In this document: piece after piece, positions 1 through 64,000 of the stretch
Layout of the letters: every line of letters begins with the position of its first letter
Position numbering within the stretch: position 1 is the stretch's first letter
NCBI GenBank assembly: GCA_021787335.1
Contig: JAJYMC010000044.1
Span: forward strand, 1 to 64,000
Direction of reading: 5' to 3'
Source of the DNA: Bacillota bacterium
GTDB lineage: Bacteria > Bacillota > Sulfobacillia > JAJYWN01 > JAJZPE01
DNA length: 64,000 bases
The notes under the pieces: generated by a model
The model's input: the letters and a program-made list of their open reading frames with translations, nothing else
The model's database searches: none
What the model was told of the DNA's origin: nothing
Program-made: the position numbers and the translations under genes

Positions 1-138
1 CGATACTTTGTAGACCACACGACATGATACCATGTCTCGTAGACGCAGTTCCCTGTAGACTTCCACGCTTCGTGCTTCATACCATCACGATACCACAGAA
101 CCTGTGTTCGCGAGGAAGTGGGTGCCACAAGTGGGGTT
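1..138. other. Left-edge non-coding stretch
   Basis: No convincing gene is seen here. A short open frame from 24 has no ribosome binding site and an unnatural composition, and it runs through the structured element that follows. Scattered GATACC-like words occur but form no regular array. This may be the 3' flank of a gene outside the window. Confidence 0.4.
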
Positions 139-193
139 CCGAGGGGGTCCATGTATCCCCCGACTCAAGTCGGAGGGATTATAGCCCCCTCGG
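139..193 (+). other. Nested stem-loop in the PepSY gene leader
   Basis: A perfect 9-bp outer stem (CCGAGGGGG at 139-147 with CCCCCTCGG at 185-193) encloses a second long hairpin. Its arms are 156-164 and 169-178, it has a TCAA loop, and it carries a single bulged A at 174. No T-run follows directly, so it is not a classic intrinsic terminator, although a pyrimidine-rich stretch lies at 214-230. It could be a structured leader RNA or the end of an upstream transcript. No known riboswitch family was recognised. Confidence 0.45.
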
Positions 194-254
194 ACTCCCC
201 CATCCGTCTCTAATCGTTTTCTTATCTTGCTCTAAGGCCCTCTTCATGGACGAC

Positions 255-263
255 TGGTATATT
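255..263 (+). promoter_or_regulatory. Possible extended -10 promoter for the PepSY gene
   Basis: TGG followed by TATATT matches an extended -10 element (TGn-TATAAT). It lies about 55 bases before the chosen ATG. No good -35 box is present at 17 bases, which is tolerated when the extended -10 is strong. Confidence 0.35.
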
Positions 264-318
264 GTTCCCTGACGGCTACATACGCCGCCAATCTGGAAGG
301 ACATCAAGGAGGATGACC

Positions 319-957
319 ATGCGCAAGAGAGTTTTGGTTTACACGCTGGCTGGGGTGATGGTGCTCGGAGGGGCCGTCGGGATGGGCCTCGTGACCGCCC
401 ACGCCTCGCCGGCCACGGCCGCCACGCCGACGCCGGCGGCGGCACCCGTATCGGCGGCGCCCCAGGTGAGCGAGGCCGCGGAGCAGGGGACTCAGGACCA
501 AGGCGACCAGCCGTCCTACACCTCCAGCATACAGGCCCCGAACCCGCAGGACAAGTCCGCCGACGGGACGGAGGCGGGCAAGACGGCCGAGGGGGCCGGG
601 GACCAGTCCGCAAGCGAGGCCGCGGAAGCCGCCTCCCTCCAGGCGCTGGCCAAGATCACGCCCGAGCAGGCCAAGGCCGCCGCGCTGGAGGCCGTCCCGG
701 GGACCGTGGTCAAGGTCGACCTGGACAACGAGAACGGGAACGTCGTCTACAGCGTTGAAGTCAAGGCGACCGACGGCGTCCATGAGCTGAAGATCGACGC
801 CGGCAACGGCACGGTCCTGGCCCAGGACAGCCAGCACGAAGACGGCGCCGAGGACGAGAAGGGCGCCAAGGGGATCGAGAACGAGAAGGGCTCCAATGCC
901 CCGGACACCGACCAGGTGCAGTTCGAAGACCAGTCGGGCGACCAGTCAGGGGACTGA
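319..957 (+). CDS. Secreted PepSY-domain protein
   Basis: This 212-residue exported protein begins with a clear signal peptide: MRKR, then a hydrophobic segment of about 18 residues ending near AHA-SPA. A long Ala/Pro/Gln/Asp/Glu-rich linker follows. A single PepSY-like domain sits at about residues 105-175 (TPEQAKAAALEAVPG, then VYSVEVKA and HELKIDAGNGTVL). The tail is very acidic and ends in a small in-frame repeat, DQSGDQSGD. PepSY domains are often protease inhibitors or propeptide-like modules in the cell envelope. ATG 319 is chosen because AAGGAGG at 306-312 lies six bases upstream; ATG 313 and TTG 262 are too close or lack a site. The gene is monocistronic and followed by a terminator. 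Confidence 0.8.
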   Translation: MRKRVLVYTLAGVMVLGGAVGMGLVTAHASPATAATPTPAAAPVSAAPQVSEAAEQGTQDQGDQPSYTSSIQAPNPQDKSADGTEAGKTAEGAGDQSASEAAEAASLQALAKITPEQAKAAALEAVPGTVVKVDLDNENGNVVYSVEVKATDGVHELKIDAGNGTVLAQDSQHEDGAEDEKGAKGIENEKGSNAPDTDQVQFEDQSGDQSGD

Positions 958-986
958 GCGGAACCCGCCCCTGAGGGGCTGAGCGC

Positions 987-1031
987 GAGCGGACGGGCCG
1001 TGAGCGGTCGGGCCGTGAGCGGTCGGGCCTG
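987..1031. repeat. Three tandem 15-bp copies
   Basis: GAGCGGACGGGCCGT is followed directly by GAGCGGTCGGGCCGT and then GAGCGGTCGGGCCTG, giving three head-to-tail 15-bp units with few mismatches. They lie between the PepSY gene and its terminator. Confidence 0.85.
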
Positions 1032-1059
1032 TTACCGACCAATCGAGAAGGAACCAGAC

Positions 1060-1090
1060 AACCGGGCCTTCCGAGGCCCGGTTGTTTGCT
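1060..1090 (+). terminator. Intrinsic terminator after the PepSY gene
   Basis: A perfect 10-bp GC-rich stem (AACCGGGCCT 1060-1069 with AGGCCCGGTT 1074-1083) is followed by TGTTTGCT. It lies about 100 bases after the PepSY stop and just before the end of the convergent permease gene, so it may serve both strands. Confidence 0.75.
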
Positions 1091-1123
1091 GTGCGCCGGC
1101 TCATTGGGCGGAACCGAGTCTTC

Positions 1124-1885
1124 TCAATCCCACCGGAAGAGCAGACTCGTCAAGGCGACACCGGCGACGAGGCAGGCGAGCAGGACCCAGAGCGGCGTCA
1201 GCAGGCCGCCGGCCGACCCAGGGCGGAAGGCCCCGCGCAGGAGGTCGACGAGGTAGGTGAGGGGCACGAACCTGGTGATGAGCTTGAACCCCTCGGGCAT
1301 GACCGCTACCGGCACGACGACCCCCGAGAAGACCATCATGAACATGTTCAGGCCAGTGGCCAAGGCGTTGGCGGTCCCAGAGGACTTGACCACGCTGACG
1401 AGGAGGAACGCCAGAGCCAGGAAGCTCAGGGCGCCCAGGGTCGTCGCCCCGAAGATGGCGAGCCAGGAGCCGGTGGGGGCGATGCCGAAGAAAAGGCGGC
1501 CGGCCGCGAAGACCACGACGGCCATCAGGAGGATCATCAGGTAACCCGGGACGATCTGGGAGACGACGATGGACCAGGCCGGGACGGGCGAAACCCGGAG
1601 CCGCCTGAGCACCTGGCGCTCGCGGAGGTTCACCAGGCCGACGCCGACCTGGTAGAAAGCCGTCGAGGCGACGCCAATGCCGACCAGTCCGGGGACGAAG
1701 AGGTCGAGGACCCTCAGGCCGCCAAACTCGGGCCGCGGCTTGCTACCGTACATCCCGCCGAAGACGACCACCATGAGCACGGGGAAGAGCAGGGACCAGA
1801 AGACGGTGGCCCATTCGCGGAACATCAGCTTGGTCTGGGCCCAGGTCAGGGCGGCCGTCGCCCGGAGATAACGCCGTGCCATCAT
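1124..1885 (-). CDS. ABC-2 type transporter permease
   Basis: This 253-residue membrane protein has about six hydrophobic segments and the usual ABC-2 layout: an N-terminal cytoplasmic helix (RATAALTWAQTKLMFREW), a first TM (SLLFPVLMVVVFGGMY), and a conserved C-terminal core with PEGFKLITRFVPLTYLVDLLRG, typical of daunorubicin/multidrug-type export permeases. The start is the first of two consecutive ATGs at 1885. It overlaps the stop of the upstream ATPase (ATGA), so the two are translationally coupled. The two proteins should form a homodimeric or heterodimeric exporter in the cytoplasmic membrane. The substrate cannot be inferred. Confidence 0.9.
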   Translation of the reverse strand: MMARRYLRATAALTWAQTKLMFREWATVFWSLLFPVLMVVVFGGMYGSKPRPEFGGLRVLDLFVPGLVGIGVASTAFYQVGVGLVNLRERQVLRRLRVSPVPAWSIVVSQIVPGYLMILLMAVVVFAAGRLFFGIAPTGSWLAIFGATTLGALSFLALAFLLVSVVKSSGTANALATGLNMFMMVFSGVVVPVAVMPEGFKLITRFVPLTYLVDLLRGAFRPGSAGGLLTPLWVLLACLVAGVALTSLLFRWD

Positions 1886-2598
1886 GCGCCACTCCCCTGC
1901 ATCAGCTTCACGTAGAGGTCGTCCAGGTTCTCGGCCTCGCGCCGGCTGATGAGCTCGCCCGGCGGGCCCTTGGCGACGCACTTCCCGCGGTCGAGGAAGA
2001 GGACCTCGTCGCACAGCTTTTCGGCCTCGTCCATCAGGTGGGTGGTGAGGAAGACGGTCTTGCCCGCCGACTGCAGCTCCCGGATGATCTCCCAGATGGC
2101 CCGGCGCCCGAGCGGGTCCACGCCGGCCGACGGCTCGTCGAGGAAGACGAGTTCGGGGTCGTTGATGAGGGCGAGGGCCAGGGCCAGCCGCTGCTTCTCG
2201 CCGCCGGAGAGGCTCTGGGCGGCGGCTCGGCGCTTGCCTTCGAGGCCGACCCGCTTGAGCAGCCCGTCCGGGTCCTGCGTCCTCGGATAGAGGGCGGCGA
2301 AGAGGCTCAGGGCCTCCACGACCCGGATGCGCGGGAAGAGCGAGGTCACCTGCAGTTGCACGCCGACCTTCTCCCGGACCGGCGTCGGCGAACGGACCGG
2401 GTCATGCCCGAGGACCGACAGCGTCCCCGAGTCCGGGCGCCGCAGACCGACCAGGCTCTCGATGATGGTCGTCTTGCCGGCGCCGTTCGGCCCCAGGAGC
2501 CCGAAGACCGCGCCCTTCTCCACGGTGAAGGATACCCCGTCCACGGCGTGGACCGAGTTGTAGGTCTTGACCATATCGCGGACCTCGACGACGGCCAT
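1882..2598 (-). CDS. ABC-2 type transporter ATP-binding protein
   Basis: This 238-residue ATPase energises the adjacent permease. Walker A is GPNGAGKTT (about residues 35-43), the signature is LSGGEKQRLALA, and Walker B with the catalytic Glu is LVFLDEPSAGVD, followed by the H-loop FLTTHLMDEAEKL. Length and motif spacing are normal for the CcmA/DrrA class. The gene starts at ATG 2598. It is not preceded by another co-directional gene, since about 120 bases separate it from the end of the WYL regulator, so it may have its own promoter or be read through from the regulator. Confidence 0.93.
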   Translation of the reverse strand: MAVVEVRDMVKTYNSVHAVDGVSFTVEKGAVFGLLGPNGAGKTTIIESLVGLRRPDSGTLSVLGHDPVRSPTPVREKVGVQLQVTSLFPRIRVVEALSLFAALYPRTQDPDGLLKRVGLEGKRRAAAQSLSGGEKQRLALALALINDPELVFLDEPSAGVDPLGRRAIWEIIRELQSAGKTVFLTTHLMDEAEKLCDEVLFLDRGKCVAKGPPGELISRREAENLDDLYVKLMQGSGA

Positions 2599-2720
2599 CG
2601 CCTGGCCCCCCTTGCGGGTTCTGGGCTACGCGGCAGGATTATGCGGCAGGACTTCGCGGGTGGAGGCGGAAGTTCCTTCCAAACCAGGCGCCCTGGCGGC
2701 GACGCCCTGAGACTTACGCG

Positions 2721-3692
2721 TCACCTGGGATTCCTGTCTGCGTAGAAGTCAAGGACCGCCCGCGCTTTCTGAATGACCACTTGGCGAAGCTCGGCCGGCT
2801 CAAGCACCTCGATGCGTTCACCGAAGCCGAGGACGTACTCACCGGCTTCTTCAAGAGTCTCAAAGCGAATCTCAGCCTCCGACCAGCCATCACCCGCTGG
2901 CGGCCCGACGGACTCGACCCGGGCGAACCGCCCGGCCAGCCGCAGGCGCGGAAGGATGTCGGGGGCGGCCCGTACCCGTGCCGGATAGCGCGGCAGGTTA
3001 GCGATGAAGTCCCGCGATGCTTGGGCCCAGTGGGTGGCGAGGTCGAAGTCTTCCGGCCGGCGGCACGGCTCGTCGGCCACCCGTGCGTTCCGCATCCGAG
3101 AAACCCGGTAAGTCCGGATTTCACCTTCGACCGCCGCGACCAGGTACCAGATGCTGCCCTTGGCGACGAGGCCGAGCGGGTCGACGAGACGCTCCACGTT
3201 CTCGCCGCCGTCCCGCTGATAGGTCAGGTAAGCCCGGCGGTCACGCCAGAGTGCGTCCTGCAAGACGGGGAGGGCCGAGGAGCGTTCATCGGGTTGACTC
3301 CAGCCGGCGGCGTCGAGATGGATCCGCTGTCGAATGAAGGAGGCGTCCCGGCGGCGGGCGGAGGGGAGGGCGGCGAGCAGCTTGATCGACGCACCCTCGG
3401 CGGCGTCGTGAAGACCGAGGTCCGACAGCAGACGGGAAGGGCCGGCCACGAAGAGGGCCTTGATTTCATCCTGGTTCAGGCCGGTCAGGTTGGTCTGATA
3501 ACCCTCCGGCAGCGTCCAGCCGCCGCCGGCGCCTCGCACGGCGATGACCGGCACACCGGCCGCGCTGAGGGCCTCCATGTCTCGGTGGATGGTGCGTTCC
3601 GAGACCTCCAGCCGCTCGGCCAGTTCCCGGCCCGTCATCCGTCGCCTGACCTGAAGCAAGAGCATGATCAACAGTAGCCGGTCGGCCCGCAT
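2721..3692 (-). CDS. HTH-WYL family transcriptional regulator
   Basis: This 323-residue regulator has an N-terminal DeoR/HTH_11-type winged helix (about 5-60: GRELAERLEVSERTIHRDMEAL) followed by a WYL domain (about 140-215, containing GSIWYLVAAVEGEIRTYRVS) and a C-terminal extension domain. WYL proteins bind small ligands or nucleic-acid-related molecules and control nearby genes. It is divergent from the ABC exporter pair and upstream, in the same direction, of the ABC-2 operon, so either transporter may be its target. A short dyad in the divergent spacer is a candidate operator. The ATG at 3692 fits the start of the HTH domain. Confidence 0.92.
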   Translation of the reverse strand: MRADRLLLIMLLLQVRRRMTGRELAERLEVSERTIHRDMEALSAAGVPVIAVRGAGGGWTLPEGYQTNLTGLNQDEIKALFVAGPSRLLSDLGLHDAAEGASIKLLAALPSARRRDASFIRQRIHLDAAGWSQPDERSSALPVLQDALWRDRRAYLTYQRDGGENVERLVDPLGLVAKGSIWYLVAAVEGEIRTYRVSRMRNARVADEPCRRPEDFDLATHWAQASRDFIANLPRYPARVRAAPDILPRLRLAGRFARVESVGPPAGDGWSEAEIRFETLEEAGEYVLGFGERIEVLEPAELRQVVIQKARAVLDFYADRNPR

Positions 3693-3737
3693 CGTCTTCC
3701 ACCTCTCGGTGATTTTCCCTCATCCTATCAGGTGAAT

Positions 3738-3771
3738 ATGACAGCGGGTGTCATGAATCCTTCGTTATACT
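3738..3771 (+). promoter_or_regulatory. Candidate operator and -10 box in the WYL/ABC divergent spacer
   Basis: ATGACA and TGTCAT form a perfect 6-bp dyad around a 5-bp centre (3738-3754). A -10-like TATACT follows at 3766-3771 on the plus strand. TGACA...TGTCA dyads are plausible sites for DeoR-type winged-helix dimers. The link to the neighbouring WYL regulator is inferred from position only. Confidence 0.4.
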
Positions 3772-3832
3772 GGCTCCCGGCGGCAAATTAGCGGCGGGGC
3801 GGCCCGCCGGCTGGGGGCGGGGTGCGGACTAG

Positions 3833-5563
3833 TTGAACAGACACGGCCAGCTTCTCCTTCGTTACCTGGGCCCGCAGGCCCCGCAGGCCTCGCTGATGGG
3901 CCTCCTACTGGTGATCAGCACGGCCTTCCAGGTGGCCGGGCCGCGGGTGGTCCGCGGGTTCATCGATGCGGCGGTGGGAGGAGCTCCAGCGGACTCCCTC
4001 CACCGTCTGGCGGCCCTCTTCATCGCCGTGTCCGGCGCCGCCCAGGTCCTGCGGGTGCTCGCCGCCTACTGGAGTGAACAGGTGGCCTGGGTGGCCACGA
4101 ACGCCCTCCGCCTGGACCTGACGGCCCATCTGCTGAGTCTGGACGGCGGTTTCCACAAGACCCGGACACCCGGCGAGCTCATCGAGCGGGTCGACGGCGA
4201 TGTCAACGACCTGGCCGGTTTCCTATCAAGCTTCGCCGGTCAGTTGCTGGGCGGTGCCTTGCTGCTTTTGGGCATCCTGGTCTCACTATTCGTTGAAAGC
4301 CCCGTCCTCGGCACGGTTTTTGCGTTGTTCAGCGCCGGCGCGTTCGCTATCTTCGGGGCGGTTCGCCGCCTGGCCGGGCCAGCCCTTCGTGAAACGCGCG
4401 AACGCGGCGCCCGCCTCTATGGATTCCTTGGCGAACTGATGACGGCCACCGAAGACATCCGGTCGTCGGGCGCCGTCCAGTATGTGAGGGGTCGGCTCAT
4501 CGGGCATTTGCGCGGCTGGCTGCCGGTGGCCGTGCGGGCCAAGGTGTGGGAGAATCTCGTCTGGACGGTTGCCCTGATGATCTTCGCCTTTGGCGACGCG
4601 TTGGCCTACGGCCTGGGCGGGCTGCTCTATCGCCTCGGGCGGGCGCCGATCGGGACCGTTTACATGGTCCTCGCCTACACGGCCCTGCTCGCGCAACCCC
4701 TGGAGACCATCCGCTCGCAGCTTGAAAACTTGCAGCAGGCGGACGCAGGAATCGCCCGCATCGGGCAACTCCTGGCCGTCCGATCGCGGGTCGTCGATGG
4801 GACGGCCGCCATCCCGTCCGGTGCCCTCACGGTCGATTTTCGTGATGTCCACTTCAGTTACGACGAGGGGCAGGAACGGGCCCTGGACCGGGTCTCCTTC
4901 AGCGTAGCGGCCGGCCGGCGGCTTGCCGTTCTGGGGAGGACGGGCAGCGGCAAGACCACCCTGGCCAGGTTGCTCTTCAGGATGTACGACCCACAGGACG
5001 GTGAGGTGGTCGTGGGCCAGGTACCGTTGACCACGGTCAGGTTGGCCTCCCTGCGCTCCCGGGTCGGGCTGGTGACGCAGGAAGTGCAGCTCTTCCAGGC
5101 CAGCCTGCGGGACAACCTGACCTTCTTCGACCCACGGGTCCCCGACGCGCGGTTAAGCGAGATCCTGGACCAGCTTGGGCTGGGGCCGTGGCTCCGGCGA
5201 CAGCCCGGGGGTCTGGATACTCCAGTCTCAGCCGCCGCCCTCTCGGCCGGCGAGGCGCAGTTGCTCGCCTTGGCCCGCGTCTTTCTGCGGGATCCCGGCC
5301 TGGTCGTCCTAGACGAGGCCTCGAGCCGGCTCGACCCCGTGACCGAGGAGCTGTTGGGCGGGGCCATGAAGCGGCTTTTCGAGGAACGGACGGTGATTAT
5401 CATCGCCCATCGATTGGCAACAGTGGGGCTGGTCGACGATGTTCTCATCCTGGAAGGCGGCCGCGTCATTGAGCATGGGGCCCGGGACGAACTGGCCGCC
5501 GACCCAGCGTCGCGCTTCCATCACCTGCGCCGCGCCGGGCTCGAGGAGGCGTTGGACTCATGA
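3833..5563 (+). CDS. ABC exporter half-transporter A (catalytic Walker B, degenerate signature)
   Basis: This 576-residue protein has an N-terminal six-helix transmembrane domain (about 1-320) fused to an ATPase domain (about 335-576). Walker A is LGRTGSGKTTLARL, Walker B is LVVLDEASSRLD with the catalytic Glu, and the H-loop is IIIAHRLA. The ABC signature is LSAGEAQLLALAR instead of LSGGQ. The start used is TTG 3833; no strong ribosome site is visible and the first in-frame ATG is about 21 residues later. It overlaps the next gene (ATGA), which encodes its likely partner in a heterodimeric exporter of unknown substrate (lipid, peptide or drug). Confidence 0.88.
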   Translation: MNRHGQLLLRYLGPQAPQASLMGLLLVISTAFQVAGPRVVRGFIDAAVGGAPADSLHRLAALFIAVSGAAQVLRVLAAYWSEQVAWVATNALRLDLTAHLLSLDGGFHKTRTPGELIERVDGDVNDLAGFLSSFAGQLLGGALLLLGILVSLFVESPVLGTVFALFSAGAFAIFGAVRRLAGPALRETRERGARLYGFLGELMTATEDIRSSGAVQYVRGRLIGHLRGWLPVAVRAKVWENLVWTVALMIFAFGDALAYGLGGLLYRLGRAPIGTVYMVLAYTALLAQPLETIRSQLENLQQADAGIARIGQLLAVRSRVVDGTAAIPSGALTVDFRDVHFSYDEGQERALDRVSFSVAAGRRLAVLGRTGSGKTTLARLLFRMYDPQDGEVVVGQVPLTTVRLASLRSRVGLVTQEVQLFQASLRDNLTFFDPRVPDARLSEILDQLGLGPWLRRQPGGLDTPVSAAALSAGEAQLLALARVFLRDPGLVVLDEASSRLDPVTEELLGGAMKRLFEERTVIIIAHRLATVGLVDDVLILEGGRVIEHGARDELAADPASRFHHLRRAGLEEALDS

Positions 5564-7329
5564 GACGGACCGCGTCCCCGCCGACCAGCTACTTCATCGG
5601 AAGGCTCATCGCCTATCAGCCCTGGTGGTGGTCCGGCGATGCCCTTTGCTGGCTGCTCTTCCACACCTGGCCGCTCTTCGCCGGGCTGCTGGCCCGGGAG
5701 TTCTTCATCCTACTGCAGGGCAACGAGCCGGCCAGGCTCGGCCTGCCGGCCATCGTCGCCCTGGCGGCCGCCCTGGGCGTGTCCCGGGCCGGCATCGTTT
5801 TCGTCGCCTCGATAGCCAACGGGCAGGAGCGCTTCCGTTTCCGCGCCCTTCTCTGGCACAACCTGATGATGAGCATTCTCCGCCGCCCAGGCGCCCGCGC
5901 TCTGCCGGGGACGGTCGGCGAGGCCCTCTCGACCCTTCGAGACGACGTCCTCAACACCGCTGAAGCGGCCGACCTGGTTTTTGACTCCGCGGCCGCCTTC
6001 CTTTTCGCCGCGGGGGGACTGGCGATTCTCCTCCGGGTGAATGCTCGCGTCACGCTGTTTGTTTTCATACCCATCACGGTGGTCATCGCCGTCGCCCATG
6101 CCGTCCGCGCCCAGCTCACCGGCGTCCGCGAACGGAGCCGCCAGGCCACCGCCAGGGTGACCGGGGCCATTGGCGAGGTCTTCTCGTCGGTGCAGGCCAT
6201 CCAGGTGGCCGCGGCCGAGGAGTTGATGCTGGCCTATCTCCGCCGGCTGAGCGACCAGCGGCGGCTGGCGATGGTCCGGGACGCCCTGCAGAGATTGTGG
6301 GTCGACGCCATCTTCAGGCAGACGGCCGACCTAGGCGCCGGCCTGGTGCTCCTGGTGGCGGCCACACAGATGCGCGCCGGCTCTTTCAGCGTCGGCGACC
6401 TTGCCCTCTTCTCGACCTACCTGATGCAGGTCAGCGACTTCACGGGCTTCCTGGGCTGGCTCATCAATACCTACCGGCAGTCGGGCGTGAGCGTGCGACG
6501 GCTAACGGACATGCTGCAGGGGGAACCGGCGGCCAGGTTGGTGGAGCACCTCCGGCTGCCCCGGGGCGGAACGACCAGGTCGCCGGTGGACGGAAGAGGG
6601 GGAGACCCCGTCGGCCGGCCAACCGACGCTGAAGAGAGGACGCTTCGCCCCCCGGACCGGCTCCGGTGCCTCGAGGTGAGCGGCCTGACTTATCATCATC
6701 CGGACAGTGGGCGCGGTATCACCGATGTCTCCTTCAAGTTGGAGCGGGGCACGGTCACCGTCATCACCGGCCGCCTCGGGTCCGGCAAGACGACCCTGGT
6801 CCGGACACTCCTTGGGCTGCTCCAGGCGGAGCGAGGGGAAGTGCGTTGGAACGGCGAATTGGTCCGTGACCCGGCGACGTTCTTCGTACCGCCGCGAGCG
6901 GTCTACACGGCGCAGGTGCCGACACTGCTCTCCGGGACCATCGAGGACAACATCCGCTCCGGTTGGCCGTCGGACGCGGCTCAGTTGAACCGGGCCGTTT
7001 ACGGTGCGGTTCTCGAACGCGACCTGGCAGAGTTCCCAGCGGGCCTGGCGACGGTCATCGGCGCGAGGGGCATGAGGCTCTCAGGCGGTCAGGTCCAACG
7101 AGTCGCCGCGGCCAGGATGTTCGTGCGCGAGGCGGAGCTTCTGGTCTGCGATGACGTCTCGAGCGCCCTTGACGACGACACAGAACAGCTCTTCTGGGCC
7201 CGTGCCTTTGAGCAAGACGCCACCTGGCTCATCGTCTCGCATCGCCCGGCCGTCCTGGCCCGTGCCGATCAGGTTCTGGAGATGGACGCGGGGCGCGTCC
7301 TTGGCACCTGTGAATCCAGGGAAAGCTAG
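5560..7329 (+). CDS. ABC exporter half-transporter B (canonical signature, missing catalytic Glu)
   Basis: This 589-residue TM-ATPase fusion has transmembrane helices over about 1-320, a proline- and arginine-rich linker, and then an ATPase domain. Walker A is TGRLGSGKTTLVRT and the signature is a canonical LSGGQVQRVAAAR. Walker B reads LLVCDDVSSALD, so the catalytic Glu is Asp. Together with half A this gives one composite ATP site with Glu plus LSGGQ and one degenerate site, the arrangement known for asymmetric heterodimeric exporters. ATG 5560 overlaps the preceding stop. The H-loop His (IVSHRPAV) is kept. Confidence 0.9.
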   Translation: MRRTASPPTSYFIGRLIAYQPWWWSGDALCWLLFHTWPLFAGLLAREFFILLQGNEPARLGLPAIVALAAALGVSRAGIVFVASIANGQERFRFRALLWHNLMMSILRRPGARALPGTVGEALSTLRDDVLNTAEAADLVFDSAAAFLFAAGGLAILLRVNARVTLFVFIPITVVIAVAHAVRAQLTGVRERSRQATARVTGAIGEVFSSVQAIQVAAAEELMLAYLRRLSDQRRLAMVRDALQRLWVDAIFRQTADLGAGLVLLVAATQMRAGSFSVGDLALFSTYLMQVSDFTGFLGWLINTYRQSGVSVRRLTDMLQGEPAARLVEHLRLPRGGTTRSPVDGRGGDPVGRPTDAEERTLRPPDRLRCLEVSGLTYHHPDSGRGITDVSFKLERGTVTVITGRLGSGKTTLVRTLLGLLQAERGEVRWNGELVRDPATFFVPPRAVYTAQVPTLLSGTIEDNIRSGWPSDAAQLNRAVYGAVLERDLAEFPAGLATVIGARGMRLSGGQVQRVAAARMFVREAELLVCDDVSSALDDDTEQLFWARAFEQDATWLIVSHRPAVLARADQVLEMDAGRVLGTCESRES

Positions 7330-7368
7330 AGTGGGGCGCGAGGAAGCGCCCCTCGGGGGTGAGGCCTG

Positions 7369-8184
7369 ATGTGCGAGTTCTGCACCCAGCACGGCGAGGG
7401 CAAGAAGTGGTATGAGAACATGGAGAACTACTCCCGCGAGCTGCTGCATGACCCGAAGCGGGAGGAGTACATCCGCAACTTCTTCGACCGCCTGGAGCGC
7501 AACCACATGCGCGGCGAGCGGCTCCTGAGGACCGCCCGGCGGATGGCTCCGGGGCCGTACCAGTTCCTCCGCCGGATGGTCGAGCCGCGCCAGAAGTCCA
7601 TCCACTTCGGGCAGGTCCTGCCGGTCGAGGACGTCGAGGCGATCATCGACCGGGTCGGCACGGTGACCCGGTTGACCTGCGTCTGCCGCAAGCTGACGAC
7701 CGGCAAGGAGCTGCGCTACTGCCTGGCCCTGGGGGCCGACCTGACGCCCCTGCTCGACCCGCACTCGACCTACCGCGACGGGCTCGAGGAGCTGAGCGCC
7801 GACGAGGCCAAGGCGGCCGTCCGCCGCTTCGATGAGGAGGGCCAGGTCCACTCGGTCTGGACGATGCTGACCCCGTTCATCGGCGCCGTCTGCAACTGCG
7901 ACCAGGACTGCCTGGCCTACCGCGCCCAGCACACCTTCGACCTGGCGACGGTGATGTTCAAGTCCGAATACGTGGCCCGGGTCGAGCCCGAGCTGTGCGC
8001 AGGCTGCGGCGAGTGCGTCGAGGTCTGCCGGTTCGGGGCCATGCGCGACGTGGGCGGGGTGATGGCCGTTGATGCCCGGGCGTGCTACGGCTGCGGGCTC
8101 TGCCGGGCGCGGTGCCCGAGCGGGGCGGTGGGGTTGGTGGAGAGGGAGTGGGGGCTTAACTCGTCACCGGTGAGCGGTAGATGA
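7369..8184 (+). CDS. 4Fe-4S binding protein with Cys-rich N-terminal region
   Basis: This 271-residue cytoplasmic protein ends in two ferredoxin-type clusters (CAGCGECVEVCRFGAM and CYGCGLCRARCPSGAV, about 208-250). The N-terminal part has further conserved-looking cysteines (MCEFC at the start, LTCVCRK, VCNCDQDC), suggesting an additional metal site, but its fold is not recognised. Fe-S proteins of this shape occur as electron carriers or sensors in anaerobes. It lies 39 bases after the ABC exporter and may be cotranscribed with it. The function is otherwise unknown. Confidence 0.8.
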   Translation: MCEFCTQHGEGKKWYENMENYSRELLHDPKREEYIRNFFDRLERNHMRGERLLRTARRMAPGPYQFLRRMVEPRQKSIHFGQVLPVEDVEAIIDRVGTVTRLTCVCRKLTTGKELRYCLALGADLTPLLDPHSTYRDGLEELSADEAKAAVRRFDEEGQVHSVWTMLTPFIGAVCNCDQDCLAYRAQHTFDLATVMFKSEYVARVEPELCAGCGECVEVCRFGAMRDVGGVMAVDARACYGCGLCRARCPSGAVGLVEREWGLNSSPVSGR

Positions 8185-8285
8185 GTGATCCGGCTCTGCT
8201 GACGTGGTGATCCGCTGTGGTTGGCGAGCGCTGTTGATGGTATGCGGGGAACCATACCACCAAGCGAACACCCAGAGTATAAGAG

Positions 8286-8313
8286 AACCCCGCCCGATAA
8301 GCCGGGCGGGGTT
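8286..8313. terminator. Bidirectional terminator between Fe-S gene and defence-like operon
   Basis: A perfect 11-bp stem (AACCCCGCCCG 8286-8296 with CGGGCGGGGTT 8303-8313) has a 6-base loop. It sits between two convergent genes, only four bases after the end of the minus-strand HEPN-motif gene. On the minus strand it is followed by CTCTTAT. A further small hairpin (arms 8238-8244 and 8253-8259) lies just left of it. Confidence 0.7.
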
Positions 8314-8316
8314 GCA

Positions 8317-9579
8317 TTATCTCAAAGGCTCAAGGGCTTTGACAACATCGAGAACGCGGTCAAAATCCGCGAGGCCTATGGCCGCGAAGTGAGCCAAGCT
8401 GTTTCGAATGTCCTTGATAAACCGAAGTGGATTGGCCAAGTTCTGCCTAATTCTCAATGGCAGGGATGTTGAAACAGCGATATTGGCCAAATGACCGAAT
8501 TGGGTTAGTGGGCGCTCCGGGGTGCCTTGAATGTCCTCGGGGTGGAGCGCGGCGGCGTAGTCAACCCACCCCGGTCCAACCTGACGTGTCAGGTATGCGC
8601 ATATGTCACGCCGGAGACTATCGAGAAGGGGCATCAGAATCCGGACCTCACCCCTCCAAATCCGGTGGTCGATAATGTCACGCCGCTCCAACAGAGCGGC
8701 TGCCGATGAATGAAGCTCCATCCCGCTCTCCGGCGTGTAACTCAGGGCTCCAATGCGCCATAAGGGTTCCGCCTCGACTGGTGGCGCCAGTTGGGCCTTA
8801 ACCCTTCGCCAGTACCCACTATCCAATACGTTAGCTGCGTTCAGTCGGGTCAAGAGGCCCCGGGTCCAACCCAATCGCGTCCCATAGTCCGTCAGCAGCT
8901 TATCCAGCACTGATCCATCACATGGGGGATTGGAAAGAAGCTCATCCAGCAATCCCAAGTCGCTTCCAGCGAGCTCCGGGCCAACCATCCCAGGCCAAGA
9001 GGTCAAACCCGATTGGCCGCCCGAACTCCGGCGAGCGAAGAGCTCCAAGTCAAGACCTGATAGGTGCCCCCACAAGCGACGAACTGCGAGACGAACATCG
9101 TCCGTGGGCACGCCGAAAGAGTCACTGTTAGCGACTATAAGCAAAGCTCTCTGGCTAAAGGGCGGTTCCACCAAAGTGGCCGCCCGGCTCCACTCTCCAA
9201 CAAACCGTTTCCATCGCTGTAGCTCGACATCACCCGTAGGAGTTAGCGCCTCAATCACGACTATATCCGGAAACTCTGGATGTCCTATAAGGGATGCGGG
9301 CGAACAGTCGGCAAGATCGGACGCGTCGAGGCCAAGGCTTTGGCACAATGCCAGTCCGGGTATCAATGAGCGGATACCCGGGTCAACAGTGTCGAATCGC
9401 TTGACAGACCGATCTCTTCCCACGCATTGCTCTACCACGCTATCTACCATCGGCGCTACGGCGATTTGTTCGGGCATCACCCAAAACACACTTCTGCCCG
9501 AGCACAGGTCATCGGCAATCACTGTGCAATGCAGACGGATTCCGGGAAGGTCCATGGATTCCCAGAAGGCACCACTCAC
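8317..9579 (-). CDS. HEPN-motif protein, putative defence effector
   Basis: This 420-residue protein has no recognised full-length family. Its C-terminal helical region contains DIRNSLAHF, an R-x4-H motif (about Arg392 and His397) of the type that forms the catalytic pair in HEPN ribonucleases. The preceding residues (NPLRFIKDIRN) fit the end of a HEPN helix. The N-terminal 200 residues alternate hydrophobic strands and helices (VFWVMPEQIAVAP, PDIVVIEAL, RALLIVANSD), resembling a P-loop-like fold without a Walker A motif. GTG 9579 overlaps the upstream stop (GTGA), with AAGGAGG about 11 bases ahead, so it is coupled to the large ATPase gene. An RNase effector role is inferred, not shown. Confidence 0.7.
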   Translation of the reverse strand: MSGAFWESMDLPGIRLHCTVIADDLCSGRSVFWVMPEQIAVAPMVDSVVEQCVGRDRSVKRFDTVDPGIRSLIPGLALCQSLGLDASDLADCSPASLIGHPEFPDIVVIEALTPTGDVELQRWKRFVGEWSRAATLVEPPFSQRALLIVANSDSFGVPTDDVRLAVRRLWGHLSGLDLELFARRSSGGQSGLTSWPGMVGPELAGSDLGLLDELLSNPPCDGSVLDKLLTDYGTRLGWTRGLLTRLNAANVLDSGYWRRVKAQLAPPVEAEPLWRIGALSYTPESGMELHSSAAALLERRDIIDHRIWRGEVRILMPLLDSLRRDICAYLTRQVGPGWVDYAAALHPEDIQGTPERPLTQFGHLANIAVSTSLPLRIRQNLANPLRFIKDIRNSLAHFAAIGLADFDRVLDVVKALEPLR

Positions 9580-12500
9580 AGACCCAAGGCCCTCCTTACG
9601 GTGGGGTCTACCGTCAAGACTCCCTGCTGAAGCGTCAAGAGCCCCAATCTGGCGAGGTACTCTATTTCGGAGGCGATGGTTTCCAGGCTGGCTTCCGAAC
9701 GACCCAGGTTCTCCGGGGTCACATCTGAAGGATCCAGTGTCTCAAATGTACCCACTAGCTTCAGAATGTCATCGGCATAGGTCCCTTTCAGGGCTCCGGC
9801 TGCTTCAAGGAACCTTGTAGCCACGCCATCTTCATCGGCCTTGAGCTTAGCACCGAGCTGGTCTGCTGCCCTCCGGGGGTCCACGTGGTCCAAGCGTTTG
9901 CCGTACTCTTTATGGAGGTTCCTGAAAAGCTCTTGAACGAGGAACGGCCACCCTCCCGTAGCAGTGGCGATTTTCTCTTTCACCTCTCCGATATCGAGCA
10001 ATGAGCTCGCACGAATGAAGCGCTCGACCATGTTTGAGTCCCATAGGCCCAAAGTAACAACCGCATCGATGGCGTCTTCATCGGCGCTTCGTTCAGGTTC
10101 GGGGCGACTGAACCACCGGCTCGTGGCAGCAGCGTCGAAGGTAAAGACGCAATGAACCGTCCGATGCTTCGCTCGCCGCTTCCGGAGCAACGCTTGTATT
10201 TCAAGGAGCGCTTGGCCGGGTGACTTGTCAAAAGACCAAAGGTGGGAGCCGTTAATAGATAGCACGTGTTTCCCGCTATCATGGTTGAACACTCGGGTTT
10301 CAAGGAATGACTGCACCCCACCAACCGATACACATTCCGGTGGAAGCACAACTAGACTTGAGTCAGTCCCTTCGCCGGGCCCTGACACCAGCCGCTTTAG
10401 CCTGAGAGGTAGATCGCCAAACCCAAGGGCCTCAGAGCCAAAAACCAGCCCGACCCCGGTTTGTCCTTTCAGCAATGCGCCTTCTTGGGCTAGAGTTAGC
10501 GGAGACCATGTGCCGGCCTTGATGTCCAAATCCGCTCTGAGGTTGCGCGGATCATACTCAACGGGTTTGACGTTCTTAGAAAGCTCCTGAATTCTGTCCC
10601 AGATGTCATCTTCTGATCCAAAGGCACGGACGACGTTAGCGTTACGCAGCCGGAAAGTGGCTCTTTCCTCCTGCCAGATCAAGACGCCAAGCCCTACCAG
10701 CTCTTGAAGCAAGGACTTGGCTTCCTCTGGGGTAGCTCCGTCAAGAAACCCACCTTGATTCTGCCATTGACGAGCGCAATCAAGAATATCCCGAACACGC
10801 ATTTCCTGACGGTAGCCATCACCAGCTGAGGACTGTTCCAGGATCATAGCATAAACGAGCATCTCGTACCTGGGATCGAGTGCTACCGTCCACTCGAACC
10901 GTTCCCGCATGACCTGGCGGACCTCTGGATTTCTGTAAACATCCTCGATCATCTTTAACGTCAAGGAGTATGGTGGAGAGGTGTTCCTTCTGGCCTTTAC
11001 CAGTTCGGAGCAAAAATGCTGGATTAAAGCCGGATGATAATTCGTGTAGGCGAGAATGCGGTAAATGGCATCGTTGTCCTGGAACTCGAATCCAAGCATT
11101 GACAACGGCTCCCTGACGAGGGCCAAAGCTTCATCGGGCTCTAGGGGGCCTATGTTGACGCTCTGCAGATGCGCAAACGGGTGATTGGGAATGGAACAGA
11201 AACGCTGGACGCCGTGAAGACCCGAGAAAACGAATTTGATGCGTCGTTCAGAACTATCCATCAGCTTCTTTAGCTGTTGAACAACAATGAAATCGGATTT
11301 CGCGTCGGCTTTTAGAAAATTGTCTGCTTCATCCAGGAGGATAAGGATCCTGGCATCGGGGTACTTGGCCAGCGCTCGAAGCATTTCGGTAGAAACGTTA
11401 TTGGCGGTATCAAGAACCTTGGAATCAACAAGCTTGATACTAGCAGCCCATTCCTTAATGTGCTGCCAAACCTCGGAAACGGGATGATTGCCCTCAGGGT
11501 CACCGAGGTTCTTGATATCGTTGAGGAATACGAACTGCCTTGCTTCCGGCCGGTTGAACCGTCGTTCAACGGCACGAAGAACCGCTGACTTCCCCAGCTG
11601 TCTTCCTCCATAGATGATAGCCGTTCTGTTGGGGTCCCACAGGTCTGAGATGACGTCAGAGCGACCACGGAACATCTCAGGTGGGACATTTCCGGCACCA
11701 AACGGCGTGTACGGGTTAACGTAACCCCAAGGCATAGAGCAAGCAACGCACGGGGCCAAGCGATGCGACCTGACGCTGGCTAAGTAATATATCAGCAGTT
11801 CATCGACCAAGAGCACTGTGAGTTGACGACGAAGGCAGAAAGCACCCCAGTCCTCACGTTGGCGCAGAGGCATCCTTCCCATGAAGAGCACCACCGGGGA
11901 TCTGCCGTTAAGGCCGGCCTCTTGGACCAACTGACCGAGGGAATCAGCGCTTGGCCTGTCCCAAACGACCAGAACGTCATAAACGCCTTTCCTATCAGAG
12001 CCGAACTGAGGCAGAGGCGAGAACCCCCCATCGGACATCTCCGCGGAGTAATGCCAGTACGACTGGCGGGTGTTCTTCCTCGTGACTCGGGGGGATACAA
12101 AGCCTAGGTAACGCAGAATGGCCGCCAATGACCCTGTCCAGTCCGTTCGCGGGTCAACAGCCCCATGCGTTCCCTTCAGCCCGTAGAACGCGTCAACCGC
12201 TGCGGCAATCTCTTTATACCGAGCACCCGGGATCGAACTCATGTCAAGACCCGGAATCTTCCCACCCTCGGTGAGCTTCTTTCTTACGTGTTTCTTCCCG
12301 GCTCGGTCGTCATCATCGAGAGCTTTGATAAGCTCTGGGATGGACTTGTGAAAGCGCTCGAACTCGTCTACTCCAGTCCATTCCGGCTCTTTCGTGGCCA
12401 GCCGGTTGGATCTCAAGATTCCCTCGATAAGAGTAGTGTACTCTTCTGCGAGGGCAAGGTCTTCTCTCTCAAGAGCCCTGAGAGCCCCTTCGATGAACTC

Positions 12501-12953
12501 CGCGGACTGTGCTCTAATCTCACCTTCGGTCTGCTCGACGGCAGCCTTCAACTTATTAATAACTTCCCGCAAGTGCGCTGAGCGGTTGCGGCGGTGCTCC
12601 GCAAGCTCTTCTGCCACACGTGATAGTTCAGCCTCAAAAAGGCCGTAACGAGGGTCAGCAGAGCGCTCGCGCCTCTCCAGGTCCAAAAGACGAGCTTCAA
12701 AACCAGCACGTTCAGTTTCGGTCAAGCCATGGCCTATCATCGCATCCTCAAGATCCCTGCGCACCCTGTTTAGGCGGAGTCTGAAGGTCTGGGAAGCTTC
12801 TGTCTGAGCGTCCTGAACTGACGCCCTTAGGCTTGACGCGTTCTCGCCAGGAAGGAGATCAAGAACCAACCGACACAACAGGAAATCCCTATTGGCCATA
12901 TGCCTGGAGAAAAGCGCGCGCGGGTCCGGTTTGGCCAGCAGCGCCTCGGCCAA
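9576..12953 (-). CDS. Large STAND-like P-loop ATPase, downstream part of a split gene
   Basis: At least 1,125 residues read in this frame. The order is a charged coiled coil (about 40-190), an alpha/beta segment ending PVVLFMGR, and a STAND/AAA-like NTPase (about 420-650) with an entry motif MFRGR, Walker A GGRQLGKSAVL (about 450) and Walker B ILILLDEADNF (about 540). A second NTPase-like module (about 800-1125) lacks Walker A but keeps a GGWPFLVQELF helix and a terminal winged-helix-like segment. The TTG at 12953 has no ribosome site, and the frame stays open upstream to a TGA near 13000. The sequence reads smoothly from the preceding frame if one base is added at 12969-12971. It is probably the C-terminal two thirds of one protein of about 1,770 residues. 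Confidence 0.75.
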   Translation of the reverse strand: MAEALLAKPDPRALFSRHMANRDFLLCRLVLDLLPGENASSLRASVQDAQTEASQTFRLRLNRVRRDLEDAMIGHGLTETERAGFEARLLDLERRERSADPRYGLFEAELSRVAEELAEHRRNRSAHLREVINKLKAAVEQTEGEIRAQSAEFIEGALRALEREDLALAEEYTTLIEGILRSNRLATKEPEWTGVDEFERFHKSIPELIKALDDDDRAGKKHVRKKLTEGGKIPGLDMSSIPGARYKEIAAAVDAFYGLKGTHGAVDPRTDWTGSLAAILRYLGFVSPRVTRKNTRQSYWHYSAEMSDGGFSPLPQFGSDRKGVYDVLVVWDRPSADSLGQLVQEAGLNGRSPVVLFMGRMPLRQREDWGAFCLRRQLTVLLVDELLIYYLASVRSHRLAPCVACSMPWGYVNPYTPFGAGNVPPEMFRGRSDVISDLWDPNRTAIIYGGRQLGKSAVLRAVERRFNRPEARQFVFLNDIKNLGDPEGNHPVSEVWQHIKEWAASIKLVDSKVLDTANNVSTEMLRALAKYPDARILILLDEADNFLKADAKSDFIVVQQLKKLMDSSERRIKFVFSGLHGVQRFCSIPNHPFAHLQSVNIGPLEPDEALALVREPLSMLGFEFQDNDAIYRILAYTNYHPALIQHFCSELVKARRNTSPPYSLTLKMIEDVYRNPEVRQVMRERFEWTVALDPRYEMLVYAMILEQSSAGDGYRQEMRVRDILDCARQWQNQGGFLDGATPEEAKSLLQELVGLGVLIWQEERATFRLRNANVVRAFGSEDDIWDRIQELSKNVKPVEYDPRNLRADLDIKAGTWSPLTLAQEGALLKGQTGVGLVFGSEALGFGDLPLRLKRLVSGPGEGTDSSLVVLPPECVSVGGVQSFLETRVFNHDSGKHVLSINGSHLWSFDKSPGQALLEIQALLRKRRAKHRTVHCVFTFDAAATSRWFSRPEPERSADEDAIDAVVTLGLWDSNMVERFIRASSLLDIGEVKEKIATATGGWPFLVQELFRNLHKEYGKRLDHVDPRRAADQLGAKLKADEDGVATRFLEAAGALKGTYADDILKLVGTFETLDPSDVTPENLGRSEASLETIASEIEYLARLGLLTLQQGVLTVDPTVRRALGL

Positions 12954-14896
12954 CGCTCTTGCGTATCCGGGCCGATGCCGGACGGAGCACTTCCGTCAGG
13001 GTTTACGGGGGCGTGGTCAAGGACCAGCAGAGGAGCAACAAGGCAACGCTTGTAGTCAAGGGCGTTGACCTCAGAGCCAGCTTCGGAGCTAGCTTCGAAC
13101 TGAAGCTCAGCGGCGATAGCCCGTAACTGCTCCCAGACCGAGTCTCTTAGCGCCCTTAGAGGCAGCGAGACGGAACCCGTTTCCGTGCGGTCCCCCATTT
13201 CATGCCAGGCCTGCAGAAAGCGACTCCTAAACAGGGCCACCTGCTGGTCTCTCCAGTCAGGTCTCAACGTCTGATCAGATTCGACACCGTCCACCCATCG
13301 CTCGATGATGCCGGCCAGTTCTTCCAGCCGGGTGAGCAAGGTCTCAAGGATCGGCCCCGTTATTCGGGGAACCGTGGGGCCGTGTGTTGAGAGTCTGGTC
13401 TGCTCAGTGATAACCTCACCCATTGATGTGTGGTTCGACAAGCGACTTTTCAGAACGCCCCGCACAAAGGCTATCTGGTCGCGTGAATCCAAGGCAACTG
13501 CAGAGGCCGCACGGCCTATGTCTGTGGTCTCCGACGCCAAACGATGAACCACTTTGGCTGCAGGGGGATACCTAAGATGGCTGTTCTTCTGCACGGTAAG
13601 CCATCTGTTAGCCTGGCCTACGCTGTCCGTCAAGGTCTGCTCGACCATGTGTTTGCTCTTGTTGCCGTGGACACTAGCCTTGTTCAGGGATACTCCAGTT
13701 GACGAGAAATCATGGACTGCAGATAGCAGAGGACGCAATTCGGGGGGGCCCCCTTCAACCAACCACGAAGAGGCGCCAGTCTCAGGCGCCATCAAAGATG
13801 GCCGGAGCGATGCCAGGACTACTAGCAACTGTGCCTCCTCGGAAGCCAACCCGCTTCCCGAGAAGGCGGGGTCCGCCAAAGGCGAAGGGCGCTCATAGAT
13901 GATTGTAGCCAACTCGTTGCTGGCGTCGTCCCCAGGCGACTTGACCATGGAAGCCAGGAAACACGCTCTTGCGATCCAGGGAGGAGCAACTCGGCAAGCT
14001 TCCTCTCCCTGGGTGAATGACAACCAGAAAGCCGTCGCGAGGTCGCCCTTGGCAACACTCTGCCAGAATAACTCCTCGACAGGAGCGGCACTAGGTTCGG
14101 ATGGTGGCTGGTTCGGAGCCAACTCCTCGGCCGGCGACTGAGCGCTATCTTCACTCAGGGGTCTTTCGGGAGTACTGGGAACTGGAGCTGCGGGCTCAGT
14201 ATTACAGGCCAGTTCATCTGTTGCTACTCCTGGAATCACCGAAGCTTCCTTACCGCCCAGGTCTTGCGTATCTTCCGAGAGGCCAGTTGGTGGAGCTTCT
14301 TGTTCCGTTTCCTCTGGAGTGAATTCGTCTTGATCGCTCGTAGTGGCAGAAAGCCCAGGAGACGTGCTGCCGTCTGAGTGTGGGGGCTCGGGCGCCCCCG
14401 AGAGCCGCCGAACCAGATCAGTGAACGCCGCCACTAGCCTGGCCTCAATCTCTTCAAGGTCGGCGTTTTGCTGCCGCAACCCCGTGCGAGTCAGAGGCCT
14501 ATTCTGGAACAGGTCCTCATACTTGGCCAACAGGTTGTCCAAGTTCGGCAGACTTTCAATAACCAGAGCCGCTTGATCAAGACCTAATGCTGATTCGCTC
14601 GCTGGGGCCAATGCCTGAGGCCAGTTTAGCTCGTGGAACTTGAGCCGATCCGCGTTGCCTTCGAGGAAGTTAGTCACCAAAGACCGGGCCTGAGCAATGG
14701 TCTCATCCCTTAGTTGGAGTTCATTTAGGGCTGCGCTCTTCTGCGCTTTGAGTTCTGCGAGTCTACTGATAAAATCGTCGACATGCTGCCACACCCTGTC
14801 CTTCGGATCAGCCTCGGAGAGCTTGTCAGTTAATTTGGCCAGCTCGGCTGCAAGGTCTTGTGGTGGTGAAACACTTTTCCGCCTTGACCCTTTCAA
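12827..14896 (-). CDS. N-terminal part of the split defence-like giant protein
   Basis: No family was recognised. The real coding part is mostly helical. A charged coiled-coil start (LAAELAKLTDKLSEAD..., about 10-75) leads to a helical stretch, then a long acidic Pro/Ser/Thr/Glu-rich linker (about 170-265), then a helical domain with FWQSVAKGDLATAFWLSF. The start chosen is TTG 14896, six bases after GAGGAGGG; an in-frame TTG at 14914 overlaps that site. The last ~45 residues before the stop at 12827 (WPRRCWPNRTRARF...) look like out-of-frame sequence, while the other frame continues as good protein. A single missing base at a CCC run (GGG at 12969-12971 on plus) explains this. Confidence 0.65.
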   Translation of the reverse strand: MKGSRRKSVSPPQDLAAELAKLTDKLSEADPKDRVWQHVDDFISRLAELKAQKSAALNELQLRDETIAQARSLVTNFLEGNADRLKFHELNWPQALAPASESALGLDQAALVIESLPNLDNLLAKYEDLFQNRPLTRTGLRQQNADLEEIEARLVAAFTDLVRRLSGAPEPPHSDGSTSPGLSATTSDQDEFTPEETEQEAPPTGLSEDTQDLGGKEASVIPGVATDELACNTEPAAPVPSTPERPLSEDSAQSPAEELAPNQPPSEPSAAPVEELFWQSVAKGDLATAFWLSFTQGEEACRVAPPWIARACFLASMVKSPGDDASNELATIIYERPSPLADPAFSGSGLASEEAQLLVVLASLRPSLMAPETGASSWLVEGGPPELRPLLSAVHDFSSTGVSLNKASVHGNKSKHMVEQTLTDSVGQANRWLTVQKNSHLRYPPAAKVVHRLASETTDIGRAASAVALDSRDQIAFVRGVLKSRLSNHTSMGEVITEQTRLSTHGPTVPRITGPILETLLTRLEELAGIIERWVDGVESDQTLRPDWRDQQVALFRSRFLQAWHEMGDRTETGSVSLPLRALRDSVWEQLRAIAAELQFEASSEAGSEVNALDYKRCLVAPLLVLDHAPVNPDGSAPSGIGPDTQERWPRRCWPNRTRARFSPGIWPIGISCCVGWFLISFLARTRQA

Positions 14897-14927
14897 GGAG
14901 CTCCCTCCTCGCAATCGGTGGCTTCAC

Positions 14928-14998
14928 GCTCCTAGGGGCCCAAACTTTGAGCCGACCTCGTGGACTTTGGCCACTCTTCGGCTCAACGTTCTAGGAGC
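14928..14998. promoter_or_regulatory. Interrupted inverted repeat upstream of the defence-like operon
   Basis: GCTCCTAG (14928-14935) and TGAGCCGA (14948-14955) recur as exact reverse complements TCGGCTCA (14978-14985) and CTAGGAGC (14991-14998). The element lies between the operon start and the end of the aminotransferase gene. It could be an operator, a leader hairpin controlling the operon, or the 3' hairpin of the incoming aminotransferase transcript. There is no T-run. Confidence 0.6.
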
Positions 14999-15016
14999 AC
15001 GTGGGATCCAGTATTC

Positions 15017-16387
15017 CTAGCCTTTGGCGACCTCCAGGGCCACCTGCTCCAGGACGTCCAGGGCCTCGTTCAGCACGTCGGTCGGGATGACCAGCGGGAT
15101 CAGCATCCGTAGGACGTTGCCGTAGATGCCGCACTTGACCGAGATGACGCCGCGGGAGATGCCCTTGGCCATGATCGCGTTGACCTCGCTGGCCGCGGGC
15201 TCCTTGGTTGTGGTGTCCTTGACGAACTCGGCCCCGATCATCGCCCCGAGGCCGCGGATGTCGCCGATGAAGAGCTTCGAGCCGGGGGTCGCCTCGAGCT
15301 TCTTGGCCATTGTCACGAAGCGGTCGCGGATGACCTTGCCCAGCTCGGCCGCGCGCTTGACGAGGCCCTCCTCCTCGATGACGTCGAGGACGGCGTTGGC
15401 CGCCGAGCAGGCCACCGGGTTGCCGACGTAGGTGCCGCCGATGGTGCTGTCCGGCGGGGCGTCGAGGATGTCCTTGCGCCCGATGACGCCCGAGATGGGC
15501 AGGCCGACGGCGATGGACTTGCCGACCAGGATCATGTCTGGCTCCACGCCCAACTGCTCGCAGGCGAAGAAGGTACCGGTACGGCCGTAGCCCGACTGGA
15601 TCTCGTCGGCGATGAGGACGATGTTGTTCTTCCGGGCGATCTCCTGCATCCGCTTGAGGTAGTCCGGGTGGAGGGGGATGAAGCCGCCCTCACCCTGCTG
15701 CGGCTCGAAGATGATGGCCGCGCAATCGTCCGGATGGACCTGGATCAGGAGGGCCTTTTCGAGGGCATCGCCGCAGAACTTGACATAAGCCTTCTCCGAC
15801 ATCCCGTCCGGGCGGCGGTAGACATAGGGCGCCGGCACCCGGTAGATCTCCGGGGCAAACGGGCCGAAGCCGGATTTGTATGGCTTGACCTTACTGGTCA
15901 GGGACATGGCCATGTTGGTCCGGCCGTGGAAGGCGCCCTCCAGGGCGATGATCCCCATCTTGTGGGTGAACTTGCGGGCCATCTTGACCGCGTTCTCGAC
16001 GGCCTCAGCGCCCGAGTTGAAGAAGGCGGCCTTCTTCGGGCCCTTGACCGGGGCCAGGGCGATCAGCCTCTCGGACAGCGTGATGTACGATTCATAGGGG
16101 ATCACCGAAAAGTCGGTGTGGGTGAAGTTGGCCACCGCATCCTGAATGGCTTTGACCACCTTCGGATGGCTGTGCCCGACGTTCAGGCAACCCAGGCCGC
16201 CGGCCAGGTCGATGAAGACGTTCCCGTCCGCGTCGGTGACCAGGGCGCCATGCGCCTCCTTGATGATCACCGGGACGTGGAGGGACAGAGCGTCAGCAAC
16301 CACCTTCTCCTTAGCGGTGGTCAGGGCCTTTGACTTCGGCCCCGGGATCGCGGTGACGAGCTTGATGGCTTTATTTTGCACGGCCAC
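15017..16387 (-). CDS. Class III PLP aminotransferase, 4-aminobutyrate aminotransferase family
   Basis: About 456 residues. It transfers an omega- or alpha-amino group to a keto acid using pyridoxal phosphate. The aminotransferase class III core is complete: LAGGLGCLNVGHSHPKVV, FNSGAEAVENAVKMAR (phosphate contact), ADEIQSGYGRTG (the Asp holding the PLP pyridine N) and the Schiff-base Lys in LVGKSIAVGLPISG. GTG 16387 is chosen because GGGGAGG lies eight bases upstream; the frame is open further upstream but without a site. The high GC and codon use match the host rather than the flanking AT-richer islands. It is divergent from the M20 gene, and the two could act together on an N-acyl or amino acid substrate. 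Confidence 0.9.
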   Translation of the reverse strand: MAVQNKAIKLVTAIPGPKSKALTTAKEKVVADALSLHVPVIIKEAHGALVTDADGNVFIDLAGGLGCLNVGHSHPKVVKAIQDAVANFTHTDFSVIPYESYITLSERLIALAPVKGPKKAAFFNSGAEAVENAVKMARKFTHKMGIIALEGAFHGRTNMAMSLTSKVKPYKSGFGPFAPEIYRVPAPYVYRRPDGMSEKAYVKFCGDALEKALLIQVHPDDCAAIIFEPQQGEGGFIPLHPDYLKRMQEIARKNNIVLIADEIQSGYGRTGTFFACEQLGVEPDMILVGKSIAVGLPISGVIGRKDILDAPPDSTIGGTYVGNPVACSAANAVLDVIEEEGLVKRAAELGKVIRDRFVTMAKKLEATPGSKLFIGDIRGLGAMIGAEFVKDTTTKEPAASEVNAIMAKGISRGVISVKCGIYGNVLRMLIPLVIPTDVLNEALDVLEQVALEVAKG

Positions 16388-16618
16388 GACGGCAACCTCC
16401 CCTTTGCTTTCAGCTGGGATTGGTCTGTAAACCCAGAACACTTTATTCGCCGTTGCATAGAGAAGCTCCTACCGACCCCGGCGGGTTGGCCGAGAAATGG
16501 TGGAAGGTGGGGGAATTGGAGCCTGCCAGGTAGGACGCCGGCGGGTCGAGGGCGAATTACTGAAACCGGAAGCCTCACATGAGCTGCGAATCCCCAGAGA
16601 CCCCGAGGAGGCAGCCCA

Positions 16619-17839
16619 ATGGACGATAGCCGAAGGAGCGCCGCACTGGCCGCCATCGACCAGGTGGCCGAGAAGCACCGGGCCGAGCTGGTCGACCTGA
16701 GCCACCGTATCCACGCCAACCCCGAGCTGTTCTTCAAGGAATTCAAGGCCAGCGCCTGGCTGACCGAGGCCCTCGAGAAGGCCGGGTTCGCCGTCAAGCG
16801 CGGCGTGGCCGGTCTGGAGACCGCCTTCCGCGCCGACTGGCAAGGGAGCGGGGCGGGGAAGAGTGTGGCGGGGGAGGGGCCGGACGAGGGCGTCCCGACG
16901 GTCGCCATCCTCGGCGAGTACGACGCTCTGCCCGACGTCGGGCACGGCTGCGGCCACAACATCATCGGCACGGCCGCTATCGGCGCGGCCATCGTCCTCA
17001 AGGAAGCCTACCCAGAACTGCCCGGCCGCATCGCGGTCATGGGTTGCCCGGCCGAGGAGGACGGCGGCGGCAAGATTATCATGCTCAAGGCCGGCCTCTT
17101 CGACGACGTCGACGCGGCCCTGATGGTCCACCCGACGACTGGCGACTCGAAGATCGGCGGGGCCAGCCTGGCCACGACCACCCTGACCATCAACTTCAAG
17201 GGCAAGCCGTCGCACGCCGCCGGCAGCCCCCACCTGGGCATCAACGCCCTCGACGCGGTCGTCCAGACCTACGTCAACGTCAGCACCCTGCGCCAGCACG
17301 TCAGCCCGGACGTCCGGATGCACTGCCTCATCACCAAGGGCGGCTCGGTCATCAACATCGTCCCCGAAGAGGCCGAGGTCCAATACCTCCTGCGGGCGAG
17401 CACCCGCGAGGGCGTGCGGGACGTGGTCCAGCGGGTCAAGGAGTGCGCCAACGGCGCCGGTCTGGCCACCCGGGCCACCGTGTCCTTCGTAGAGGCGGAG
17501 GGCTACGATGCCCGCAAGGTCAACCGGACTATCGGCGACGTTTTCCGCGACCACTACCGCCGCCTCGGCGAGACCATGCTGACCGACCCCGAACCCTCCG
17601 GTGGCTCGACCGATTTTGGCGACGTGAGCCAGAAGGTGCCCGCCGCCAACGCCTACCCGCGCATCGGGCCCAAGGGCACGCCCGGGCACAGCCGCGAGCT
17701 AGCCGCTTTCGCCTGCTCCGCGGCCGGCGACGAGGCCCTGATGAAGTCGGTCAAGGCCATGGCCGCCACGGCCTTGGACATAGTGATAAGCCCGGGCCTG
17801 TTGGCCCGAGCGAAGAGGGAGTTCGAGGGTGGACAGTAA
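16619..17839 (+). CDS. M20 family metallo-amidohydrolase
   Basis: This 406-residue cytoplasmic zinc hydrolase of the M20D/amidohydrolase (AbgA/HipO-like) class cleaves an amide bond in N-acyl or peptide-like substrates. Metal and catalytic motifs are visible: ILGEYDALPDVGHGCGHN, GCPAEEDGGGK (general-base Glu pair) and DAALMVHP. A dimerisation insert starts near TTLTINFKGKPSHAAGSPHLG, which contains its usual His. ATG 16619 has GAGGAGG about eight bases upstream. It ends about 100 bases before the DNA methyltransferase gene. It is likely a host gene, sandwiched between two islands of lower GC. Confidence 0.92.
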   Translation: MDDSRRSAALAAIDQVAEKHRAELVDLSHRIHANPELFFKEFKASAWLTEALEKAGFAVKRGVAGLETAFRADWQGSGAGKSVAGEGPDEGVPTVAILGEYDALPDVGHGCGHNIIGTAAIGAAIVLKEAYPELPGRIAVMGCPAEEDGGGKIIMLKAGLFDDVDAALMVHPTTGDSKIGGASLATTTLTINFKGKPSHAAGSPHLGINALDAVVQTYVNVSTLRQHVSPDVRMHCLITKGGSVINIVPEEAEVQYLLRASTREGVRDVVQRVKECANGAGLATRATVSFVEAEGYDARKVNRTIGDVFRDHYRRLGETMLTDPEPSGGSTDFGDVSQKVPAANAYPRIGPKGTPGHSRELAAFACSAAGDEALMKSVKAMAATALDIVISPGLLARAKREFEGGQ

Positions 17840-17942
17840 GTTGTTACTCACGAGGGGCAATCTCGACTGCAGGAGGTCGGGTTTCAGTCTCGAAAACACT
17901 TTGATTAGCCCGGAGATTCGAAGGGAGAGGCTGACCTAGGCG

Positions 17943-19232
17943 ATGAGCCCGAAGGCAGGGGGCGCCAAGCGCCCAAAGGCCAAGCAGAAGCGGGTTGTGG
18001 AACTGTTTGCAGGGGTTGGAGGCTTCCGGCTGGCCCTTGAGACTAGAGGCGACTGGAAAGTTGTCTGGAGCAACCAGTGGGAGCCGGGCAAGAAAAAGCA
18101 GCACGCTTCTGACTGCTATGTCAGGCATTTCGGCCGTAGAGGGCACATTTGTGAAGACATAGCCAAGGTCACGCAATGGTCACGTGGCGAGGGCATGAAG
18201 ATTCCACCCCACGAATTGTTGGTCGGGGGCTTTCCCTGCCAGGACTATTCGGTGGCAACCACCAATGCCAAGGGCATTGAGGGCAAGAAAGGGGTTCTCT
18301 GGTGGGAGATTCATAAAGTCCTTAACGACAGGAAGCCACCATATTTCCTCCTTGAGAACGTTGACCGGCTCCTCAAATCACCAACAAAGCAAAGAGGCCG
18401 GGACTTCGCTATAATGCTATCCAGCATGGCAACACTGGGATATGCGGTGGAGTGGAGGGTCATCAATGCGGCAGACTATGGATTCCCGCAGAAGAGACGG
18501 CGCGTGTACATGGTGGGACGACGCATTAAAGGTGCCACCCCTCGACCGACTAACCCGTATGACATACTGACAAGGACAGGGGTGCTGGCACGGGCTTTCC
18601 CAGCGCACCCGACCAGAGCGATATACCCAACATTGTTTGAAGAGGATCCTCCCAACATGAGTCTCCCTAAGGACTTAGTTAAGATATCTCGGACCTTTGG
18701 CGAAGGGTCAAAGCCGTTTAGGAATGCGGGGCTCATGTTCGACCGCAAGGTGTGGACCGTAGACCTCGTACCGGACTACACCGGGGAAAGAACACTACTG
18801 CGAGACGTCTTGCAGAGCGATGAGGCGGTTCCCGAGGAGTTCTATGTACCCGAGCAACAGCTGCAAATATGGCGACGCCTAAAGGGCGCCAAGAATGAGG
18901 AACGCTCCCACAATGGGAGCGGGATCACATACCATTATTCGGAGGGGGCAATTCCCTTCCCCGACCCAACTGACCGTCCTTCGAGGACCGTCGTGACCGG
19001 AGAAGGAGGGCGCTCCCCTTCTCGGTTCAAACATATCGTCTTGACCCAAGATGGACGATATCGAAGACTAACACCGGTTGAGCTAGAACGGTTGAACGGC
19101 TTCGACGACGGATGGACAGATGGAATGACTGACACCTGGCGGGCGTTTTGTATGGGCAATGCTCTCGTCGTGGGAATCATCCAGAGGATTGGGAAGATCC
19201 TTAATCAAGACGTTGATGGGAAACCGGGCTGA
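17943..19232 (+). CDS. DNA (cytosine-5-)-methyltransferase
   Basis: This 429-residue type II C5 methyltransferase has motif I LFAGVGGFRLALE (about 21-33), motif IV with the catalytic Cys GGFPCQDYS (Cys99), motif VI ENVDRLL (138-144), motif VIII QKRRRVYMVGRR, a target-recognition region around 200-370 and motif X GNALVVGIIQRIG. It transfers methyl from SAM to cytosine in a short specific site, and the length is normal. It precedes a Vsr endonuclease by 26 bases, and a convergent gene of unknown function follows. This is the usual setting of a type II restriction-modification system. A/T-ended codons are much commoner than in neighbouring host genes, suggesting horizontal transfer. Confidence 0.95.
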   Translation: MSPKAGGAKRPKAKQKRVVELFAGVGGFRLALETRGDWKVVWSNQWEPGKKKQHASDCYVRHFGRRGHICEDIAKVTQWSRGEGMKIPPHELLVGGFPCQDYSVATTNAKGIEGKKGVLWWEIHKVLNDRKPPYFLLENVDRLLKSPTKQRGRDFAIMLSSMATLGYAVEWRVINAADYGFPQKRRRVYMVGRRIKGATPRPTNPYDILTRTGVLARAFPAHPTRAIYPTLFEEDPPNMSLPKDLVKISRTFGEGSKPFRNAGLMFDRKVWTVDLVPDYTGERTLLRDVLQSDEAVPEEFYVPEQQLQIWRRLKGAKNEERSHNGSGITYHYSEGAIPFPDPTDRPSRTVVTGEGGRSPSRFKHIVLTQDGRYRRLTPVELERLNGFDDGWTDGMTDTWRAFCMGNALVVGIIQRIGKILNQDVDGKPG

Positions 19233-19258
19233 GGATTGGGAGAGGCCGGCGACACAAC

Positions 19259-19774
19259 ATGACGGACATCACGACAAGCCGCCCCGCCCTGAGACCGAAA
19301 CGGGCTGAGAGACCGCTCTGCCCCTCGCCGCGAGCGACCTCGCCGGCAGTCTCCCGGGTGATGAAAGCAAATGGGGCACGCAACACGGGCCCAGAAATCA
19401 TGCTCCGCAAAGCGCTCAGGGGCATAGGGCTTGCTGGGTACCGTCTGCACCTGCGCAACGTTCCGGGCAGGCCCGACATAGCCTATCCGGGGCCTAAGGT
19501 CGCAGTCTTCGTGAACGGTTGCTTCTGGCATCGGTGTCCACATTGCGGGCCATCCGCACCTAAGAGCAATTCGGGTTTCTGGCTACGGAAGTTTGAACTC
19601 AACCGAGAACGTGACAGGCGCAAGACACGTGAGCTACGGAAGTCTGGCTGGAAAGTCGTTGTGGCATGGGAATGCCAGATAAAGAAAGACCCGGCTAAGG
19701 TTGCCCGCCGAGTGCAAAGGTTCGTTCTTGGCGAACAGGGAGAGCTCAGAACAACGAGGAAGTCGAATGCGTGA
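19259..19774 (+). CDS. vsr: Very short patch repair endonuclease (Vsr)
   Basis: This 171-residue mismatch endonuclease nicks 5' of T in T:G mismatches created by deamination of 5-methylcytosine. Family motifs are present: SRVMKANGARNTGPEIMLRKAL, GRPDIAYPGPKVAVFVNGCF (catalytic Asp region), FWHRCPHCG (zinc Cys/His) and GWKVVVAWECQ. The first ~30 residues are poorly conserved; the ATG at 19259 is the earliest reasonable start. Coupling to the upstream C5 methyltransferase is standard, because the methylase raises the local mutation rate. Its last 29 bases overlap the tail of the convergent gene. Confidence 0.93.
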   Translation: MTDITTSRPALRPKRAERPLCPSPRATSPAVSRVMKANGARNTGPEIMLRKALRGIGLAGYRLHLRNVPGRPDIAYPGPKVAVFVNGCFWHRCPHCGPSAPKSNSGFWLRKFELNRERDRRKTRELRKSGWKVVVAWECQIKKDPAKVARRVQRFVLGEQGELRTTRKSNA

Positions 19775-20552
19775 GCCCGGGAAGGACTTCCCTGGCTTTG
19801 GCTTGGCCAATTGCACCCACGCCCCGGCCTTTCACGAGGGCTGCGGCAAAATCACCGAACTTGACGCGCCTGAGATGAACAGCTATGAGATGAACGCACG
19901 TCAATAGGTTATTCACCCTTCCCACGTGGTTTCGAGTCACCTCATACCCTAGAGTGTGGTACTTGACATCTTCATTCCATGATATGGCCTCTAGTAGATG
20001 CAGGAAGACATCAATCGGGTAATCGGCCAATTGGGGAGTCCGCCGTTGGAGTTCGGCTACGACATCGGGCGGGGGGAAGTACCGCCATTCGCCAGACGAT
20101 ACCTCCTTATGGTCGAGCATAAAGGCAGCTCGGAAAAGCAGACATCCCATCAGCTCCAAGGCAGCGGAATCTGCTGACCCTAGGTGAAAGAATTCATCGA
20201 AGATGTCTCCAAAGGAGAGGTTCTTACCGAAGGGAACCCCGTTCTTATAGACGCACGGGAGCATGTCGTTAGGGTTGTTCGTACTGTGTCCTTCACGATC
20301 CCTACACCCGGTGTAATTGGGCACAGCCTCTTTGCCAGGTTTGGCCAGATAGACTACATACTCGTCCCTACCCCAGATCTCATTCAGAATCGGGCCTTCG
20401 CCCACGGCTAGAAGGGATGTCGCCGCTGGCGAAGCCTGTTGACCCGGCCAACTGATTGCTTCGCTGATCGCATCGACGCGCCGCTGCTTTGCATATGCCC
20501 CCAACTTGCCATCAGGTACCACTAAGGCCTTAAAGGTTAAACCGGTACTCAA
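19746..20552 (-). CDS. Unknown protein, candidate cognate restriction endonuclease
   Basis: About 268 residues; no family was recognised. TTG 20552 is chosen because GAGGAGG lies nine bases upstream, which also leaves a normal divergent spacer to xdhC; the frame is open further to 20702. The protein is soluble and mixed alpha/beta. Possible catalytic-type acidic patches occur (LNEIWGRDEYVVYLAKPG, FGDIFDEFFHLGS), but no clear PD-(D/E)XK or HNH motif can be stated. It converges on and overlaps vsr by 29 bases, and it shares the lower-GC composition of the methyltransferase and vsr. Position makes it the best candidate for the restriction enzyme of the system. Confidence 0.6.
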   Translation of the reverse strand: MSTGLTFKALVVPDGKLGAYAKQRRVDAISEAISWPGQQASPAATSLLAVGEGPILNEIWGRDEYVVYLAKPGKEAVPNYTGCRDREGHSTNNPNDMLPCVYKNGVPFGKNLSFGDIFDEFFHLGSADSAALELMGCLLFRAAFMLDHKEVSSGEWRYFPPPDVVAELQRRTPQLADYPIDVFLHLLEAISWNEDVKYHTLGYEVTRNHVGRVNNLLTCVHLIAVHLRRVKFGDFAAALVKGRGVGAIGQAKAREVLPGLTHSTSSLF

Positions 20553-20639
20553 GATGAAGAGCCTCCTCGTGATGTGGGATTTGTATGCTTGGAGGCAACG
20601 GACTGTGGAGCCAGGGCTGATCTTGCAGAAGGAAATTCC

Positions 20640-21788
20640 ATGCAGTTTTGGACTGTTCCTGCTATATGGTACCAAGGAAGTGACCGAACACTGGACACCC
20701 ATCTGGACGAGATCAGGAAGGTTATTGTCAGTGGTGAGCGGGTCGCAGTTGCGGTAGTAGTAGGCACAAGGGGCTCGACGCCACGTTCCACCGGGGCCCG
20801 CATGGCCGTCACCCGCGACGGCCGGGTCATCGGGACCGTCGGCGGCGGGTGCGGTGAGGCTGAGGTCATCCAGGCCAGCCGCAACGTCCTGGACGATGGC
20901 CAGCCCCGGCTCGTCCGGGTGGAGCTGACCGAGGACGTCACTGAAGAAGCCGAGGCCGCCTGCGGGGGGACGATGGAGGTTGTCGTTGCCCGCTGGGGGC
21001 GGGAGATGGTACCCGTTTTGGAAGTGTTTCTCCGCGCGGGCAGGGAACGAAAATCCGTCCGCCTACTTACCGGAATCAATCCGAAGAGCGCTCTGGGGGT
21101 CATAGCCGCCCAGGCCGACTTCGGCTCAGCCTTTGCCGGCATGGGAGAAACGGAAACGGCGGCCCTTTCAGCCGCCGTGCCGCCTGCTAAAGCAGTCACC
21201 CCTCAGTTCATAACGCAGACCGTCGGAGGAGAGCAGAGGACCGCCCTCATTGAAGACTACGCCCCGGCGCCGCACCTTCTGGTCTGCGGCGGCGGGCATA
21301 TTGCTGTCCCCCTATGCCGAATGGCCCGGGAGTTGGATTTAGAGGTTACGGTCATCGATGACCGCCCAGCCTTCGCAGACCCGACCAGGTTCCCGAATGG
21401 CGTCCGCACCATATGCGCCCCATTCGGCCAAACCCTCGCGGGCATGAGGTTCGATAGCCGAACCTACGCCGTGGTCGTGACCCGCGGCCATCGCCACGAC
21501 CTCGGGTGCGTCCGTCAACTGCTTGGCCGCGGGGCGGGCTACGTCGGCATGATTGGCAGCCGGCGCCGCGTGGCCGGGGTGTTCGAAACACTTCGCACCG
21601 CCGGCCTGGGCGAAACTGCCCTGTCCGAACTCCACGCTCCGATCGGACTGGACATCGGGGCCGAGACCCCGGCCGAGATCGCCCTGGCGATTCTGGCAGA
21701 GGTCACTGCTGCGCGGCGCGGCGGGAGTGGACGGTCACTCGGACTGGCCTACGGGCAAGCAGCCGCCAAGGAGAGGGTGAGGCGATGA
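20640..21788 (+). CDS. XdhC/CoxI family molybdenum hydroxylase maturation protein
   Basis: About 382 residues. XdhC/CoxI proteins bind molybdenum cofactor and help sulfurate (or here possibly selenate) and insert it into xanthine-dehydrogenase-type enzymes. An N-terminal XdhC/CoxI domain (VAVAVVVGTRGSTPRSTGARM, GTVGGGCGEAEV) is followed by a Rossmann XdhC_C domain (LLVCGGGHIAVPLCRMAR, YVGMIGSRRR). ATG 20640 follows AAGGAAATTCC. The gene is divergent from the restriction-like gene and is the first gene of a tightly overlapped operon with yqeB, a molybdopterin-binding gene and a yqeC fusion. The substrates are probably the two xanthine dehydrogenases encoded further right. Confidence 0.88.
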   Translation: MQFWTVPAIWYQGSDRTLDTHLDEIRKVIVSGERVAVAVVVGTRGSTPRSTGARMAVTRDGRVIGTVGGGCGEAEVIQASRNVLDDGQPRLVRVELTEDVTEEAEAACGGTMEVVVARWGREMVPVLEVFLRAGRERKSVRLLTGINPKSALGVIAAQADFGSAFAGMGETETAALSAAVPPAKAVTPQFITQTVGGEQRTALIEDYAPAPHLLVCGGGHIAVPLCRMARELDLEVTVIDDRPAFADPTRFPNGVRTICAPFGQTLAGMRFDSRTYAVVVTRGHRHDLGCVRQLLGRGAGYVGMIGSRRRVAGVFETLRTAGLGETALSELHAPIGLDIGAETPAEIALAILAEVTAARRGGSGRSLGLAYGQAAAKERVRR

Positions 21789-22702
21789 CCGAGTCCGTCC
21801 ATGCTTGGCACCCCGGCTCGAAAGAAGGCCCACTCATTCTGATAAAGGGAGCCGGCGATATCGGAACCGGGGTCGCCCACCGGTTGTACCGCGCCGGCTT
21901 TGGGATCATTATGACGGAGCTACCCGAACCAAGGGCAGTCAGGCGCACGGTGGCCTTCTCTGACTGCGTCTTCGAGGGGACCACTTCGGTCGAAGAAGTG
22001 ACGGCGGTTCGCCTGTCTATTGAACAGGCTCTACGTATGCTCGCAAAGGGCCTCGTCTCCAATGGGCCGATCCCTTTGGTCATTGACCCTGACGGCACCG
22101 CTTCCTCGGAAGTCCCCGCCACCTTACTGATCGATGCTAGGATGGCCAAGAGGAACCTCGGGACCAAGATCAATGACGCGGATGTTGTCATCGGCCTGGG
22201 CCCGGGCTTCACTGCCGGCCTGGACGTGCATGCCGTGGTCGAAACGGCCCGCGGCCATTCCCTGGGGCAAGTCATCTATCGCGGTTGCGCACGAGAGTTT
22301 ACAGGAGTCCCAGGGGAGATTGGCGGCTTCACCGTGGAGCGGGTTCTTAGGGCGCCTACGGATGGCACACTGAGGGCTTTAGCCGGAATCGGTACCAGTG
22401 TGGTGACCGGGCAGTCGGTGGCCGAGATAGCCGCCGGGGCCGAGCGCGTACCTATCAAGGCGGCCATTCCGGGGATTCTGCGGGGGTTGCTTCGCGACGG
22501 AGCCCCCGTCTCTGGCGGTCAGAAGATCGGGGACGTCGACCCGAGATGTGAGCCTGACACCGCCTGGCGCATTTCCGATAAGGCAAGGTCTGTCGCGGGC
22601 GGAGTCCTCGAGGCTGTCATGTGCCTGCTTTGGGGCAGACCTCCGGTCGATCAGACCGACGCCGGCGGCGCCACGGGAGAAAAGGGGCGCGACCAGACGT
22701 GA
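21785..22702 (+). CDS. yqeB: YqeB-type selenium-dependent molybdenum hydroxylase system protein
   Basis: About 305 residues. This is the EF2563/YqeB family, a genomic marker of molybdenum hydroxylases carrying a labile, non-selenocysteine selenium. The N-terminal motif LILIKGAGDIGTGVAHRLYRAGF resembles a nucleotide-binding Rossmann loop, followed by IIMTELPEPRAVRRTVAFSD. The C-terminal half has DADVVIGLGPGFTAGLDVHAV and EIGGFTVERVLRAP, typical of the family. ATG 21785 overlaps the xdhC stop (ATGA), and its own stop overlaps the next GTG (GTGA). The precise biochemical step is not known for the family. Confidence 0.88.
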   Translation: MTESVHAWHPGSKEGPLILIKGAGDIGTGVAHRLYRAGFGIIMTELPEPRAVRRTVAFSDCVFEGTTSVEEVTAVRLSIEQALRMLAKGLVSNGPIPLVIDPDGTASSEVPATLLIDARMAKRNLGTKINDADVVIGLGPGFTAGLDVHAVVETARGHSLGQVIYRGCAREFTGVPGEIGGFTVERVLRAPTDGTLRALAGIGTSVVTGQSVAEIAAGAERVPIKAAIPGILRGLLRDGAPVSGGQKIGDVDPRCEPDTAWRISDKARSVAGGVLEAVMCLLWGRPPVDQTDAGGATGEKGRDQT

Positions 22703-23673
22703 AGGCAAGGAGTGTGGACGTACGGGACTCCCTCGGCCTGGTTCTCGGCTACGACCTCACGGAGGTAGTGCCGGGCGGGCGCAAAGGGGCTGTCCTAAGG
22801 CGCGGGCACGTCATTCGTGATGAGGACCTCGAAACCCTCCGCCGGATTGGCAAGTCGGCCGTCAAGGTCCTCGAGCTGGAGCCTGGCGAGGTCCATGAGG
22901 ATGACGCGGCTCAGCGACTGGCAAGATTGGCGGCCGGGCCCGGGCTCGAGGTGGAGATGCCGGGCGAGGCTTGGGCGGACGTCCGCGCGACACAGGACGG
23001 ACTGCTGAAGGTGGACGCCGTGCGGTTGCTTCGGGTCAACTCCGTAGGTGAGCTCCTCATTGCGGCGCGGGCGGACAACTCGCCCCTGAAGCGGGGGAAC
23101 TTTGCCGCAAAGGTCAAGGTGCTTGGGCTTGTGGTTAGCGAGGAGCGGCTGGTGGCGGCTGAGCGAATCGGAGCCGGAGAGCCGTTGATGAGCATCCTCC
23201 CGTTCCACCGGCTGAATGCTGGCATCATCGTGACTGGCCGAGAGGTCTGTGAAGGCCGGGTCAAGGATGCCTTCGGCCCGCTACTGCGCGAGCGTCTGGC
23301 GGCCTACGGTAGCGAGGTCTCGCAGGTGGTCATTGTGCCGGATGAAGCGGCCGATGTGGCCGCGGGCGTCCGCAAGATGCTGGCGGAGAAGCTGGACCTC
23401 ATCTTGGTGACGGGCGGTATGTCGCCCGACGACTCGACTCCTGACGGCATTCGCCAGGCGGGCGCGGAAGTGGCGTTCTACGGGGCGCCGGTGTCTCCCG
23501 GGGCGATGACCCTTGTCGCCTACGCCGACGAGACGCCTGTCGTCGGGATCCCGGCTGGGCTCCTGACCGGGCGACGCGGCCTCTTCGACCTCATCCTCCC
23601 GCGTATCCTTGCCGGGGAGCGGCTTGGCCCTGAGGACGCGGCCGCCTATGGTCACGGGGGGCTTCTGGTGTGA
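22699..23673 (+). CDS. Molybdopterin-binding (MoCF/MoeA-like) protein
   Basis: About 324 residues starting at GTG 22699, which overlaps the yqeB stop. The C-terminal half carries the MoCF molybdopterin-binding fold with LNAGIIVTGREVCEGRV, LDLILVTGGMSPDDSTPDG and VVGIPAGLLTGRRGLFDLILP. The N-terminal half is not MoeA-like in full and may position the cofactor. Within a selenium-hydroxylase maturation operon it probably handles pterin cofactor before insertion. It is close to the MocB/MoaB-MoeA relatives seen beside yqeB and yqeC in other anaerobes. Confidence 0.85.
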   Translation: MKARSVDVRDSLGLVLGYDLTEVVPGGRKGAVLRRGHVIRDEDLETLRRIGKSAVKVLELEPGEVHEDDAAQRLARLAAGPGLEVEMPGEAWADVRATQDGLLKVDAVRLLRVNSVGELLIAARADNSPLKRGNFAAKVKVLGLVVSEERLVAAERIGAGEPLMSILPFHRLNAGIIVTGREVCEGRVKDAFGPLLRERLAAYGSEVSQVVIVPDEAADVAAGVRKMLAEKLDLILVTGGMSPDDSTPDGIRQAGAEVAFYGAPVSPGAMTLVAYADETPVVGIPAGLLTGRRGLFDLILPRILAGERLGPEDAAAYGHGGLLV

Positions 23674-25199
23674 GTGCGCAGGGCCCTGAACTGATTGAGG
23701 CCCTTTGCGTCGGCCCGGGTAGCGTCGTTTCCTTCACGGGGGCGGGTGGAAAGACCGGCCTCCTTTTTGCGTTGGCAATTGAGGCGGCCCAGCGATGGGG
23801 GCCCGACAGCGTCCTGGTGACGGCAACCACCAAGATGCTGGAGCCCGGCCCGCAGGACCTTCCCGTGGGCGCGCCAAGCTTGATTGGCGGAGTGGGGGAG
23901 GACCTAGGGCCGCGCCTGGTCCTGGTCAACAGCCTCGATGAGGCCATCCGGGCTGTGGAGGGCAGGGCACCGGGGCAATTGCTGGTCATCGGGACGCGAC
24001 TAGATGGGGAGTCCGGTGGCCGACGTAAGTTCGCCGGCATCCCGCCAGAGTGGATAGATGAGATCGCCCGCCTCTTCCCGAAGTTGGCCATCTTGGTCGA
24101 GGCGGACGGAGCGGGCCGAAAACCCCTCAAGGCGCCGGGGGCCCACGAGCCGGTCATCCCGGCATCGACGACGGCCGTAGTAGCGGTGGCCGGGATAGAC
24201 GCAATCGGCATGCCGCTCGACGCCGCCCATGTCCACCGACCGGAGCGCCTAGCCCAGCTAACCGGTCACGCGCCGGGGGATGCCGTCACGTCTGAGGTCA
24301 TCGCCACCGGCCTATGGCACGAAGCGGGCTGCGGCAAGGGGCGCCCACCGGGCGCTATCCTGGTGCCGGTCATCAACAAGGTGGATGGGCCTGAGCAGCT
24401 AGACGTGGCGAGAGAGGTCGGGGAGCGGCTGCTGGAACGAGGCGCGCCTCGGGTGCTCCTGACCTCTTGTCGCCGTTGGCCGACGGTCGTCGGGATTGTT
24501 GGCGCCGGGCCGGCCGTGGCGGCAATCGTCCTCGCGGCCGGGGCATCAACCCGAATGGGCGCACCGAAACAGCTCCTGCTCTGGGAAGGAGAACCGCTGG
24601 TGGTTCGCGCAGTGAGGCAGACACTGGCGTCCCGAGTCGGCCCGGTGGTCGTCGTGCTCGGCCATCTGGCCGATGAGGTCAGATCGGCTCTGGAACCCCT
24701 GATGCGCGAAGCCGGCGACCGGCTCAGGGTGGTCGTCAATGAGGACCACGACCGTGGCGGCCAGTCGTCGTCACTGAGGGTCGGGCTGGCCGCACTGCGG
24801 CAGGCCGCCGCGTCCCCAACGTTCGGTAGTGGGATCGGCCGCCGGCGACTCAGCGGTGTCGTTTTCGTGAACTGCGACCAGCCGTTGCTCCGTGCGGACC
24901 ACATCAACGCCTTGGTCGCCCGGCTCGAGGCGGCCCAAGGCCCGGGCAGCCGGCCTGCGGCTGACGCGGCCATCGTGGTGCCCGTCCACGACGACCACCG
25001 CGGCCACCCAGTCCTCTTCGGACGCGGCTTCTTCGATGAACTGTCTCAAGTCATGGGCGACGAGGGCGGGCGCTCGGTCATCCGTCGGCACCCGGAAGCG
25101 GTGATCGAGGTGGCCTCGGATGAAGCGGTGCTGGCCGATGTCGACTCACCGGAGGATTTTCGGGGCCTCGCTGCGAAAAGCATGCGAGGCCCAGTATAG
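23670..25199 (+). CDS. YqeC-MocA fusion, selenium cofactor and molybdenum cofactor nucleotidyltransferase
   Basis: A 509-residue two-domain protein. Residues about 1-265 are the YqeC family (selenium cofactor biosynthesis), with a P-loop-like VVSFTGAGGKTGLLFALA and ILVEADGAGRKPLKAPG. Residues about 280-509 are a MobA/MocA-type nucleotidyltransferase, with VAAIVLAAGASTRMGAPKQL, GGQSSSLRVGLAAL and VFVNCDQPLL, which would add CMP to molybdopterin to make the cytosine dinucleotide form used by xanthine dehydrogenases. The two activities are usually separate genes. GTG 23670 overlaps the preceding stop. It is the last overlapping gene of the maturation operon. Confidence 0.88.
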   Translation: MSAQGPELIEALCVGPGSVVSFTGAGGKTGLLFALAIEAAQRWGPDSVLVTATTKMLEPGPQDLPVGAPSLIGGVGEDLGPRLVLVNSLDEAIRAVEGRAPGQLLVIGTRLDGESGGRRKFAGIPPEWIDEIARLFPKLAILVEADGAGRKPLKAPGAHEPVIPASTTAVVAVAGIDAIGMPLDAAHVHRPERLAQLTGHAPGDAVTSEVIATGLWHEAGCGKGRPPGAILVPVINKVDGPEQLDVAREVGERLLERGAPRVLLTSCRRWPTVVGIVGAGPAVAAIVLAAGASTRMGAPKQLLLWEGEPLVVRAVRQTLASRVGPVVVVLGHLADEVRSALEPLMREAGDRLRVVVNEDHDRGGQSSSLRVGLAALRQAAASPTFGSGIGRRRLSGVVFVNCDQPLLRADHINALVARLEAAQGPGSRPAADAAIVVPVHDDHRGHPVLFGRGFFDELSQVMGDEGGRSVIRRHPEAVIEVASDEAVLADVDSPEDFRGLAAKSMRGPV

Positions 25200-25229
25200 A
25201 AATTATCCTGATGAACTGAGGGACCAGAG

Positions 25230-25427
25230 TTGCTCGACAACGGACTCGACACCTGCAACTGCCCGAAGACGAAGTGCGAGAATCATGGGCGCTGCGAGCC
25301 ATGCAAGGAGAAGCACGCTCGCAAGGGTAAGCTGCCCTACTGCAAACGCGGATCCAGGCGGGCCGGCGGCGATAACGGGCGACCCGCAGGCGGCACCGGA
25401 TCGAGTCTTCTCGGACGGATTGGATGA
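25230..25427 (+). CDS. Small Cys/His-rich protein
   Basis: A 65-residue protein with the pattern CNCPKTKCENHGRCEPC, then KEKHARKGKLPYC. This Cys/His spacing looks like a small zinc- or metal-binding knuckle and recurs in short uncharacterised proteins of anaerobic Bacillota. The start is TTG 25230 behind GAGGGA. Its stop overlaps the ATG of the next gene (ATGA), supporting a real translated gene. No function can be assigned. It is cotranscribed with the selenium/molybdenum operon, so a link to metal handling is possible but unproven. Confidence 0.7.
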   Translation: MLDNGLDTCNCPKTKCENHGRCEPCKEKHARKGKLPYCKRGSRRAGGDNGRPAGGTGSSLLGRIG

Positions 25428-26080
25428 CCAGACTGATGGGAGTCGTGCTCTGGCCTATCGCCTCCATCGTCGCCGTCCTCATCGTGGGATTGGCCCTCCT
25501 CTTCCACCTGCTGACCCTGCCGGGCCGCCGACTGCTGCCCCGGGAGGGCCGAACGACGGTCGATGGCGTGATCACCCTGGCCGACGCCGAACGGGTCTGT
25601 CGTGAGTCGGGGCTGACTGGCTGGGCCCTGGTGGCCTTTGCCCAGAGGCTGGTCGCCCGCAAGTTCACCTACTCGCGCCGTAACCCGTGGGACACGGCGC
25701 CCCGCGCGTTCGAGCGGGGGATGGGCTATTGCCAGCAGCAGGCCTTGGCCTTGAACCTACTGCTGACGCGGCTCGGGTTCAGGTCACGATTGGTCTACGC
25801 CACGCGGGTCGCCTTCCCGCGCAAGGTCGTCCACGGGGTCGAGGAGCCGGCGGGCGTCGGCGGCCACACCTGGTTGCGGGTCGGGGTCGGCGGGGAGGAG
25901 CGCGACGTCTGTCCGGGCAACGTGGCTAACGAGCCGGGCCGGGTCCACTTCAAACCCCTCTCACCGGTCAAGGAACTGACCCCGATCCTGCGGCCCTTCA
26001 CGCACCTGGCTTCTGTGGTCGTCAATGTCTCCCGAGACCGGCGCTCGACGGGCTTCCGCGCTGACGGCGCACGGCGTTGA
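25424..26080 (+). CDS. Membrane-anchored transglutaminase-like protein
   Basis: 218 residues. One N-terminal transmembrane helix (about 5-32) is followed by a transglutaminase/cysteine-protease-like core. The expected triad can be placed at MGYCQQQALALNLLLTRLGF (Cys), GGHTWLRV (His) and ERDVCPGN (Asp). Bacterial members act as peptidases, amidases or crosslinkers at the membrane, and the substrate is unknown. ATG 25424 overlaps the stop of the small Cys-rich gene. It ends about 210 bases before the next gene, so it is probably the last gene of the operon. Confidence 0.8.
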   Translation: MTRLMGVVLWPIASIVAVLIVGLALLFHLLTLPGRRLLPREGRTTVDGVITLADAERVCRESGLTGWALVAFAQRLVARKFTYSRRNPWDTAPRAFERGMGYCQQQALALNLLLTRLGFRSRLVYATRVAFPRKVVHGVEEPAGVGGHTWLRVGVGGEERDVCPGNVANEPGRVHFKPLSPVKELTPILRPFTHLASVVVNVSRDRRSTGFRADGARR

Positions 26081-26190
26081 TAGAAAGCCTGGGCTCGCGG
26101 GGAGGACTCGGAGGAATCCCGCGCCTCGCGCCGAACATCTGAAAAGCATAGCCCCGCATCGCGCCCGCGAGGGCGCAGCGGAATCGGCTT

Positions 26191-26276
26191 TCTCCGAGCC
26201 TGGCCACCTGTAGCCACTACGGTATGGTGCCAGGCCGACAGGGTGCGGCTGGAAACGGCCACGCCTCCCACTTGGA
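26191..26276 (+). ncRNA. Possible Moco-type riboswitch leader
   Basis: A 7-bp stem (GCCTGGC 26198-26204 with GCCAGGC 26229-26235) is followed by a hairpin whose loop and 3' side read GGAAACGGCCACGCCTCCC (26251-26269), just before the ribosome site of a molybdopterin-domain lipoprotein gene. The GGAAAC...GCCUCCC end recalls the 3' part of Moco riboswitches. The resemblance was judged by eye and the 5' half was not matched in detail. A covariance-model search with the Moco family (Rfam) would decide. Confidence 0.35.
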
Positions 26277-26290
26277 AAGGAGAGAGGTAT

Positions 26291-26848
26291 ATGTCGCTGT
26301 TTCCTTTTGTTTGGGTCAGACGTGGTGAGCGCAAGCGTGCGCCGCGTCTGGCCCATCGTGTTGTCCGGCCCGCCGTTGTGGCCCTGGCGTTGGCGGTTGC
26401 CCTGACCCTGGTCGTCGTGGCCGCCGCCGGGTGCGGGAAAGCCCCCGCCGCGGCTGATTCAGCCAAGGCCGGCTCGGGTGCGGGCGCGGGCACGGGCTCT
26501 GGCTCCAGCACCACCGGCACCTACTCGATCACCGTCCAGAGCAATGGCAAGACCCTCAAGACGTTGACCCTGAACGACATCAAGGCCCTCCCCGCGGTTA
26601 AGGTCGTCGCCGACGACAAGACGCAGGAGGGGCCGAAGCTCTCCGACGTGTTGAAGGCGGCCGGGGTGCAGAAGTACACGGAGGTCACGGTCACGGGGGC
26701 CTGGAAGGAGACCTACACCCTGAAGGCAGATCAGGCCGATGACACGGTCGTCCTCGACCTCTCCAACCGCGGCACGTGCAAGCTCGCCGGGCCCAAGATC
26801 CCGAAGGACAGCTGGGTCCGGGACGTCACGACCATAGAGGTGAAGTGA
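26291..26848 (+). CDS. Lipoprotein with a molybdopterin-oxidoreductase-like domain
   Basis: 185 residues. After a basic N-terminus, a hydrophobic segment ends in VVAAAGC, a lipobox that would lipidate the Cys and anchor the protein outside the membrane. A low-complexity Ala/Gly/Ser linker is followed by a small domain (about 75-185) with LKTLTLNDIKALPAVKV and GPKLSDVLKAAGVQKYTEVTVTGA. This resembles the short sulfite-oxidase-type molybdopterin-binding fold found in surface lipoproteins. ATG 26291 follows GGAAAGGAGAGAGG. A possible Moco-type leader precedes it. Only three bases separate it from the next gene. Confidence 0.75.
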   Translation: MSLFPFVWVRRGERKRAPRLAHRVVRPAVVALALAVALTLVVVAAAGCGKAPAAADSAKAGSGAGAGTGSGSSTTGTYSITVQSNGKTLKTLTLNDIKALPAVKVVADDKTQEGPKLSDVLKAAGVQKYTEVTVTGAWKETYTLKADQADDTVVLDLSNRGTCKLAGPKIPKDSWVRDVTTIEVK

Positions 26849-26851
26849 CCA

Positions 26852-27594
26852 ATGACGATCTACGTAGGTATCGACGACACGGACAACCTCCAGAGCCGCG
26901 GCACTGGGCACCTCGTCCGCACGCTGGCTGAGGAACTGCGGGCGGCTGGGCTCGGGACACCGCTATCGGTGACCCGGCACCAGCTGCTGGTCCACCCGGA
27001 CATCCCCTACACTTCGCACAACAGCTCGGCCTGCGTCACCATGCGCTCCGAGGCCGGCCCGGAGGCCGTCGCCGCCGCGGCCGGGCGGTTCCTGCGGGAG
27101 CGGGCCGCGTCTGGCTCGGACCCGGGGCTCTGCGTGGCCGAGGCTGGCAAGGTGGCCGAGGCGGTCGTCCGGTTCGGCCAGTCGGCCAAGGCCAGGGTCC
27201 TCACGACCGACGAGGCGCACCGGACGGCCGGGGAAGCGGGCCTTCACCTCTCGGGCCACGGCGGGACCAACGGTGGAGTCATCGGCGCCCTGGCCGCGGT
27301 CGGCCTGAGGCACTCCGGCGGCGACGGCCGCTTCCTGTGGCTGCGGGGAATCAGGGAGATGACGGGCGTCCACACTACCGCCGAGATCCTCGCCCAGAGC
27401 GGGGTGGAGCGCTTCTTGAACGTTGGCGAGGACGGCAAGCCGGCGCTGGTGACTCCATCGATGTCGGCGAGTGGTTCCGTCCGATCCTCCTCGACGGTCT
27501 GGCGGCCCTGCTGATCATCCGGGCGCAGGCGAAGGATGCGGCGACCCCGGGGCGGTGGCGCATCGTTGATAAAGAAGTCGTCAAGCGCTACTAG
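26852..27594 (+). CDS. TiaS-like IDDTDN-domain protein, frameshifted
   Basis: The N-terminal YVGIDDTDNLQSRGTGHLV is the ATP/substrate motif of the TiaS-like (tRNA-Ile2 agmatinylcytidine synthetase related) fold. Bacterial short forms such as this have no settled function. The first frame runs to a stop at 27514, but its last ~20 residues (VTPSMSASGSVRSSSTVWRPC) look random. From about 27450 another frame continues sensibly as DSIDVGEWFRPILLDGLAAL and ends VVKRY at 27594. One extra G at 27448-27449 (CTGGGTGAC instead of CTGGTGAC) joins the halves. It is either a sequencing/assembly error or a true frameshift mutation. Confidence 0.7.
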
Positions 27595-28228
27595 CCCGGG
27601 CGGCGCCCAAGCCGACAGCCACCAGGCTGCCAGCCCCCAGGCCGTCGCCCCCCACCGCCCCTACGTCTGGGGCCTCACCCTGCGGGACGCCATCTTCCTG
27701 TCCTTCCTCGGCGCGGTCATCCCCGTCTTCAAGCTCCTGTTCCGGGTGGACCTGCACGTCCCCGGCCACACGGGCCTGGTCTGGATCGCCGTGATGATCG
27801 TCGGGCGCGCCCTGGTGCCGCGGCGCTACGCCGCCACCTGGGTCGGGACGGTGGCCGGGCTGCTCGCCGCGCTCATGGGGCAGGGGAAAGAGGGTCCGCT
27901 GGTCTTCTTCCAGTACCTCTTCCCGGGGCTGACCATCGACCTCCTCGTCCGCCTGTTCGGCGAGCGGTGGTCCAGCTACCTTGCGGTCGGGCTCTACGGG
28001 GCCGTGGCCCACCTGACTAAGCTGGTCGCCATCTACGTCGCCGGGAGGATCCTCGGCGTGCCCCAGTACTTCCTGACCCTCGGGCTGGGATTGTCGGCCG
28101 CGAGCCACGCCCTGTTCGGGTTCCTCGGCGGTTGCCTGGCGGTGGCCGTCCACCGTCAGCTCCGGGGCGGCGGGCCGGACCGGAAAAAGATGTTCTCCCA
28201 GGCACAATCTGGCAGGAAAAAGGAGTAG
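27536..28228 (+). CDS. ECF transporter S-component-like membrane protein
   Basis: A 230-residue hydrophobic protein with about five to six membrane helices after a soluble N-terminus. It contains GLTLRDAIFLSFLGAVIPV, FFQYLFPGLTIDLLVRLFG and a long C-terminal helix. The layout resembles substrate-binding S-components of energy-coupling-factor importers. The start is uncertain: ATG 27536 or TTG 27566, both overlapping the end of the TiaS-like gene. The neighbours (Moco-like lipoprotein, TiaS-like protein) suggest one transcript, but no vitamin or metal substrate can be named. No ECF ATPase or T-component is in the window. Confidence 0.65.
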   Translation: MRRPRGGGASLIKKSSSATSPGGAQADSHQAASPQAVAPHRPYVWGLTLRDAIFLSFLGAVIPVFKLLFRVDLHVPGHTGLVWIAVMIVGRALVPRRYAATWVGTVAGLLAALMGQGKEGPLVFFQYLFPGLTIDLLVRLFGERWSSYLAVGLYGAVAHLTKLVAIYVAGRILGVPQYFLTLGLGLSAASHALFGFLGGCLAVAVHRQLRGGGPDRKKMFSQAQSGRKKE

Positions 28229-28280
28229 GTCGCCGAAGGGATTAACCGACACATTAGCGACACCCACGGGGAGGAAGACC

Positions 28281-29516
28281 ATGCCAGGGCACGTCGTGGG
28301 GCTCCGGTGCATCTCTTGCGGCCATACCTACGAGCCCACCCCGACCGCGCTGACCTGCCCGGCGTGCGGCGACTCCGGCATCCTCGACGTTGTTTACGAT
28401 TACGACCGGGTCCGCCTCGACCTCACCCGGGACTCACTGGCTTCCGACCGCAACCTCTCGATGTGGCGTTACCTTCCTTTACTACCGATCAACCCGTCCA
28501 CCCCGCGGCCCAACCTCCGCGTCGGGTGGACTCCTTTTTATCGGGCCGACCGCTTCGCCGAGGCGATCGGCCTGGAGACCGTCTACGTCAAGGACGACGG
28601 CCAGAACCCGACGGCCTCTTTGAAGGACCGAGCCTCGGCGGTGGGCGTGGTCAAGGCCATCGAGGCCGGGGCGACGACCGTCGCCTGCGCGTCGACCGGC
28701 AACGCCGGCTCGTCGCTGGCCGGAAACGCCACGGCGGCGGGTCTTCGGAGCGTCATCTTCGTCCCGGAACGCGCCCCCCAGGGGAAGCTGGCTCAGCTCC
28801 TGCTGTTCGGGGCGACGGTGGTCATGGTCAGGGGGAACTACGAGGACGCCTTCCGGCTCTCGGCCACGGCCATCGACCGCTGGGGCTGGTACAATCGCAA
28901 CGCCGCCCTCAACCCGTACCTGGTCGAGGGCAAGAAGACGGTCTCCCTGGAAATCGCCGAGCAGATGGACTGGCAGGTCCCGGACTGGGTGGCGGTCTCG
29001 GTCGGCGACGGCTGCACCATCGCCGGGGTCGGCAAGGGCTTCGCCGACCTCCAGGCCTGCGGGCTCATCGACCGCGTGCCGCGGCTCCTGGGGGTCCAGG
29101 CGGTCGGCTGCGCGCCCATCAACCGCGCCTTCAAAGCGGGCACCGAGGCCCTCACCCCCGAGCCCGAGAACAGCCTGGCCGACAGCATCGCCGTGGGTGT
29201 GCCGCGCAACCCGGTCAAGGCCCTCAGGGCCGTCCGCGCCTCGGGCGGGGACATGCTCACGGTCACCGACGCCGAGATCCTCGCGGCCATGCGCACCCTC
29301 GGCACGACCACCGGCGTCCTGGCCGAGCCGGCCGCGGCGGCGTCCTTCGCCGGCCTGGCGAAGGCCCGCGCGACGGGGCTCATTCGGCCCGAGGAGGTCG
29401 TCGTTGGAATCGTCACCGGTAACGGGCTCAAGGACGTGGCCAACAGCCTCAAGGCCGCCGGCGAGCCCATCCACATAGACCCCGACCTGCGCGCGCTGGA
29501 ACGGGCGCTGGCGTGA
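28281..29516 (+). CDS. thrC: Threonine synthase family PLP enzyme
   Basis: 411 residues. The family converts O-phosphohomoserine to threonine. An N-terminal zinc-ribbon-like segment (LRCISCGHTY ... LTCPACGDSG) is followed by the fold-type-II PLP core: the Schiff-base Lys lies in NPTASLKDRAS, the phosphate-binding loop is STGNAGSS, and VSVGDGCTIAGVGKGF follows. The zinc-ribbon and core are typical of archaeal/Bacillus-like ThrC. ATG 28281 follows GGGGAGGAAG. No other threonine pathway gene is nearby, and it lies at the edge of the purine cluster. It may therefore be housekeeping, or it may work on another beta/gamma-substituted amino acid. Confidence 0.85.
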   Translation: MPGHVVGLRCISCGHTYEPTPTALTCPACGDSGILDVVYDYDRVRLDLTRDSLASDRNLSMWRYLPLLPINPSTPRPNLRVGWTPFYRADRFAEAIGLETVYVKDDGQNPTASLKDRASAVGVVKAIEAGATTVACASTGNAGSSLAGNATAAGLRSVIFVPERAPQGKLAQLLLFGATVVMVRGNYEDAFRLSATAIDRWGWYNRNAALNPYLVEGKKTVSLEIAEQMDWQVPDWVAVSVGDGCTIAGVGKGFADLQACGLIDRVPRLLGVQAVGCAPINRAFKAGTEALTPEPENSLADSIAVGVPRNPVKALRAVRASGGDMLTVTDAEILAAMRTLGTTTGVLAEPAAAASFAGLAKARATGLIRPEEVVVGIVTGNGLKDVANSLKAAGEPIHIDPDLRALERALA

Positions 29517-29571
29517 AGGGGGGGCGAGGGCGGAGGGGGGGTAACAGGACAAGGGTCGACCTTTTCCGGCT

Positions 29572-29602
29572 CCGGCGTTCCGCGATCCCGGCGTTCCGCG
29601 AT
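29572..29602. repeat. Two tandem copies, 16-bp period
   Basis: CCGGCGTTCCGCGAT occurs at 29572-29586 and again at 29588-29602. The spacer between the threonine synthase gene and the BMP lipoprotein gene contains no other recognised element. Confidence 0.85.
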
Positions 29603-29691
29603 TCCAAAGAACCTGACCTCAAGGGCTCGACCCGAGACGGCTGATTCACCGGCCCGGCTCCGAATCTTCTCAGACACTGGAGGGTGACTGG

Positions 29692-30798
29692 ATGCTCAGG
29701 AACAAGAAGCTCTTTGTCGTGCTAAGCGTGCTCCTGGTCCTGGCGCTCCTGGTTCCCGGCTGCAGCTCGGGCTCCAAGTCCACGAAGAAGGATGCAGATA
29801 AGATGAAGGTGGCCTTCATGTACGTCGGACCGGTCGGCGACGCCGGCTGGACCTTCGAGCATGACCGCGGCCGGAAGTACCTTCAGGAGAAGCTCCCCTG
29901 GGTCGAGACAACCTACGTCGAGAGCGTGCCCGAAGGGGCCGACGCTGAGCGGGTCCTGACCGAACTGGCCGAGAAGGGCAACAAGGTCATCTTCGCCACC
30001 AGCTTCGGTTACATGGACTACGTCATCAAGGTGGCTCAGAAGTACCCCAACGTCATCTTCATGCATTGTTCGGGTTACAAGACGGCCGCCAACGTGGGCA
30101 CCTATTTCGGTCAGATCGAGCAGCCCCGGTACCTGTCGGGGATCGTGGCCGGCAAGATGACCAAGACGAACGTGCTCGGGTACGTGGCGGCCCACCCCAT
30201 CCCGGAGGTCATCCGCGGGGCCAACGCCTTCACCCTCGGGGTGCTTTCGGTGAACCCGAAGGCGAAGGTCAAGTTGGTCTGGACGAACACGTGGTATGAT
30301 CCGGCGGCCGAGAAAGAAGCCGGCAAGAGCCTCCTCGAGGCCGGCGCCGACGTCATCGCCCAGCATCAGGACACCCCGGGTCCGCAGCAGGCGGCCGAGG
30401 AAAAGGGCAAGTACGGCATCGGCTACAACTCCGACATGCGGTCGTACGCTCCCCACGCCAACCTGACTTCCCCCATCTGGAACTGGGGCCCGTACTATGT
30501 GAAGGTCGTCCAGGCGGTCAAGGACGGCACCTGGAAGCCCGAGCAGTACTGGGGGACCATGGCTGACGGCGTGGTCGACCTCGGACCCTTCGGTGACGCG
30601 GTCCCCGAGGACGTGAGGAAGCTCGTCGAGGAGAAGAAGCAGGACATCCTGTCGGGCAAGCTGGTCGTCTTCGCCGGCCCGCTCAAGGACCAGAAGGGCA
30701 CGGTCCGGGTCAAGCAAGGCGAGAAGATGACTGACGAGCAGATTCTGAACATGGACTGGTTCGTCAAGGGCATCGACGGGACCATCCCGAGCAAGTAG
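29692..30798 (+). CDS. BMP-family substrate-binding lipoprotein (nucleoside/purine ABC importer)
   Basis: 368 residues. The signal peptide ends in a lipobox (LVPGC, Cys24), and the mature protein is a BMP/Med periplasmic-binding fold with VAFMYVGPVGDAGWTFEHDRG, KVIFATSFGYMDYVIKVAQK and GIVAGKMTKTNVLGYVAA. BMP proteins in known systems bind nucleosides or purines and feed a NupA/BmpB-type ATPase and two permeases; those three genes follow directly. The ligand is probably a nucleoside or purine, fitting the catabolic genes downstream. ATG 29692 has GGAGGGTG nearby. A GC-rich hairpin pair lies in the 120-base gap to the ATPase gene. Confidence 0.93.
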   Translation: MLRNKKLFVVLSVLLVLALLVPGCSSGSKSTKKDADKMKVAFMYVGPVGDAGWTFEHDRGRKYLQEKLPWVETTYVESVPEGADAERVLTELAEKGNKVIFATSFGYMDYVIKVAQKYPNVIFMHCSGYKTAANVGTYFGQIEQPRYLSGIVAGKMTKTNVLGYVAAHPIPEVIRGANAFTLGVLSVNPKAKVKLVWTNTWYDPAAEKEAGKSLLEAGADVIAQHQDTPGPQQAAEEKGKYGIGYNSDMRSYAPHANLTSPIWNWGPYYVKVVQAVKDGTWKPEQYWGTMADGVVDLGPFGDAVPEDVRKLVEEKKQDILSGKLVVFAGPLKDQKGTVRVKQGEKMTDEQILNMDWFVKGIDGTIPSK

Positions 30799-30823
30799 GC
30801 ATGGGCTGAAACGGCTGGGGGAC

Positions 30824-30875
30824 GGGGCTCCGCGCGGTCGCGGGGTCCCGCCCCGGCCGGACGGTGACCGGCCGG
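30824..30875 (+). other. Two GC-rich hairpins between binding protein and ATPase genes
   Basis: The first stem is 11 bp with two G-U pairs (30824-30834 with 30839-30849, loop CGGT). The second is a perfect 8-bp stem CCGGCCGG/CCGGCCGG (30853-30860, 30868-30875). No T-run follows. Such structures commonly protect the 3' end of the abundant binding-protein message and lower expression of the membrane components. Confidence 0.6.
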
Positions 30876-30885
30876 ACCTGGATGG

Positions 30886-30915
30886 CCGATTGGGGGCGGA
30901 CCGATTGGGGGTTGA
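30886..30915. repeat. Two tandem 15-bp copies
   Basis: CCGATTGGGGGCGGA is followed directly by CCGATTGGGGGTTGA, just before the ATPase start. The second copy contributes the GGGGG that may act as ribosome binding site. Confidence 0.8.
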
Positions 30916-30918
30916 CCG

Positions 30919-32433
30919 ATGACGAACACGGTCGAGATGCGGGGGATAACCAAACGCTTTCCCGGCGTGCTGGCCAACGACCGGGTCGACCTCACCGTCC
31001 GCGCCGGCCAGGTCCACGCCCTGTTGGGCGAGAACGGGGCCGGTAAGAGCACGCTGATGAGCGTCCTCACCGGTCTGTACCGCCCCGATGAGGGCGAGAT
31101 CAGCGTCGATGGGCGGCGGGCGGTTCTGCGGTCGCCGGGCGACGCCATCGCCCTCGGTATCGGCATGGTCCATCAGCATTTCCGGCTGGTCCGCCCGTTC
31201 ACCGTGGCCGAGAACGTCGTCCTGGGCGACCGCTCGCTGGGGTTCGTCTACCGTCGCCGGGAGATTCAACGGAAGATCGAGGAGCTGTCATCGCGATACG
31301 GGCTGCGGGTCGACCCGGGGGCCAAGGTCTGGCAACTGTCCGTCGGTGAGCAACAGCGGGTTGAGATCCTGAAGGCGCTTTACCGCGGGGCCCGCATCCT
31401 CATCCTCGACGAGCCGACGGCGGTCCTGACCCCGCAGGAGGCCCGGGAGCTGTACCGGACTTTGCGGCGGATGGCCGACCAGGGGCAGGCCGTCGTCTTC
31501 ATCACCCATAAGCTCGAAGAGGTCATGGACGCGGCGGACGTCATCACCGTCCTCCGCGACGGGCGGAACGTGGCCACGGTCCCGAAGGACGAGACCAACC
31601 CGCGCGAACTGGCCCGGCTGATGGTCGGACGCGAGCTTTCCCCGGAAAAGCCCAAGGAAGCGGTCGAGTGCGGCGGGACGGTCCTCGACCTGCGCGGGGT
31701 CCACGTCCAGAACGACAAGGGCCTGCCCGCCCTGCGCGACGTGTCCCTGACCGTCCGGGCCGGCGAGATCGTCGGCGTCGCCGGCGTGGCCGGCAACGGC
31801 CAGCGGGAACTGGCCGAAGCCGTGACCGGTCTGCGTCGCGTCGAGAAAGGCAAGGTCCTCATCGCCGGCGCCGACCTGACCAACCGCTCCCCGCGGGAGA
31901 TCATCGACGCGGGCGTGAGCCACATCCCCGAAGACCGGCTGGGCATGGGCCTCGTGCCGGGCCTGGGGGTCCATGACAACGTCATCCTCAAAGACTACCG
32001 GCTGCCCGCCATATGCTCCGGCCCGCTCCTGAAGCCCAGGGCCATCCATGCCCGGGCGACGGAACTGGTCGAGCGGTTCGATGTCAAGGTGGCCGGTCTG
32101 GATTCGCCCGTGCGGCTCCTCTCGGGGGGCAACCTCCAGAAGCTGCTCCTGGCCCGGGAGATCTCGGCCCGACCGAAGCTCATCGTGGCCATGCTCCCGA
32201 CCCGCGGTCTGGACGTCGGGGCGACGGCGGCCATCCACCAGATGCTCCTGGCCCAGCGGGCGTCGGGGGCGGCCATCCTCTTCGCCTCCGAGGACCTCGA
32301 CGAGATCCTCCGGCTCTCGGACCGGGTCGCGGTCATCTGCGACGGCCGGATCATGGGCGAGATGCCGGCCGAGGGGGCCGACGTCGAGGAGATCGGCCTC
32401 CTGATGGCCGGCGCGAGAGGGGGAAGGGCATGA
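30919..32433 (+). CDS. Sugar/nucleoside-type ABC importer ATPase (two ATPase domains)
   Basis: 504 residues with two fused ATPase domains, as in NupA/BmpB and RbsA-like proteins. Domain 1 has Walker A LGENGAGKSTLMS, signature LSVGEQQRVEIL and Walker B ILILDEPTAVLTP. Domain 2 has a degenerate Walker A region (VAGVAGNGQRELAEAV), signature LSGGNLQKLLLAREI and the Walker B variant LIVAMLPTRGLDVGA. This is the normal asymmetry of the family. It provides energy for two permeases encoded next. ATG 30919 is the first reasonable start. Its stop overlaps the following ATG. Confidence 0.93.
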   Translation: MTNTVEMRGITKRFPGVLANDRVDLTVRAGQVHALLGENGAGKSTLMSVLTGLYRPDEGEISVDGRRAVLRSPGDAIALGIGMVHQHFRLVRPFTVAENVVLGDRSLGFVYRRREIQRKIEELSSRYGLRVDPGAKVWQLSVGEQQRVEILKALYRGARILILDEPTAVLTPQEARELYRTLRRMADQGQAVVFITHKLEEVMDAADVITVLRDGRNVATVPKDETNPRELARLMVGRELSPEKPKEAVECGGTVLDLRGVHVQNDKGLPALRDVSLTVRAGEIVGVAGVAGNGQRELAEAVTGLRRVEKGKVLIAGADLTNRSPREIIDAGVSHIPEDRLGMGLVPGLGVHDNVILKDYRLPAICSGPLLKPRAIHARATELVERFDVKVAGLDSPVRLLSGGNLQKLLLAREISARPKLIVAMLPTRGLDVGATAAIHQMLLAQRASGAAILFASEDLDEILRLSDRVAVICDGRIMGEMPAEGADVEEIGLLMAGARGGRA

Positions 32434-33590
32434 GCGGACTGAGCGGCATGAGCGGCCTGAAGGGCACCGGGGACCGGAAGGGCTTCGTCCGCTTGGAGAA
32501 GCGGCCCACGCCGTCTCCGTTGTTGACCGTGTTGGTCCCGGCCCTGTCGGTGGTCCTGGCCTTGGCCCTGGGGGCGGTGTTCCTGGCCATCACCGGATAC
32601 AGTCCGGCCAAGGTCTACTCGGCCATGCTCGCCGGGGCCTTCGGGAGCCGCTACGGGGTCTCGGAGACGGTGGTCAAGGCCATCCCGCTGATGCTCGCCG
32701 GCCTGGGCGTGGCCCTGGCCTTCCGGATGCTGCTCTGGAACATCGGGGCGGAGGGCCAGCTCTACATGGGGGCCTTCGCCGCGAGCTGGGTCGCTCTGAG
32801 CCACCCCGATTGGCCCAGACCGCTCCTGTTGACGGCGATGGTCCTGGCGGGCGCCGCCGCCGGCGGCCTGTGGGGGCTCCTGCCGGCCATCCCTCGGGCC
32901 TACCTCGGGGTCAACGAGGTCATCACCAGCCTTCTGCTCAACTACGTGGCCATCTACTGGGTCGACTACCTGGTCTACGGACCCTGGAAGGACCCGCGGG
33001 GCTACAACTTCCCGCTGACCCCACCGTTCAGCCCGTCCGCCCAGTTGCCGGTCCTCGGGTCGACCCGCGTCCACCTCGGGTTGGTCTTCGCCCTCCTGGC
33101 GGCGGCCGGCCTGTACCTGGTCCTGCGTCGCCTCAGATGGGGCTATGAGATCCGCGTCATCGGCGAGTCCCCTTTGGCCGCCCGCTATGCCGGGATGAAC
33201 ATCGCCCGGAACATCCTCCTGGTCATGTTCATCAGCGGGGGGCTGGCCGGTCTGGCCGGGATGGCCGAGGTCAGCGGGATCACCCATCGACTTCAGCACG
33301 GCATCTCCCCGGGCTACGGCTACACGGCGATCATCGTCGCCTGGCTGTCGAAGCTCAGCCCGGTCGCCATCGTGGGCGTGTCCTTCCTCCTGAGCGCCCT
33401 GCTCGTCGGCGGCTACTCCGTTCAGACCAGCGGTCTGCCGGCGGCGACCGTCTCGATGCTCCAGGGGGCCATCCTCTTCTTCGTCCTGGGCGGGGACATC
33501 CTCATCAACTACCGGTTCAAGCTTGGGTCCCGGCGGGCCGGGTCGACCGCGGTCGACCGGCCGGCGCGGGGTCCGGCCGTGGGGGAGTGA
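32430..33590 (+). CDS. ABC importer permease 1 (BPD_transp_2 family)
   Basis: 386 residues with about nine membrane helices. It matches the first permease of NupB/BmpC-type nucleoside importers: RMLLWNIGAEGQLYMGAFAA, GVNEVITSLLLNYVAIYW and IGESPLAARYAGMNIARN. The N-terminus is unusual, with a short repetitive MSGLSGMSGLKG before the first helix. ATG 32430 overlaps the ATPase stop (ATGA). It should pair with the next permease as a heterodimer for the purine/nucleoside substrate delivered by the BMP lipoprotein. Confidence 0.92.
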   Translation: MSGLSGMSGLKGTGDRKGFVRLEKRPTPSPLLTVLVPALSVVLALALGAVFLAITGYSPAKVYSAMLAGAFGSRYGVSETVVKAIPLMLAGLGVALAFRMLLWNIGAEGQLYMGAFAASWVALSHPDWPRPLLLTAMVLAGAAAGGLWGLLPAIPRAYLGVNEVITSLLLNYVAIYWVDYLVYGPWKDPRGYNFPLTPPFSPSAQLPVLGSTRVHLGLVFALLAAAGLYLVLRRLRWGYEIRVIGESPLAARYAGMNIARNILLVMFISGGLAGLAGMAEVSGITHRLQHGISPGYGYTAIIVAWLSKLSPVAIVGVSFLLSALLVGGYSVQTSGLPAATVSMLQGAILFFVLGGDILINYRFKLGSRRAGSTAVDRPARGPAVGE

Positions 33591-33594
33591 GCCC

Positions 33595-34524
33595 ATGGAA
33601 TCGATGTGGATCGCCATCCTGACGGCCACCGTGACCGCCGGCACGCCCCTCCTCTACGCCGCCCTCGGCGAGGTGCTGGCCCAACGGGCCGGGGTGATGA
33701 ACCTCGGCATCGAAGGGATGATGCTGGTCGGGGCGATGGCGGGCTTCGGCGTGACGGTCAGGACCGGCCAACCGTGGCTGGGCCTTGTGGCGGCCATGGG
33801 CGCCGCCGGCTTGCTCGCCCTCGTCCACGCTTTCCTCACCGTCGGTCTGCGGGCCAACCAGGTCGTCAGCGGCCTGGCCCTGACCATCTTCGGCACCGGC
33901 CTATCGGGTTACCTCGGCAAGTCGATGGTCGGCATCCCGGCCAAGGCCACCTTCAAGACCTGGGCCCTGCCGGGGCTCGGCGACCTTCCCGTGGTCGGAC
34001 CGATCCTCTTCCGGCAGGACACTCTGGTCTATCTGACCTACCTTCTGGTCCCGGCCATCTGGTTCTTCCTTTACCACACCCGCCCGGGGATGAACCTGAG
34101 GGCGGTCGGCGAGAACCCGGCGGCCGCCGACGCCGTCGGCATCAATGTCTCCGTCACTCGCTACGTGTACGTGGTCGCCGGCGGGCTCTTGGCCGGGGCC
34201 GCCGGGGCCTACCTCTCGTTGGCCTACGCCCCCTCGTGGCTCGAGAACATGACCGCCGGGCGCGGCTGGATCGCCGTCGCCCTGGTCATCTTCGCCATGT
34301 GGGACCCGGTCCGGGCCATGGCCGGGGCCTACCTCTTCGGCGGCGTCGACGCCCTGACGTTCCGCCTGCAGGCGCTCGGCGTGGTCATCCCGTCGTTCTT
34401 CCTGAAGATGCTCCCGTATGTCTTCACCATCGCCGTCCTCATCGTCTCGACCCGGGAGACGATCCTCCGCAAGTCGGCCGCCCCAGGCGCCCTCGGCCTG
34501 ACCTACGACCGGGAAGGGCGATAG
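33595..34524 (+). CDS. ABC importer permease 2 (BPD_transp_2 family)
   Basis: 309 residues with about eight membrane helices. Typical second-permease motifs are present: LGEVLAQRAGVMNLGIEGMM, VVSGLALTIFGTGLSGYLG and LRAVGENPAAADAVGINVS. The start is ATG 33595, four bases after the preceding stop with GGGGGAG upstream. It completes the four-gene importer (binding protein, ATPase, two permeases). The next gene starts 69 bases on, past two 22-bp repeat copies. Confidence 0.92.
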   Translation: MESMWIAILTATVTAGTPLLYAALGEVLAQRAGVMNLGIEGMMLVGAMAGFGVTVRTGQPWLGLVAAMGAAGLLALVHAFLTVGLRANQVVSGLALTIFGTGLSGYLGKSMVGIPAKATFKTWALPGLGDLPVVGPILFRQDTLVYLTYLLVPAIWFFLYHTRPGMNLRAVGENPAAADAVGINVSVTRYVYVVAGGLLAGAAGAYLSLAYAPSWLENMTAGRGWIAVALVIFAMWDPVRAMAGAYLFGGVDALTFRLQALGVVIPSFFLKMLPYVFTIAVLIVSTRETILRKSAAPGALGLTYDREGR

Positions 34525-34567
34525 GCCCGCGCGGAAAGGCCGACAGGCCCGCGGGGTAAGGCCGACA
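34524..34567. repeat. Two tandem 22-bp copies
   Basis: Two head-to-tail 22-bp units starting GGCCCGCG and ending AAGGCCGACA match at 20 of 22 positions. They fill most of the spacer between the second permease and the PLP enzyme gene. Confidence 0.85.
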
Positions 34568-34593
34568 AGGTCCGTTAGGAAGGTGAGCCATCG

Positions 34594-35979
34594 ATGAATG
34601 AGCGCGTCTACGGTCCCACATTCGAAGAGATGCTCCACCCGGAGCGCGTCCCGGCCGACACGCGGGCCCGCGCCCTGAAGGCCCTCAAGGAGGCGCCGCT
34701 GGACCCGATCAACCTCTTCAACATCACCTGGAAGGACGCCAAGGGGCGCGTCCGCTACGTCGTCCTGGAGAAGGCCCTGACGGGCGTCGACGCCAACATC
34801 GTCGTCATCTACGGGAAGGAGTTCCCGACGGGCAGCCACAAGGTCGGGCCGACCTACTCGGTGGCCATGGAGAAGCAGCTCGCCGGGGAGATCGAGCCGG
34901 GGGTGCACACCCTGGTCTGGCCGTCGACGGGCAACTACGGCATCGGCGGGGCCTGGGTCGGACCGCGGATGGGCTACGCCTCGGTGGTCGTCCTGCCGGA
35001 GGGGATGAGCCAGGAGCGCTTCGAGCGCATCGCCGCCTACGGGGCCAAGGTGGTCAAGACGCCGGGCAGCGAGTCCAACGTCAAGGAGATCTACGATGCC
35101 TGCAAGGAGCTGGCCCGGCGGGGCGAGATCCGCGTCCTCAACCAGTTCGAGGCGATGGCCAACTACCGCTTCCACTATTACGTCACGGGCAACAGCGTCG
35201 CCGAAGCGGTCGGGGAGCTGGAGGGCCAGGGCCTCGGGAACGGGCGCGTGGCGGCCTTCGTCTCGGCCATGGGCTCGGCCGGGACCATCGCCGCGGGCGA
35301 CCGGCTGAAGCAGGTCTTCACCGACTGCCGCAGCGTCGGCCTGGAGCCGGTCCAGTGCCCGACCCTGTTCATGAACGGCTATGGTTCTCATGATATACAG
35401 GGTATCGGGGACAAGCACGTCACCTGGATCCACAACGTCCTGAACATGGACGCGGTGATGTGCATCGACGACCTGACCGCCAAGAAGGGGCTGCAACTCC
35501 TGACCGAACCGGCCGGACGCGAGTACCTGACGAAGGACGGCGGCCTGAGCGCCGAGCAGGCCGACCGGCTGTCGACCATCCTCGGCATCTCGGGCGTGGC
35601 CAACATCCTCGGGGCCATCAAGACGGCCAAGTTCTACGGCTTTGGGCCGAAGGAGACCGTGGTCACGGTGGCCACCGACGCCATCGACCGCTACCCGTCG
35701 GTCATGGCCGAGATGGCCAAGCAATACGGGGCCATCAACCGCCCGCGGGCGGCCGCCTACTTCGAGGGCACCTTCCATGGCGTCAAGCTGGACTGGGTCC
35801 AGGAGGGCGACTGGCTGAACCGGCAGCGCTGGCACAACCTGAAGTACTACACCTGGGTCGAGCAGCAGGGCAAGTCGGTCGACGAACTGAACGCGCAGCG
35901 CCGCCCGGAGTGGTGGGAGGCCCACCAGGAGCAGGTGGCCCTGTTCGACCGGCGGCTGCGCGAGGCACGGGGGTTCTGA
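34594..35979 (+). CDS. Fold-type-II PLP enzyme (cysteine synthase-like), candidate ammonia-lyase of the purine pathway
   Basis: 461 residues of the tryptophan-synthase-beta/cysteine-synthase superfamily. The PLP Lys is probably in FPTGSHKVGPTYS (about 86-98), the phosphate loop is WPSTGNYGIGGA, and GSAGTIAAGDRL follows. It stands beside ygeY and ygeW, where classical anaerobic purine clusters carry YgeX (2,3-diaminopropionate ammonia-lyase, about 400 residues). It is longer than YgeX and was not recognised as that family, so functional replacement is an inference. ATG 34594 follows AGGAAGGTGAG. The next gene begins one base after its stop. Confidence 0.8.
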   Translation: MNERVYGPTFEEMLHPERVPADTRARALKALKEAPLDPINLFNITWKDAKGRVRYVVLEKALTGVDANIVVIYGKEFPTGSHKVGPTYSVAMEKQLAGEIEPGVHTLVWPSTGNYGIGGAWVGPRMGYASVVVLPEGMSQERFERIAAYGAKVVKTPGSESNVKEIYDACKELARRGEIRVLNQFEAMANYRFHYYVTGNSVAEAVGELEGQGLGNGRVAAFVSAMGSAGTIAAGDRLKQVFTDCRSVGLEPVQCPTLFMNGYGSHDIQGIGDKHVTWIHNVLNMDAVMCIDDLTAKKGLQLLTEPAGREYLTKDGGLSAEQADRLSTILGISGVANILGAIKTAKFYGFGPKETVVTVATDAIDRYPSVMAEMAKQYGAINRPRAAAYFEGTFHGVKLDWVQEGDWLNRQRWHNLKYYTWVEQQGKSVDELNAQRRPEWWEAHQEQVALFDRRLREARGF

Positions 35980-35980
35980 C

Positions 35981-37369
35981 GTGGACGGACGTTTGATAAG
36001 GGTCGCGGTCATCGGACCGGCCGACCTCGTCGCCGAGGTCACCGACCTCGGCCGGGGGTTCAGCGGGGTCGAGGTCTGGGGGCTGCCATACGAGCGGGTC
36101 GACCAGGCCGCCGGGTTATACGCGCGGGCCATCGGCGCGGGCGCGGTCCTCTTCACGGGCCCCATCGGCTACCGGCGGGCGACGCGGGGGGCCACGGGCG
36201 GAGCGTCGGCGGCGCTGGACGCGGCCGTGCCCACGGCCTACGTGCCCTACTCCCCGATGTGGTTGTATGCGCCGCTCTTCTCCGTGGCCGACCGCGACTC
36301 ACTGCGGCGGGTGAGCCTGGACGGCCTCGACCGCGGCGTCCTCGAGGTCACCTACCGCGAATTCGAACTGCACCTGGACTCGGTCGAGGTCTTTGTGCCG
36401 GCGGACGGACGGGCGCCGGGCGGACGGGCGCCGGGCGACGACCCTTCGTCTGATGACGTGACGGCCTTCCACCGCCGGGCGGCCGCGGAGGGCCGGGCCA
36501 CGCACGCCCTGACCTGCATCCTCGAAGTCTATCGCCGCCTGCGGGCGGAGGGTTTGCCGTGTTCGTGGCTCGTGCCGTCGCGGGTAGCCCTCGGGGAAGC
36601 CCTTGAGAAGCTGCTCTACGCGGCCGAAGGGGCGCGGGCCCGGGGGGCGCAGATCGTCGTCGGGCTGGTCCGGCCGCGGGCCGCGGGCGGCGGCTCGCTG
36701 TCGAAAGGGAACCGCTCGCGGCTCAGCGCGCGCGAGCTTCTGCGCTCACAGGTCCAAGAGTTCGACGGTCAGCTGGTGGACCTGGACGACGGGGACTTCC
36801 AGTTCTTCGCGACCCGCGCCCGGTTCGAGCGGGCCACCGACCTCTATCGCCACTGGCCCCTCGTGGCCGGGCGGGCCGAGGCTGGGCTGGAGATGAGCGT
36901 CGGGGTGGGCCTCGGGGCCACCGCCGGCGAGGCCGGGGTCAACGCCAGGGCCGCCCTGGTCGAGTCCGTCCGAGGCCGGGGCGACGCTTGTTTCGTCATG
37001 CTGGAGAACAAGCGGCTCATCGGGCCGCTGGGACCGGGGGCGCTGGCCTACCGCATCCGCAACACGGATCGGCCGCTGCTGGTGGCGGCCGGGGAACTCG
37101 GCACGGCCGCGGCCACCCTGCAGCGGACCCTGGCCGCCCTGGGCGGGCTGGACCGCGACTTCACCGCCCGTGACCTGGCCCCGCGGCTCCGGGTGGGACT
37201 GCGCACGGCCCACCGCCTCCTGCACAAGTTGCGCGAGGCCGGGCTGGTGGTCGAGGTGGGGCAGGAGAGCGCGGGAACGCGCGGGCGCCCGCGCCGGGTC
37301 TTCCGCCTGGGGCGGGCGGTCGCCGAGGCCTCCGTGGCCGACGCTGGAGAAGGGGGAGGACGCGATTGA
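35981..37369 (+). CDS. Putative transcriptional regulator embedded in the purine operon
   Basis: 462 residues. The C-terminus (about 390-440) is a winged-helix-like DNA-binding region: DFTARDLAPRLRVGLRTAHR, then LLHKLREAGLVVEVG. The middle (about 210-345) includes EMSVGVGLGATAGEAGVNAR, the pattern of a nucleotide-cyclase/GGDEF or GTP-cyclohydrolase-III-like fold with the catalytic loop absent. The N-terminal 120 residues may bind an effector. An in-frame tandem duplication gives GRAPGGRAPG at about 142-152. GTG 35981 is one base after the upstream stop, and its stop overlaps the next start. It probably senses a pathway purine or intermediate. Confidence 0.65.
   Translation: MDGRLIRVAVIGPADLVAEVTDLGRGFSGVEVWGLPYERVDQAAGLYARAIGAGAVLFTGPIGYRRATRGATGGASAALDAAVPTAYVPYSPMWLYAPLFSVADRDSLRRVSLDGLDRGVLEVTYREFELHLDSVEVFVPADGRAPGGRAPGDDPSSDDVTAFHRRAAAEGRATHALTCILEVYRRLRAEGLPCSWLVPSRVALGEALEKLLYAAEGARARGAQIVVGLVRPRAAGGGSLSKGNRSRLSARELLRSQVQEFDGQLVDLDDGDFQFFATRARFERATDLYRHWPLVAGRAEAGLEMSVGVGLGATAGEAGVNARAALVESVRGRGDACFVMLENKRLIGPLGPGALAYRIRNTDRPLLVAAGELGTAAATLQRTLAALGGLDRDFTARDLAPRLRVGLRTAHRLLHKLREAGLVVEVGQESAGTRGRPRRVFRLGRAVAEASVADAGEGGGRD
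36407..36436. repeat. Perfect 15-bp tandem duplication within a gene
   Basis: GGACGGGCGCCGGGC occurs twice head to tail (36407-36421, 36422-36436) inside the regulator gene, adding five residues in frame. Confidence 0.9.
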
Positions 37370-38679
37370 CGGCTGAGACTAAGGGGAAGATAGGTCCAAC
37401 GGACAGGGCGGGTGGGGGCATCCCCTCCGAGATCGTCCGCCGGGCCGAGGGTTACCGGGCCGACATCGCCCGCTTCCTGCGGGACATCGTGGCCATCCCC
37501 AGCCCGAGTTGTCAGGAGGGCCGGGTGGTCGACCGCATCCTCGAGGAGATGCGCCGCGCCGGCTTCGACGAGGTCTACCGGGACGAGGTCGGCAACGCCG
37601 TGGGCCGCGTCGGCTCGGGTCCGACGATCATCATGTACGACGGCCACATCGACACGGTGGGCATCGGCGACCCCACGGCCTGGGCCTATGACCCCTTCCA
37701 GGGGAAGGTCGAGGACGGCCGCGTCTACGGCCTCGGGACGGTCGACGAGAAGGGCGCCGTGGCGGCCATGGTCTATGGCGGCAAGGTCCTCAAGGAGCTT
37801 GGCCTGGACAAGGACTACACGCTCTACGTGGTCGGGACGGTCCAGGAGGAGGACTGCGACGGCTTCGCCGCCGGCCGCTTCGTCGAGCACCTCAAGGCCC
37901 GGACGGGCCGCCGGCCGGACCTGGCGGTCCTCGGTGAGCCCACGGACCTGCAGATTTACCGCGGCCACCGCGGCCGCTGCGAGATGAAGGTCGTCGTCAA
38001 GGGCCGGGCCTGCCACGGCAGCGCCCCGGAGCGCGGCGACAACGCCGTCTACAAGATGGGCCAGGTCCTCGAGGGCATCCAGCGCCTGGCCCCGCGGCTG
38101 AAGGACGACCCGTTCCTCGGCCGGGGCAGCATCGCCGTGACCCGGATCGAGAGCAAGTCGGGCTCGCTGAACGTCGTCCCGGACGAGTGCGCCATCGTCA
38201 TCGACCGGAGGATGACCTGGGGCGAGACGCCGCAATCGTCGCTGGACGAGGTCCGGGCCATCGTGGCCGGGCTCGGGGAGCCGGACCCGCCGGGGAAGGG
38301 CCCACGCGTGGGCGCCGCCGGCGCCGAGGTCGCGCTGCTCGAGTATGACACCAAGAGCCACACCGGCCACCCGACGCGGATGCCCAAGGAGTACCCGACC
38401 TGGGTCACGGCGGAGGACCACCCGGCGGTCGTCGCCGGGCTGCGCGCGGCCGAGGAGCTGTTCGGGGCCAGGCCGCCCCTGGGCAAGTGGGTCTTCAGCA
38501 CCGACGGCGTGGCCCTGGCCGGCGTCCACGGCATCCCGACCATCGGTTACGCGCCGGGCAACGAGGTCCTGGCCCACACCGTCCGCGAGTTCGTGACCGA
38601 GGACCAGCTGGTCAAGGCGGCCGCCTTCTACGCCTGGTTCCCCTCGGTCGCCGCGGACGAGCTGGCGAAGCGGAGGTAA
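37366..38679 (+). CDS. ygeY: YgeY-type selenium-metabolism-linked hydrolase
   Basis: 437 residues of the M20/ArgE-DapE-like metallohydrolase fold. Metal ligand motifs are YDGHIDTVG, GTVDEKGAVAAMVYG and VQEEDCDG; the dimer domain starts near CHGSAPERGDN, and the C-terminal His ligand is near GYAPGNEVLAHT. YgeY works in the anaerobic uric acid/purine pathway, where it is thought to hydrolyse a ureido/diureidopropionate-type intermediate. The start is TTG 37366 with GGGGGAGGA six bases upstream, overlapping the regulator stop (TTGA). ygeW lies directly downstream. Confidence 0.9.
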   Translation: MTAETKGKIGPTDRAGGGIPSEIVRRAEGYRADIARFLRDIVAIPSPSCQEGRVVDRILEEMRRAGFDEVYRDEVGNAVGRVGSGPTIIMYDGHIDTVGIGDPTAWAYDPFQGKVEDGRVYGLGTVDEKGAVAAMVYGGKVLKELGLDKDYTLYVVGTVQEEDCDGFAAGRFVEHLKARTGRRPDLAVLGEPTDLQIYRGHRGRCEMKVVVKGRACHGSAPERGDNAVYKMGQVLEGIQRLAPRLKDDPFLGRGSIAVTRIESKSGSLNVVPDECAIVIDRRMTWGETPQSSLDEVRAIVAGLGEPDPPGKGPRVGAAGAEVALLEYDTKSHTGHPTRMPKEYPTWVTAEDHPAVVAGLRAAEELFGARPPLGKWVFSTDGVALAGVHGIPTIGYAPGNEVLAHTVREFVTEDQLVKAAAFYAWFPSVAADELAKRR

Positions 38680-38737
38680 GGCCGAAGAGGCTGGACATGG
38701 AGAGACCCAAGTCGCGCATCCGAGGAGGCAACCGACC

Positions 38738-39730
38738 GTGAGCAGCACGCTGTTGAGAGGCCGTCACTACCTGACCGACATGGACTTCACCGACTCTGAA
38801 CTGGAGGCCGTCTTCGATGTCGCCGCCGACCTCAAGAAGGAGTTCGCCCTGGGCAAGACGCACCGGCTCCTGCGGGACAAGACCCTCTTCATGATCTTCT
38901 TCGATCACTCGACCCGGACGCGGAACTCCTTCGAGGCCGGCATGACGCAGCTTGGCGGGCACGCCCACGACCTGACCCCGGACCGGCTGCAGATCTCCCA
39001 CGGCGAGAACGCCAAGGACACGGCCTCGGTGCTGAGCCGCTACGGCCACGGCATCGCCGTCCGGCACACGGTCTTCGGCGAGGGCCACAAGTACCTCCGC
39101 GAGGTCGCCAAGCACTCGCGGGTCCCGGTCTTCAACATGCAGTGCGACATCTATCACCCGTTCCAGATCCTCGCCGACATGATGACCATCCGTGAGCGCT
39201 TCGGGACCAACCTCCGCGGCCGCAAGATCGTGGTCTCGTGGACCTCGGCCCCGAACTACGTCCGGCCCATCTCGGTGCCGCAGAGCCTGGTCCTGATGGC
39301 CCCGCGGCTCGGCCTCGACGTGACCCTGGCCCACCCGCCCGAGTTCAAGCTGATGCCGGAGATCGAGGCCCAGGCGCGCGAGAACGCGCAGCGGGCCGGC
39401 ACCAAGTTCGAGGTCGTCCACGACATGGACGAGGCCTTCCGCGGCGCCCACGTGGTCTACCCGAAGAGCTGGGGGCCGCTGGCCGTGACGACCAACAAGG
39501 AAGAGGGCCTGGCCCTCATCCGGAAGTACCCGGGCTGGTGCTGCGACGACAGGCGGATGCGTCTGGCCGCGCCGGAGGCGGTCTACATGCACCCGCTCCC
39601 GGCCGACCGTAATATCGAGGTCACCGACGAGGTCATCGACGGTCCGCAGTCCATCGTCTACGACCAGGCCGAGAACCGGCTGCACGTCCAGAAAGCGGTG
39701 ATGGCCCTGACCATGGGCGGCCGGCCGTAA
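38738..39730 (+). CDS. ygeW: Knotted carbamoyltransferase YgeW
   Basis: 330 residues. It has the carbamoyl-phosphate loop HSTRTRNSFEAGMTQLGGHA (a variant of the usual STRTR), then KIVVSWTSAPN and the second-substrate region MHPLPADR. YgeW belongs to the aspartate/ornithine transcarbamoylase superfamily with a trefoil knot. In purine fermentation it would release carbamoyl phosphate from a ureido intermediate, allowing ATP to be made. GTG 38738 follows GAGGAGG. The neighbours ygeY and a hydantoinase confirm the context. Confidence 0.92.
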   Translation: MSSTLLRGRHYLTDMDFTDSELEAVFDVAADLKKEFALGKTHRLLRDKTLFMIFFDHSTRTRNSFEAGMTQLGGHAHDLTPDRLQISHGENAKDTASVLSRYGHGIAVRHTVFGEGHKYLREVAKHSRVPVFNMQCDIYHPFQILADMMTIRERFGTNLRGRKIVVSWTSAPNYVRPISVPQSLVLMAPRLGLDVTLAHPPEFKLMPEIEAQARENAQRAGTKFEVVHDMDEAFRGAHVVYPKSWGPLAVTTNKEEGLALIRKYPGWCCDDRRMRLAAPEAVYMHPLPADRNIEVTDEVIDGPQSIVYDQAENRLHVQKAVMALTMGGRP

Positions 39731-39751
39731 GCCAAGGGGGTAGGAAAGACA

Positions 39752-41179
39752 ATGTCTCTGTATGACGTGGTGATTCGGGACGGGACGGTCGTGTCCACGT
39801 CCGGGTCGCGTCGCGCCGATGTCGGCGTGCGCAACGGCCGGGTGGCCGCCGTCTCGGCGGACGGGCTGATCAAGCCCGGGCAGTTCTCGGTCGACGGACC
39901 GGTCGCCGCGGACGTCATCGACGCCCGCGGGAAGCTGGTCTTCCCGGGGCTCATCGACGCCCACACGCACTTCGGCCTGACCTCTGGGGACACGGCCACG
40001 TCCGACGACTTCCACTCGGGCACGATCGCCGCGGCCTGCGGCGGGGTGACGACGGTCATCGACTTCGTCACGCCGGCCCCGGGCGGGACGGTCGCGGCGG
40101 CCCTGGCCGAGCGGCTCCGCGAGGCCTCGCGGGCGGTCATCGACTACGGGTTCCACGGGGTGCTCATCGAGCCGGCGGCGGTCGGCGAGGTCCCCGGGTT
40201 GATCGGGCAAGGGGTGACGAGCTTCAAGCTGTACATGGCCTACAAGGCTCGCGGCCTGATGGCCGGCGACGGGACGCTGGCCGGTGCGCTTGAGGCGGCC
40301 CGGAGAAGCGGGGGCCTGATCGGGGTCCACGCCGAGGACAATGAGATGGTCGACGCGGCCACGGCGGCGCTGGCCAGGGCGGGCCACACGGCGATGCCCT
40401 TCTTCGCCGCGGCGCGCCCCGCGCAGGCCGAACGGGCGGCCATCGCCCGGGCCTGCCGCCAGGCCGAGCAGGCCGGGACGGCGCTCCACGTCTTCCACCT
40501 GTCGACGGCGGCCGGCCTCGAGGAGATAAGGGAGGCGCGGCTCCGCGGCCTGCTGGTCTGGGCCGAGACCTGCCCGCACTACCTGACCTTCACCGACGAG
40601 GTCTGCGCTCGCCCCGACGGCTATAGGTTCGCCATGAACCCGCCCCTCCGCAAGCAGGCCGACGTCGACGCCCTCTGGGACGGGCTGGCCGAGGGCGAGA
40701 TTCAGACGGTCGCCAGCGACCACTGCCCGTTCCCGCTGGCGGCGAAGGCGCGTGGAGCCGCGTCGTTCCTTGATGTGCCGGCCGGGGTCGGCGGCACCGA
40801 GCTCATCCTGACCGTCCTCCTGTCGGAGGGCGTGGCCAAAGGGCGCCTGTCGCTGGAGCGCCTGGCCCAGGTGACCTCGGCCAACCCGGCCGCCCTGTTC
40901 GGCCTGTACGCCGAGAAGGGCCGGCTGGGCCCGGGGGCCGACGCCGACCTGGTCATCGTCGACCCCGACGCGGAGTGGACGGTGACGCCCGGGGAGCTGC
41001 ATTCCCAGGGCGACCACACGCCGTACGAAGGGCTCAAGGCCCGCGGCCGCGTGGTCGTGACCATGGCCAAGGGGCAGGTCGTCTACCGTGACGGGGCCTT
41101 CGTCGGCGAGGCCGGGGCTGGTCATTACCTGCCCCGGGCCAAAGCGCGCGAGGTCCATCAGGTCCAGTCGGCGGGCTAG
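39752..41179 (+). CDS. Dihydropyrimidinase/hydantoinase family amidohydrolase
   Basis: 475 residues, an urease-superfamily TIM-barrel hydrolase that opens cyclic amides (hydantoins, dihydropyrimidines). Visible metal sites are PGLIDAHTHF, the probable carbamylated Lys in GVTSFKLYMAYK, GVHAEDN, HVFHLSTA and VASDHCPF (catalytic Asp). HyuA/HydA-like enzymes sit in anaerobic urate/purine clusters, where one opens a ring intermediate. ATG 39752 has GGGGGTAGGAAAG upstream. Adenine deaminase follows after 11 bases. Confidence 0.92.
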   Translation: MSLYDVVIRDGTVVSTSGSRRADVGVRNGRVAAVSADGLIKPGQFSVDGPVAADVIDARGKLVFPGLIDAHTHFGLTSGDTATSDDFHSGTIAAACGGVTTVIDFVTPAPGGTVAAALAERLREASRAVIDYGFHGVLIEPAAVGEVPGLIGQGVTSFKLYMAYKARGLMAGDGTLAGALEAARRSGGLIGVHAEDNEMVDAATAALARAGHTAMPFFAAARPAQAERAAIARACRQAEQAGTALHVFHLSTAAGLEEIREARLRGLLVWAETCPHYLTFTDEVCARPDGYRFAMNPPLRKQADVDALWDGLAEGEIQTVASDHCPFPLAAKARGAASFLDVPAGVGGTELILTVLLSEGVAKGRLSLERLAQVTSANPAALFGLYAEKGRLGPGADADLVIVDPDAEWTVTPGELHSQGDHTPYEGLKARGRVVVTMAKGQVVYRDGAFVGEAGAGHYLPRAKAREVHQVQSAG

Positions 41180-41190
41180 GGGGAGTTCCC

Positions 41191-42876
41191 ATGCATCTGG
41201 ATCTCATCGATGTGGGGATGGACCGCCGCCGGGCGGATGTCGCCTTCCACCACGCGCGGCTGGTCGACGTCTTCACCGGGGAGGTCATCGAGACCGACTT
41301 CGCCGTGTCCGGCGGGTACGTCGTCGGCTTTGGTGATTATGACGCCGACCGCGAAGTAGATTTGCAGGGGAAGTTCGTCTGCCCCGGCTTCATCGACGGT
41401 CACGTCCACCTGGAAAGCTCGATGGTGACGCCGGCCCAGTTCGCCCGGACGGTGGTCCCGCTGGGGACGACGGCGGTGGTCGCCGACCCGCATGAGATCG
41501 CCAACGTCGCCGGGGTGACCGGCATCCACTACATCCTGGCGGCCACCGAGGGGCTGCCCTTGCGGGTCTACGTCATGCTGCCCTCGTGCGTCCCGGCGAC
41601 CCCGCTGGAGACAAGCGGGGCGCGGCTCAGCGCGCAGGACCTGGCCGCCCTCAGGTCGTATCCGCGGGTCCTCGGCCTGGGCGAGGTGATGGACGTCCCC
41701 GGGGTCACCGGGCGGCGGCCGGACCTCCTCGACAAGCTGGAGGCCTTCCGTGGCGGGATCATCGACGGGCACGCGCCGGGCCTGACCGGCAAGGAACTGA
41801 ACGCCTACGTCCTGGCCGGCATCGGCTCGGACCACGAGTCGACCGAGCCCGCCGAGGCCCTGGAGAAGCTGCGGCGCGGGATGCGCCTGATGATCCGCGA
41901 GGGCTCGGTGACCAGGAACCTGAAGAGCCTCCTGCCGGTGGTCACGCCGGCCGACGCCCGTCGCTGCCTGCTGGTCACGGACGACCGGCACCCCAACGAC
42001 CTCCTCCGCGAGGGCCATATCAACCACGCCGTGCGGATGGCCGTGGCGGAAGGGCTGGACCCGGTGACGGCCATCCAGATGGCCACCCTCAACGCGGCCG
42101 AGTACTTCCGCCTGCGCGACCTGGGCGCGGTCGCCCCCGGCTACCGGGCCGACTTCCAGGTCCTCGCCGACCTCAGGGAGTTCCGGCCGCTCCAGGTCTA
42201 TCAGGACGGGCGGCTGGCGGCCGAGGGCGGGAAGATGGTCGCCGAGGTCTCCGAGTACCGCGACCAGATGGTCACCGACACCGTCCGGATGGCCGAGCCG
42301 CGGGTCGAGCAGTTGCGCCTCCCGGCGACCGGCCCCGAGGCCGACGTCATCGGCCTCATCCCGCACCAGATCGTCACCAGGCACCTCCGGGTCAAGGCGC
42401 CGGTGGTCGACGGGGCCTTCGTCGCCGACCCAGGCCACGACCTGCAGAAGCTGGCCGTCGTCGAGCGCCACCGGGCCAGCGGCAACGTCGGGGTCGGCCT
42501 GGTCTCGGGCTTCGGCCTGCGGGAGGGCGCCCTGGCGACGTCGGTGGCCCACGACTCGCACAACATCGTCGTCCTCGGGGTCGATGACGAAGACATGCTC
42601 CTGGCGGTCATCGCCGTCGCCGAGATGGGCGGCGGCCTGGCGGTGGTGGCCAAGAAGCGCATCCTCGGCACGATGCCCCTGCCCATCGCCGGCCTGATGT
42701 CCATGCGCCCGGTCGAGGAGGTCGACGCGGCCCTGCGGCGCGTCCGCGAGAAGGCCCACACCCTGGGCGTGCCCGAGGACTTCGACCCCTTCATGACCAT
42801 GTCGTTCCTGGCCCTTCCGGTGGTCCCCGAACTCAAGCTGACTGATCTCGGCCTCATCGTCGTCAAACCTTCCTGA
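41191..42876 (+). CDS. ade: Adenine deaminase
   Basis: 561 residues, the Ade type of adenine deaminase (not the ADA type). It converts adenine to hypoxanthine and ammonia, feeding the xanthine dehydrogenases. Landmarks are CPGFIDGHVHLESSMVTPAQF (metal His), TAVVADPHEIANV, LVTDDRHPNDL and the C-terminal HDSHNIVVLGVDDEDM. The length is normal. ATG 41191 follows GGGGGAG. The direction and 11-base gap place it in the same operon. Confidence 0.94.
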   Translation: MHLDLIDVGMDRRRADVAFHHARLVDVFTGEVIETDFAVSGGYVVGFGDYDADREVDLQGKFVCPGFIDGHVHLESSMVTPAQFARTVVPLGTTAVVADPHEIANVAGVTGIHYILAATEGLPLRVYVMLPSCVPATPLETSGARLSAQDLAALRSYPRVLGLGEVMDVPGVTGRRPDLLDKLEAFRGGIIDGHAPGLTGKELNAYVLAGIGSDHESTEPAEALEKLRRGMRLMIREGSVTRNLKSLLPVVTPADARRCLLVTDDRHPNDLLREGHINHAVRMAVAEGLDPVTAIQMATLNAAEYFRLRDLGAVAPGYRADFQVLADLREFRPLQVYQDGRLAAEGGKMVAEVSEYRDQMVTDTVRMAEPRVEQLRLPATGPEADVIGLIPHQIVTRHLRVKAPVVDGAFVADPGHDLQKLAVVERHRASGNVGVGLVSGFGLREGALATSVAHDSHNIVVLGVDDEDMLLAVIAVAEMGGGLAVVAKKRILGTMPLPIAGLMSMRPVEEVDAALRRVREKAHTLGVPEDFDPFMTMSFLALPVVPELKLTDLGLIVVKPS

Positions 42877-42908
42877 GCCATCGGACCATTCAACGCAGAT
42901 AGGGGGCG

Positions 42909-43454
42909 GTGGACCTGAAAGAAGTCGACGTGGAACTGATCGTCAACGGCCGGCGGCACAAGTTGCGGGTGGGTACGAACCTGAGCCTCCTCCAGGTGCT
43001 TCGCGACCGGCTCGGCCTGACCGGGACCAAGGAAGGGTGCGCCGCCGGGGACTGCGGCACGTGCACGGTGATCATGGACGGCCGGGCCGTGCTGTCCTGT
43101 CTGGTCATGGCCTTCCAGGCCGACGGGCACGCCATAACCACAGTCGAAGGTCTGGCCGCGGGGAAGAAGCTGCACCCCCTCCAGGAGTCGTTCCTCGAAC
43201 ACGGCGCCGTGCAGTGCGGTTACTGCACGCCCGGGATGCTCATGTCGGCCAAGGCCCTCTTGGACGCCGACCCGGCCCCGGACCGGGAGACCATCAAGAC
43301 CGCCATGTCCGGCAATCTCTGCCGGTGTACGGGTTACTTCAAGATAATCGACGCGGTCGAGGGCGCCGCGCGAAAGATCGGCCCGGCGAGTACCGCGCGG
43401 GGCGCCGCGGCCGGCGCCGCCACGGGCTCATCCAAGGCGGGTGAGGGCCGGTGA
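42909..43454 (+). CDS. Xanthine dehydrogenase 2Fe-2S subunit
   Basis: 181 residues, the small subunit carrying two [2Fe-2S] clusters. The plant-type cluster is GCAAGDCGTCTV with a further Cys at VLSCLVM. The alpha-helical cluster is CGYCTPGM, then LCRCTGYFKI. The C-terminal Ala/Gly tail is nonconserved. GTG 42909 is the first usable start. The stop overlaps the next GTG (GTGA). It passes electrons from the molybdenum subunit to the FAD subunit encoded two genes on. Confidence 0.94.
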   Translation: MDLKEVDVELIVNGRRHKLRVGTNLSLLQVLRDRLGLTGTKEGCAAGDCGTCTVIMDGRAVLSCLVMAFQADGHAITTVEGLAAGKKLHPLQESFLEHGAVQCGYCTPGMLMSAKALLDADPAPDRETIKTAMSGNLCRCTGYFKIIDAVEGAARKIGPASTARGAAAGAATGSSKAGEGR

Positions 43455-45703
43455 GCGAAACGAGGTCGGAGGCGCGGCCGGAGACGCGGTCCGTCGGCCG
43501 TTCGGTGTCCCGGGTCGACGCCCTAGAGAAGGTCCTCGGGCGGGCCAGGTACCCGGCTGATTTCTCCAAGCCCGGCATGTGTCACGCCAAGGTGGTCTGG
43601 ACCGGCGAGCCGCATGCCCGCATCACCGGGCTGGACACATCCGCGGCGGCCGCCCTCCCGGGCGTGGTCGCCGTGCTCACCAGCCGGGACGTCCCGCGCA
43701 ACGAGTTCGGACTCATCGAGTCGGACCAGCAGGTCCTGGCGGCCGACGTGGTTCGCTGGACGGGCGAGGCCGTGGCCGTCGTCATCGCCCAGACCGAGGA
43801 ACTGGCCGAGCAGGCCCGGGACCTGGTCAGGGTGACCTATGAGCCCTTGCCCCTGGTGCTGGACCCGATCAGGGCCATGGCCCCGGACGCCCCGCTCATC
43901 CACGCGGGCCAGGCCTCGAACGTCATGGCCCGCTGGAAGGTGCGCCACGGCGACGTCGAGGCCGCCCTGGCCGAGGCCGACCTGGTCATCGAGGCCGAGT
44001 ACCACGTGCCCCTGGTCGAGCACGCCTACCTACAACCGGAGGCCGGACTGGGTTACATCGACGAGGAGGGGCGGGTGACCGTCGTCGTCGCCGGGCAGTG
44101 GCCGCATGACGACGTCCGCCAGATCGCCAACGCCCTGGCCCTGCCGCCGGAGCGGGTCCGCGAGATCGTCCCGTACATCGGCGGCGCCTTCGGCGGGCGG
44201 GAGGACATCTCCCTGCAGATCATGGTGGCCCTGGCCGTCTTCAGGACCCAGGTCCCGGTAAAGATGGTCTGGACCCGCGAGGAGTCCATGCGCTGCCACG
44301 GCAAGCGGCACCCGTTCACGATGCGCTACCGCTGGGGGGCCAAGGGCGGGCGCCTGACCGCGGCCAAGGTGGAGCTCATCGCCGACGCCGGGGCGTACTC
44401 GTCATCGTCCAAGGCGGTCGTGCCGGGAGCCGTGTCGGTGGCCACCGGGCCGTACGAAATCCCGAACGTCTCCATCGACGCCTGCGTCGTCCACACCAAC
44501 AACCCGCCGACCATGGCCATGCGCGGCTTCGGGACGGCCCAGCCGCCGGTGGCCTATGAACAGCACATCGACAAGTTCGCCCGGGCCCTCGGCGAGGACC
44601 CCGTGTCCTTTCGCCTGAGGCACCTTTGGGACGAGGGCTCCATCCAGCCAACCGGCTCCCCGGTGCCGCCGGGCGTCGGGGTCAAGGAGACCCTGCGGCG
44701 CGCGGCCTCGGCCGCCGGCTGGCGGCAGGACGGGGACCGCTGGGTGAGGCCGGACCTGCCCCCGCTGCCCGACGGGCGGCGCCGCGGGCTGGGCCTGGCG
44801 ACGGCCTTCAAGAACATCGGCTACAGCTTCGGCTTCCACGACCGGTCGACGGCCCGGGTGACCGTGGCCCTCGACGAGCGGGGCGAGCCGGAGCGGGCCG
44901 AGCTGTTCATCGCCGCGGCCGAAGTCGGGATGGGCGTCCACACGGTGCTGGCTCAGGTCGCCGCGGAGGGGCTCGGATTGGCGGTGGAGCGGGTCAAGGT
45001 CCACGGCGTCGACACGACCCGCACGCCCAACGCGGGCAGCTCGTCGGCCTCCCGTCACACCTTTATCTCCGGGAACGCGGTCATGGAGGCCTGCCGGCTG
45101 GCCATGGCCCAGCGGGCGCCGGGGAAGCGCCAGGTCGAGGCCGAGTATACCTTCGACTCCCAGCGTGTCCGGCCGACCACGGACTTCGACCCCGAGACCG
45201 GGGCCTGCAACCCGCACATCACCTACGGTTACGTGACCCAGGCCGCCGAGGTGGCCGTCGATCCGGTCACCGGGGCGGTCGAGGTCCTGCGGATGGTCGC
45301 CGCCCAGGACGTCGGGAAGGCGATCAACCCGCTGATGATCGAGGGACAGGTCGGCGGCGGTCTGCACATGGGCCTCGGCTACGCCATCATGGAAGAGTTC
45401 AAGCTCCGCGAGGACGGCCGGGTGCGGACCCGCAACTTCAGCGAGTACCTGGTCCCGACGACCCTCGACATGCCGGCCGACCTGACCTGCATCAACGTGG
45501 AGGTGCCCGACCCCGCCGGCCCATACGGGGCCAAGGGTCTGGGCGAGCACGTGATGATCCCCACCGCGCCGGCCGTGCTGAACGCCATCCGGGACGCCGT
45601 CGGCGTGGACGTGGGCGAGCTGCCCGCCGGGCCGGAGCGGGTCTGGCGGGCCATGGAGGCGGCGCGGGCATCCGCGGCGTCGGGGAAGGGGGTGGCGCGA
45701 TGA
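43451..45703 (+). CDS. Xanthine dehydrogenase molybdopterin-binding subunit
   Basis: 750 residues with the aldehyde-oxidase/xanthine-dehydrogenase a/b hammerhead (about 25-135) and Moco-binding domains. Visible elements are PYIGGAFGGRED, AMRGFGTAQPP and, near the C-terminus, GAKGLGEHVMIPTAPA with the catalytic Glu. It oxidises hypoxanthine/xanthine-type purines. The nearby YqeB/YqeC/MocA genes suggest a labile selenium ligand instead of sulfur. It overlaps both neighbours by four bases (GTGA, ATGA). Confidence 0.93.
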   Translation: MSETRSEARPETRSVGRSVSRVDALEKVLGRARYPADFSKPGMCHAKVVWTGEPHARITGLDTSAAAALPGVVAVLTSRDVPRNEFGLIESDQQVLAADVVRWTGEAVAVVIAQTEELAEQARDLVRVTYEPLPLVLDPIRAMAPDAPLIHAGQASNVMARWKVRHGDVEAALAEADLVIEAEYHVPLVEHAYLQPEAGLGYIDEEGRVTVVVAGQWPHDDVRQIANALALPPERVREIVPYIGGAFGGREDISLQIMVALAVFRTQVPVKMVWTREESMRCHGKRHPFTMRYRWGAKGGRLTAAKVELIADAGAYSSSSKAVVPGAVSVATGPYEIPNVSIDACVVHTNNPPTMAMRGFGTAQPPVAYEQHIDKFARALGEDPVSFRLRHLWDEGSIQPTGSPVPPGVGVKETLRRAASAAGWRQDGDRWVRPDLPPLPDGRRRGLGLATAFKNIGYSFGFHDRSTARVTVALDERGEPERAELFIAAAEVGMGVHTVLAQVAAEGLGLAVERVKVHGVDTTRTPNAGSSSASRHTFISGNAVMEACRLAMAQRAPGKRQVEAEYTFDSQRVRPTTDFDPETGACNPHITYGYVTQAAEVAVDPVTGAVEVLRMVAAQDVGKAINPLMIEGQVGGGLHMGLGYAIMEEFKLREDGRVRTRNFSEYLVPTTLDMPADLTCINVEVPDPAGPYGAKGLGEHVMIPTAPAVLNAIRDAVGVDVGELPAGPERVWRAMEAARASAASGKGVAR

Positions 45704-46584
45704 ACCCCTTCGAGCTGCACATCGCCGCCAGTCTCCCGGATGCCCTCGACTATCTCGCCCGGTACGGCCAGGAGACGGCCGTCCTGGCCGGCGGCACCGA
45801 CCTCGTCATCCGCATCCGCAGCGGCCGGGAGATCCCGGCGCGCGTCCTCGATATCTCACGGCTCAAGGAACTGCGGGTCATCCGGGAGGAGGGCACCGAC
45901 GCGAACCCCGCGGCCCTGCGCCTCGGGGCCCTGGTGACCCACGCCCAGGTGGTCGAGTCGGCGGCGACGCGGGCCCATACGCCGCTCCTGGCCGAGGCCT
46001 GCGCGACCATCGGTTCCCCGCAGATAAGGAACCTCGGGACCATCGGCGGCAACTGCATCACCGCCTCCCGCGCCGGCGACGCCCTGCCGGCCCTCCTGGC
46101 CATGGACGCCGAGCTGGTCTTCCTGTCCAAGGCCGGTGAGCGCCGGGTGCGGATGGCGGACTTCTTCACCGGCCCCCGGACGACAGCCCGCCGCCGCGAT
46201 GAGCTTCTCGGTCACATCGTCGTCCCGGCCCGGGCGGCCGACGAGCGTTCGTGCTACCTGAAACTCGGCCAGCGCAAGGCCCTGGCCATCTCGGTCATCA
46301 GCGTGGCCTTCCAGCTGAAGATGGACGCCGCGGCCCCGCGGCGCTGCCTGACCGCGGCCATCGCCTTCGGGAACCTGGCCCCGACGGTCATCCGCGCCCG
46401 CAAGGTCGAGGAGGCCGTGATGGGACGGGACCTCGATGAGGCGACCATCGCCCAGGCCGTCGAGGCGGCCGTCGGCGAGGTCTCCCCGCGGGACGACGTC
46501 CGGGCCTCGGCGGAGTACCGCCTGGCGATGGTCCGGGCCCTTGTCCGGCGCGGGCTGGAGCGACTGGGGGGAGCGGCCTCATGA
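45700..46584 (+). CDS. Xanthine dehydrogenase FAD-binding subunit
   Basis: 294 residues. The FAD-binding signature AVLAGGTDLVIRIRSG (about 27-42) and SPQIRNLGTIGGNCITASRA are typical of CoxM/XdhB subunits, followed by the CO-dehydrogenase flavoprotein C-terminal domain. ATG 45700 overlaps the molybdenum-subunit stop. The subunit order (Fe-S, Mo, FAD) is one of several found. Its stop overlaps the start of the deaminase gene. Confidence 0.94.
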   Translation: MNPFELHIAASLPDALDYLARYGQETAVLAGGTDLVIRIRSGREIPARVLDISRLKELRVIREEGTDANPAALRLGALVTHAQVVESAATRAHTPLLAEACATIGSPQIRNLGTIGGNCITASRAGDALPALLAMDAELVFLSKAGERRVRMADFFTGPRTTARRRDELLGHIVVPARAADERSCYLKLGQRKALAISVISVAFQLKMDAAAPRRCLTAAIAFGNLAPTVIRARKVEEAVMGRDLDEATIAQAVEAAVGEVSPRDDVRASAEYRLAMVRALVRRGLERLGGAAS

Positions 46585-48038
46585 GCCTGCTCATCGTCAA
46601 GGCCGATTGGGTCATCACCCTGAACGAGCGCGGCGAGCGGCTCCGCGACGCCGATATCCTGGTCCGGGGTCCGGCCATCGCGGCCATCGGCCCGGGCGTC
46701 GGCGAGAAGGCCCTGTCGTCCGGCGAACCCATCGACGAGGTCATCGACGGTCGGGGGAAGGTCGTCATCCCCGGCCTCGTCAACACCCATCACCACCTCT
46801 ACCAGACCCTGACCCGGAACATCCCGGCCACCCAGGACATCCCGCTCTTCCCGTGGCTCGTCAAGCTTTATGAGGTCTGGCGGGAGCTTGACGTTGAGGC
46901 GGTCGAGGTCGGGGCCCTGGTCGGTCTGGGCGAGCTGCTCAAGACCGGCTGCACGACCTCCACCGATCACCACTACGTCTTCCCGCGCCCGGGGGGGCGC
47001 GCCGCCGGCTCCGGCCCGAGCGACGGCCCTGCCGCCGGCGGCCTCATCGACGCCGAGATAAGGGCGGCCCGGCGGTTGGGCATCCGCTTCCACCCGACCC
47101 GCGGCAGCATGTCCCTGGGCCGCAGTCAGGGCGGGCTGCCGCCGGACGAGGTCGTCCAGAGCGAGGAGGACATCCTCGCCGACAGCCGCCGTTTGGCCGA
47201 GACCTATCACGACCCGGCCCGCTACTCCATGTGCCGACTGGCTCTGGCCCCGTGCTCGCCGTTCTCGGTCACCACGGAACTGCTGCGGCGCACGGTGGAG
47301 CTGGCCCGAGCCCTGGGGCTCCGGGCCCACACCCACCTCGCCGAGACCAAGGACGAGGAGAAGTTCTGCCTCGACCGGTTCGGCTGCCGGCCGCTCGAGT
47401 ACATGGAGCGACTCGGCTGGACGGGCCCCGACGTCTGGTTCGCCCACGCCATCCATCTCAATGATGACGAGGTCAAGCGGCTGGGCGAGACGGGGACGGG
47501 GGTGGGCCACTGCCCGTCTTCCAACATGAAGCTCAGCTCGGGCGTCTGCCGCGGCCCGGAACTGCTGGCCGCGGGGGCCGCCGTAGGGCTGGGGGTCGAC
47601 GGGTCGGCCAGCAACGATTCCTCGGACATGTGGGGCGAGATGCGCCAGGCCTATCTGCTGAGCCGGCTGGCCCATGGGGACCGCGGCTTCAGGGCCGAGG
47701 ACGTCCTGCGCCTGGCCACCGTCGGCGGGGCGCGGGTCCTCGGGCGGGACGACATCGGCCACCTAGCCGAGGGGATGGCCGCCGACCTGGTCCTCATCGA
47801 CCTCGACCAGATCGGCTTCGCCGGCGGCCGGCATGACCCGGTGGCGGCCATCGTCGCCTCAGGCGACAGCCATGTGGTCGACACGACCATCGTCGACGGC
47901 CGGGTGGTCGTCCGCGGGGGTCGGCTGACGGAGGCCGACGAGAAGGACATCGTCCAGAGGGCCAACCGGGTCTCGTCAGAGATGCTGGACAGGGCCGCGA
48001 GACGCACCGGGACCGACTATATGCAACCAAGCGCATAA
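46581..48038 (+). CDS. 8-oxoguanine/guanine-type deaminase (amidohydrolase)
   Basis: 485 residues of the cytosine-deaminase-like amidohydrolase group, best fitting 8-oxoguanine deaminase. Metal sites are GLVNTHHHLYQTLTRN, AHTHLAETKDEE, WFAHAIHLNDDE and LGVDGSASNDSSDMW. Known members convert 8-oxoguanine to urate, and some act on related oxopurines or triazines. It has a short low-complexity insertion near residues 138-155 (PGGRAAGSGPSDGPAAGG). ATG 46581 overlaps the upstream stop. Confidence 0.88.
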   Translation: MSLLIVKADWVITLNERGERLRDADILVRGPAIAAIGPGVGEKALSSGEPIDEVIDGRGKVVIPGLVNTHHHLYQTLTRNIPATQDIPLFPWLVKLYEVWRELDVEAVEVGALVGLGELLKTGCTTSTDHHYVFPRPGGRAAGSGPSDGPAAGGLIDAEIRAARRLGIRFHPTRGSMSLGRSQGGLPPDEVVQSEEDILADSRRLAETYHDPARYSMCRLALAPCSPFSVTTELLRRTVELARALGLRAHTHLAETKDEEKFCLDRFGCRPLEYMERLGWTGPDVWFAHAIHLNDDEVKRLGETGTGVGHCPSSNMKLSSGVCRGPELLAAGAAVGLGVDGSASNDSSDMWGEMRQAYLLSRLAHGDRGFRAEDVLRLATVGGARVLGRDDIGHLAEGMAADLVLIDLDQIGFAGGRHDPVAAIVASGDSHVVDTTIVDGRVVVRGGRLTEADEKDIVQRANRVSSEMLDRAARRTGTDYMQPSA

Positions 48039-48089
48039 GGTCTTGGATAGTTATGCAAGGACACCCCGGAGGGGGCAGAAGGAGGGCAT

Positions 48090-49394
48090 ATGAGCGGACA
48101 GCAGGCCCAGGAGACATGGTCGCCGATGCAGGCGGCGGCCGAGTCGGGACGATGTCTCTATTGTCATGACGCGCCGTGCGTCAGGGGATGCCCGGCGGGG
48201 GTCGACATCCCGGCCTTCGTGAAGAAGGTCCATAGCGGCAACTGGCGGGGGGCGGCGCGGGTCATCCGCGAGGCGAATGTCTTCGGGGGGAGTTGCGCCC
48301 GCGTCTGCCCGACTGAGGAACTCTGCGAGAAAGAGTGCTCGTCCCGGCTCCTCGGGCGGCCGATCCCCATCGGCGCCCTGCAGCGGTTGGCGTGGGAGCG
48401 AGGAGCGGGCAGGGCTAGGGTGGCGGCGCCGGTTAGTGGAAAGGGCAAGCGGGCGGCCGTGGTCGGCGCGGGCCCGGCGGGTCTCGCGGCGGCGTGGGAG
48501 CTGCGTTCCCGCGGCTGGGACGTCACCGTCCTCGAGGCGGGGGACAAGCCCGGGGGTCAGCTTGACGCGACCATCCCGGCGTACCGCCTGCCGGCGGAGG
48601 TGGTCACGGCCGAGATCGCGGCCATCGTCGCCGCTGGGGTCAAGCTGCGGACCGGGGTGCGGGTGGGTCGGGACATCCCGGCGGCGAAGCTGCTGGCCGA
48701 GAACGACGCGGTCATCCTGGCCGCCGGCCTCGGCGGCGGCAGGTCGACGGAGGTCCAGGGACAGGAACGGAAGGGCATCGTCCCGGCCGAGGACTTCCTG
48801 GCCGCCACCCGCCGCGCCGACGTCTCTGATCTGAAGGGGAAGCGCGTCGCCGTTATCGGTGGCGGGAACACGGCGATGGACGCGGCGGTGACCGCCGCCC
48901 GCGCCGGGGCCGCGCGGGTGACCGTGGTCTACCGTCGGACGGCCCGGGAGATGCCGGCCTGGCCGCGCGAGTACCGTGGCGCCCTGGCGGCCGGGGCCGA
49001 GTTCGTCTGGCTGGCCCAGCCGGTCGCTTTCGAGGGCGAAAGCACGGGCGGACCGGTCGCCTCGGTGCGGTGCGTCCGCATGCGGCTTGGAGCGCCCGAC
49101 GCCTCGGGGCGGGCGGCCCCGGAGCCGGTGCCCGGTTCGGATTTCACCATCGAGGCTGACCTGGTCATCATGGCCCTCGGTCAGGGACCCAACCGGGAGG
49201 TCGTCGAGTCCTTCGGGCTGAAGGCCGACGCGGGCGGGCGCCCGGTGGCCGACGAAAGCGGCCGAGCTTCGCACGCCAAGGTCTTCGTCGCCGGGGACCT
49301 GCGGAGCGGCGGGGCTACCGTGGTCCGAGCCGTGGCCGAAGGCAAGAAGGCCGCCGGGGCGGCGGCCGACGATTCGCGAGAGGAGAATGGGTAA
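48090..49394 (+). CDS. PreT-like NAD(P)-dependent Fe-S flavoprotein
   Basis: 434 residues. The N-terminal cysteine-rich helical domain (CLYCHDAPCVRGCPAGVDIPAF, split over about 22-44; then SCARVCPTEELCEKEC) binds two [4Fe-4S] clusters. Two dinucleotide folds follow, GAGPAGLAAAWELRSRGWD (FAD) and VIGGGNTAMDAAVTAARAG (NAD(P)H). This is the GltD/PreT architecture. It sits one base into the PreA-like gene, forming a dihydropyrimidine-dehydrogenase-like pair. The pair may do the job that single-chain YgfK does in related purine clusters. ATG 48090 follows AAGGAGG. Confidence 0.88.
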   Translation: MSGQQAQETWSPMQAAAESGRCLYCHDAPCVRGCPAGVDIPAFVKKVHSGNWRGAARVIREANVFGGSCARVCPTEELCEKECSSRLLGRPIPIGALQRLAWERGAGRARVAAPVSGKGKRAAVVGAGPAGLAAAWELRSRGWDVTVLEAGDKPGGQLDATIPAYRLPAEVVTAEIAAIVAAGVKLRTGVRVGRDIPAAKLLAENDAVILAAGLGGGRSTEVQGQERKGIVPAEDFLAATRRADVSDLKGKRVAVIGGGNTAMDAAVTAARAGAARVTVVYRRTAREMPAWPREYRGALAAGAEFVWLAQPVAFEGESTGGPVASVRCVRMRLGAPDASGRAAPEPVPGSDFTIEADLVIMALGQGPNREVVESFGLKADAGGRPVADESGRASHAKVFVAGDLRSGGATVVRAVAEGKKAAGAAADDSREENG

Positions 49395-50623
49395 TGGCCG
49401 TTGATCTCTCGGTCAACTTCTGCGGGGTGAGGTTCGAGAATCCGTTCGTCCTGGCCGCGGCGCCGCCCACCGACAACGCCGAGATGGTCGCCAGGGGCTT
49501 CGAGGCCGGCTGGGCCGGGGCCATCCTGAAGACGACCTCGGTCGAGTCGGAACAGGTCAGCCTGGTCTACCCGATGATGACCGGGTTGGACCTCGATGGG
49601 CAACGTCTGGCGGCCCTCGAGAACATCGACCTCATTTCGGAGCGGCACATCGACCAGGTCGAGAAGGACGTCCGTTGGCTGAAGAAGGAGTTCCCGAGGA
49701 AGGTCGTCGCCGCCAGCATCATGGGGGCCAAGAAGGAGCACTGGGAGGAACTCGTCCGGCGCCTGGAGGCGGCGGGGGTGGACCTCATCGAGTGCAGCTT
49801 CTCCTGTCCCCACGGGATGCCCGAGAAGGGCATGGGCTCGGCCGTCGGGCAGAACCCCGAGCTGACCGAGAAGACGGCCCGGTGGGTCAAGGAGGCGGCC
49901 AGGCGCGTGCCCGTGATCATCAAGCTGACCCCGCAGATCGCCGACATCTCCGCGGCCGCCGAAGCCGTCAAGCGCAGCGGGGCCGACGGGGTGACGGCCA
50001 TCAACACGGTCAAGGGCCTGATGGGCGTGGACCTGGATAGCTTCGTGCCTTACCCGAACGTCGGCGGCTACTCGACCTACGGCGGCGTCTCGGGGCCGGC
50101 CATCAAGCCGGTCGCCCTGCGGTGCGTGGCCGAGATTGCCCGCAAGGTCGACATCCCGGTCAGCGCCACCGGCGGGGTGACGACGTGGCGAGACGCGGCC
50201 GAGTTCCTCCTCGTCGGGGCGCGGACGGTCCAGGTCTGCACGGAGGTCATGCGCCACGGCTATCGCGTCGTCGAGGACATGATCGACGGCCTGGCCAACT
50301 ACCTCGAGGACAAGGGCTTTGACCGGGTGGAGCAGCTCATCGGGAAGGCCCTGCCGAAGGTGGTCGAACACTCCCAGCTCCCGCGGGGGGCGAGGGTGCG
50401 GGCCCACGTCGATCCCGACAAGTGCATCCGCTGCGGCGTCTGCTACGTCGCCTGCCGCGACGGCGGCCACGGGGCGATGGAGTTCGGGGCCGACCGGCTG
50501 GCCCGGGTCAATGAGGATAAGTGCGTCGGTTGCGGCTTTTGCACGACGACCTGCCCGGTCGACGACTGCCTGACCCTGCGGGTCGGGCCGGCCGAGGACG
50601 CGGCGGGGCGAGCCGCGTCATGA
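49394..50623 (+). CDS. preA: PreA-like dihydropyrimidine dehydrogenase subunit
   Basis: 409 residues. An FMN-binding DHOD-type barrel (about 1-310) contains the active-site segment CSFSCPHGMPEKGMGSAVGQ and TAINTVKGLMGVDLDS. A C-terminal ferredoxin domain has two [4Fe-4S] motifs (CIRCGVCYVACRD and CVGCGFCTTTCPVDDC). In PreTA the complex reduces or oxidises uracil/thymine with NAD(H); here a purine-derived ring is equally possible. The start overlaps the preT-like stop by one base (TAATG), and its stop overlaps the next ATG. Confidence 0.92.
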   Translation: MAVDLSVNFCGVRFENPFVLAAAPPTDNAEMVARGFEAGWAGAILKTTSVESEQVSLVYPMMTGLDLDGQRLAALENIDLISERHIDQVEKDVRWLKKEFPRKVVAASIMGAKKEHWEELVRRLEAAGVDLIECSFSCPHGMPEKGMGSAVGQNPELTEKTARWVKEAARRVPVIIKLTPQIADISAAAEAVKRSGADGVTAINTVKGLMGVDLDSFVPYPNVGGYSTYGGVSGPAIKPVALRCVAEIARKVDIPVSATGGVTTWRDAAEFLLVGARTVQVCTEVMRHGYRVVEDMIDGLANYLEDKGFDRVEQLIGKALPKVVEHSQLPRGARVRAHVDPDKCIRCGVCYVACRDGGHGAMEFGADRLARVNEDKCVGCGFCTTTCPVDDCLTLRVGPAEDAAGRAAS

Positions 50624-53469
50624 CGAGCCCCATCGACCTGACCGTCAACGGACGGCCGGTCCGCGTCGAGGTCGAGGAGGGTGAGACTCTCCTCGACCTG
50701 CTGCGGGACAGGCTCGGACTGATGGGGGCCAAGAACGGCTGCGGCAAGGGACACTGCGGGGCCTGCACGGTCATCGTCGACGGGGAGGCCCGTCGCTCCT
50801 GCGTCGTCAGGGCTGCCCGGGCGGCCGGGGCCGAGGTTCTGACCATCGAGGGACTGGCCGAGGGCGGTCGGCCGCACCCCGTGCAGCAGGCGTTCATCGA
50901 CGCCGGGGCGGTCCAGTGCGGGTTCTGCACGCCGGGGATGATCATGTCGGCGGTGGCCCTCCTGGCGAAGCACCCAGACCCAAGCGAGGCCGAGGTTCGC
51001 GAGGCCCTGCGCCACAACCTCTGCCGGTGCACCGGCTACGCCGCGGTCCTGCGGGCCGTGCGCCTGGCCGCGGCCCGGATGCGCGGAGAGGGCGGGGAGG
51101 GCGGGGAGGTGGGCGGCGCAACGGCCGAGGGCCTTGCGACTGAACCCGGTGTCGCGACCCCGCGTCACACCCGCGTCGTCGGGACTGCCGCGCCGCGGGC
51201 TGGGGCGCTCGACCGGGTGACCGGCCGGCCCATCTTCGCCGCCGACCTGACCCACCCTGGCATGGTCCACGGCAAGCTCCTCTTCTCGGCGCACCCGCAC
51301 GCCGAGGTCCTCTCGGTCGACGCCGCCGAGGCCCGGGCCTGCCCGGGCGTGCTGGCCGTCCTGACGGCGGCCGACATCCCTGGACGGAAGACCTTCGGCC
51401 TTCTTGTCCCGCACCAGCCGGTCCTGGCCGTCGACCGGGTGCGGCACCTCGGGGACCCGGTGGCGGTGGTCTTCGCCGAGACCGTGCGGCAGGCGGAGGC
51501 CGCTCTGGTCAAGGTCCGCGTCGACTACCGTCCGCTGCCGGCCGTCTTCTCGCCTGAGGAAGCTCTGGCCGACGGCGCCCCACAGCTCCACGACGAGGGC
51601 AACGTGATGCACCGGGTCGAGGTCCGTAAGGGCGATGCGGCGGCCGCCCTCGCCCGGGCCGACGTGGTCGTCGACGGGTTCTACACGACGCCCGCCGTCG
51701 AGCACGCCTACCTCGAACCGGAGGCGGCCGTGGCCGTCCCGGAGGCCGACGGCGGGGTGACCGTCTGGACGGGAAGCCAGGGCTCCCACAACTTCCGCGA
51801 GATGATCGCGGCCTCGCTGGCCGTGCCTGAGGACAAGGTGCGGGTGATCTTCACCCCGACCGGGGGGGCCTTCGGTGGCAAGGAGGAGCCGACGGTCCAG
51901 ATCCATTGCGCCCTGGCCGCGCTGCGCTTGAACCGGCCGGTGAAGATGGTCCTCACTCGCGAGGAGTCCGTCCGGATGTCGACCAAGCGGCACGCCGAGC
52001 GCATCCATATGCGCCACGGGGCGACCCGCGACGGGCGTCTGGTGGCCGTGGAGGCCGACATCGTCGCCGACACCGGGGCCTACGCTTCGCTGGGCAAGCC
52101 GGTGGTCTTCCGGTCGGCGGTGGTCTCCGCCGGCCCCTACGACATCCCCAACGTCCACGCGGAATCGGTCGGTGTCTACACCAACAACCCGGTGGCCGGC
52201 GCCTTCCGCGGCTTCGGCAGCACCCAGGTGGCCTTCGCCGCCGAGGTCCAGATGGATAAGCTCGCCCGCCGGCTCGGCCTCGACCCCGTCGAGTTGCGCC
52301 GGCGCAACGCCCTGGTCGAGGGCGGAGCGACCATCACCGGCCAGATCCTCGGGCCGGGCACGGCCTACCTCGAGACCCTCGACGCGGTGGCGCCCAGGAT
52401 CGAGGAGTTGCGGGCCCTGGCGCTGGCCGGGGCGGCCCGACCGGGGAAGCGCCTCGGCGTCGGCGTCGCCTCGGCCTACAAGAACGTCGGCATCGGGGCG
52501 GGCAAGAAGGACGGGGCGGGCGCGGTCGTCGGTCTGACCGACGAGGGCCGGCTCGTGGTCCGGGTCGGGGCGACCGACATCGGCCAGGGCTCGGACACGG
52601 TCATGGCCCAACTGGCGGCCGAGGTCGCCGGAGCCTCGCTGGCCCTCGTCGACGTGCTGTCCTCGGACACGGCCCTCTGCCCCGACGGCGAGGAGACGAC
52701 CGCTTCGCGCCAGACCTACATCACCGGCAACGCCGTCATCCAGGCCGCCCAGGGCTTCCGGGAGACGCTGGCCGCCTTTGTCGCGGAAGCCTATGGGGCC
52801 GAGCCCGACACCATCCGCATCGCGGGCGACTCGGTCGTCTTCGGGGACGACGGGTCCCCGCGGCGGGTGCCCCTGACCGAGATCGCCGCGAAGGCCCGGG
52901 ACGTCGGCTTGACCCTCGAGGCCGAGCGGTTCTACGTCGCCCCGACCACCCACGCCCTGCGGGAGACGGGCGATAAGGCCCCCGGCGACGACCCGGGCCT
53001 CTGGGACGTGCACTTCGCCTACAGCTACGGGACACAGGCCGCGCTGGTGGCGGTGGACGAGGCCACCGGCGAGGTCGAGGTGCTGAAGGTGGTGGCCGCC
53101 CACGACGCCGGCCGGATCATCAACCCGCAGGGGGTCAGGGGTCAGCTCGAGGGCGGCATCGTCATGGGCGTCGGCTACGCGCTGTCCGAAGGCCTCGTCC
53201 TCGACCGGGGCCGCATCGTCAACGACAATCTCCTCAAGCTGAGGGTGCCCGGGGTCGGGGTCGCGCCGGAGATGGAGACGGAAATCATCGAGAAGCCGGA
53301 ACCCGGTGGGCCCTTCGGGGCCAAGGGCATGGGCGAACTGGCGATGAACCCGACCGCCCCGGCCATCATCAACGCCATCCGGGACGCGGTCGGCGTCGAC
53401 ATCGACGACCTGCCGGCCGACCGGGCGCGCGTCGCCGCGGCCATCAGAAGGGCAAGACAGGAGGGCTGA
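50620..53469 (+). CDS. Single-chain xanthine dehydrogenase (XdhD-type, Fe-S and Mo domains fused)
   Basis: 949 residues. The N-terminal two-[2Fe-2S] module (GCGKGHCGACTV, CGFCTPGM, LCRCTGY; about 1-155) is fused through a Gly/Glu/Ala linker to an a/b hammerhead and Moco-binding domain (FTPTGGAFGGKEEP, GAFRGFGSTQVAFAAE, GAKGMGELAMNPTAP). There is no FAD domain, so electrons probably leave through the PreT/PreA-like partners encoded directly upstream. This composition matches the selenium-dependent XdhD of purine degraders. ATG 50620 overlaps the preA stop. It is the second xanthine-dehydrogenase-type enzyme in the operon. Confidence 0.92.
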   Translation: MTSPIDLTVNGRPVRVEVEEGETLLDLLRDRLGLMGAKNGCGKGHCGACTVIVDGEARRSCVVRAARAAGAEVLTIEGLAEGGRPHPVQQAFIDAGAVQCGFCTPGMIMSAVALLAKHPDPSEAEVREALRHNLCRCTGYAAVLRAVRLAAARMRGEGGEGGEVGGATAEGLATEPGVATPRHTRVVGTAAPRAGALDRVTGRPIFAADLTHPGMVHGKLLFSAHPHAEVLSVDAAEARACPGVLAVLTAADIPGRKTFGLLVPHQPVLAVDRVRHLGDPVAVVFAETVRQAEAALVKVRVDYRPLPAVFSPEEALADGAPQLHDEGNVMHRVEVRKGDAAAALARADVVVDGFYTTPAVEHAYLEPEAAVAVPEADGGVTVWTGSQGSHNFREMIAASLAVPEDKVRVIFTPTGGAFGGKEEPTVQIHCALAALRLNRPVKMVLTREESVRMSTKRHAERIHMRHGATRDGRLVAVEADIVADTGAYASLGKPVVFRSAVVSAGPYDIPNVHAESVGVYTNNPVAGAFRGFGSTQVAFAAEVQMDKLARRLGLDPVELRRRNALVEGGATITGQILGPGTAYLETLDAVAPRIEELRALALAGAARPGKRLGVGVASAYKNVGIGAGKKDGAGAVVGLTDEGRLVVRVGATDIGQGSDTVMAQLAAEVAGASLALVDVLSSDTALCPDGEETTASRQTYITGNAVIQAAQGFRETLAAFVAEAYGAEPDTIRIAGDSVVFGDDGSPRRVPLTEIAAKARDVGLTLEAERFYVAPTTHALRETGDKAPGDDPGLWDVHFAYSYGTQAALVAVDEATGEVEVLKVVAAHDAGRIINPQGVRGQLEGGIVMGVGYALSEGLVLDRGRIVNDNLLKLRVPGVGVAPEMETEIIEKPEPGGPFGAKGMGELAMNPTAPAIINAIRDAVGVDIDDLPADRARVAAAIRRARQEG

Positions 53470-53472
53470 GAC

Positions 53473-54882
53473 ATGCTCATCATTGGGAACGGACGCCTCG
53501 TCACCCTGGGCGAGGAACCGCGGGTGATCCAGGGCGGTGCCGTGGCCGCCGAGGACGGCCTCGTCGTCGCCGCCGGGACGACCAGGACCCTCCAAGAGAG
53601 ATACAAGAAGGCCCGCTTCCTGGATGCGGACGGCGGGGTCATCATGCCGGGGATGGTCAACATCCACGCCCACGGCTACGGGGCCTTCGCCCGCGGCCTG
53701 GCCGTGCCGGGCGCGCCGGCCAGGACGTTCCTGCAGATCCTCCGGAGCCTCTGGTGGAAGCTGGACCGGGCCCTGACCCCCGAGGATGTCTACGTCAGCG
53801 CGGCCCTCGGCTTCATCGACGGCCTGAAGAACGGCACGACCACCGTCTTCGACCATCACGCCAGCCCGAACGCCATCGCCGGGAGCCTCGACGAGGAGGC
53901 CAAGGCGGCGGGCAAGGTCGGGGTGCGGGCCTGCCTCTGCTACGAGGTCTCGGACCGCGACGGCCCGCAGCGTGCCGCCCAGGGCATCGAGGAGAACGTC
54001 CGATTCATCCGCTCGCTTGGCGAGCGGGAAGGTGGCGGGGACAGTGACCGGGAAGGCGGCCGGGGAGACGGCGGCGAAGGCGGCCAGGGCGGGGCGGGCC
54101 GCCCCCGGCGATTGGCCGGCTGCGTGGGCCTGCACGCCTCGATGACCCTGTCCGACGCGACCCTCGAACGGGCCGTCGGCGAGGCGGGGAAGCTCGGTGT
54201 GGGCTGCCACATCCATGTCGCCGAGGGAACCGAGGACGGCGCCGACAGCGCCGGCCGCTATGGCAAGAGCGTCGTCAAGCGGCTGGGCGACCTCGGTGTG
54301 CTCGGCCCGAAGTCCATCGCCGCCCATTGCGTCCATGTCAGCCCCGAGGACATCGGCCTCCTGAAGTCGTCGCGGGTCATCGTCGCCCACAACGCCCAGT
54401 CGAACATGGGCAACGCCGTGGGCATCGCCCAGGCCCTCGAGATGGTCGGCCGCGGGGTGCGCGTCGGCCTGGGGACCGACGGCTTCACGACCGACATGTT
54501 CGAGGCCGCCGCGGCCACCAATATCGTCCACCGGCTGGCCGCTCGCGACCCGTCGGTGGGTTGGGCGGAGGTCCAGCGGATGCTCCTTGAGACCAACGGC
54601 CAGGTCGCCGCGGAATTCCTCGGTGGACGGTTCGGGGCGTTGGCCCCGGGCCACGCCGCCGACCTCATCGTCGTCGACTATGATCCATACACCCCGCTGG
54701 ACGCCGGCAACTTCTGGGGCCACCTGCTCTTCGGGATGCGGGGCGGGCAGGTCCGCCACGCCATCGTCGACGGCGAACCGGTCATGCGTGACCGCCGCGT
54801 CCTCGGCCTCGATGAGGCCCGGCTGCGGGCCAGGGCGCGGACGCTGTCGCGGAAGGTCTGGGAGCGGTTGGCCCGGCTCTGA
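53473..54882 (+). CDS. ssnA: SsnA family aminohydrolase
   Basis: 469 residues. SsnA is a metal-dependent aminohydrolase linked to selenium-dependent purine catabolism. Motifs are PGMVNIHAHGYGAFARGLAV, FDHHASPNAIAGS, HIHVAEG, AAHCVHVS and GLGTDGFTTDMFEA. A hydrophilic Gly/Arg/Glu-rich segment at about 187-213 looks like an expanded loop. ATG 53473 is just after the XDH stop, with AGGAGGG. It ends the long operon and is followed by a terminator. Confidence 0.93.
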   Translation: MLIIGNGRLVTLGEEPRVIQGGAVAAEDGLVVAAGTTRTLQERYKKARFLDADGGVIMPGMVNIHAHGYGAFARGLAVPGAPARTFLQILRSLWWKLDRALTPEDVYVSAALGFIDGLKNGTTTVFDHHASPNAIAGSLDEEAKAAGKVGVRACLCYEVSDRDGPQRAAQGIEENVRFIRSLGEREGGGDSDREGGRGDGGEGGQGGAGRPRRLAGCVGLHASMTLSDATLERAVGEAGKLGVGCHIHVAEGTEDGADSAGRYGKSVVKRLGDLGVLGPKSIAAHCVHVSPEDIGLLKSSRVIVAHNAQSNMGNAVGIAQALEMVGRGVRVGLGTDGFTTDMFEAAAATNIVHRLAARDPSVGWAEVQRMLLETNGQVAAEFLGGRFGALAPGHAADLIVVDYDPYTPLDAGNFWGHLLFGMRGGQVRHAIVDGEPVMRDRRVLGLDEARLRARARTLSRKVWERLARL

Positions 54883-54919
54883 CTCACGGTCTGCCCCATG
54901 CTGAAGTCGGCAAAAAAGG

Positions 54920-54949
54920 AAGCCCGCCGGAGAGGCGAGCTTTTTCTTT
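54920..54949. terminator. Terminator at the end of the purine operon
   Basis: AAGCCCGCC (54920-54928) pairs with GGCGAGCTT (54934-54942) with one mismatch, followed by TTTTTCTTT. The A-rich 5' side (CAAAAAAGGA) makes it usable on the minus strand too, ending the convergent gene. Confidence 0.8.
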
Positions 54950-54953
54950 CGAT

Positions 54954-55523
54954 TCAGCTCTGTGGCTGCTCCAGCCATTCCGCCTTGACCCTGACCCCAC
55001 CCTCCTGGTAGACGGCCACCTGCGGCACGTGGTAGAACATCTTGCTGCGGTCGCGCCCGTAGAGCGAGGTCACGCGCTCGGCTGGCCATTCGACGGCCAG
55101 CTGCTTCAGGCTGTCCTCGCTCAGCGGGTACGGGTGGGGCTGGTCGTCCAGGTCGACATAGCCGACGGCCGCGGTCGCCGGGTCGATGGCCGACAGGGGG
55201 ACGGCCAGGCGCGGCAGGGTGGCCATGCGGTCGGCGTCGGCCGACAGGCCGGCCAGGCGTCGAAAATCGATGGGGGTCAGGAAGACGCCCGAGTTGCTGT
55301 AGGGCTTGTCGATGACAGGGCGGGCGAACTGCTCGTAGAGGAGTTCGTAGAAGCCCGGGCGATATTGCTGGATGAGCTTCCACCGCTCGCTGTCCGGGCG
55401 GGCGCTGAGGGGCAGGAGCCCGTTGGCCAGGATGTCGTCGAGGGCTTTCGCCAGCTCCTCGGGGCGGAAGAAGTAGTGGAAAAGCCGGTCCGTGGCGATG
55501 GCGGATCCGCGGGCTTCCGACAT
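54954..55523 (-). CDS. Hypothetical soluble protein
   Basis: 189 residues, not recognised. The start ATG 55523 follows AAAGGGGATG, whereas the longer open frame upstream has no ribosome site. The sequence is a balanced cytoplasmic protein. It begins with a helix (DRLFHYFFRPEELAKALDDI) and has a conserved-looking YSNSGVFLTPIDFRRL segment. The FLTPI and RPV(I) features recall small ADP-ribosyl-transferase-like or DUF folds, but this is too weak to name. It lies about 75 bases downstream of a SAM methyltransferase on the same strand and may be cotranscribed with it. Confidence 0.6.
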   Translation of the reverse strand: MSEARGSAIATDRLFHYFFRPEELAKALDDILANGLLPLSARPDSERWKLIQQYRPGFYELLYEQFARPVIDKPYSNSGVFLTPIDFRRLAGLSADADRMATLPRLAVPLSAIDPATAAVGYVDLDDQPHPYPLSEDSLKQLAVEWPAERVTSLYGRDRSKMFYHVPQVAVYQEGGVRVKAEWLEQPQS

Positions 55524-55597
55524 GGTCGCATCCCCTTTGCCTGCTTGCCTAAGGGCTGGCGAGGGGAGGTTTCCCGGTCGGACCCGCGGTTTCCTGC

Positions 55598-56167
55598 TCA
55601 GCGGGACTTGACATACTCCCATCCGACCACGGCCCGCGTGAACTGCCAGGAGCGGCCCTTCAAGAGCCCGGCGTCCGCCGTCCAGGCGTCGACCTGGTCC
55701 TCCTCGAGCCGTTCGCTCATCGGCGGCCCCGGGCTGACGACCCGGGCGTGCTCGACGATGACCAGCCGTCCGTTGTCCTTGAGGCACCTGGCCACCTCGC
55801 CCATGAAGGCCGCGGGTTCGGCGAGTTCATGGGCGACGAAGGCCATGATGACGCCGTCGACCGAGGAGGCCTCCAAAGGCAGGAGGCTCTCCAGCGACCG
55901 CTGGGGCTCGACGTTGGTCACGCCGGCCGCCTCGAGCTTGGCCCGGAGTTTGAACAACATGTCCTCACTGATGTCCAGGGCCTTGACGTGGGCCACGCGG
56001 GAGGCCAGAGGTAGGGTGAAGAACCCGGTCCCGCAGCCGACGTCGGCCCAGGTCTCAGCGGCGCCAGGAGCGACCTCCTCGATGATCTTCTCGACCGGGA
56101 TCATCAGGTGCCGCAGTTGATGATCGAGGAAACCCCCGTGGTGAGAGTCAAACTTGTGACCTGCCAT
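55598..56167 (-). CDS. Class I SAM-dependent methyltransferase
   Basis: 189 residues. The SAM-binding motif I WADVGCGTGFFTLPLA (about 40-55), the acidic residue at the end of strand 2 (VKALDISEDML) and VDGVIMAFVAHELAEP are all present. It is the small UbiE/Methyltransf_11-like class, and the substrate is unknown. The N-terminus (MAGHKFDSHHGGFLDHQLRH) suits this family, supporting ATG 56167. The next gene upstream is divergent. Confidence 0.88.
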   Translation of the reverse strand: MAGHKFDSHHGGFLDHQLRHLMIPVEKIIEEVAPGAAETWADVGCGTGFFTLPLASRVAHVKALDISEDMLFKLRAKLEAAGVTNVEPQRSLESLLPLEASSVDGVIMAFVAHELAEPAAFMGEVARCLKDNGRLVIVEHARVVSPGPPMSERLEEDQVDAWTADAGLLKGRSWQFTRAVVGWEYVKSR

Positions 56168-56393
56168 TCAGAGTCCACCTCGTTCGTCAGTTTCAGGAAC
56201 CATCGGAGCTAGGCTTTCCATGGTCGACGTCCAAGCCTCCCGGCCTTTAGCTGGGCGGGCAGGAAAAAGCTCCCAGGCTGTCGAAACCTTCCGCCAAGCC
56301 GCGGAGGATGCCCGCGGGCCGGCCGGGTGCTGGGCCTGAAACGCGGGTCCCACCTTCCGGCCGGAGGTCTCAAGAAAGAGGAGGTTTCCGCTC

Positions 56394-57812
56394 ATGAGGA
56401 TGGGGAAGAGAAGGGTCCTCGCTCTCGCCGTAGTGTTGGCCGTGGCGCTGACCCTCGGCCTGCCGGCGGCCGCCAGCGAGAACCCGCAGCGCTTCGTGGT
56501 TGGTTTTGACGGGCCGATCAGCCCCGCCACGCTGGCCCAGGTCCAATCGCTGTCCCGAGCGACCCACTACGTGTTCAACGAGATCAACGCCATGGCGGTC
56601 ACCGCCACCGGCAGCGAGGCCAAGGCCATCGCCGCCCTGCCTGGGGTGAGCTTCATCGAAGAGGACGGCATCGCCCAGGCCGAGAGCCTGACTTACAACG
56701 TCCAGTATGACCTCGACCTCATGAACGTGGCCGACGGCCGGGTTGTCTCCGGCGCCGAGGCCCCGCACCGGGTCGTCAACTATGACGGCACGGGCGTCTA
56801 CGTCGTCATCCTCGACACCGGCCTCGTCCCGAACTGGAAGGACTACTTCGATCCCGCTCGGGTCGACGCCAATCTTGCCCGGTCGTTCCCCGGCAACTCG
56901 GGTGACAACTCGAGCAGCAACGGTTGGGACGCCGACACCGACAGCCACGGCACCCACGTGGCCAGCACCATCCTCGGCTTCAACTATTGGAACCTCTATC
57001 ATTTCGACGGCGTGGCCCCCAACGCCACGGTCGTCCCGGTGAAGGTCCTCAACAATCAGGGCTCCGGCTTCTGGTCGGGTGTGGCCGCCGGCATGCTCTA
57101 CGCCATTAAGGTCAAGGAGCAGACCGGCGCCCCGGTCGTCGTCAACATGAGCCTTGGCGGCGGGCCGTCTCAGCTCATCTATAGGGCCCTCCGCAAGGGC
57201 GCGGAGGCCGGCGTGGTCTACTCCGTGGCCGCCGGCAACGCGGGCATGGGCGGCATGCACTGGCCCGGCGCATATAAGGAAGCCATCGGTGTCGGGGCCA
57301 TCGGCGCGGTTCCTTTCACGACCTCCGGCTCCTGGTGGCGGAAAGCCGACCTGGCTGACCCCTACAACCTCAACGACATCTACGTCGCCCCGTTCAGCTC
57401 GCGGTCCCTGAACGCGAACCAGGACCTGGATGTCCTCGCCCCGGGCTCCTATATCGTCGGACCCTATCTGAACCCGGGCGCCGCCCATCCGCCTGATGAG
57501 GCCCTCTACGGCTCCAACGCCAACAGTAACGTGCCGAGCCAGTACTACTACCTGTCCGGCACGAGCATGGCCACCCCGCACGTGACCGGCCTCGTCGCCC
57601 TGATGCTCCAGAAAGACCCATCGGTCGGCGACTTCGTGTATAGCGAGGGCGTCTCCAGGGCCGAGCTCATCCTCGAGCGCGCCGCCGTGCCGCTCCCGGC
57701 CGGCTCGCGGACCGGCGTCTATCGCTACAACAACGTCAGCTGGGGCGATAACGCCACCGGCAACGGCGTCATCTTCGCCGACCGGGTCTTCGACGTGATG
57801 AGCGCGCCCTGA
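56394..57812 (+). CDS. Secreted subtilisin-like (S8) serine protease
   Basis: 472 residues. Signal peptide MRMGKRRVLALAVVLAVALT ends near AAAS. A propeptide-like I9 region spans about 30-100 (RFVVGFDG, LPGVSFIEEDGIAQAE). The catalytic triad is Asp in VVILDTGL, His in DSHGTHVAST and Ser in LSGTSMATPHV, with the oxyanion Asn in VAAGNAG. The enzyme is complete and should be secreted. ATG 56394 lies behind GAGGAGG. A strong terminator follows the gene. Confidence 0.94.
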   Translation: MRMGKRRVLALAVVLAVALTLGLPAAASENPQRFVVGFDGPISPATLAQVQSLSRATHYVFNEINAMAVTATGSEAKAIAALPGVSFIEEDGIAQAESLTYNVQYDLDLMNVADGRVVSGAEAPHRVVNYDGTGVYVVILDTGLVPNWKDYFDPARVDANLARSFPGNSGDNSSSNGWDADTDSHGTHVASTILGFNYWNLYHFDGVAPNATVVPVKVLNNQGSGFWSGVAAGMLYAIKVKEQTGAPVVVNMSLGGGPSQLIYRALRKGAEAGVVYSVAAGNAGMGGMHWPGAYKEAIGVGAIGAVPFTTSGSWWRKADLADPYNLNDIYVAPFSSRSLNANQDLDVLAPGSYIVGPYLNPGAAHPPDEALYGSNANSNVPSQYYYLSGTSMATPHVTGLVALMLQKDPSVGDFVYSEGVSRAELILERAAVPLPAGSRTGVYRYNNVSWGDNATGNGVIFADRVFDVMSAP

Positions 57813-57839
57813 CCCTGACCGATCCAGACGCACCACAAA

Positions 57840-57868
57840 GGGAGACCGCCCGAGGGCGGTCTCCTTTT
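57840..57868 (+). terminator. Intrinsic terminator after the S8 protease gene
   Basis: A perfect 10-bp stem GGAGACCGCC (57841-57850) with GGCGGTCTCC (57855-57864) is followed by TTTT. It lies 28 bases after the stop codon. Confidence 0.9.
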
Positions 57869-57979
57869 CCGCTCCCGCTCTTTTTCCCCGGCGGCCTCGC
57901 CGCTCCGGGCGGCGGGGAAAATCGGGGCCCGCGTGGAATAGTTGATTCGACAGTCATCCCGAGGAGGCCGCGAGTCCAG

Positions 57980-59899
57980 ATGAAACCCTTCCCCGCAGCC
58001 AAGCCATTCCCTGTAGCCAGAGTGCTCGAGGTCGACCTGAGTCGCGGCACGGTTTCGACGAGCGTCCTGCTGTCCGAGACCTACCGGCTGTATCCCGGGG
58101 GCTCGGCCCTCGCCGCCTACCTCATCGCCCGCGAACTGAAGCCGCGGGTTGACGCCCTCAGCCCGGACAACATGCTCGTCTTCGCGGTCTCTCCGCTGAC
58201 CGGCCTGGGGGCGCCGGGCCTTAGCCGGCTCGTGGTCGCCGCCAAGAGCCCGCTCACCGGGACCCTCGGCGACAGCCAAGGCGGCGGCTTTTTCCCGGCC
58301 TATCTGCGGGCCAACGGTTGGGACGCGGTGGTCTTCCGGGGCCGGGCCACGCGGCCGGTCTACCTCTTCATCGACGGGGACAAGGCCGAGCTGAGGCCGG
58401 CTGAGCATCTGTGGGGCAAGGTCACGGGCGAGGTCGAGGACCTCATCCGGGCCGAGATCGGCCACCCGGTCGAGGTCGCCCAGATCGGGCCGGCCGGCGA
58501 GCGGCTGGTCCGCTTCGCCTGCGTCCTGAGCCGGGCCACCCGGGCCAACGGCCGCAACGGGATGGGCGCGGTGATGGGCTCGAAGAACCTGAAGGCGGTG
58601 GTCGTCCGCAAGGCGACGGCCCGTCAGGCCGCCGACCCCGGGCGCCTCCGGGCCCTGACCGCCGACGCCAAGCGCCGCATGGCCGAGAACGCCGGCATGG
58701 ACGGCCTCGGCCGCGACGGCACCGACGGCGAACTCCTCGGCCACCATCAGGCCGGCTTCCTGCCGACCCGCAACTTCTCCGCGGGCTGGTTCCCGGAGGG
58801 GGCCGAGAAGATAACCGGCGCGACGATGTCCGCGACCATCCTCAAGGAACGAGAGACCTGCTTCGGTTGCCCGGTCCGGTGCAAGCGGGTAGTCGAGGTG
58901 CCGGGCCTGGTCGACCCGCGCTACGGCGGGCCCGAATACGAGACGGCCGCGTCCTTCGGCTCCTACTGCGGGGTGAGCGACCTGGCCGTCGTCGCCCGCG
59001 CCAACCAGCTCTGCAACATGTACGGTCTGGACACCATCTCCTGTGGCGGGACCATCGCCTTCGCCATGGAGGCCTATCAGAAGGGCATCCTCTCCAAGGA
59101 CGACCTGGGCGATGACCTTGGCGGCCTGGAGCCGCGCTTCGGCGACGGCGAGGCCGTCCTGAAGCTCATCGAGCTCATCGCCAACCGCGAGGGCGTCGGC
59201 GACCTCCTCGCCGAGGGCAGCCTGCGGGCCGCGAGGAAGCTCGGCCGCGGCGCCGAGGACAGCTCGGTCACGGTCAAGGGCCAGGAACTGCCGGCCCACA
59301 TGCCGCAGTACAAGCCGTCGGTCGGGCTCGTCTACGCGGTCAACCCGTTCGGGGCCGACCACCAGTCGAGCGAGCACGACCCGGTCCTGACCATGCCCCC
59401 GGACAGCCGCGAGCGCGAGCGTCTGGCCCGGCTCGGGAAGTGGCGCGGCGAGCCTGACAACTTCGCCCTCGATGAGGAGAAGGTCCGCTTCGCCCACGCC
59501 ACCCAGTGCTTCTACTCGATGATGGACACCCTCTGCCTGTGCCAGTTCGTCTGGGGTCCGGCCTGGCAGCTCTACGGCCCGGATGATGTCCTCGAGCTGT
59601 GCCGGGCCGGTCTGGGCTGGGACGCCTCGCTGGACGAGCTGATGCGCGTGGGCGAGCGGCGGATCAACCTGATGCGCGCCTTCAACGCTCGCGAGGGCTT
59701 CACCCGCGCCGACGACCGGCTGCCCGCCCGCGTCTTCAGCGGCCTCCCCGACGGTCCGGCCAAGGGGGCGCACATCGACCGGGAGACGTTCGAGCGTGCC
59801 CTGACCCTCTACTACCACCTCGCCGGCTGGGACCCGGAGACCGGGGCCCCGACGCCGGCCAAGCTGAAGGAGCTGTCCATCGGCGAAGAGGCCCTTTGA
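57980..59899 (+). CDS. Aldehyde:ferredoxin oxidoreductase (tungsten AOR family)
   Basis: 639 residues. AOR-family enzymes bind a tungsto- or molybdo-bispyranopterin and one [4Fe-4S] cluster and oxidise aldehydes to acids with ferredoxin. The N-terminal pterin domain is present (VLEVDLSRGTV, YPGGSALAAYLIA, SPLTGLGAPGLSRLVVAAKS). Cluster ligands can be placed at CFGCPVRCKR with a distal Cys near LCLCQF. ATG 57980 follows GAGGAGG. The gene is preceded by the protease terminator and is monocistronic, with convergent genes following. Confidence 0.92.
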   Translation: MKPFPAAKPFPVARVLEVDLSRGTVSTSVLLSETYRLYPGGSALAAYLIARELKPRVDALSPDNMLVFAVSPLTGLGAPGLSRLVVAAKSPLTGTLGDSQGGGFFPAYLRANGWDAVVFRGRATRPVYLFIDGDKAELRPAEHLWGKVTGEVEDLIRAEIGHPVEVAQIGPAGERLVRFACVLSRATRANGRNGMGAVMGSKNLKAVVVRKATARQAADPGRLRALTADAKRRMAENAGMDGLGRDGTDGELLGHHQAGFLPTRNFSAGWFPEGAEKITGATMSATILKERETCFGCPVRCKRVVEVPGLVDPRYGGPEYETAASFGSYCGVSDLAVVARANQLCNMYGLDTISCGGTIAFAMEAYQKGILSKDDLGDDLGGLEPRFGDGEAVLKLIELIANREGVGDLLAEGSLRAARKLGRGAEDSSVTVKGQELPAHMPQYKPSVGLVYAVNPFGADHQSSEHDPVLTMPPDSRERERLARLGKWRGEPDNFALDEEKVRFAHATQCFYSMMDTLCLCQFVWGPAWQLYGPDDVLELCRAGLGWDASLDELMRVGERRINLMRAFNAREGFTRADDRLPARVFSGLPDGPAKGAHIDRETFERALTLYYHLAGWDPETGAPTPAKLKELSIGEEAL

Positions 59900-59923
59900 G
59901 CGATACGGTCCGGAGCGTTGAGG

Positions 59924-61699
59924 TCAGGAATCGGTTCCTGACGAACCGAACCGGGCCTGCCGGCTGAACTGAATCGCGACCGGGGACCAACTGGGCGCCT
60001 GACCGCGGGCGCCCTTCCCGCGCCCGACCGGGCGGAGCCGCGCCAGGCGGGCCTCTTCGGCGAGGGGCTCGCCGGTCCAGGGGTCGACGGCCACGCAGGC
60101 GCCGTAGACCATCCGGGTCACGACCCGGCCGCGGGCGCTGGCGTTGCCCTTCAGGTGAGGGGCGTCGAGGTAGCCGAGGGCGACGGCGCGGGCCAGGGTC
60201 GTCGGGTCGGCCAGCGGGTCGGGGACACCCGCCGGGGCCAGCTTCTTGATGGCCTGGAGCAACATGATCGCCTGGGCCTTCAGCTGGCTGCGGCGTCCTC
60301 TGACGATGGGATCGGCGGACGCGTCCGGCAGCCCGTCGAGGGTCGAGCGGATGACCCCGCGGGCGATCTTACAGGACTCGATGACCACCTCCGGCCCGGC
60401 CGCGTGGCTGGCCTCGCTGTAGCCGACGACGTGGACGATGTGAGGCTTGAGGGCCATCCCGAGGGCCGTGGCCTGGGCCAGCTGCCCCTTGGCCAGGTCC
60501 AGGTCGGCCGGGAAGCTGGCGAGGCCCGCGCGGACCTCGCGATAGACGGTGAACTCAGGGCCGGCGAGGCTCTCGATGAGGTCCGCCTTGGCCAGCATCT
60601 TGGCCAGGTCCATGCGGGCCGTGGTCCGCGGCGGCGTGTTCAGCATGAACTGGGCGACGTATTCCTTGACCCCGAGGGCCTTGGCGTTGTAAGCCCCAAG
60701 GTAGGCGGCGGCCACGGCGACCACGTCGGGCGCGTCGCGCAGGCTCCACTGGTGAGGGTCGTTGACCTCGACCGGCCGGCCGTTCTCGGCGTTCCAGCGG
60801 ATGGCCGCCTGGTTCTCGGCGATGGCCTCACGGAGCGGGCGATCGCTTCGGCCGTCCAGGGCGCTGTACCAGAACAGAGGGATGGCCGCCCAGGCGTTGT
60901 CGATGGTGTCGGCCAGGACCCTGGCCATCCTCAGGAGGTCGCGGGTGCCGCTGTAACAGCGCAGCAGCGGGTGGTTGCCGGTTCGGGCCGCGGCCGCCAG
61001 GGCTCGGAGGTCGTCCTCCGAACGGATGGGCACCCCGCCGGCGCCATCCTGCTCGGGATCCTGCTCGTCCGGGCGGAAGAAGGACTCCTGAGCGTTCTGA
61101 TCCGGGCCGATGGAGATGACGTCCACGACCCCGGCTTCGGCGATCTGCCGGATGCCGTCGACGGTCTCAGCCACGGTGGGCAACCCGAAGTGGTGACGGA
61201 TCAGGGGATACGGGCTCTTGCGGGCCATCCTGTGACGCAGGTCGAGCCCGGCCAGGTCGACGCTCGAATGGAGGCCGCCGCCCGGCGGCGGGGGCACGGC
61301 CTCGGGGTCGGCCGCCGTCCTAAGGTAGGCGATGATCTCGTCGAGGTCCTCCTCGCCGGAGAAGACCGCCTCGAACATCCCCATCTCGCGGGCTACCGCG
61401 GCCACGGGGGGCGGGCCGCCGAAGAGCCAGCGGAGGCGGGTCAGCGCGGGTTCCGTCTCCCAGCGCTTCCTGAGGTGCAGGAGGATCCGCCGGCCGGGCT
61501 CGGGCCCCAGCCGGTAGCCCACGGCGACGAAGTCGGCCCCGACCTCGAGGGCCTTGTCGCAGAGGGCGTCGACGGGGACGGCCGGGCCCATGAAGATGGT
61601 TCGAAAGCCCTGGGCCTCCGCCAGGCGAAGAAAACTCAGGGCTCCCGCGACATGGACGCAGTCGCCGACCGCCGCCGCGACGATGGTTCGCTTGTTCAT
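59924..61699 (-). CDS. Cobalamin-binding-domain protein with mutase-like C-terminal region
   Basis: 591 residues. The first ~130 residues look like a B12-binding Rossmann domain (VAAAVGDCVHVAGALSFLRL, TIFMGPAVPVDAL, GADFVAVGYRLGP). The usual DxHxxG reads DCVHVAG, so the His is one position further along. The remaining ~460 residues include long helices and ISIGPDQNAQESFF, resembling TIM-barrel parts of B12 mutases or methyltransferase-associated proteins, but no family is assigned with certainty. ATG 61699 overlaps the stop of the upstream opine-dehydrogenase-like gene (ATGA), so the two are coupled and share the c-di-AMP riboswitch. Confidence 0.65.
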   Translation of the reverse strand: MNKRTIVAAAVGDCVHVAGALSFLRLAEAQGFRTIFMGPAVPVDALCDKALEVGADFVAVGYRLGPEPGRRILLHLRKRWETEPALTRLRWLFGGPPPVAAVAREMGMFEAVFSGEEDLDEIIAYLRTAADPEAVPPPPGGGLHSSVDLAGLDLRHRMARKSPYPLIRHHFGLPTVAETVDGIRQIAEAGVVDVISIGPDQNAQESFFRPDEQDPEQDGAGGVPIRSEDDLRALAAAARTGNHPLLRCYSGTRDLLRMARVLADTIDNAWAAIPLFWYSALDGRSDRPLREAIAENQAAIRWNAENGRPVEVNDPHQWSLRDAPDVVAVAAAYLGAYNAKALGVKEYVAQFMLNTPPRTTARMDLAKMLAKADLIESLAGPEFTVYREVRAGLASFPADLDLAKGQLAQATALGMALKPHIVHVVGYSEASHAAGPEVVIESCKIARGVIRSTLDGLPDASADPIVRGRRSQLKAQAIMLLQAIKKLAPAGVPDPLADPTTLARAVALGYLDAPHLKGNASARGRVVTRMVYGACVAVDPWTGEPLAEEARLARLRPVGRGKGARGQAPSWSPVAIQFSRQARFGSSGTDS

Positions 61700-62733
61700 G
61701 CCACAGACCTCCTCGCGGCCACATGGGCCAGGATGTCATCGACGCCGGCCCCGTCCAGGCCGAGGCGCTCCACCGTTCGCCCGGTCGCGAAGTAGTCGAC
61801 GCCGTGGATGGCCGAAGCCAGGTCGATGAGGGAATCGATGCTCGGGGAAGGGACGGCCAGGAGTCGGGCCAGGGAGGACATCGGGACCAGACTGGTCGGG
61901 ACGTCCTCGGTAAGGTAACGGTGGCTGAGCCCGCTGGGAGCCATGATTCCGTCATAGCCCGGGTTGGCCTGAAGGGCGCCGTGGAGGTCCCCGGCCTCGA
62001 CGGAGTAGGACTCCTTCATCCACTCGAGGGCGGTGACGTGGGGGACGCCGAGGGCCGAGGCGATCAGGCAACGTTCGGAGTCCACCGCTTCAATCACTCG
62101 AACCACCGAGGGCGAGGCGCCGCGCCGGTAGAACTCGAACTCGCTCGACTGGTCCTCGATCCGCCCCGCGTTGAGCAGAGCGATGGCCGGGTGGAAGACC
62201 GCGCCGATGTTGTCCAGGCTGGTCTCGAGGACGCTCGAGGCGGCAACGAACCGGCCGGGGTAGATGCGTTCGAGAAGGGCGGCCACCTCCGGATTGCGGG
62301 CGGACGGGAGGGCGGCGAAGGTGACCTTTCTCTTCCGCCCGTAGATGTGGGCCTGCGCGGGCCCCACGGCCCTGGCGGCGAAGAGGAAGGTCGAGGCCTC
62401 GGCGACGACCATCAATAGCTCCGCACCCTCGATGGCCGCCCCGGGGTCGGTCGTGACCAGTTCGAAGCGGGCCAGCATCGGCGGGCCGGCCTCCGGGCCG
62501 CTGTCCACCAGTGAGACGCCCCCGGCCGCGACGATGGGGCGAAGCCGCTCCTCGCCGCGGTTGAAGAGGCTCACGCGATGGCCGGCCAGGGCAAGGTCGG
62601 AGGCCATGGCGAGGCCGCCGTTGCCGGCTCCGAGCACGGCCACGGCCAGGGGATGCTGGTCATGTTGGTTTCCCAGCCAGATCCGTCTCAAGCGGTGCAT
62701 GACCCGTGGGATGAAGCCTGATCCTCTGTTCAT
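61696..62733 (-). CDS. Opine/octopine dehydrogenase-like NAD(P) enzyme
   Basis: 345 residues. The N-terminal Rossmann site is VAVLGAGNGGLAMASDLALA. The C-terminal half is an octopine/nopaline dehydrogenase-type helical domain (NIGAVFHPAIALLNAGRIED, then EFEFYRRGASPSV, with the conserved His in FHP). The family makes or degrades N-carboxyalkyl amino acids. ATG 62733 is chosen for CAGGAGGTGGCCC directly upstream; a longer open frame runs back through the terminator and riboswitch and is not real. Control by c-di-AMP suggests a role in osmolyte or cell-wall amino acid balance. This is an inference. Confidence 0.82.
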   Translation of the reverse strand: MNRGSGFIPRVMHRLRRIWLGNQHDQHPLAVAVLGAGNGGLAMASDLALAGHRVSLFNRGEERLRPIVAAGGVSLVDSGPEAGPPMLARFELVTTDPGAAIEGAELLMVVAEASTFLFAARAVGPAQAHIYGRKRKVTFAALPSARNPEVAALLERIYPGRFVAASSVLETSLDNIGAVFHPAIALLNAGRIEDQSSEFEFYRRGASPSVVRVIEAVDSERCLIASALGVPHVTALEWMKESYSVEAGDLHGALQANPGYDGIMAPSGLSHRYLTEDVPTSLVPMSSLARLLAVPSPSIDSLIDLASAIHGVDYFATGRTVERLGLDGAGVDDILAHVAARRSVA

Positions 62734-62802
62734 GGGCCACCTCCTGATCGGTTTGGAACTGCTTTCGCCGGATAAAGCAGGCCGACTGACGCGGAAGGGC
62801 CA

Positions 62803-62846
62803 CGAAAAACGAAGCCCCCCACGAACTCGTAAGTCCGTGGGGGGCT
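62803..62846 (-). terminator. Riboswitch-controlled intrinsic terminator
   Basis: Read on the minus strand, arms AGCCCCCCACG (62846-62836) and CGTGGGGGGCT (62823-62813) form an 11-bp stem, followed by TCGTTTTTCG. It lies upstream of the opine-dehydrogenase-like start. Its loop contains CTTACGAG (62833-62826), complementary to CTCGTAAG (62934-62927) in the riboswitch 3' segment, giving an antiterminator pairing. Confidence 0.88.
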
Positions 62847-62923
62847 GATACGTCCAAGAAGACCTCTTCCCGCCGCGTCGGGCGACGCCAGAGGAAGAGA
62901 CGGCAACGCCGTCCGCCCATCCC

Positions 62924-63056
62924 ACGCTTACGAGGTTAGCTGACGGATTCGGGCTGACAGGCTTGCCCTACGCGCCGAAGCGCGATTCACCCCAAGTGCT
63001 TGGTTCCCCCGTTCCCCGTCGGAAGCCCCGGCGGGGATTCAGCGATCGCTAATCGG
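62924..63056 (-). ncRNA. c-di-AMP (ydaO/yuaA) riboswitch
   Basis: The minus strand matches the conserved ydaO core by eye: GCTGAATCCCC near the start, GGGGGAACCAAG, TTGGGGTGAAT, GTAGGGC, then AGCCCGAATCCGTCAG and CTAACCTCGTAAGCG. The order and spacing of all boxes agree. The ligand c-di-AMP normally turns downstream expression off through a terminator, and a terminator is present. Target genes in other bacteria are cell-wall enzymes, K+ transporters and osmolyte systems; here they are the opine-dehydrogenase-like and cobalamin-binding genes. Confidence 0.93.
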
Positions 63057-63074
63057 ATATTCGCTTGTATTACC

Positions 63075-63103
63075 AGTTTAACCTGCCAGAGGTGGCTTGT
63101 CAA
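63075..63103 (-). promoter_or_regulatory. Sigma-A type promoter of the riboswitch transcript
   Basis: The minus strand reads TTGACA (63103-63098), a 17-base spacer, then TAAACT (63080-63075). The predicted start is near 63067, about ten bases before the riboswitch. Spacing and boxes are close to consensus. Confidence 0.78.
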
Positions 63104-63137
63104 AGGTTGAGCGGCAAGGAAAGTGATTCCAGCAACG

Positions 63138-64000
63138 TCAGGCGGCCAGCCGCTTCTCGGTCGCCGCCAACAGGCGGCGGAAGAGGTCGGCCGAGGTCCA
63201 TCCCAGGTTCTCGGCCATCTTCCCGATGTAGCTCGAATGGAGGTGCCGTTCATCGCCGCTGAGGATCTGCAGGCCGGCAAAGGTGTTCAGTTCGAGGGCG
63301 TACGGCAGGCCCCACTCGCGGCTGTAGATGAAATCGACGCGGGCGAAATCCCGGGCCTCGAGGCTCTGGAAGGCGGCCACGGCCGCCCGCCTGACGCTGG
63401 CCATGGCCTCTTCGTCCAATCGCGCCGGGCAATGGAAGACTTCGCGGTCCTGCTTGTGCTCATAGGTGTTGGTCTTGGCCCCAAAGTACTCGACCTCCAG
63501 GGGCGGAAGGACGGTCAGGCCGTCACCGTTGCCAATCAGGCCGACGGTGACCTCGGGGCCCTGGACGTACTCTTCGACCAGCGCGCTCTGCCCCAGGGAG
63601 GTCACCACCCGGCGGCAGGCCCGTTCGAGTTCCTGAAGGTTGTTGACGATTGACTCATCGGTTATCCCCGAGCTGCCCCGGCCCCGCACGGGCTTGACGA
63701 AGAGGGGGAAGGGGGGTAGCGAGGCCTCGTCCAACTGGGCGGGGTCATCCACCCGGACGAACCGAGGAGTCAGGACGGCGGACTCCCGCCACAGCCGTTT
63801 GCGCGTCGCCTTGTCAAGGGCGACGACGTTGAGGCCGGAGCCCAGGAAGGGCACGCCGACGAGCTCGAGAGCAGCTACCTCAGCCAACGAAGAGGCGTTG
63901 ACGACCAGGTCGTAGCGCCCGGTCTGAAGACGGCCGATGTTCACCCTCGGGTCCTGGCTCCAAGTGAGCAGCTCGACCTCGTGGCCGATGGCGGCCATGG
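63138..64000 (-). CDS. D-alanine-D-alanine ligase-like ATP-grasp protein, 5' end outside window
   Basis: At least 287 residues are visible; the N-terminus lies beyond base 64000. The ATP-grasp pattern is clear: FPLFVKPVRGRGSSGITDES (ATP-binding Lys and Gly-rich loop), ALVEEYVQGPEVTVGLIGNG, and the metal ligands near VDFIYSREWGLPYALELNTFA. This matches the Ddl family. A lone Ddl-like protein may be a true D-Ala ligase or a peptide/amino-acid ligase used elsewhere. It ends about 80 bases before the riboswitch start, so it is a separate transcript upstream. Confidence 0.85.
   Translation of the reverse strand, partial: MAAIGHEVELLTWSQDPRVNIGRLQTGRYDLVVNASSLAEVAALELVGVPFLGSGLNVVALDKATRKRLWRESAVLTPRFVRVDDPAQLDEASLPPFPLFVKPVRGRGSSGITDESIVNNLQELERACRRVVTSLGQSALVEEYVQGPEVTVGLIGNGDGLTVLPPLEVEYFGAKTNTYEHKQDREVFHCPARLDEEAMASVRRAAVAAFQSLEARDFARVDFIYSREWGLPYALELNTFAGLQILSGDERHLHSSYIGKMAENLGWTSADLFRRLLAATEKRLAA

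Follow-up and report, generated by a model that had tools for sequence, protein, structure and literature searches.

Why should a riboswitch for c-di-AMP, the messenger of turgor and potassium, stand before a gene for an opine dehydrogenase-type protein? The question is raised by one end of the 64,000-nucleotide stretch of a Bacillota genome analysed here (the window), where such a gene is followed, on the minus strand, by a gene for a protein with a cobalamin (B12)-binding domain. The partnership of the two genes is not new to the literature. A B12-dependent family always adjacent to pfam02317 was predicted in 11 bacteria, with a D-Ala:D-Ala ligase and an asparagine synthase in the vicinity, and neither a function nor a mode of regulation was given (Zhang et al. 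2009; PMC2667541).

The genes described here are the same as those of the 2009 cluster; to them we add a glutamate-mutase-type fold, the alternation of two kinds of ligase, and control by a c-di-AMP riboswitch. Such control would give a widespread B12/opine dehydrogenase (ODH) cluster, without an assigned function since 2009, its first physiological handle, and it would add to the c-di-AMP riboswitch regulon a target outside the transport, wall, and known osmolyte genes. A literature search found no link of c-di-AMP or a riboswitch to opine dehydrogenase or to the 2009 cluster; its coverage of ydaO gene associations was incomplete, which leaves priority unsettled.

The leader and the c-di-AMP regulon

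The aptamer (62909..63054, minus strand) matches the ydaO/yuaA model RF00379 over its full length (model positions 1-134) at 102.7 bits (Rfam cmscan, E 2.7e-23; gathering cut-off 38 bits), with no broken pairs flagged and with the invariant core present in an alignment with 24 other riboswitches. It begins about 20 nt past the end of a sigma-70-type promoter (TTGACA-17-TAAACT, 63103-63075, minus strand), which scores 10/12 in a consensus scan where shuffled sequences lead one to expect 0.1 such sites. Further along the same strand follow an intrinsic terminator hairpin of 15 pairs (62846-62813, -30.0 kcal/mol) with its T tract, TCGTTTTTCG, and a Shine-Dalgarno sequence, AGGAGGT (62745-62739), 5 nt before the ATG at 62733. 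A preliminary description of this DNA had placed promoter, riboswitch, terminator, and gene in register on the minus strand; every one of these elements is where it was said to be, and the covariance model (Infernal/Rfam) bears out the class of the riboswitch.

The conserved 3' strand of the aptamer (CTCGTAAGCGTGGG, also written CUCGUAAGCGUGGG; 62934-62921, minus strand) is complementary to the 5' arm of the terminator, in which its partner, CCCACG-GA-CUUACGAG, occupies 62841-62826 of the same strand. The antiterminator duplex so formed comprises 14 bp with a 2-nt bulge and has a predicted energy of -29.4 kcal/mol, compared with -30.0 kcal/mol for the terminator hairpin; shuffled arms paired equally well with the aptamer 3' strand in 2/2000 cases. 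For a second, sister leader in the same genome, the antiterminator is weaker (-20.3 kcal/mol; 96/2000 shuffles).

Because the terminator 5' arm is complementary to the aptamer 3' strand, the leader has the anatomy of an OFF switch, and from this anatomy we infer that low c-di-AMP turns the operon on. c-di-AMP would be high when turgor and potassium suffice; the ligand-bound aptamer would then retain its 3' strand, the terminator would fold, and the ODH and B12 mutase would not be made. A fall in c-di-AMP, such as may accompany hyperosmotic stress or a lack of potassium, would free the 3' strand to engage the 5' arm of the terminator and so allow transcription of the operon. Across 33 riboswitch-led leaders, a strong terminator is present in 16 (versus 16 of 660 shuffles), and complementarity between aptamer and terminator is clear in a minority, made up of the closest relatives and a handful of further leaders; a general antiterminator rule covering all riboswitch-led loci was not found in this set. 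The leaders of Armatimonadota possibly have another output, perhaps translation.

By gene content, the host makes c-di-AMP (two DAC-domain cyclases, PF02457), and its genome contains eight RF00379 riboswitches. Two of these stand directly in front of Octopine_DH genes, of which the genome has no others. The other targets are DarA (CdAMP_rec), a KimA-like protein of amino-acid-permease fold, an ATP-grasp protein, two 3D-domain peptidoglycan-binding proteins, and one N-acetylmuramoyl-L-alanine amidase, so that the regulon, as predicted from these genes, is of the ordinary c-di-AMP turgor and wall type. The riboswitch of the window thus has the full-length aptamer and the terminator-type platform of the ydaO/yuaA class, whose other copies in this genome precede known types of target, whereas its own target, an ODH with a B12 mutase, falls outside the target classes named in PMC7266159 and PMC9337991.

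Two observations may be recorded beside this inventory. On contig C65 (L013 9513-10654), a further c-di-AMP riboswitch of this genome precedes a lone, divergent D-Ala-ligase-like ATP-grasp gene and a metallo-hydrolase-like gene. The window itself also holds a molybdenum/tungsten cofactor riboswitch (RF01055, 66.6 bits, 26180-26298, plus strand) and, elsewhere, a gene for a tungsten-type aldehyde ferredoxin oxidoreductase (57980-59899, plus strand).

Recurrence of the pairing in other genomes

Of the 79 Octopine_DH genes in 61 related genomes, 25 are preceded on the same strand, within 2.5 kb, by a riboswitch that passes the Rfam cut-off, compared with 0.07 expected, a raw count that ignores relatedness. 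These pairs are spread over 23 genomes and 13 families. On a tree of the ODH proteins, the riboswitch label changes 6 times, with at least 4 of the changes forced by well-supported branches, and the pairing is therefore not one inherited accident. That the riboswitch merely adjoins an unrelated operon by chance is ruled out by the 61-genome count, is further opposed by these label changes, has nothing that we found in its favour, and retains next to no probability.

The RF00379 match, the promoter, terminator, and ribosome-binding site in register, the antiterminator, and the recurring pairing together support riboswitch control of the ODH-B12 operon well, and, on this sequence evidence, we consider such control highly probable. 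The central proposal of the preliminary description, a c-di-AMP riboswitch before an opine dehydrogenase-type gene, is thereby upheld through both family matches and a conservation far beyond chance. Its further suggestion, that the gene would be a new member of the regulon, holds insofar as the pairing is conserved and no prior link to c-di-AMP was found, but the gene cluster itself had already been predicted in 2009 (PMC2667541).

A wider set was made up of 80 loci of close ODH relatives drawn from the genomes of 84,980 species. Using a covariance model of our own, we found the riboswitch upstream of the ODH gene in 14 of these loci and nowhere else in their 1.24 Mb. Rfam confirmed the loci that were rechecked, which belong to Bacillota, Armatimonadota, and Sumerlaeota; among those of Bacillota is a locus (L100) from Candidatus Fermentithermobacillus carboniphilus, whose genome is closed. 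The riboswitch was not detected in most loci of the same gene cluster in Chloroflexota, Atribacterota, and Aminicenantes, so the function need not be osmotic everywhere.

Separately, near-identical riboswitch-ODH-ATP-grasp loci were seen in a Sumerlaeota bin (L096) and a Spirochaetales bin (L114), one of which is probably contaminated.

The enzymes and the duplicated cassette

The gene directly behind the riboswitch (61696..62733, minus strand) encodes a protein of 345 aa, here called ODH1, that matches Octopine_DH (PF02317, E 1.3e-47); its alpha-helical C-terminal domain is present (162 bits, cut-off 30). The N-terminal Rossmann domain is incomplete. Relative to a second dehydrogenase of the genome, ODH2, ODH1 has lost 51 residues in frame (VVPAIGH...LNPGRTGGALEF...ADVV), which are present in every relative aligned (ODH2 and nine relatives) and include invariant columns, and it has kept the GxGxxG motif. 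An AF2 model of ODH1 still matches N-(1-D-carboxylethyl)-L-norvaline dehydrogenase (CENDH, 1bg6), with low confidence around the deletion junction. With CENDH and octopine dehydrogenase (3c7a), the protein has whole-length homology and fold in common, and it differs from them in the missing part of the Rossmann domain and in its genomic setting. The earlier designation as opine dehydrogenase-like is correct as to family; the copy in the window, however, is truncated, and its paralogue is intact. Opine metallophore synthesis of the staphylopine/pseudopaline type was considered and rejected: CENDH and octopine dehydrogenase match better than do the dehydrogenases of metallophore pathways, and the neighbourhoods contain no recurring metallophore synthase or transporter.

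The intact ODH2, a second B12 protein, and their own riboswitch (contig 67102-67253) form a sister cassette 4 kb upstream, just outside the window (contig 64033-67253; contig C58, L011 4034-7254). Its last gene (63138..64000, minus strand, running off the window) encodes a D-Ala-D-Ala-ligase-like ATP-grasp protein (PF07478, E 1.3e-23), whose family is found again in the operons of other genomes. The tandem order is consequently riboswitch, ODH2, B12 protein 2, ATP-grasp, riboswitch (62909-63054), ODH1, B12 protein 1, and the DNA of the two cassettes is ~70-81% identical over riboswitch and coding regions. An amino acid permease gene precedes the sister cassette.

ODH1 may accordingly be inactive or defective and be served by its intact sister. 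Opinion can be evenly divided on whether the window riboswitch controls a decaying duplicate in which the truncated ODH1 yields no active dehydrogenase and what counts is the B12 mutase alone or nothing at all, a reading that is compatible with the explanation preferred below for the family as a whole. The loss of 51 residues, some in columns invariant among relatives, and the low-confidence model around the junction speak for decay. So does a contig of another genome of the same family (G002 contig C15, L174), on which a riboswitch-led second cassette has an intact ODH gene and a B12 gene that is frameshifted and without its B12-binding motif; taken together, the two sequences suggest that the second cassette is eroding differently from lineage to lineage, with its regulation retained and the parts lost not the same. 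Against decay stand the preservation of the reading frame across the deletion, the fully kept regulatory parts, and a dN/dS of ~0.26 between ODH1 and ODH2, which is like that of the intact B12 pair and indicates that the remainder of ODH1 is under purifying selection. The deletion is also possibly an assembly error.

The gene that overlaps the ODH1 stop (59924..61699, minus strand) encodes a protein of 591 aa in which a B12-binding domain is fused to a TIM barrel. Its match to the B12-binding model PF02310 lies just below the cut-off. The AF2 model (pLDDT 90) has glutamate mutase 6h9e_B as its best Foldseek match (E 2.5e-16, TM 0.64 by target), and the B12 part alone aligns with 1cb7_A at a TM (target) of 0.76. 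In the motif of the N-terminal B12 domain, the His and Gly are invariant (34/34 sequences), and the usual Asp position is Cys in 29 and Asp in 2. The C-terminal segment has weak, collinear sequence similarity to a GlmE. Neither this protein nor any other of its genome matches PF06368 above the cut-off; B12 copies beside ODH genes in relatives match it weakly, several of them scoring just above the cut-off and others below. In a weak profile alignment, two arginines of the substrate claw appear to be kept and one to be replaced by an invariant Gln, at what we take to be the three-arginine claw positions of glutamate mutase.

Compared with glutamate mutase (GlmS plus GlmE, 6h9e/1cb7), then, both domains agree in fold, His-x-x-Gly is kept, and a GlmE-collinear C-terminal segment is present, but the chain is single and fused, the Asp of DxHxxG is mostly Cys, the substrate pocket appears altered, and the sequence similarity is remote. 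The cobalamin-binding partner named in the preliminary description thus does have a B12 domain and is more than that name implies, a fused enzyme of glutamate-mutase type according to AF2 and Foldseek. Two other assignments were set aside: a true glutamate mutase, because sequence models do not recognise the protein, and a plain methyltransferase corrinoid protein, because similarity to those is confined to the B12 domain and the barrel is mutase-like.

The B12 gene adjoins the ODH gene in most of the 80 wider loci. Among 18 riboswitch-led regions in relatives (gene content by tblastn), it follows ODH in 17, with an ATP-grasp gene in 6 and an AsnB-like gene in 3. The third gene thus encodes either a D-Ala-ligase-like ATP-grasp or an AsnB-like protein, alternating by locus, and about half of the AsnB-like proteins have no Cys following Met1, a residue required for glutamine amidotransferase activity. 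No recurring dedicated transporter was found near the operon, whose flanking genes vary by locus.

At one locus (L161, G013 contig C11), a riboswitch-led ODH gene is without a B12 gene and is followed by a gene that, judged from its sequence, looks like a class III aminotransferase.

Possible products of the operon

From the riboswitch, its platform, the conserved operon, and the folds, all read from sequence, we infer the following reactions and product. The glutamate-mutase-like enzyme, presumably of adenosylcobalamin type, would supply or rearrange an amino acid; the dehydrogenase would couple it reductively with a 2-oxo acid to yield an opine; and the ATP-grasp or AsnB-like partner would form an amide on that opine. 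The resulting opine-type, probably amidated compound would serve as a small compatible solute. Taken as a whole, an operon that builds a compatible solute and is switched off by riboswitch-mediated termination is the explanation that we mildly favour. That the product is an osmolyte, as the preliminary description had hinted, is plausible, and taken by itself we put it somewhat short of an even chance; this reading draws on the turgor, potassium, and wall character of the regulon, the amide-forming ligases, the precedent of ablA (PMC9337991), and the finding that no transporter recurs near the operon.

The precedent concerns a c-di-AMP riboswitch, in a Na+/c-di-AMP tandem, on the gene ablA for the osmolyte beta-lysine (PMC9337991). 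In both cases, if the proposed product is right, a c-di-AMP riboswitch that is OFF when c-di-AMP is high would govern the making of an osmolyte derived from an amino acid; the operon described here differs in having a single riboswitch and another product. The prediction that follows is an operon that is on at low c-di-AMP and under hyperosmotic stress, with a new amino-acid-derived solute to be sought. More tentatively, there may be an undescribed class of compatible solutes, (amidated) opines made by B12 mutase, ODH, and ligase, that is c-di-AMP-repressed in several phyla.

A less likely alternative is that the operon is catabolic or redox-linked, serving rearrangement and oxidative opine cleavage or the disposal of NADH, and is shut by c-di-AMP as a form of growth control. 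The mutase falls in the glutamate-mutase/aminomutase superfamily, known members of which serve amino-acid fermentation; the hosts are mostly anaerobic, and the aldehyde ferredoxin oxidoreductase gene is nearby. ATP-consuming, amide-forming enzymes are, however, typical of synthesis, and the riboswitch regulon is one of turgor, potassium, and wall.

Service to the cell wall, with the Ddl-like ATP-grasp protein and an opine-type amino acid contributing to a peptidoglycan precursor or a spore-related compound, appears less likely still. The Ddl-like partner itself suggests it, as do the three of the eight riboswitches of the genome that precede wall hydrolases. It fits poorly with the AsnB-like gene that replaces the ligase elsewhere, in half of cases lacking the amidotransferase Cys, and with neighbourhoods in which mur, transport, and cross-linking genes do not recur; moreover, the core genes occur across phyla with very different walls.
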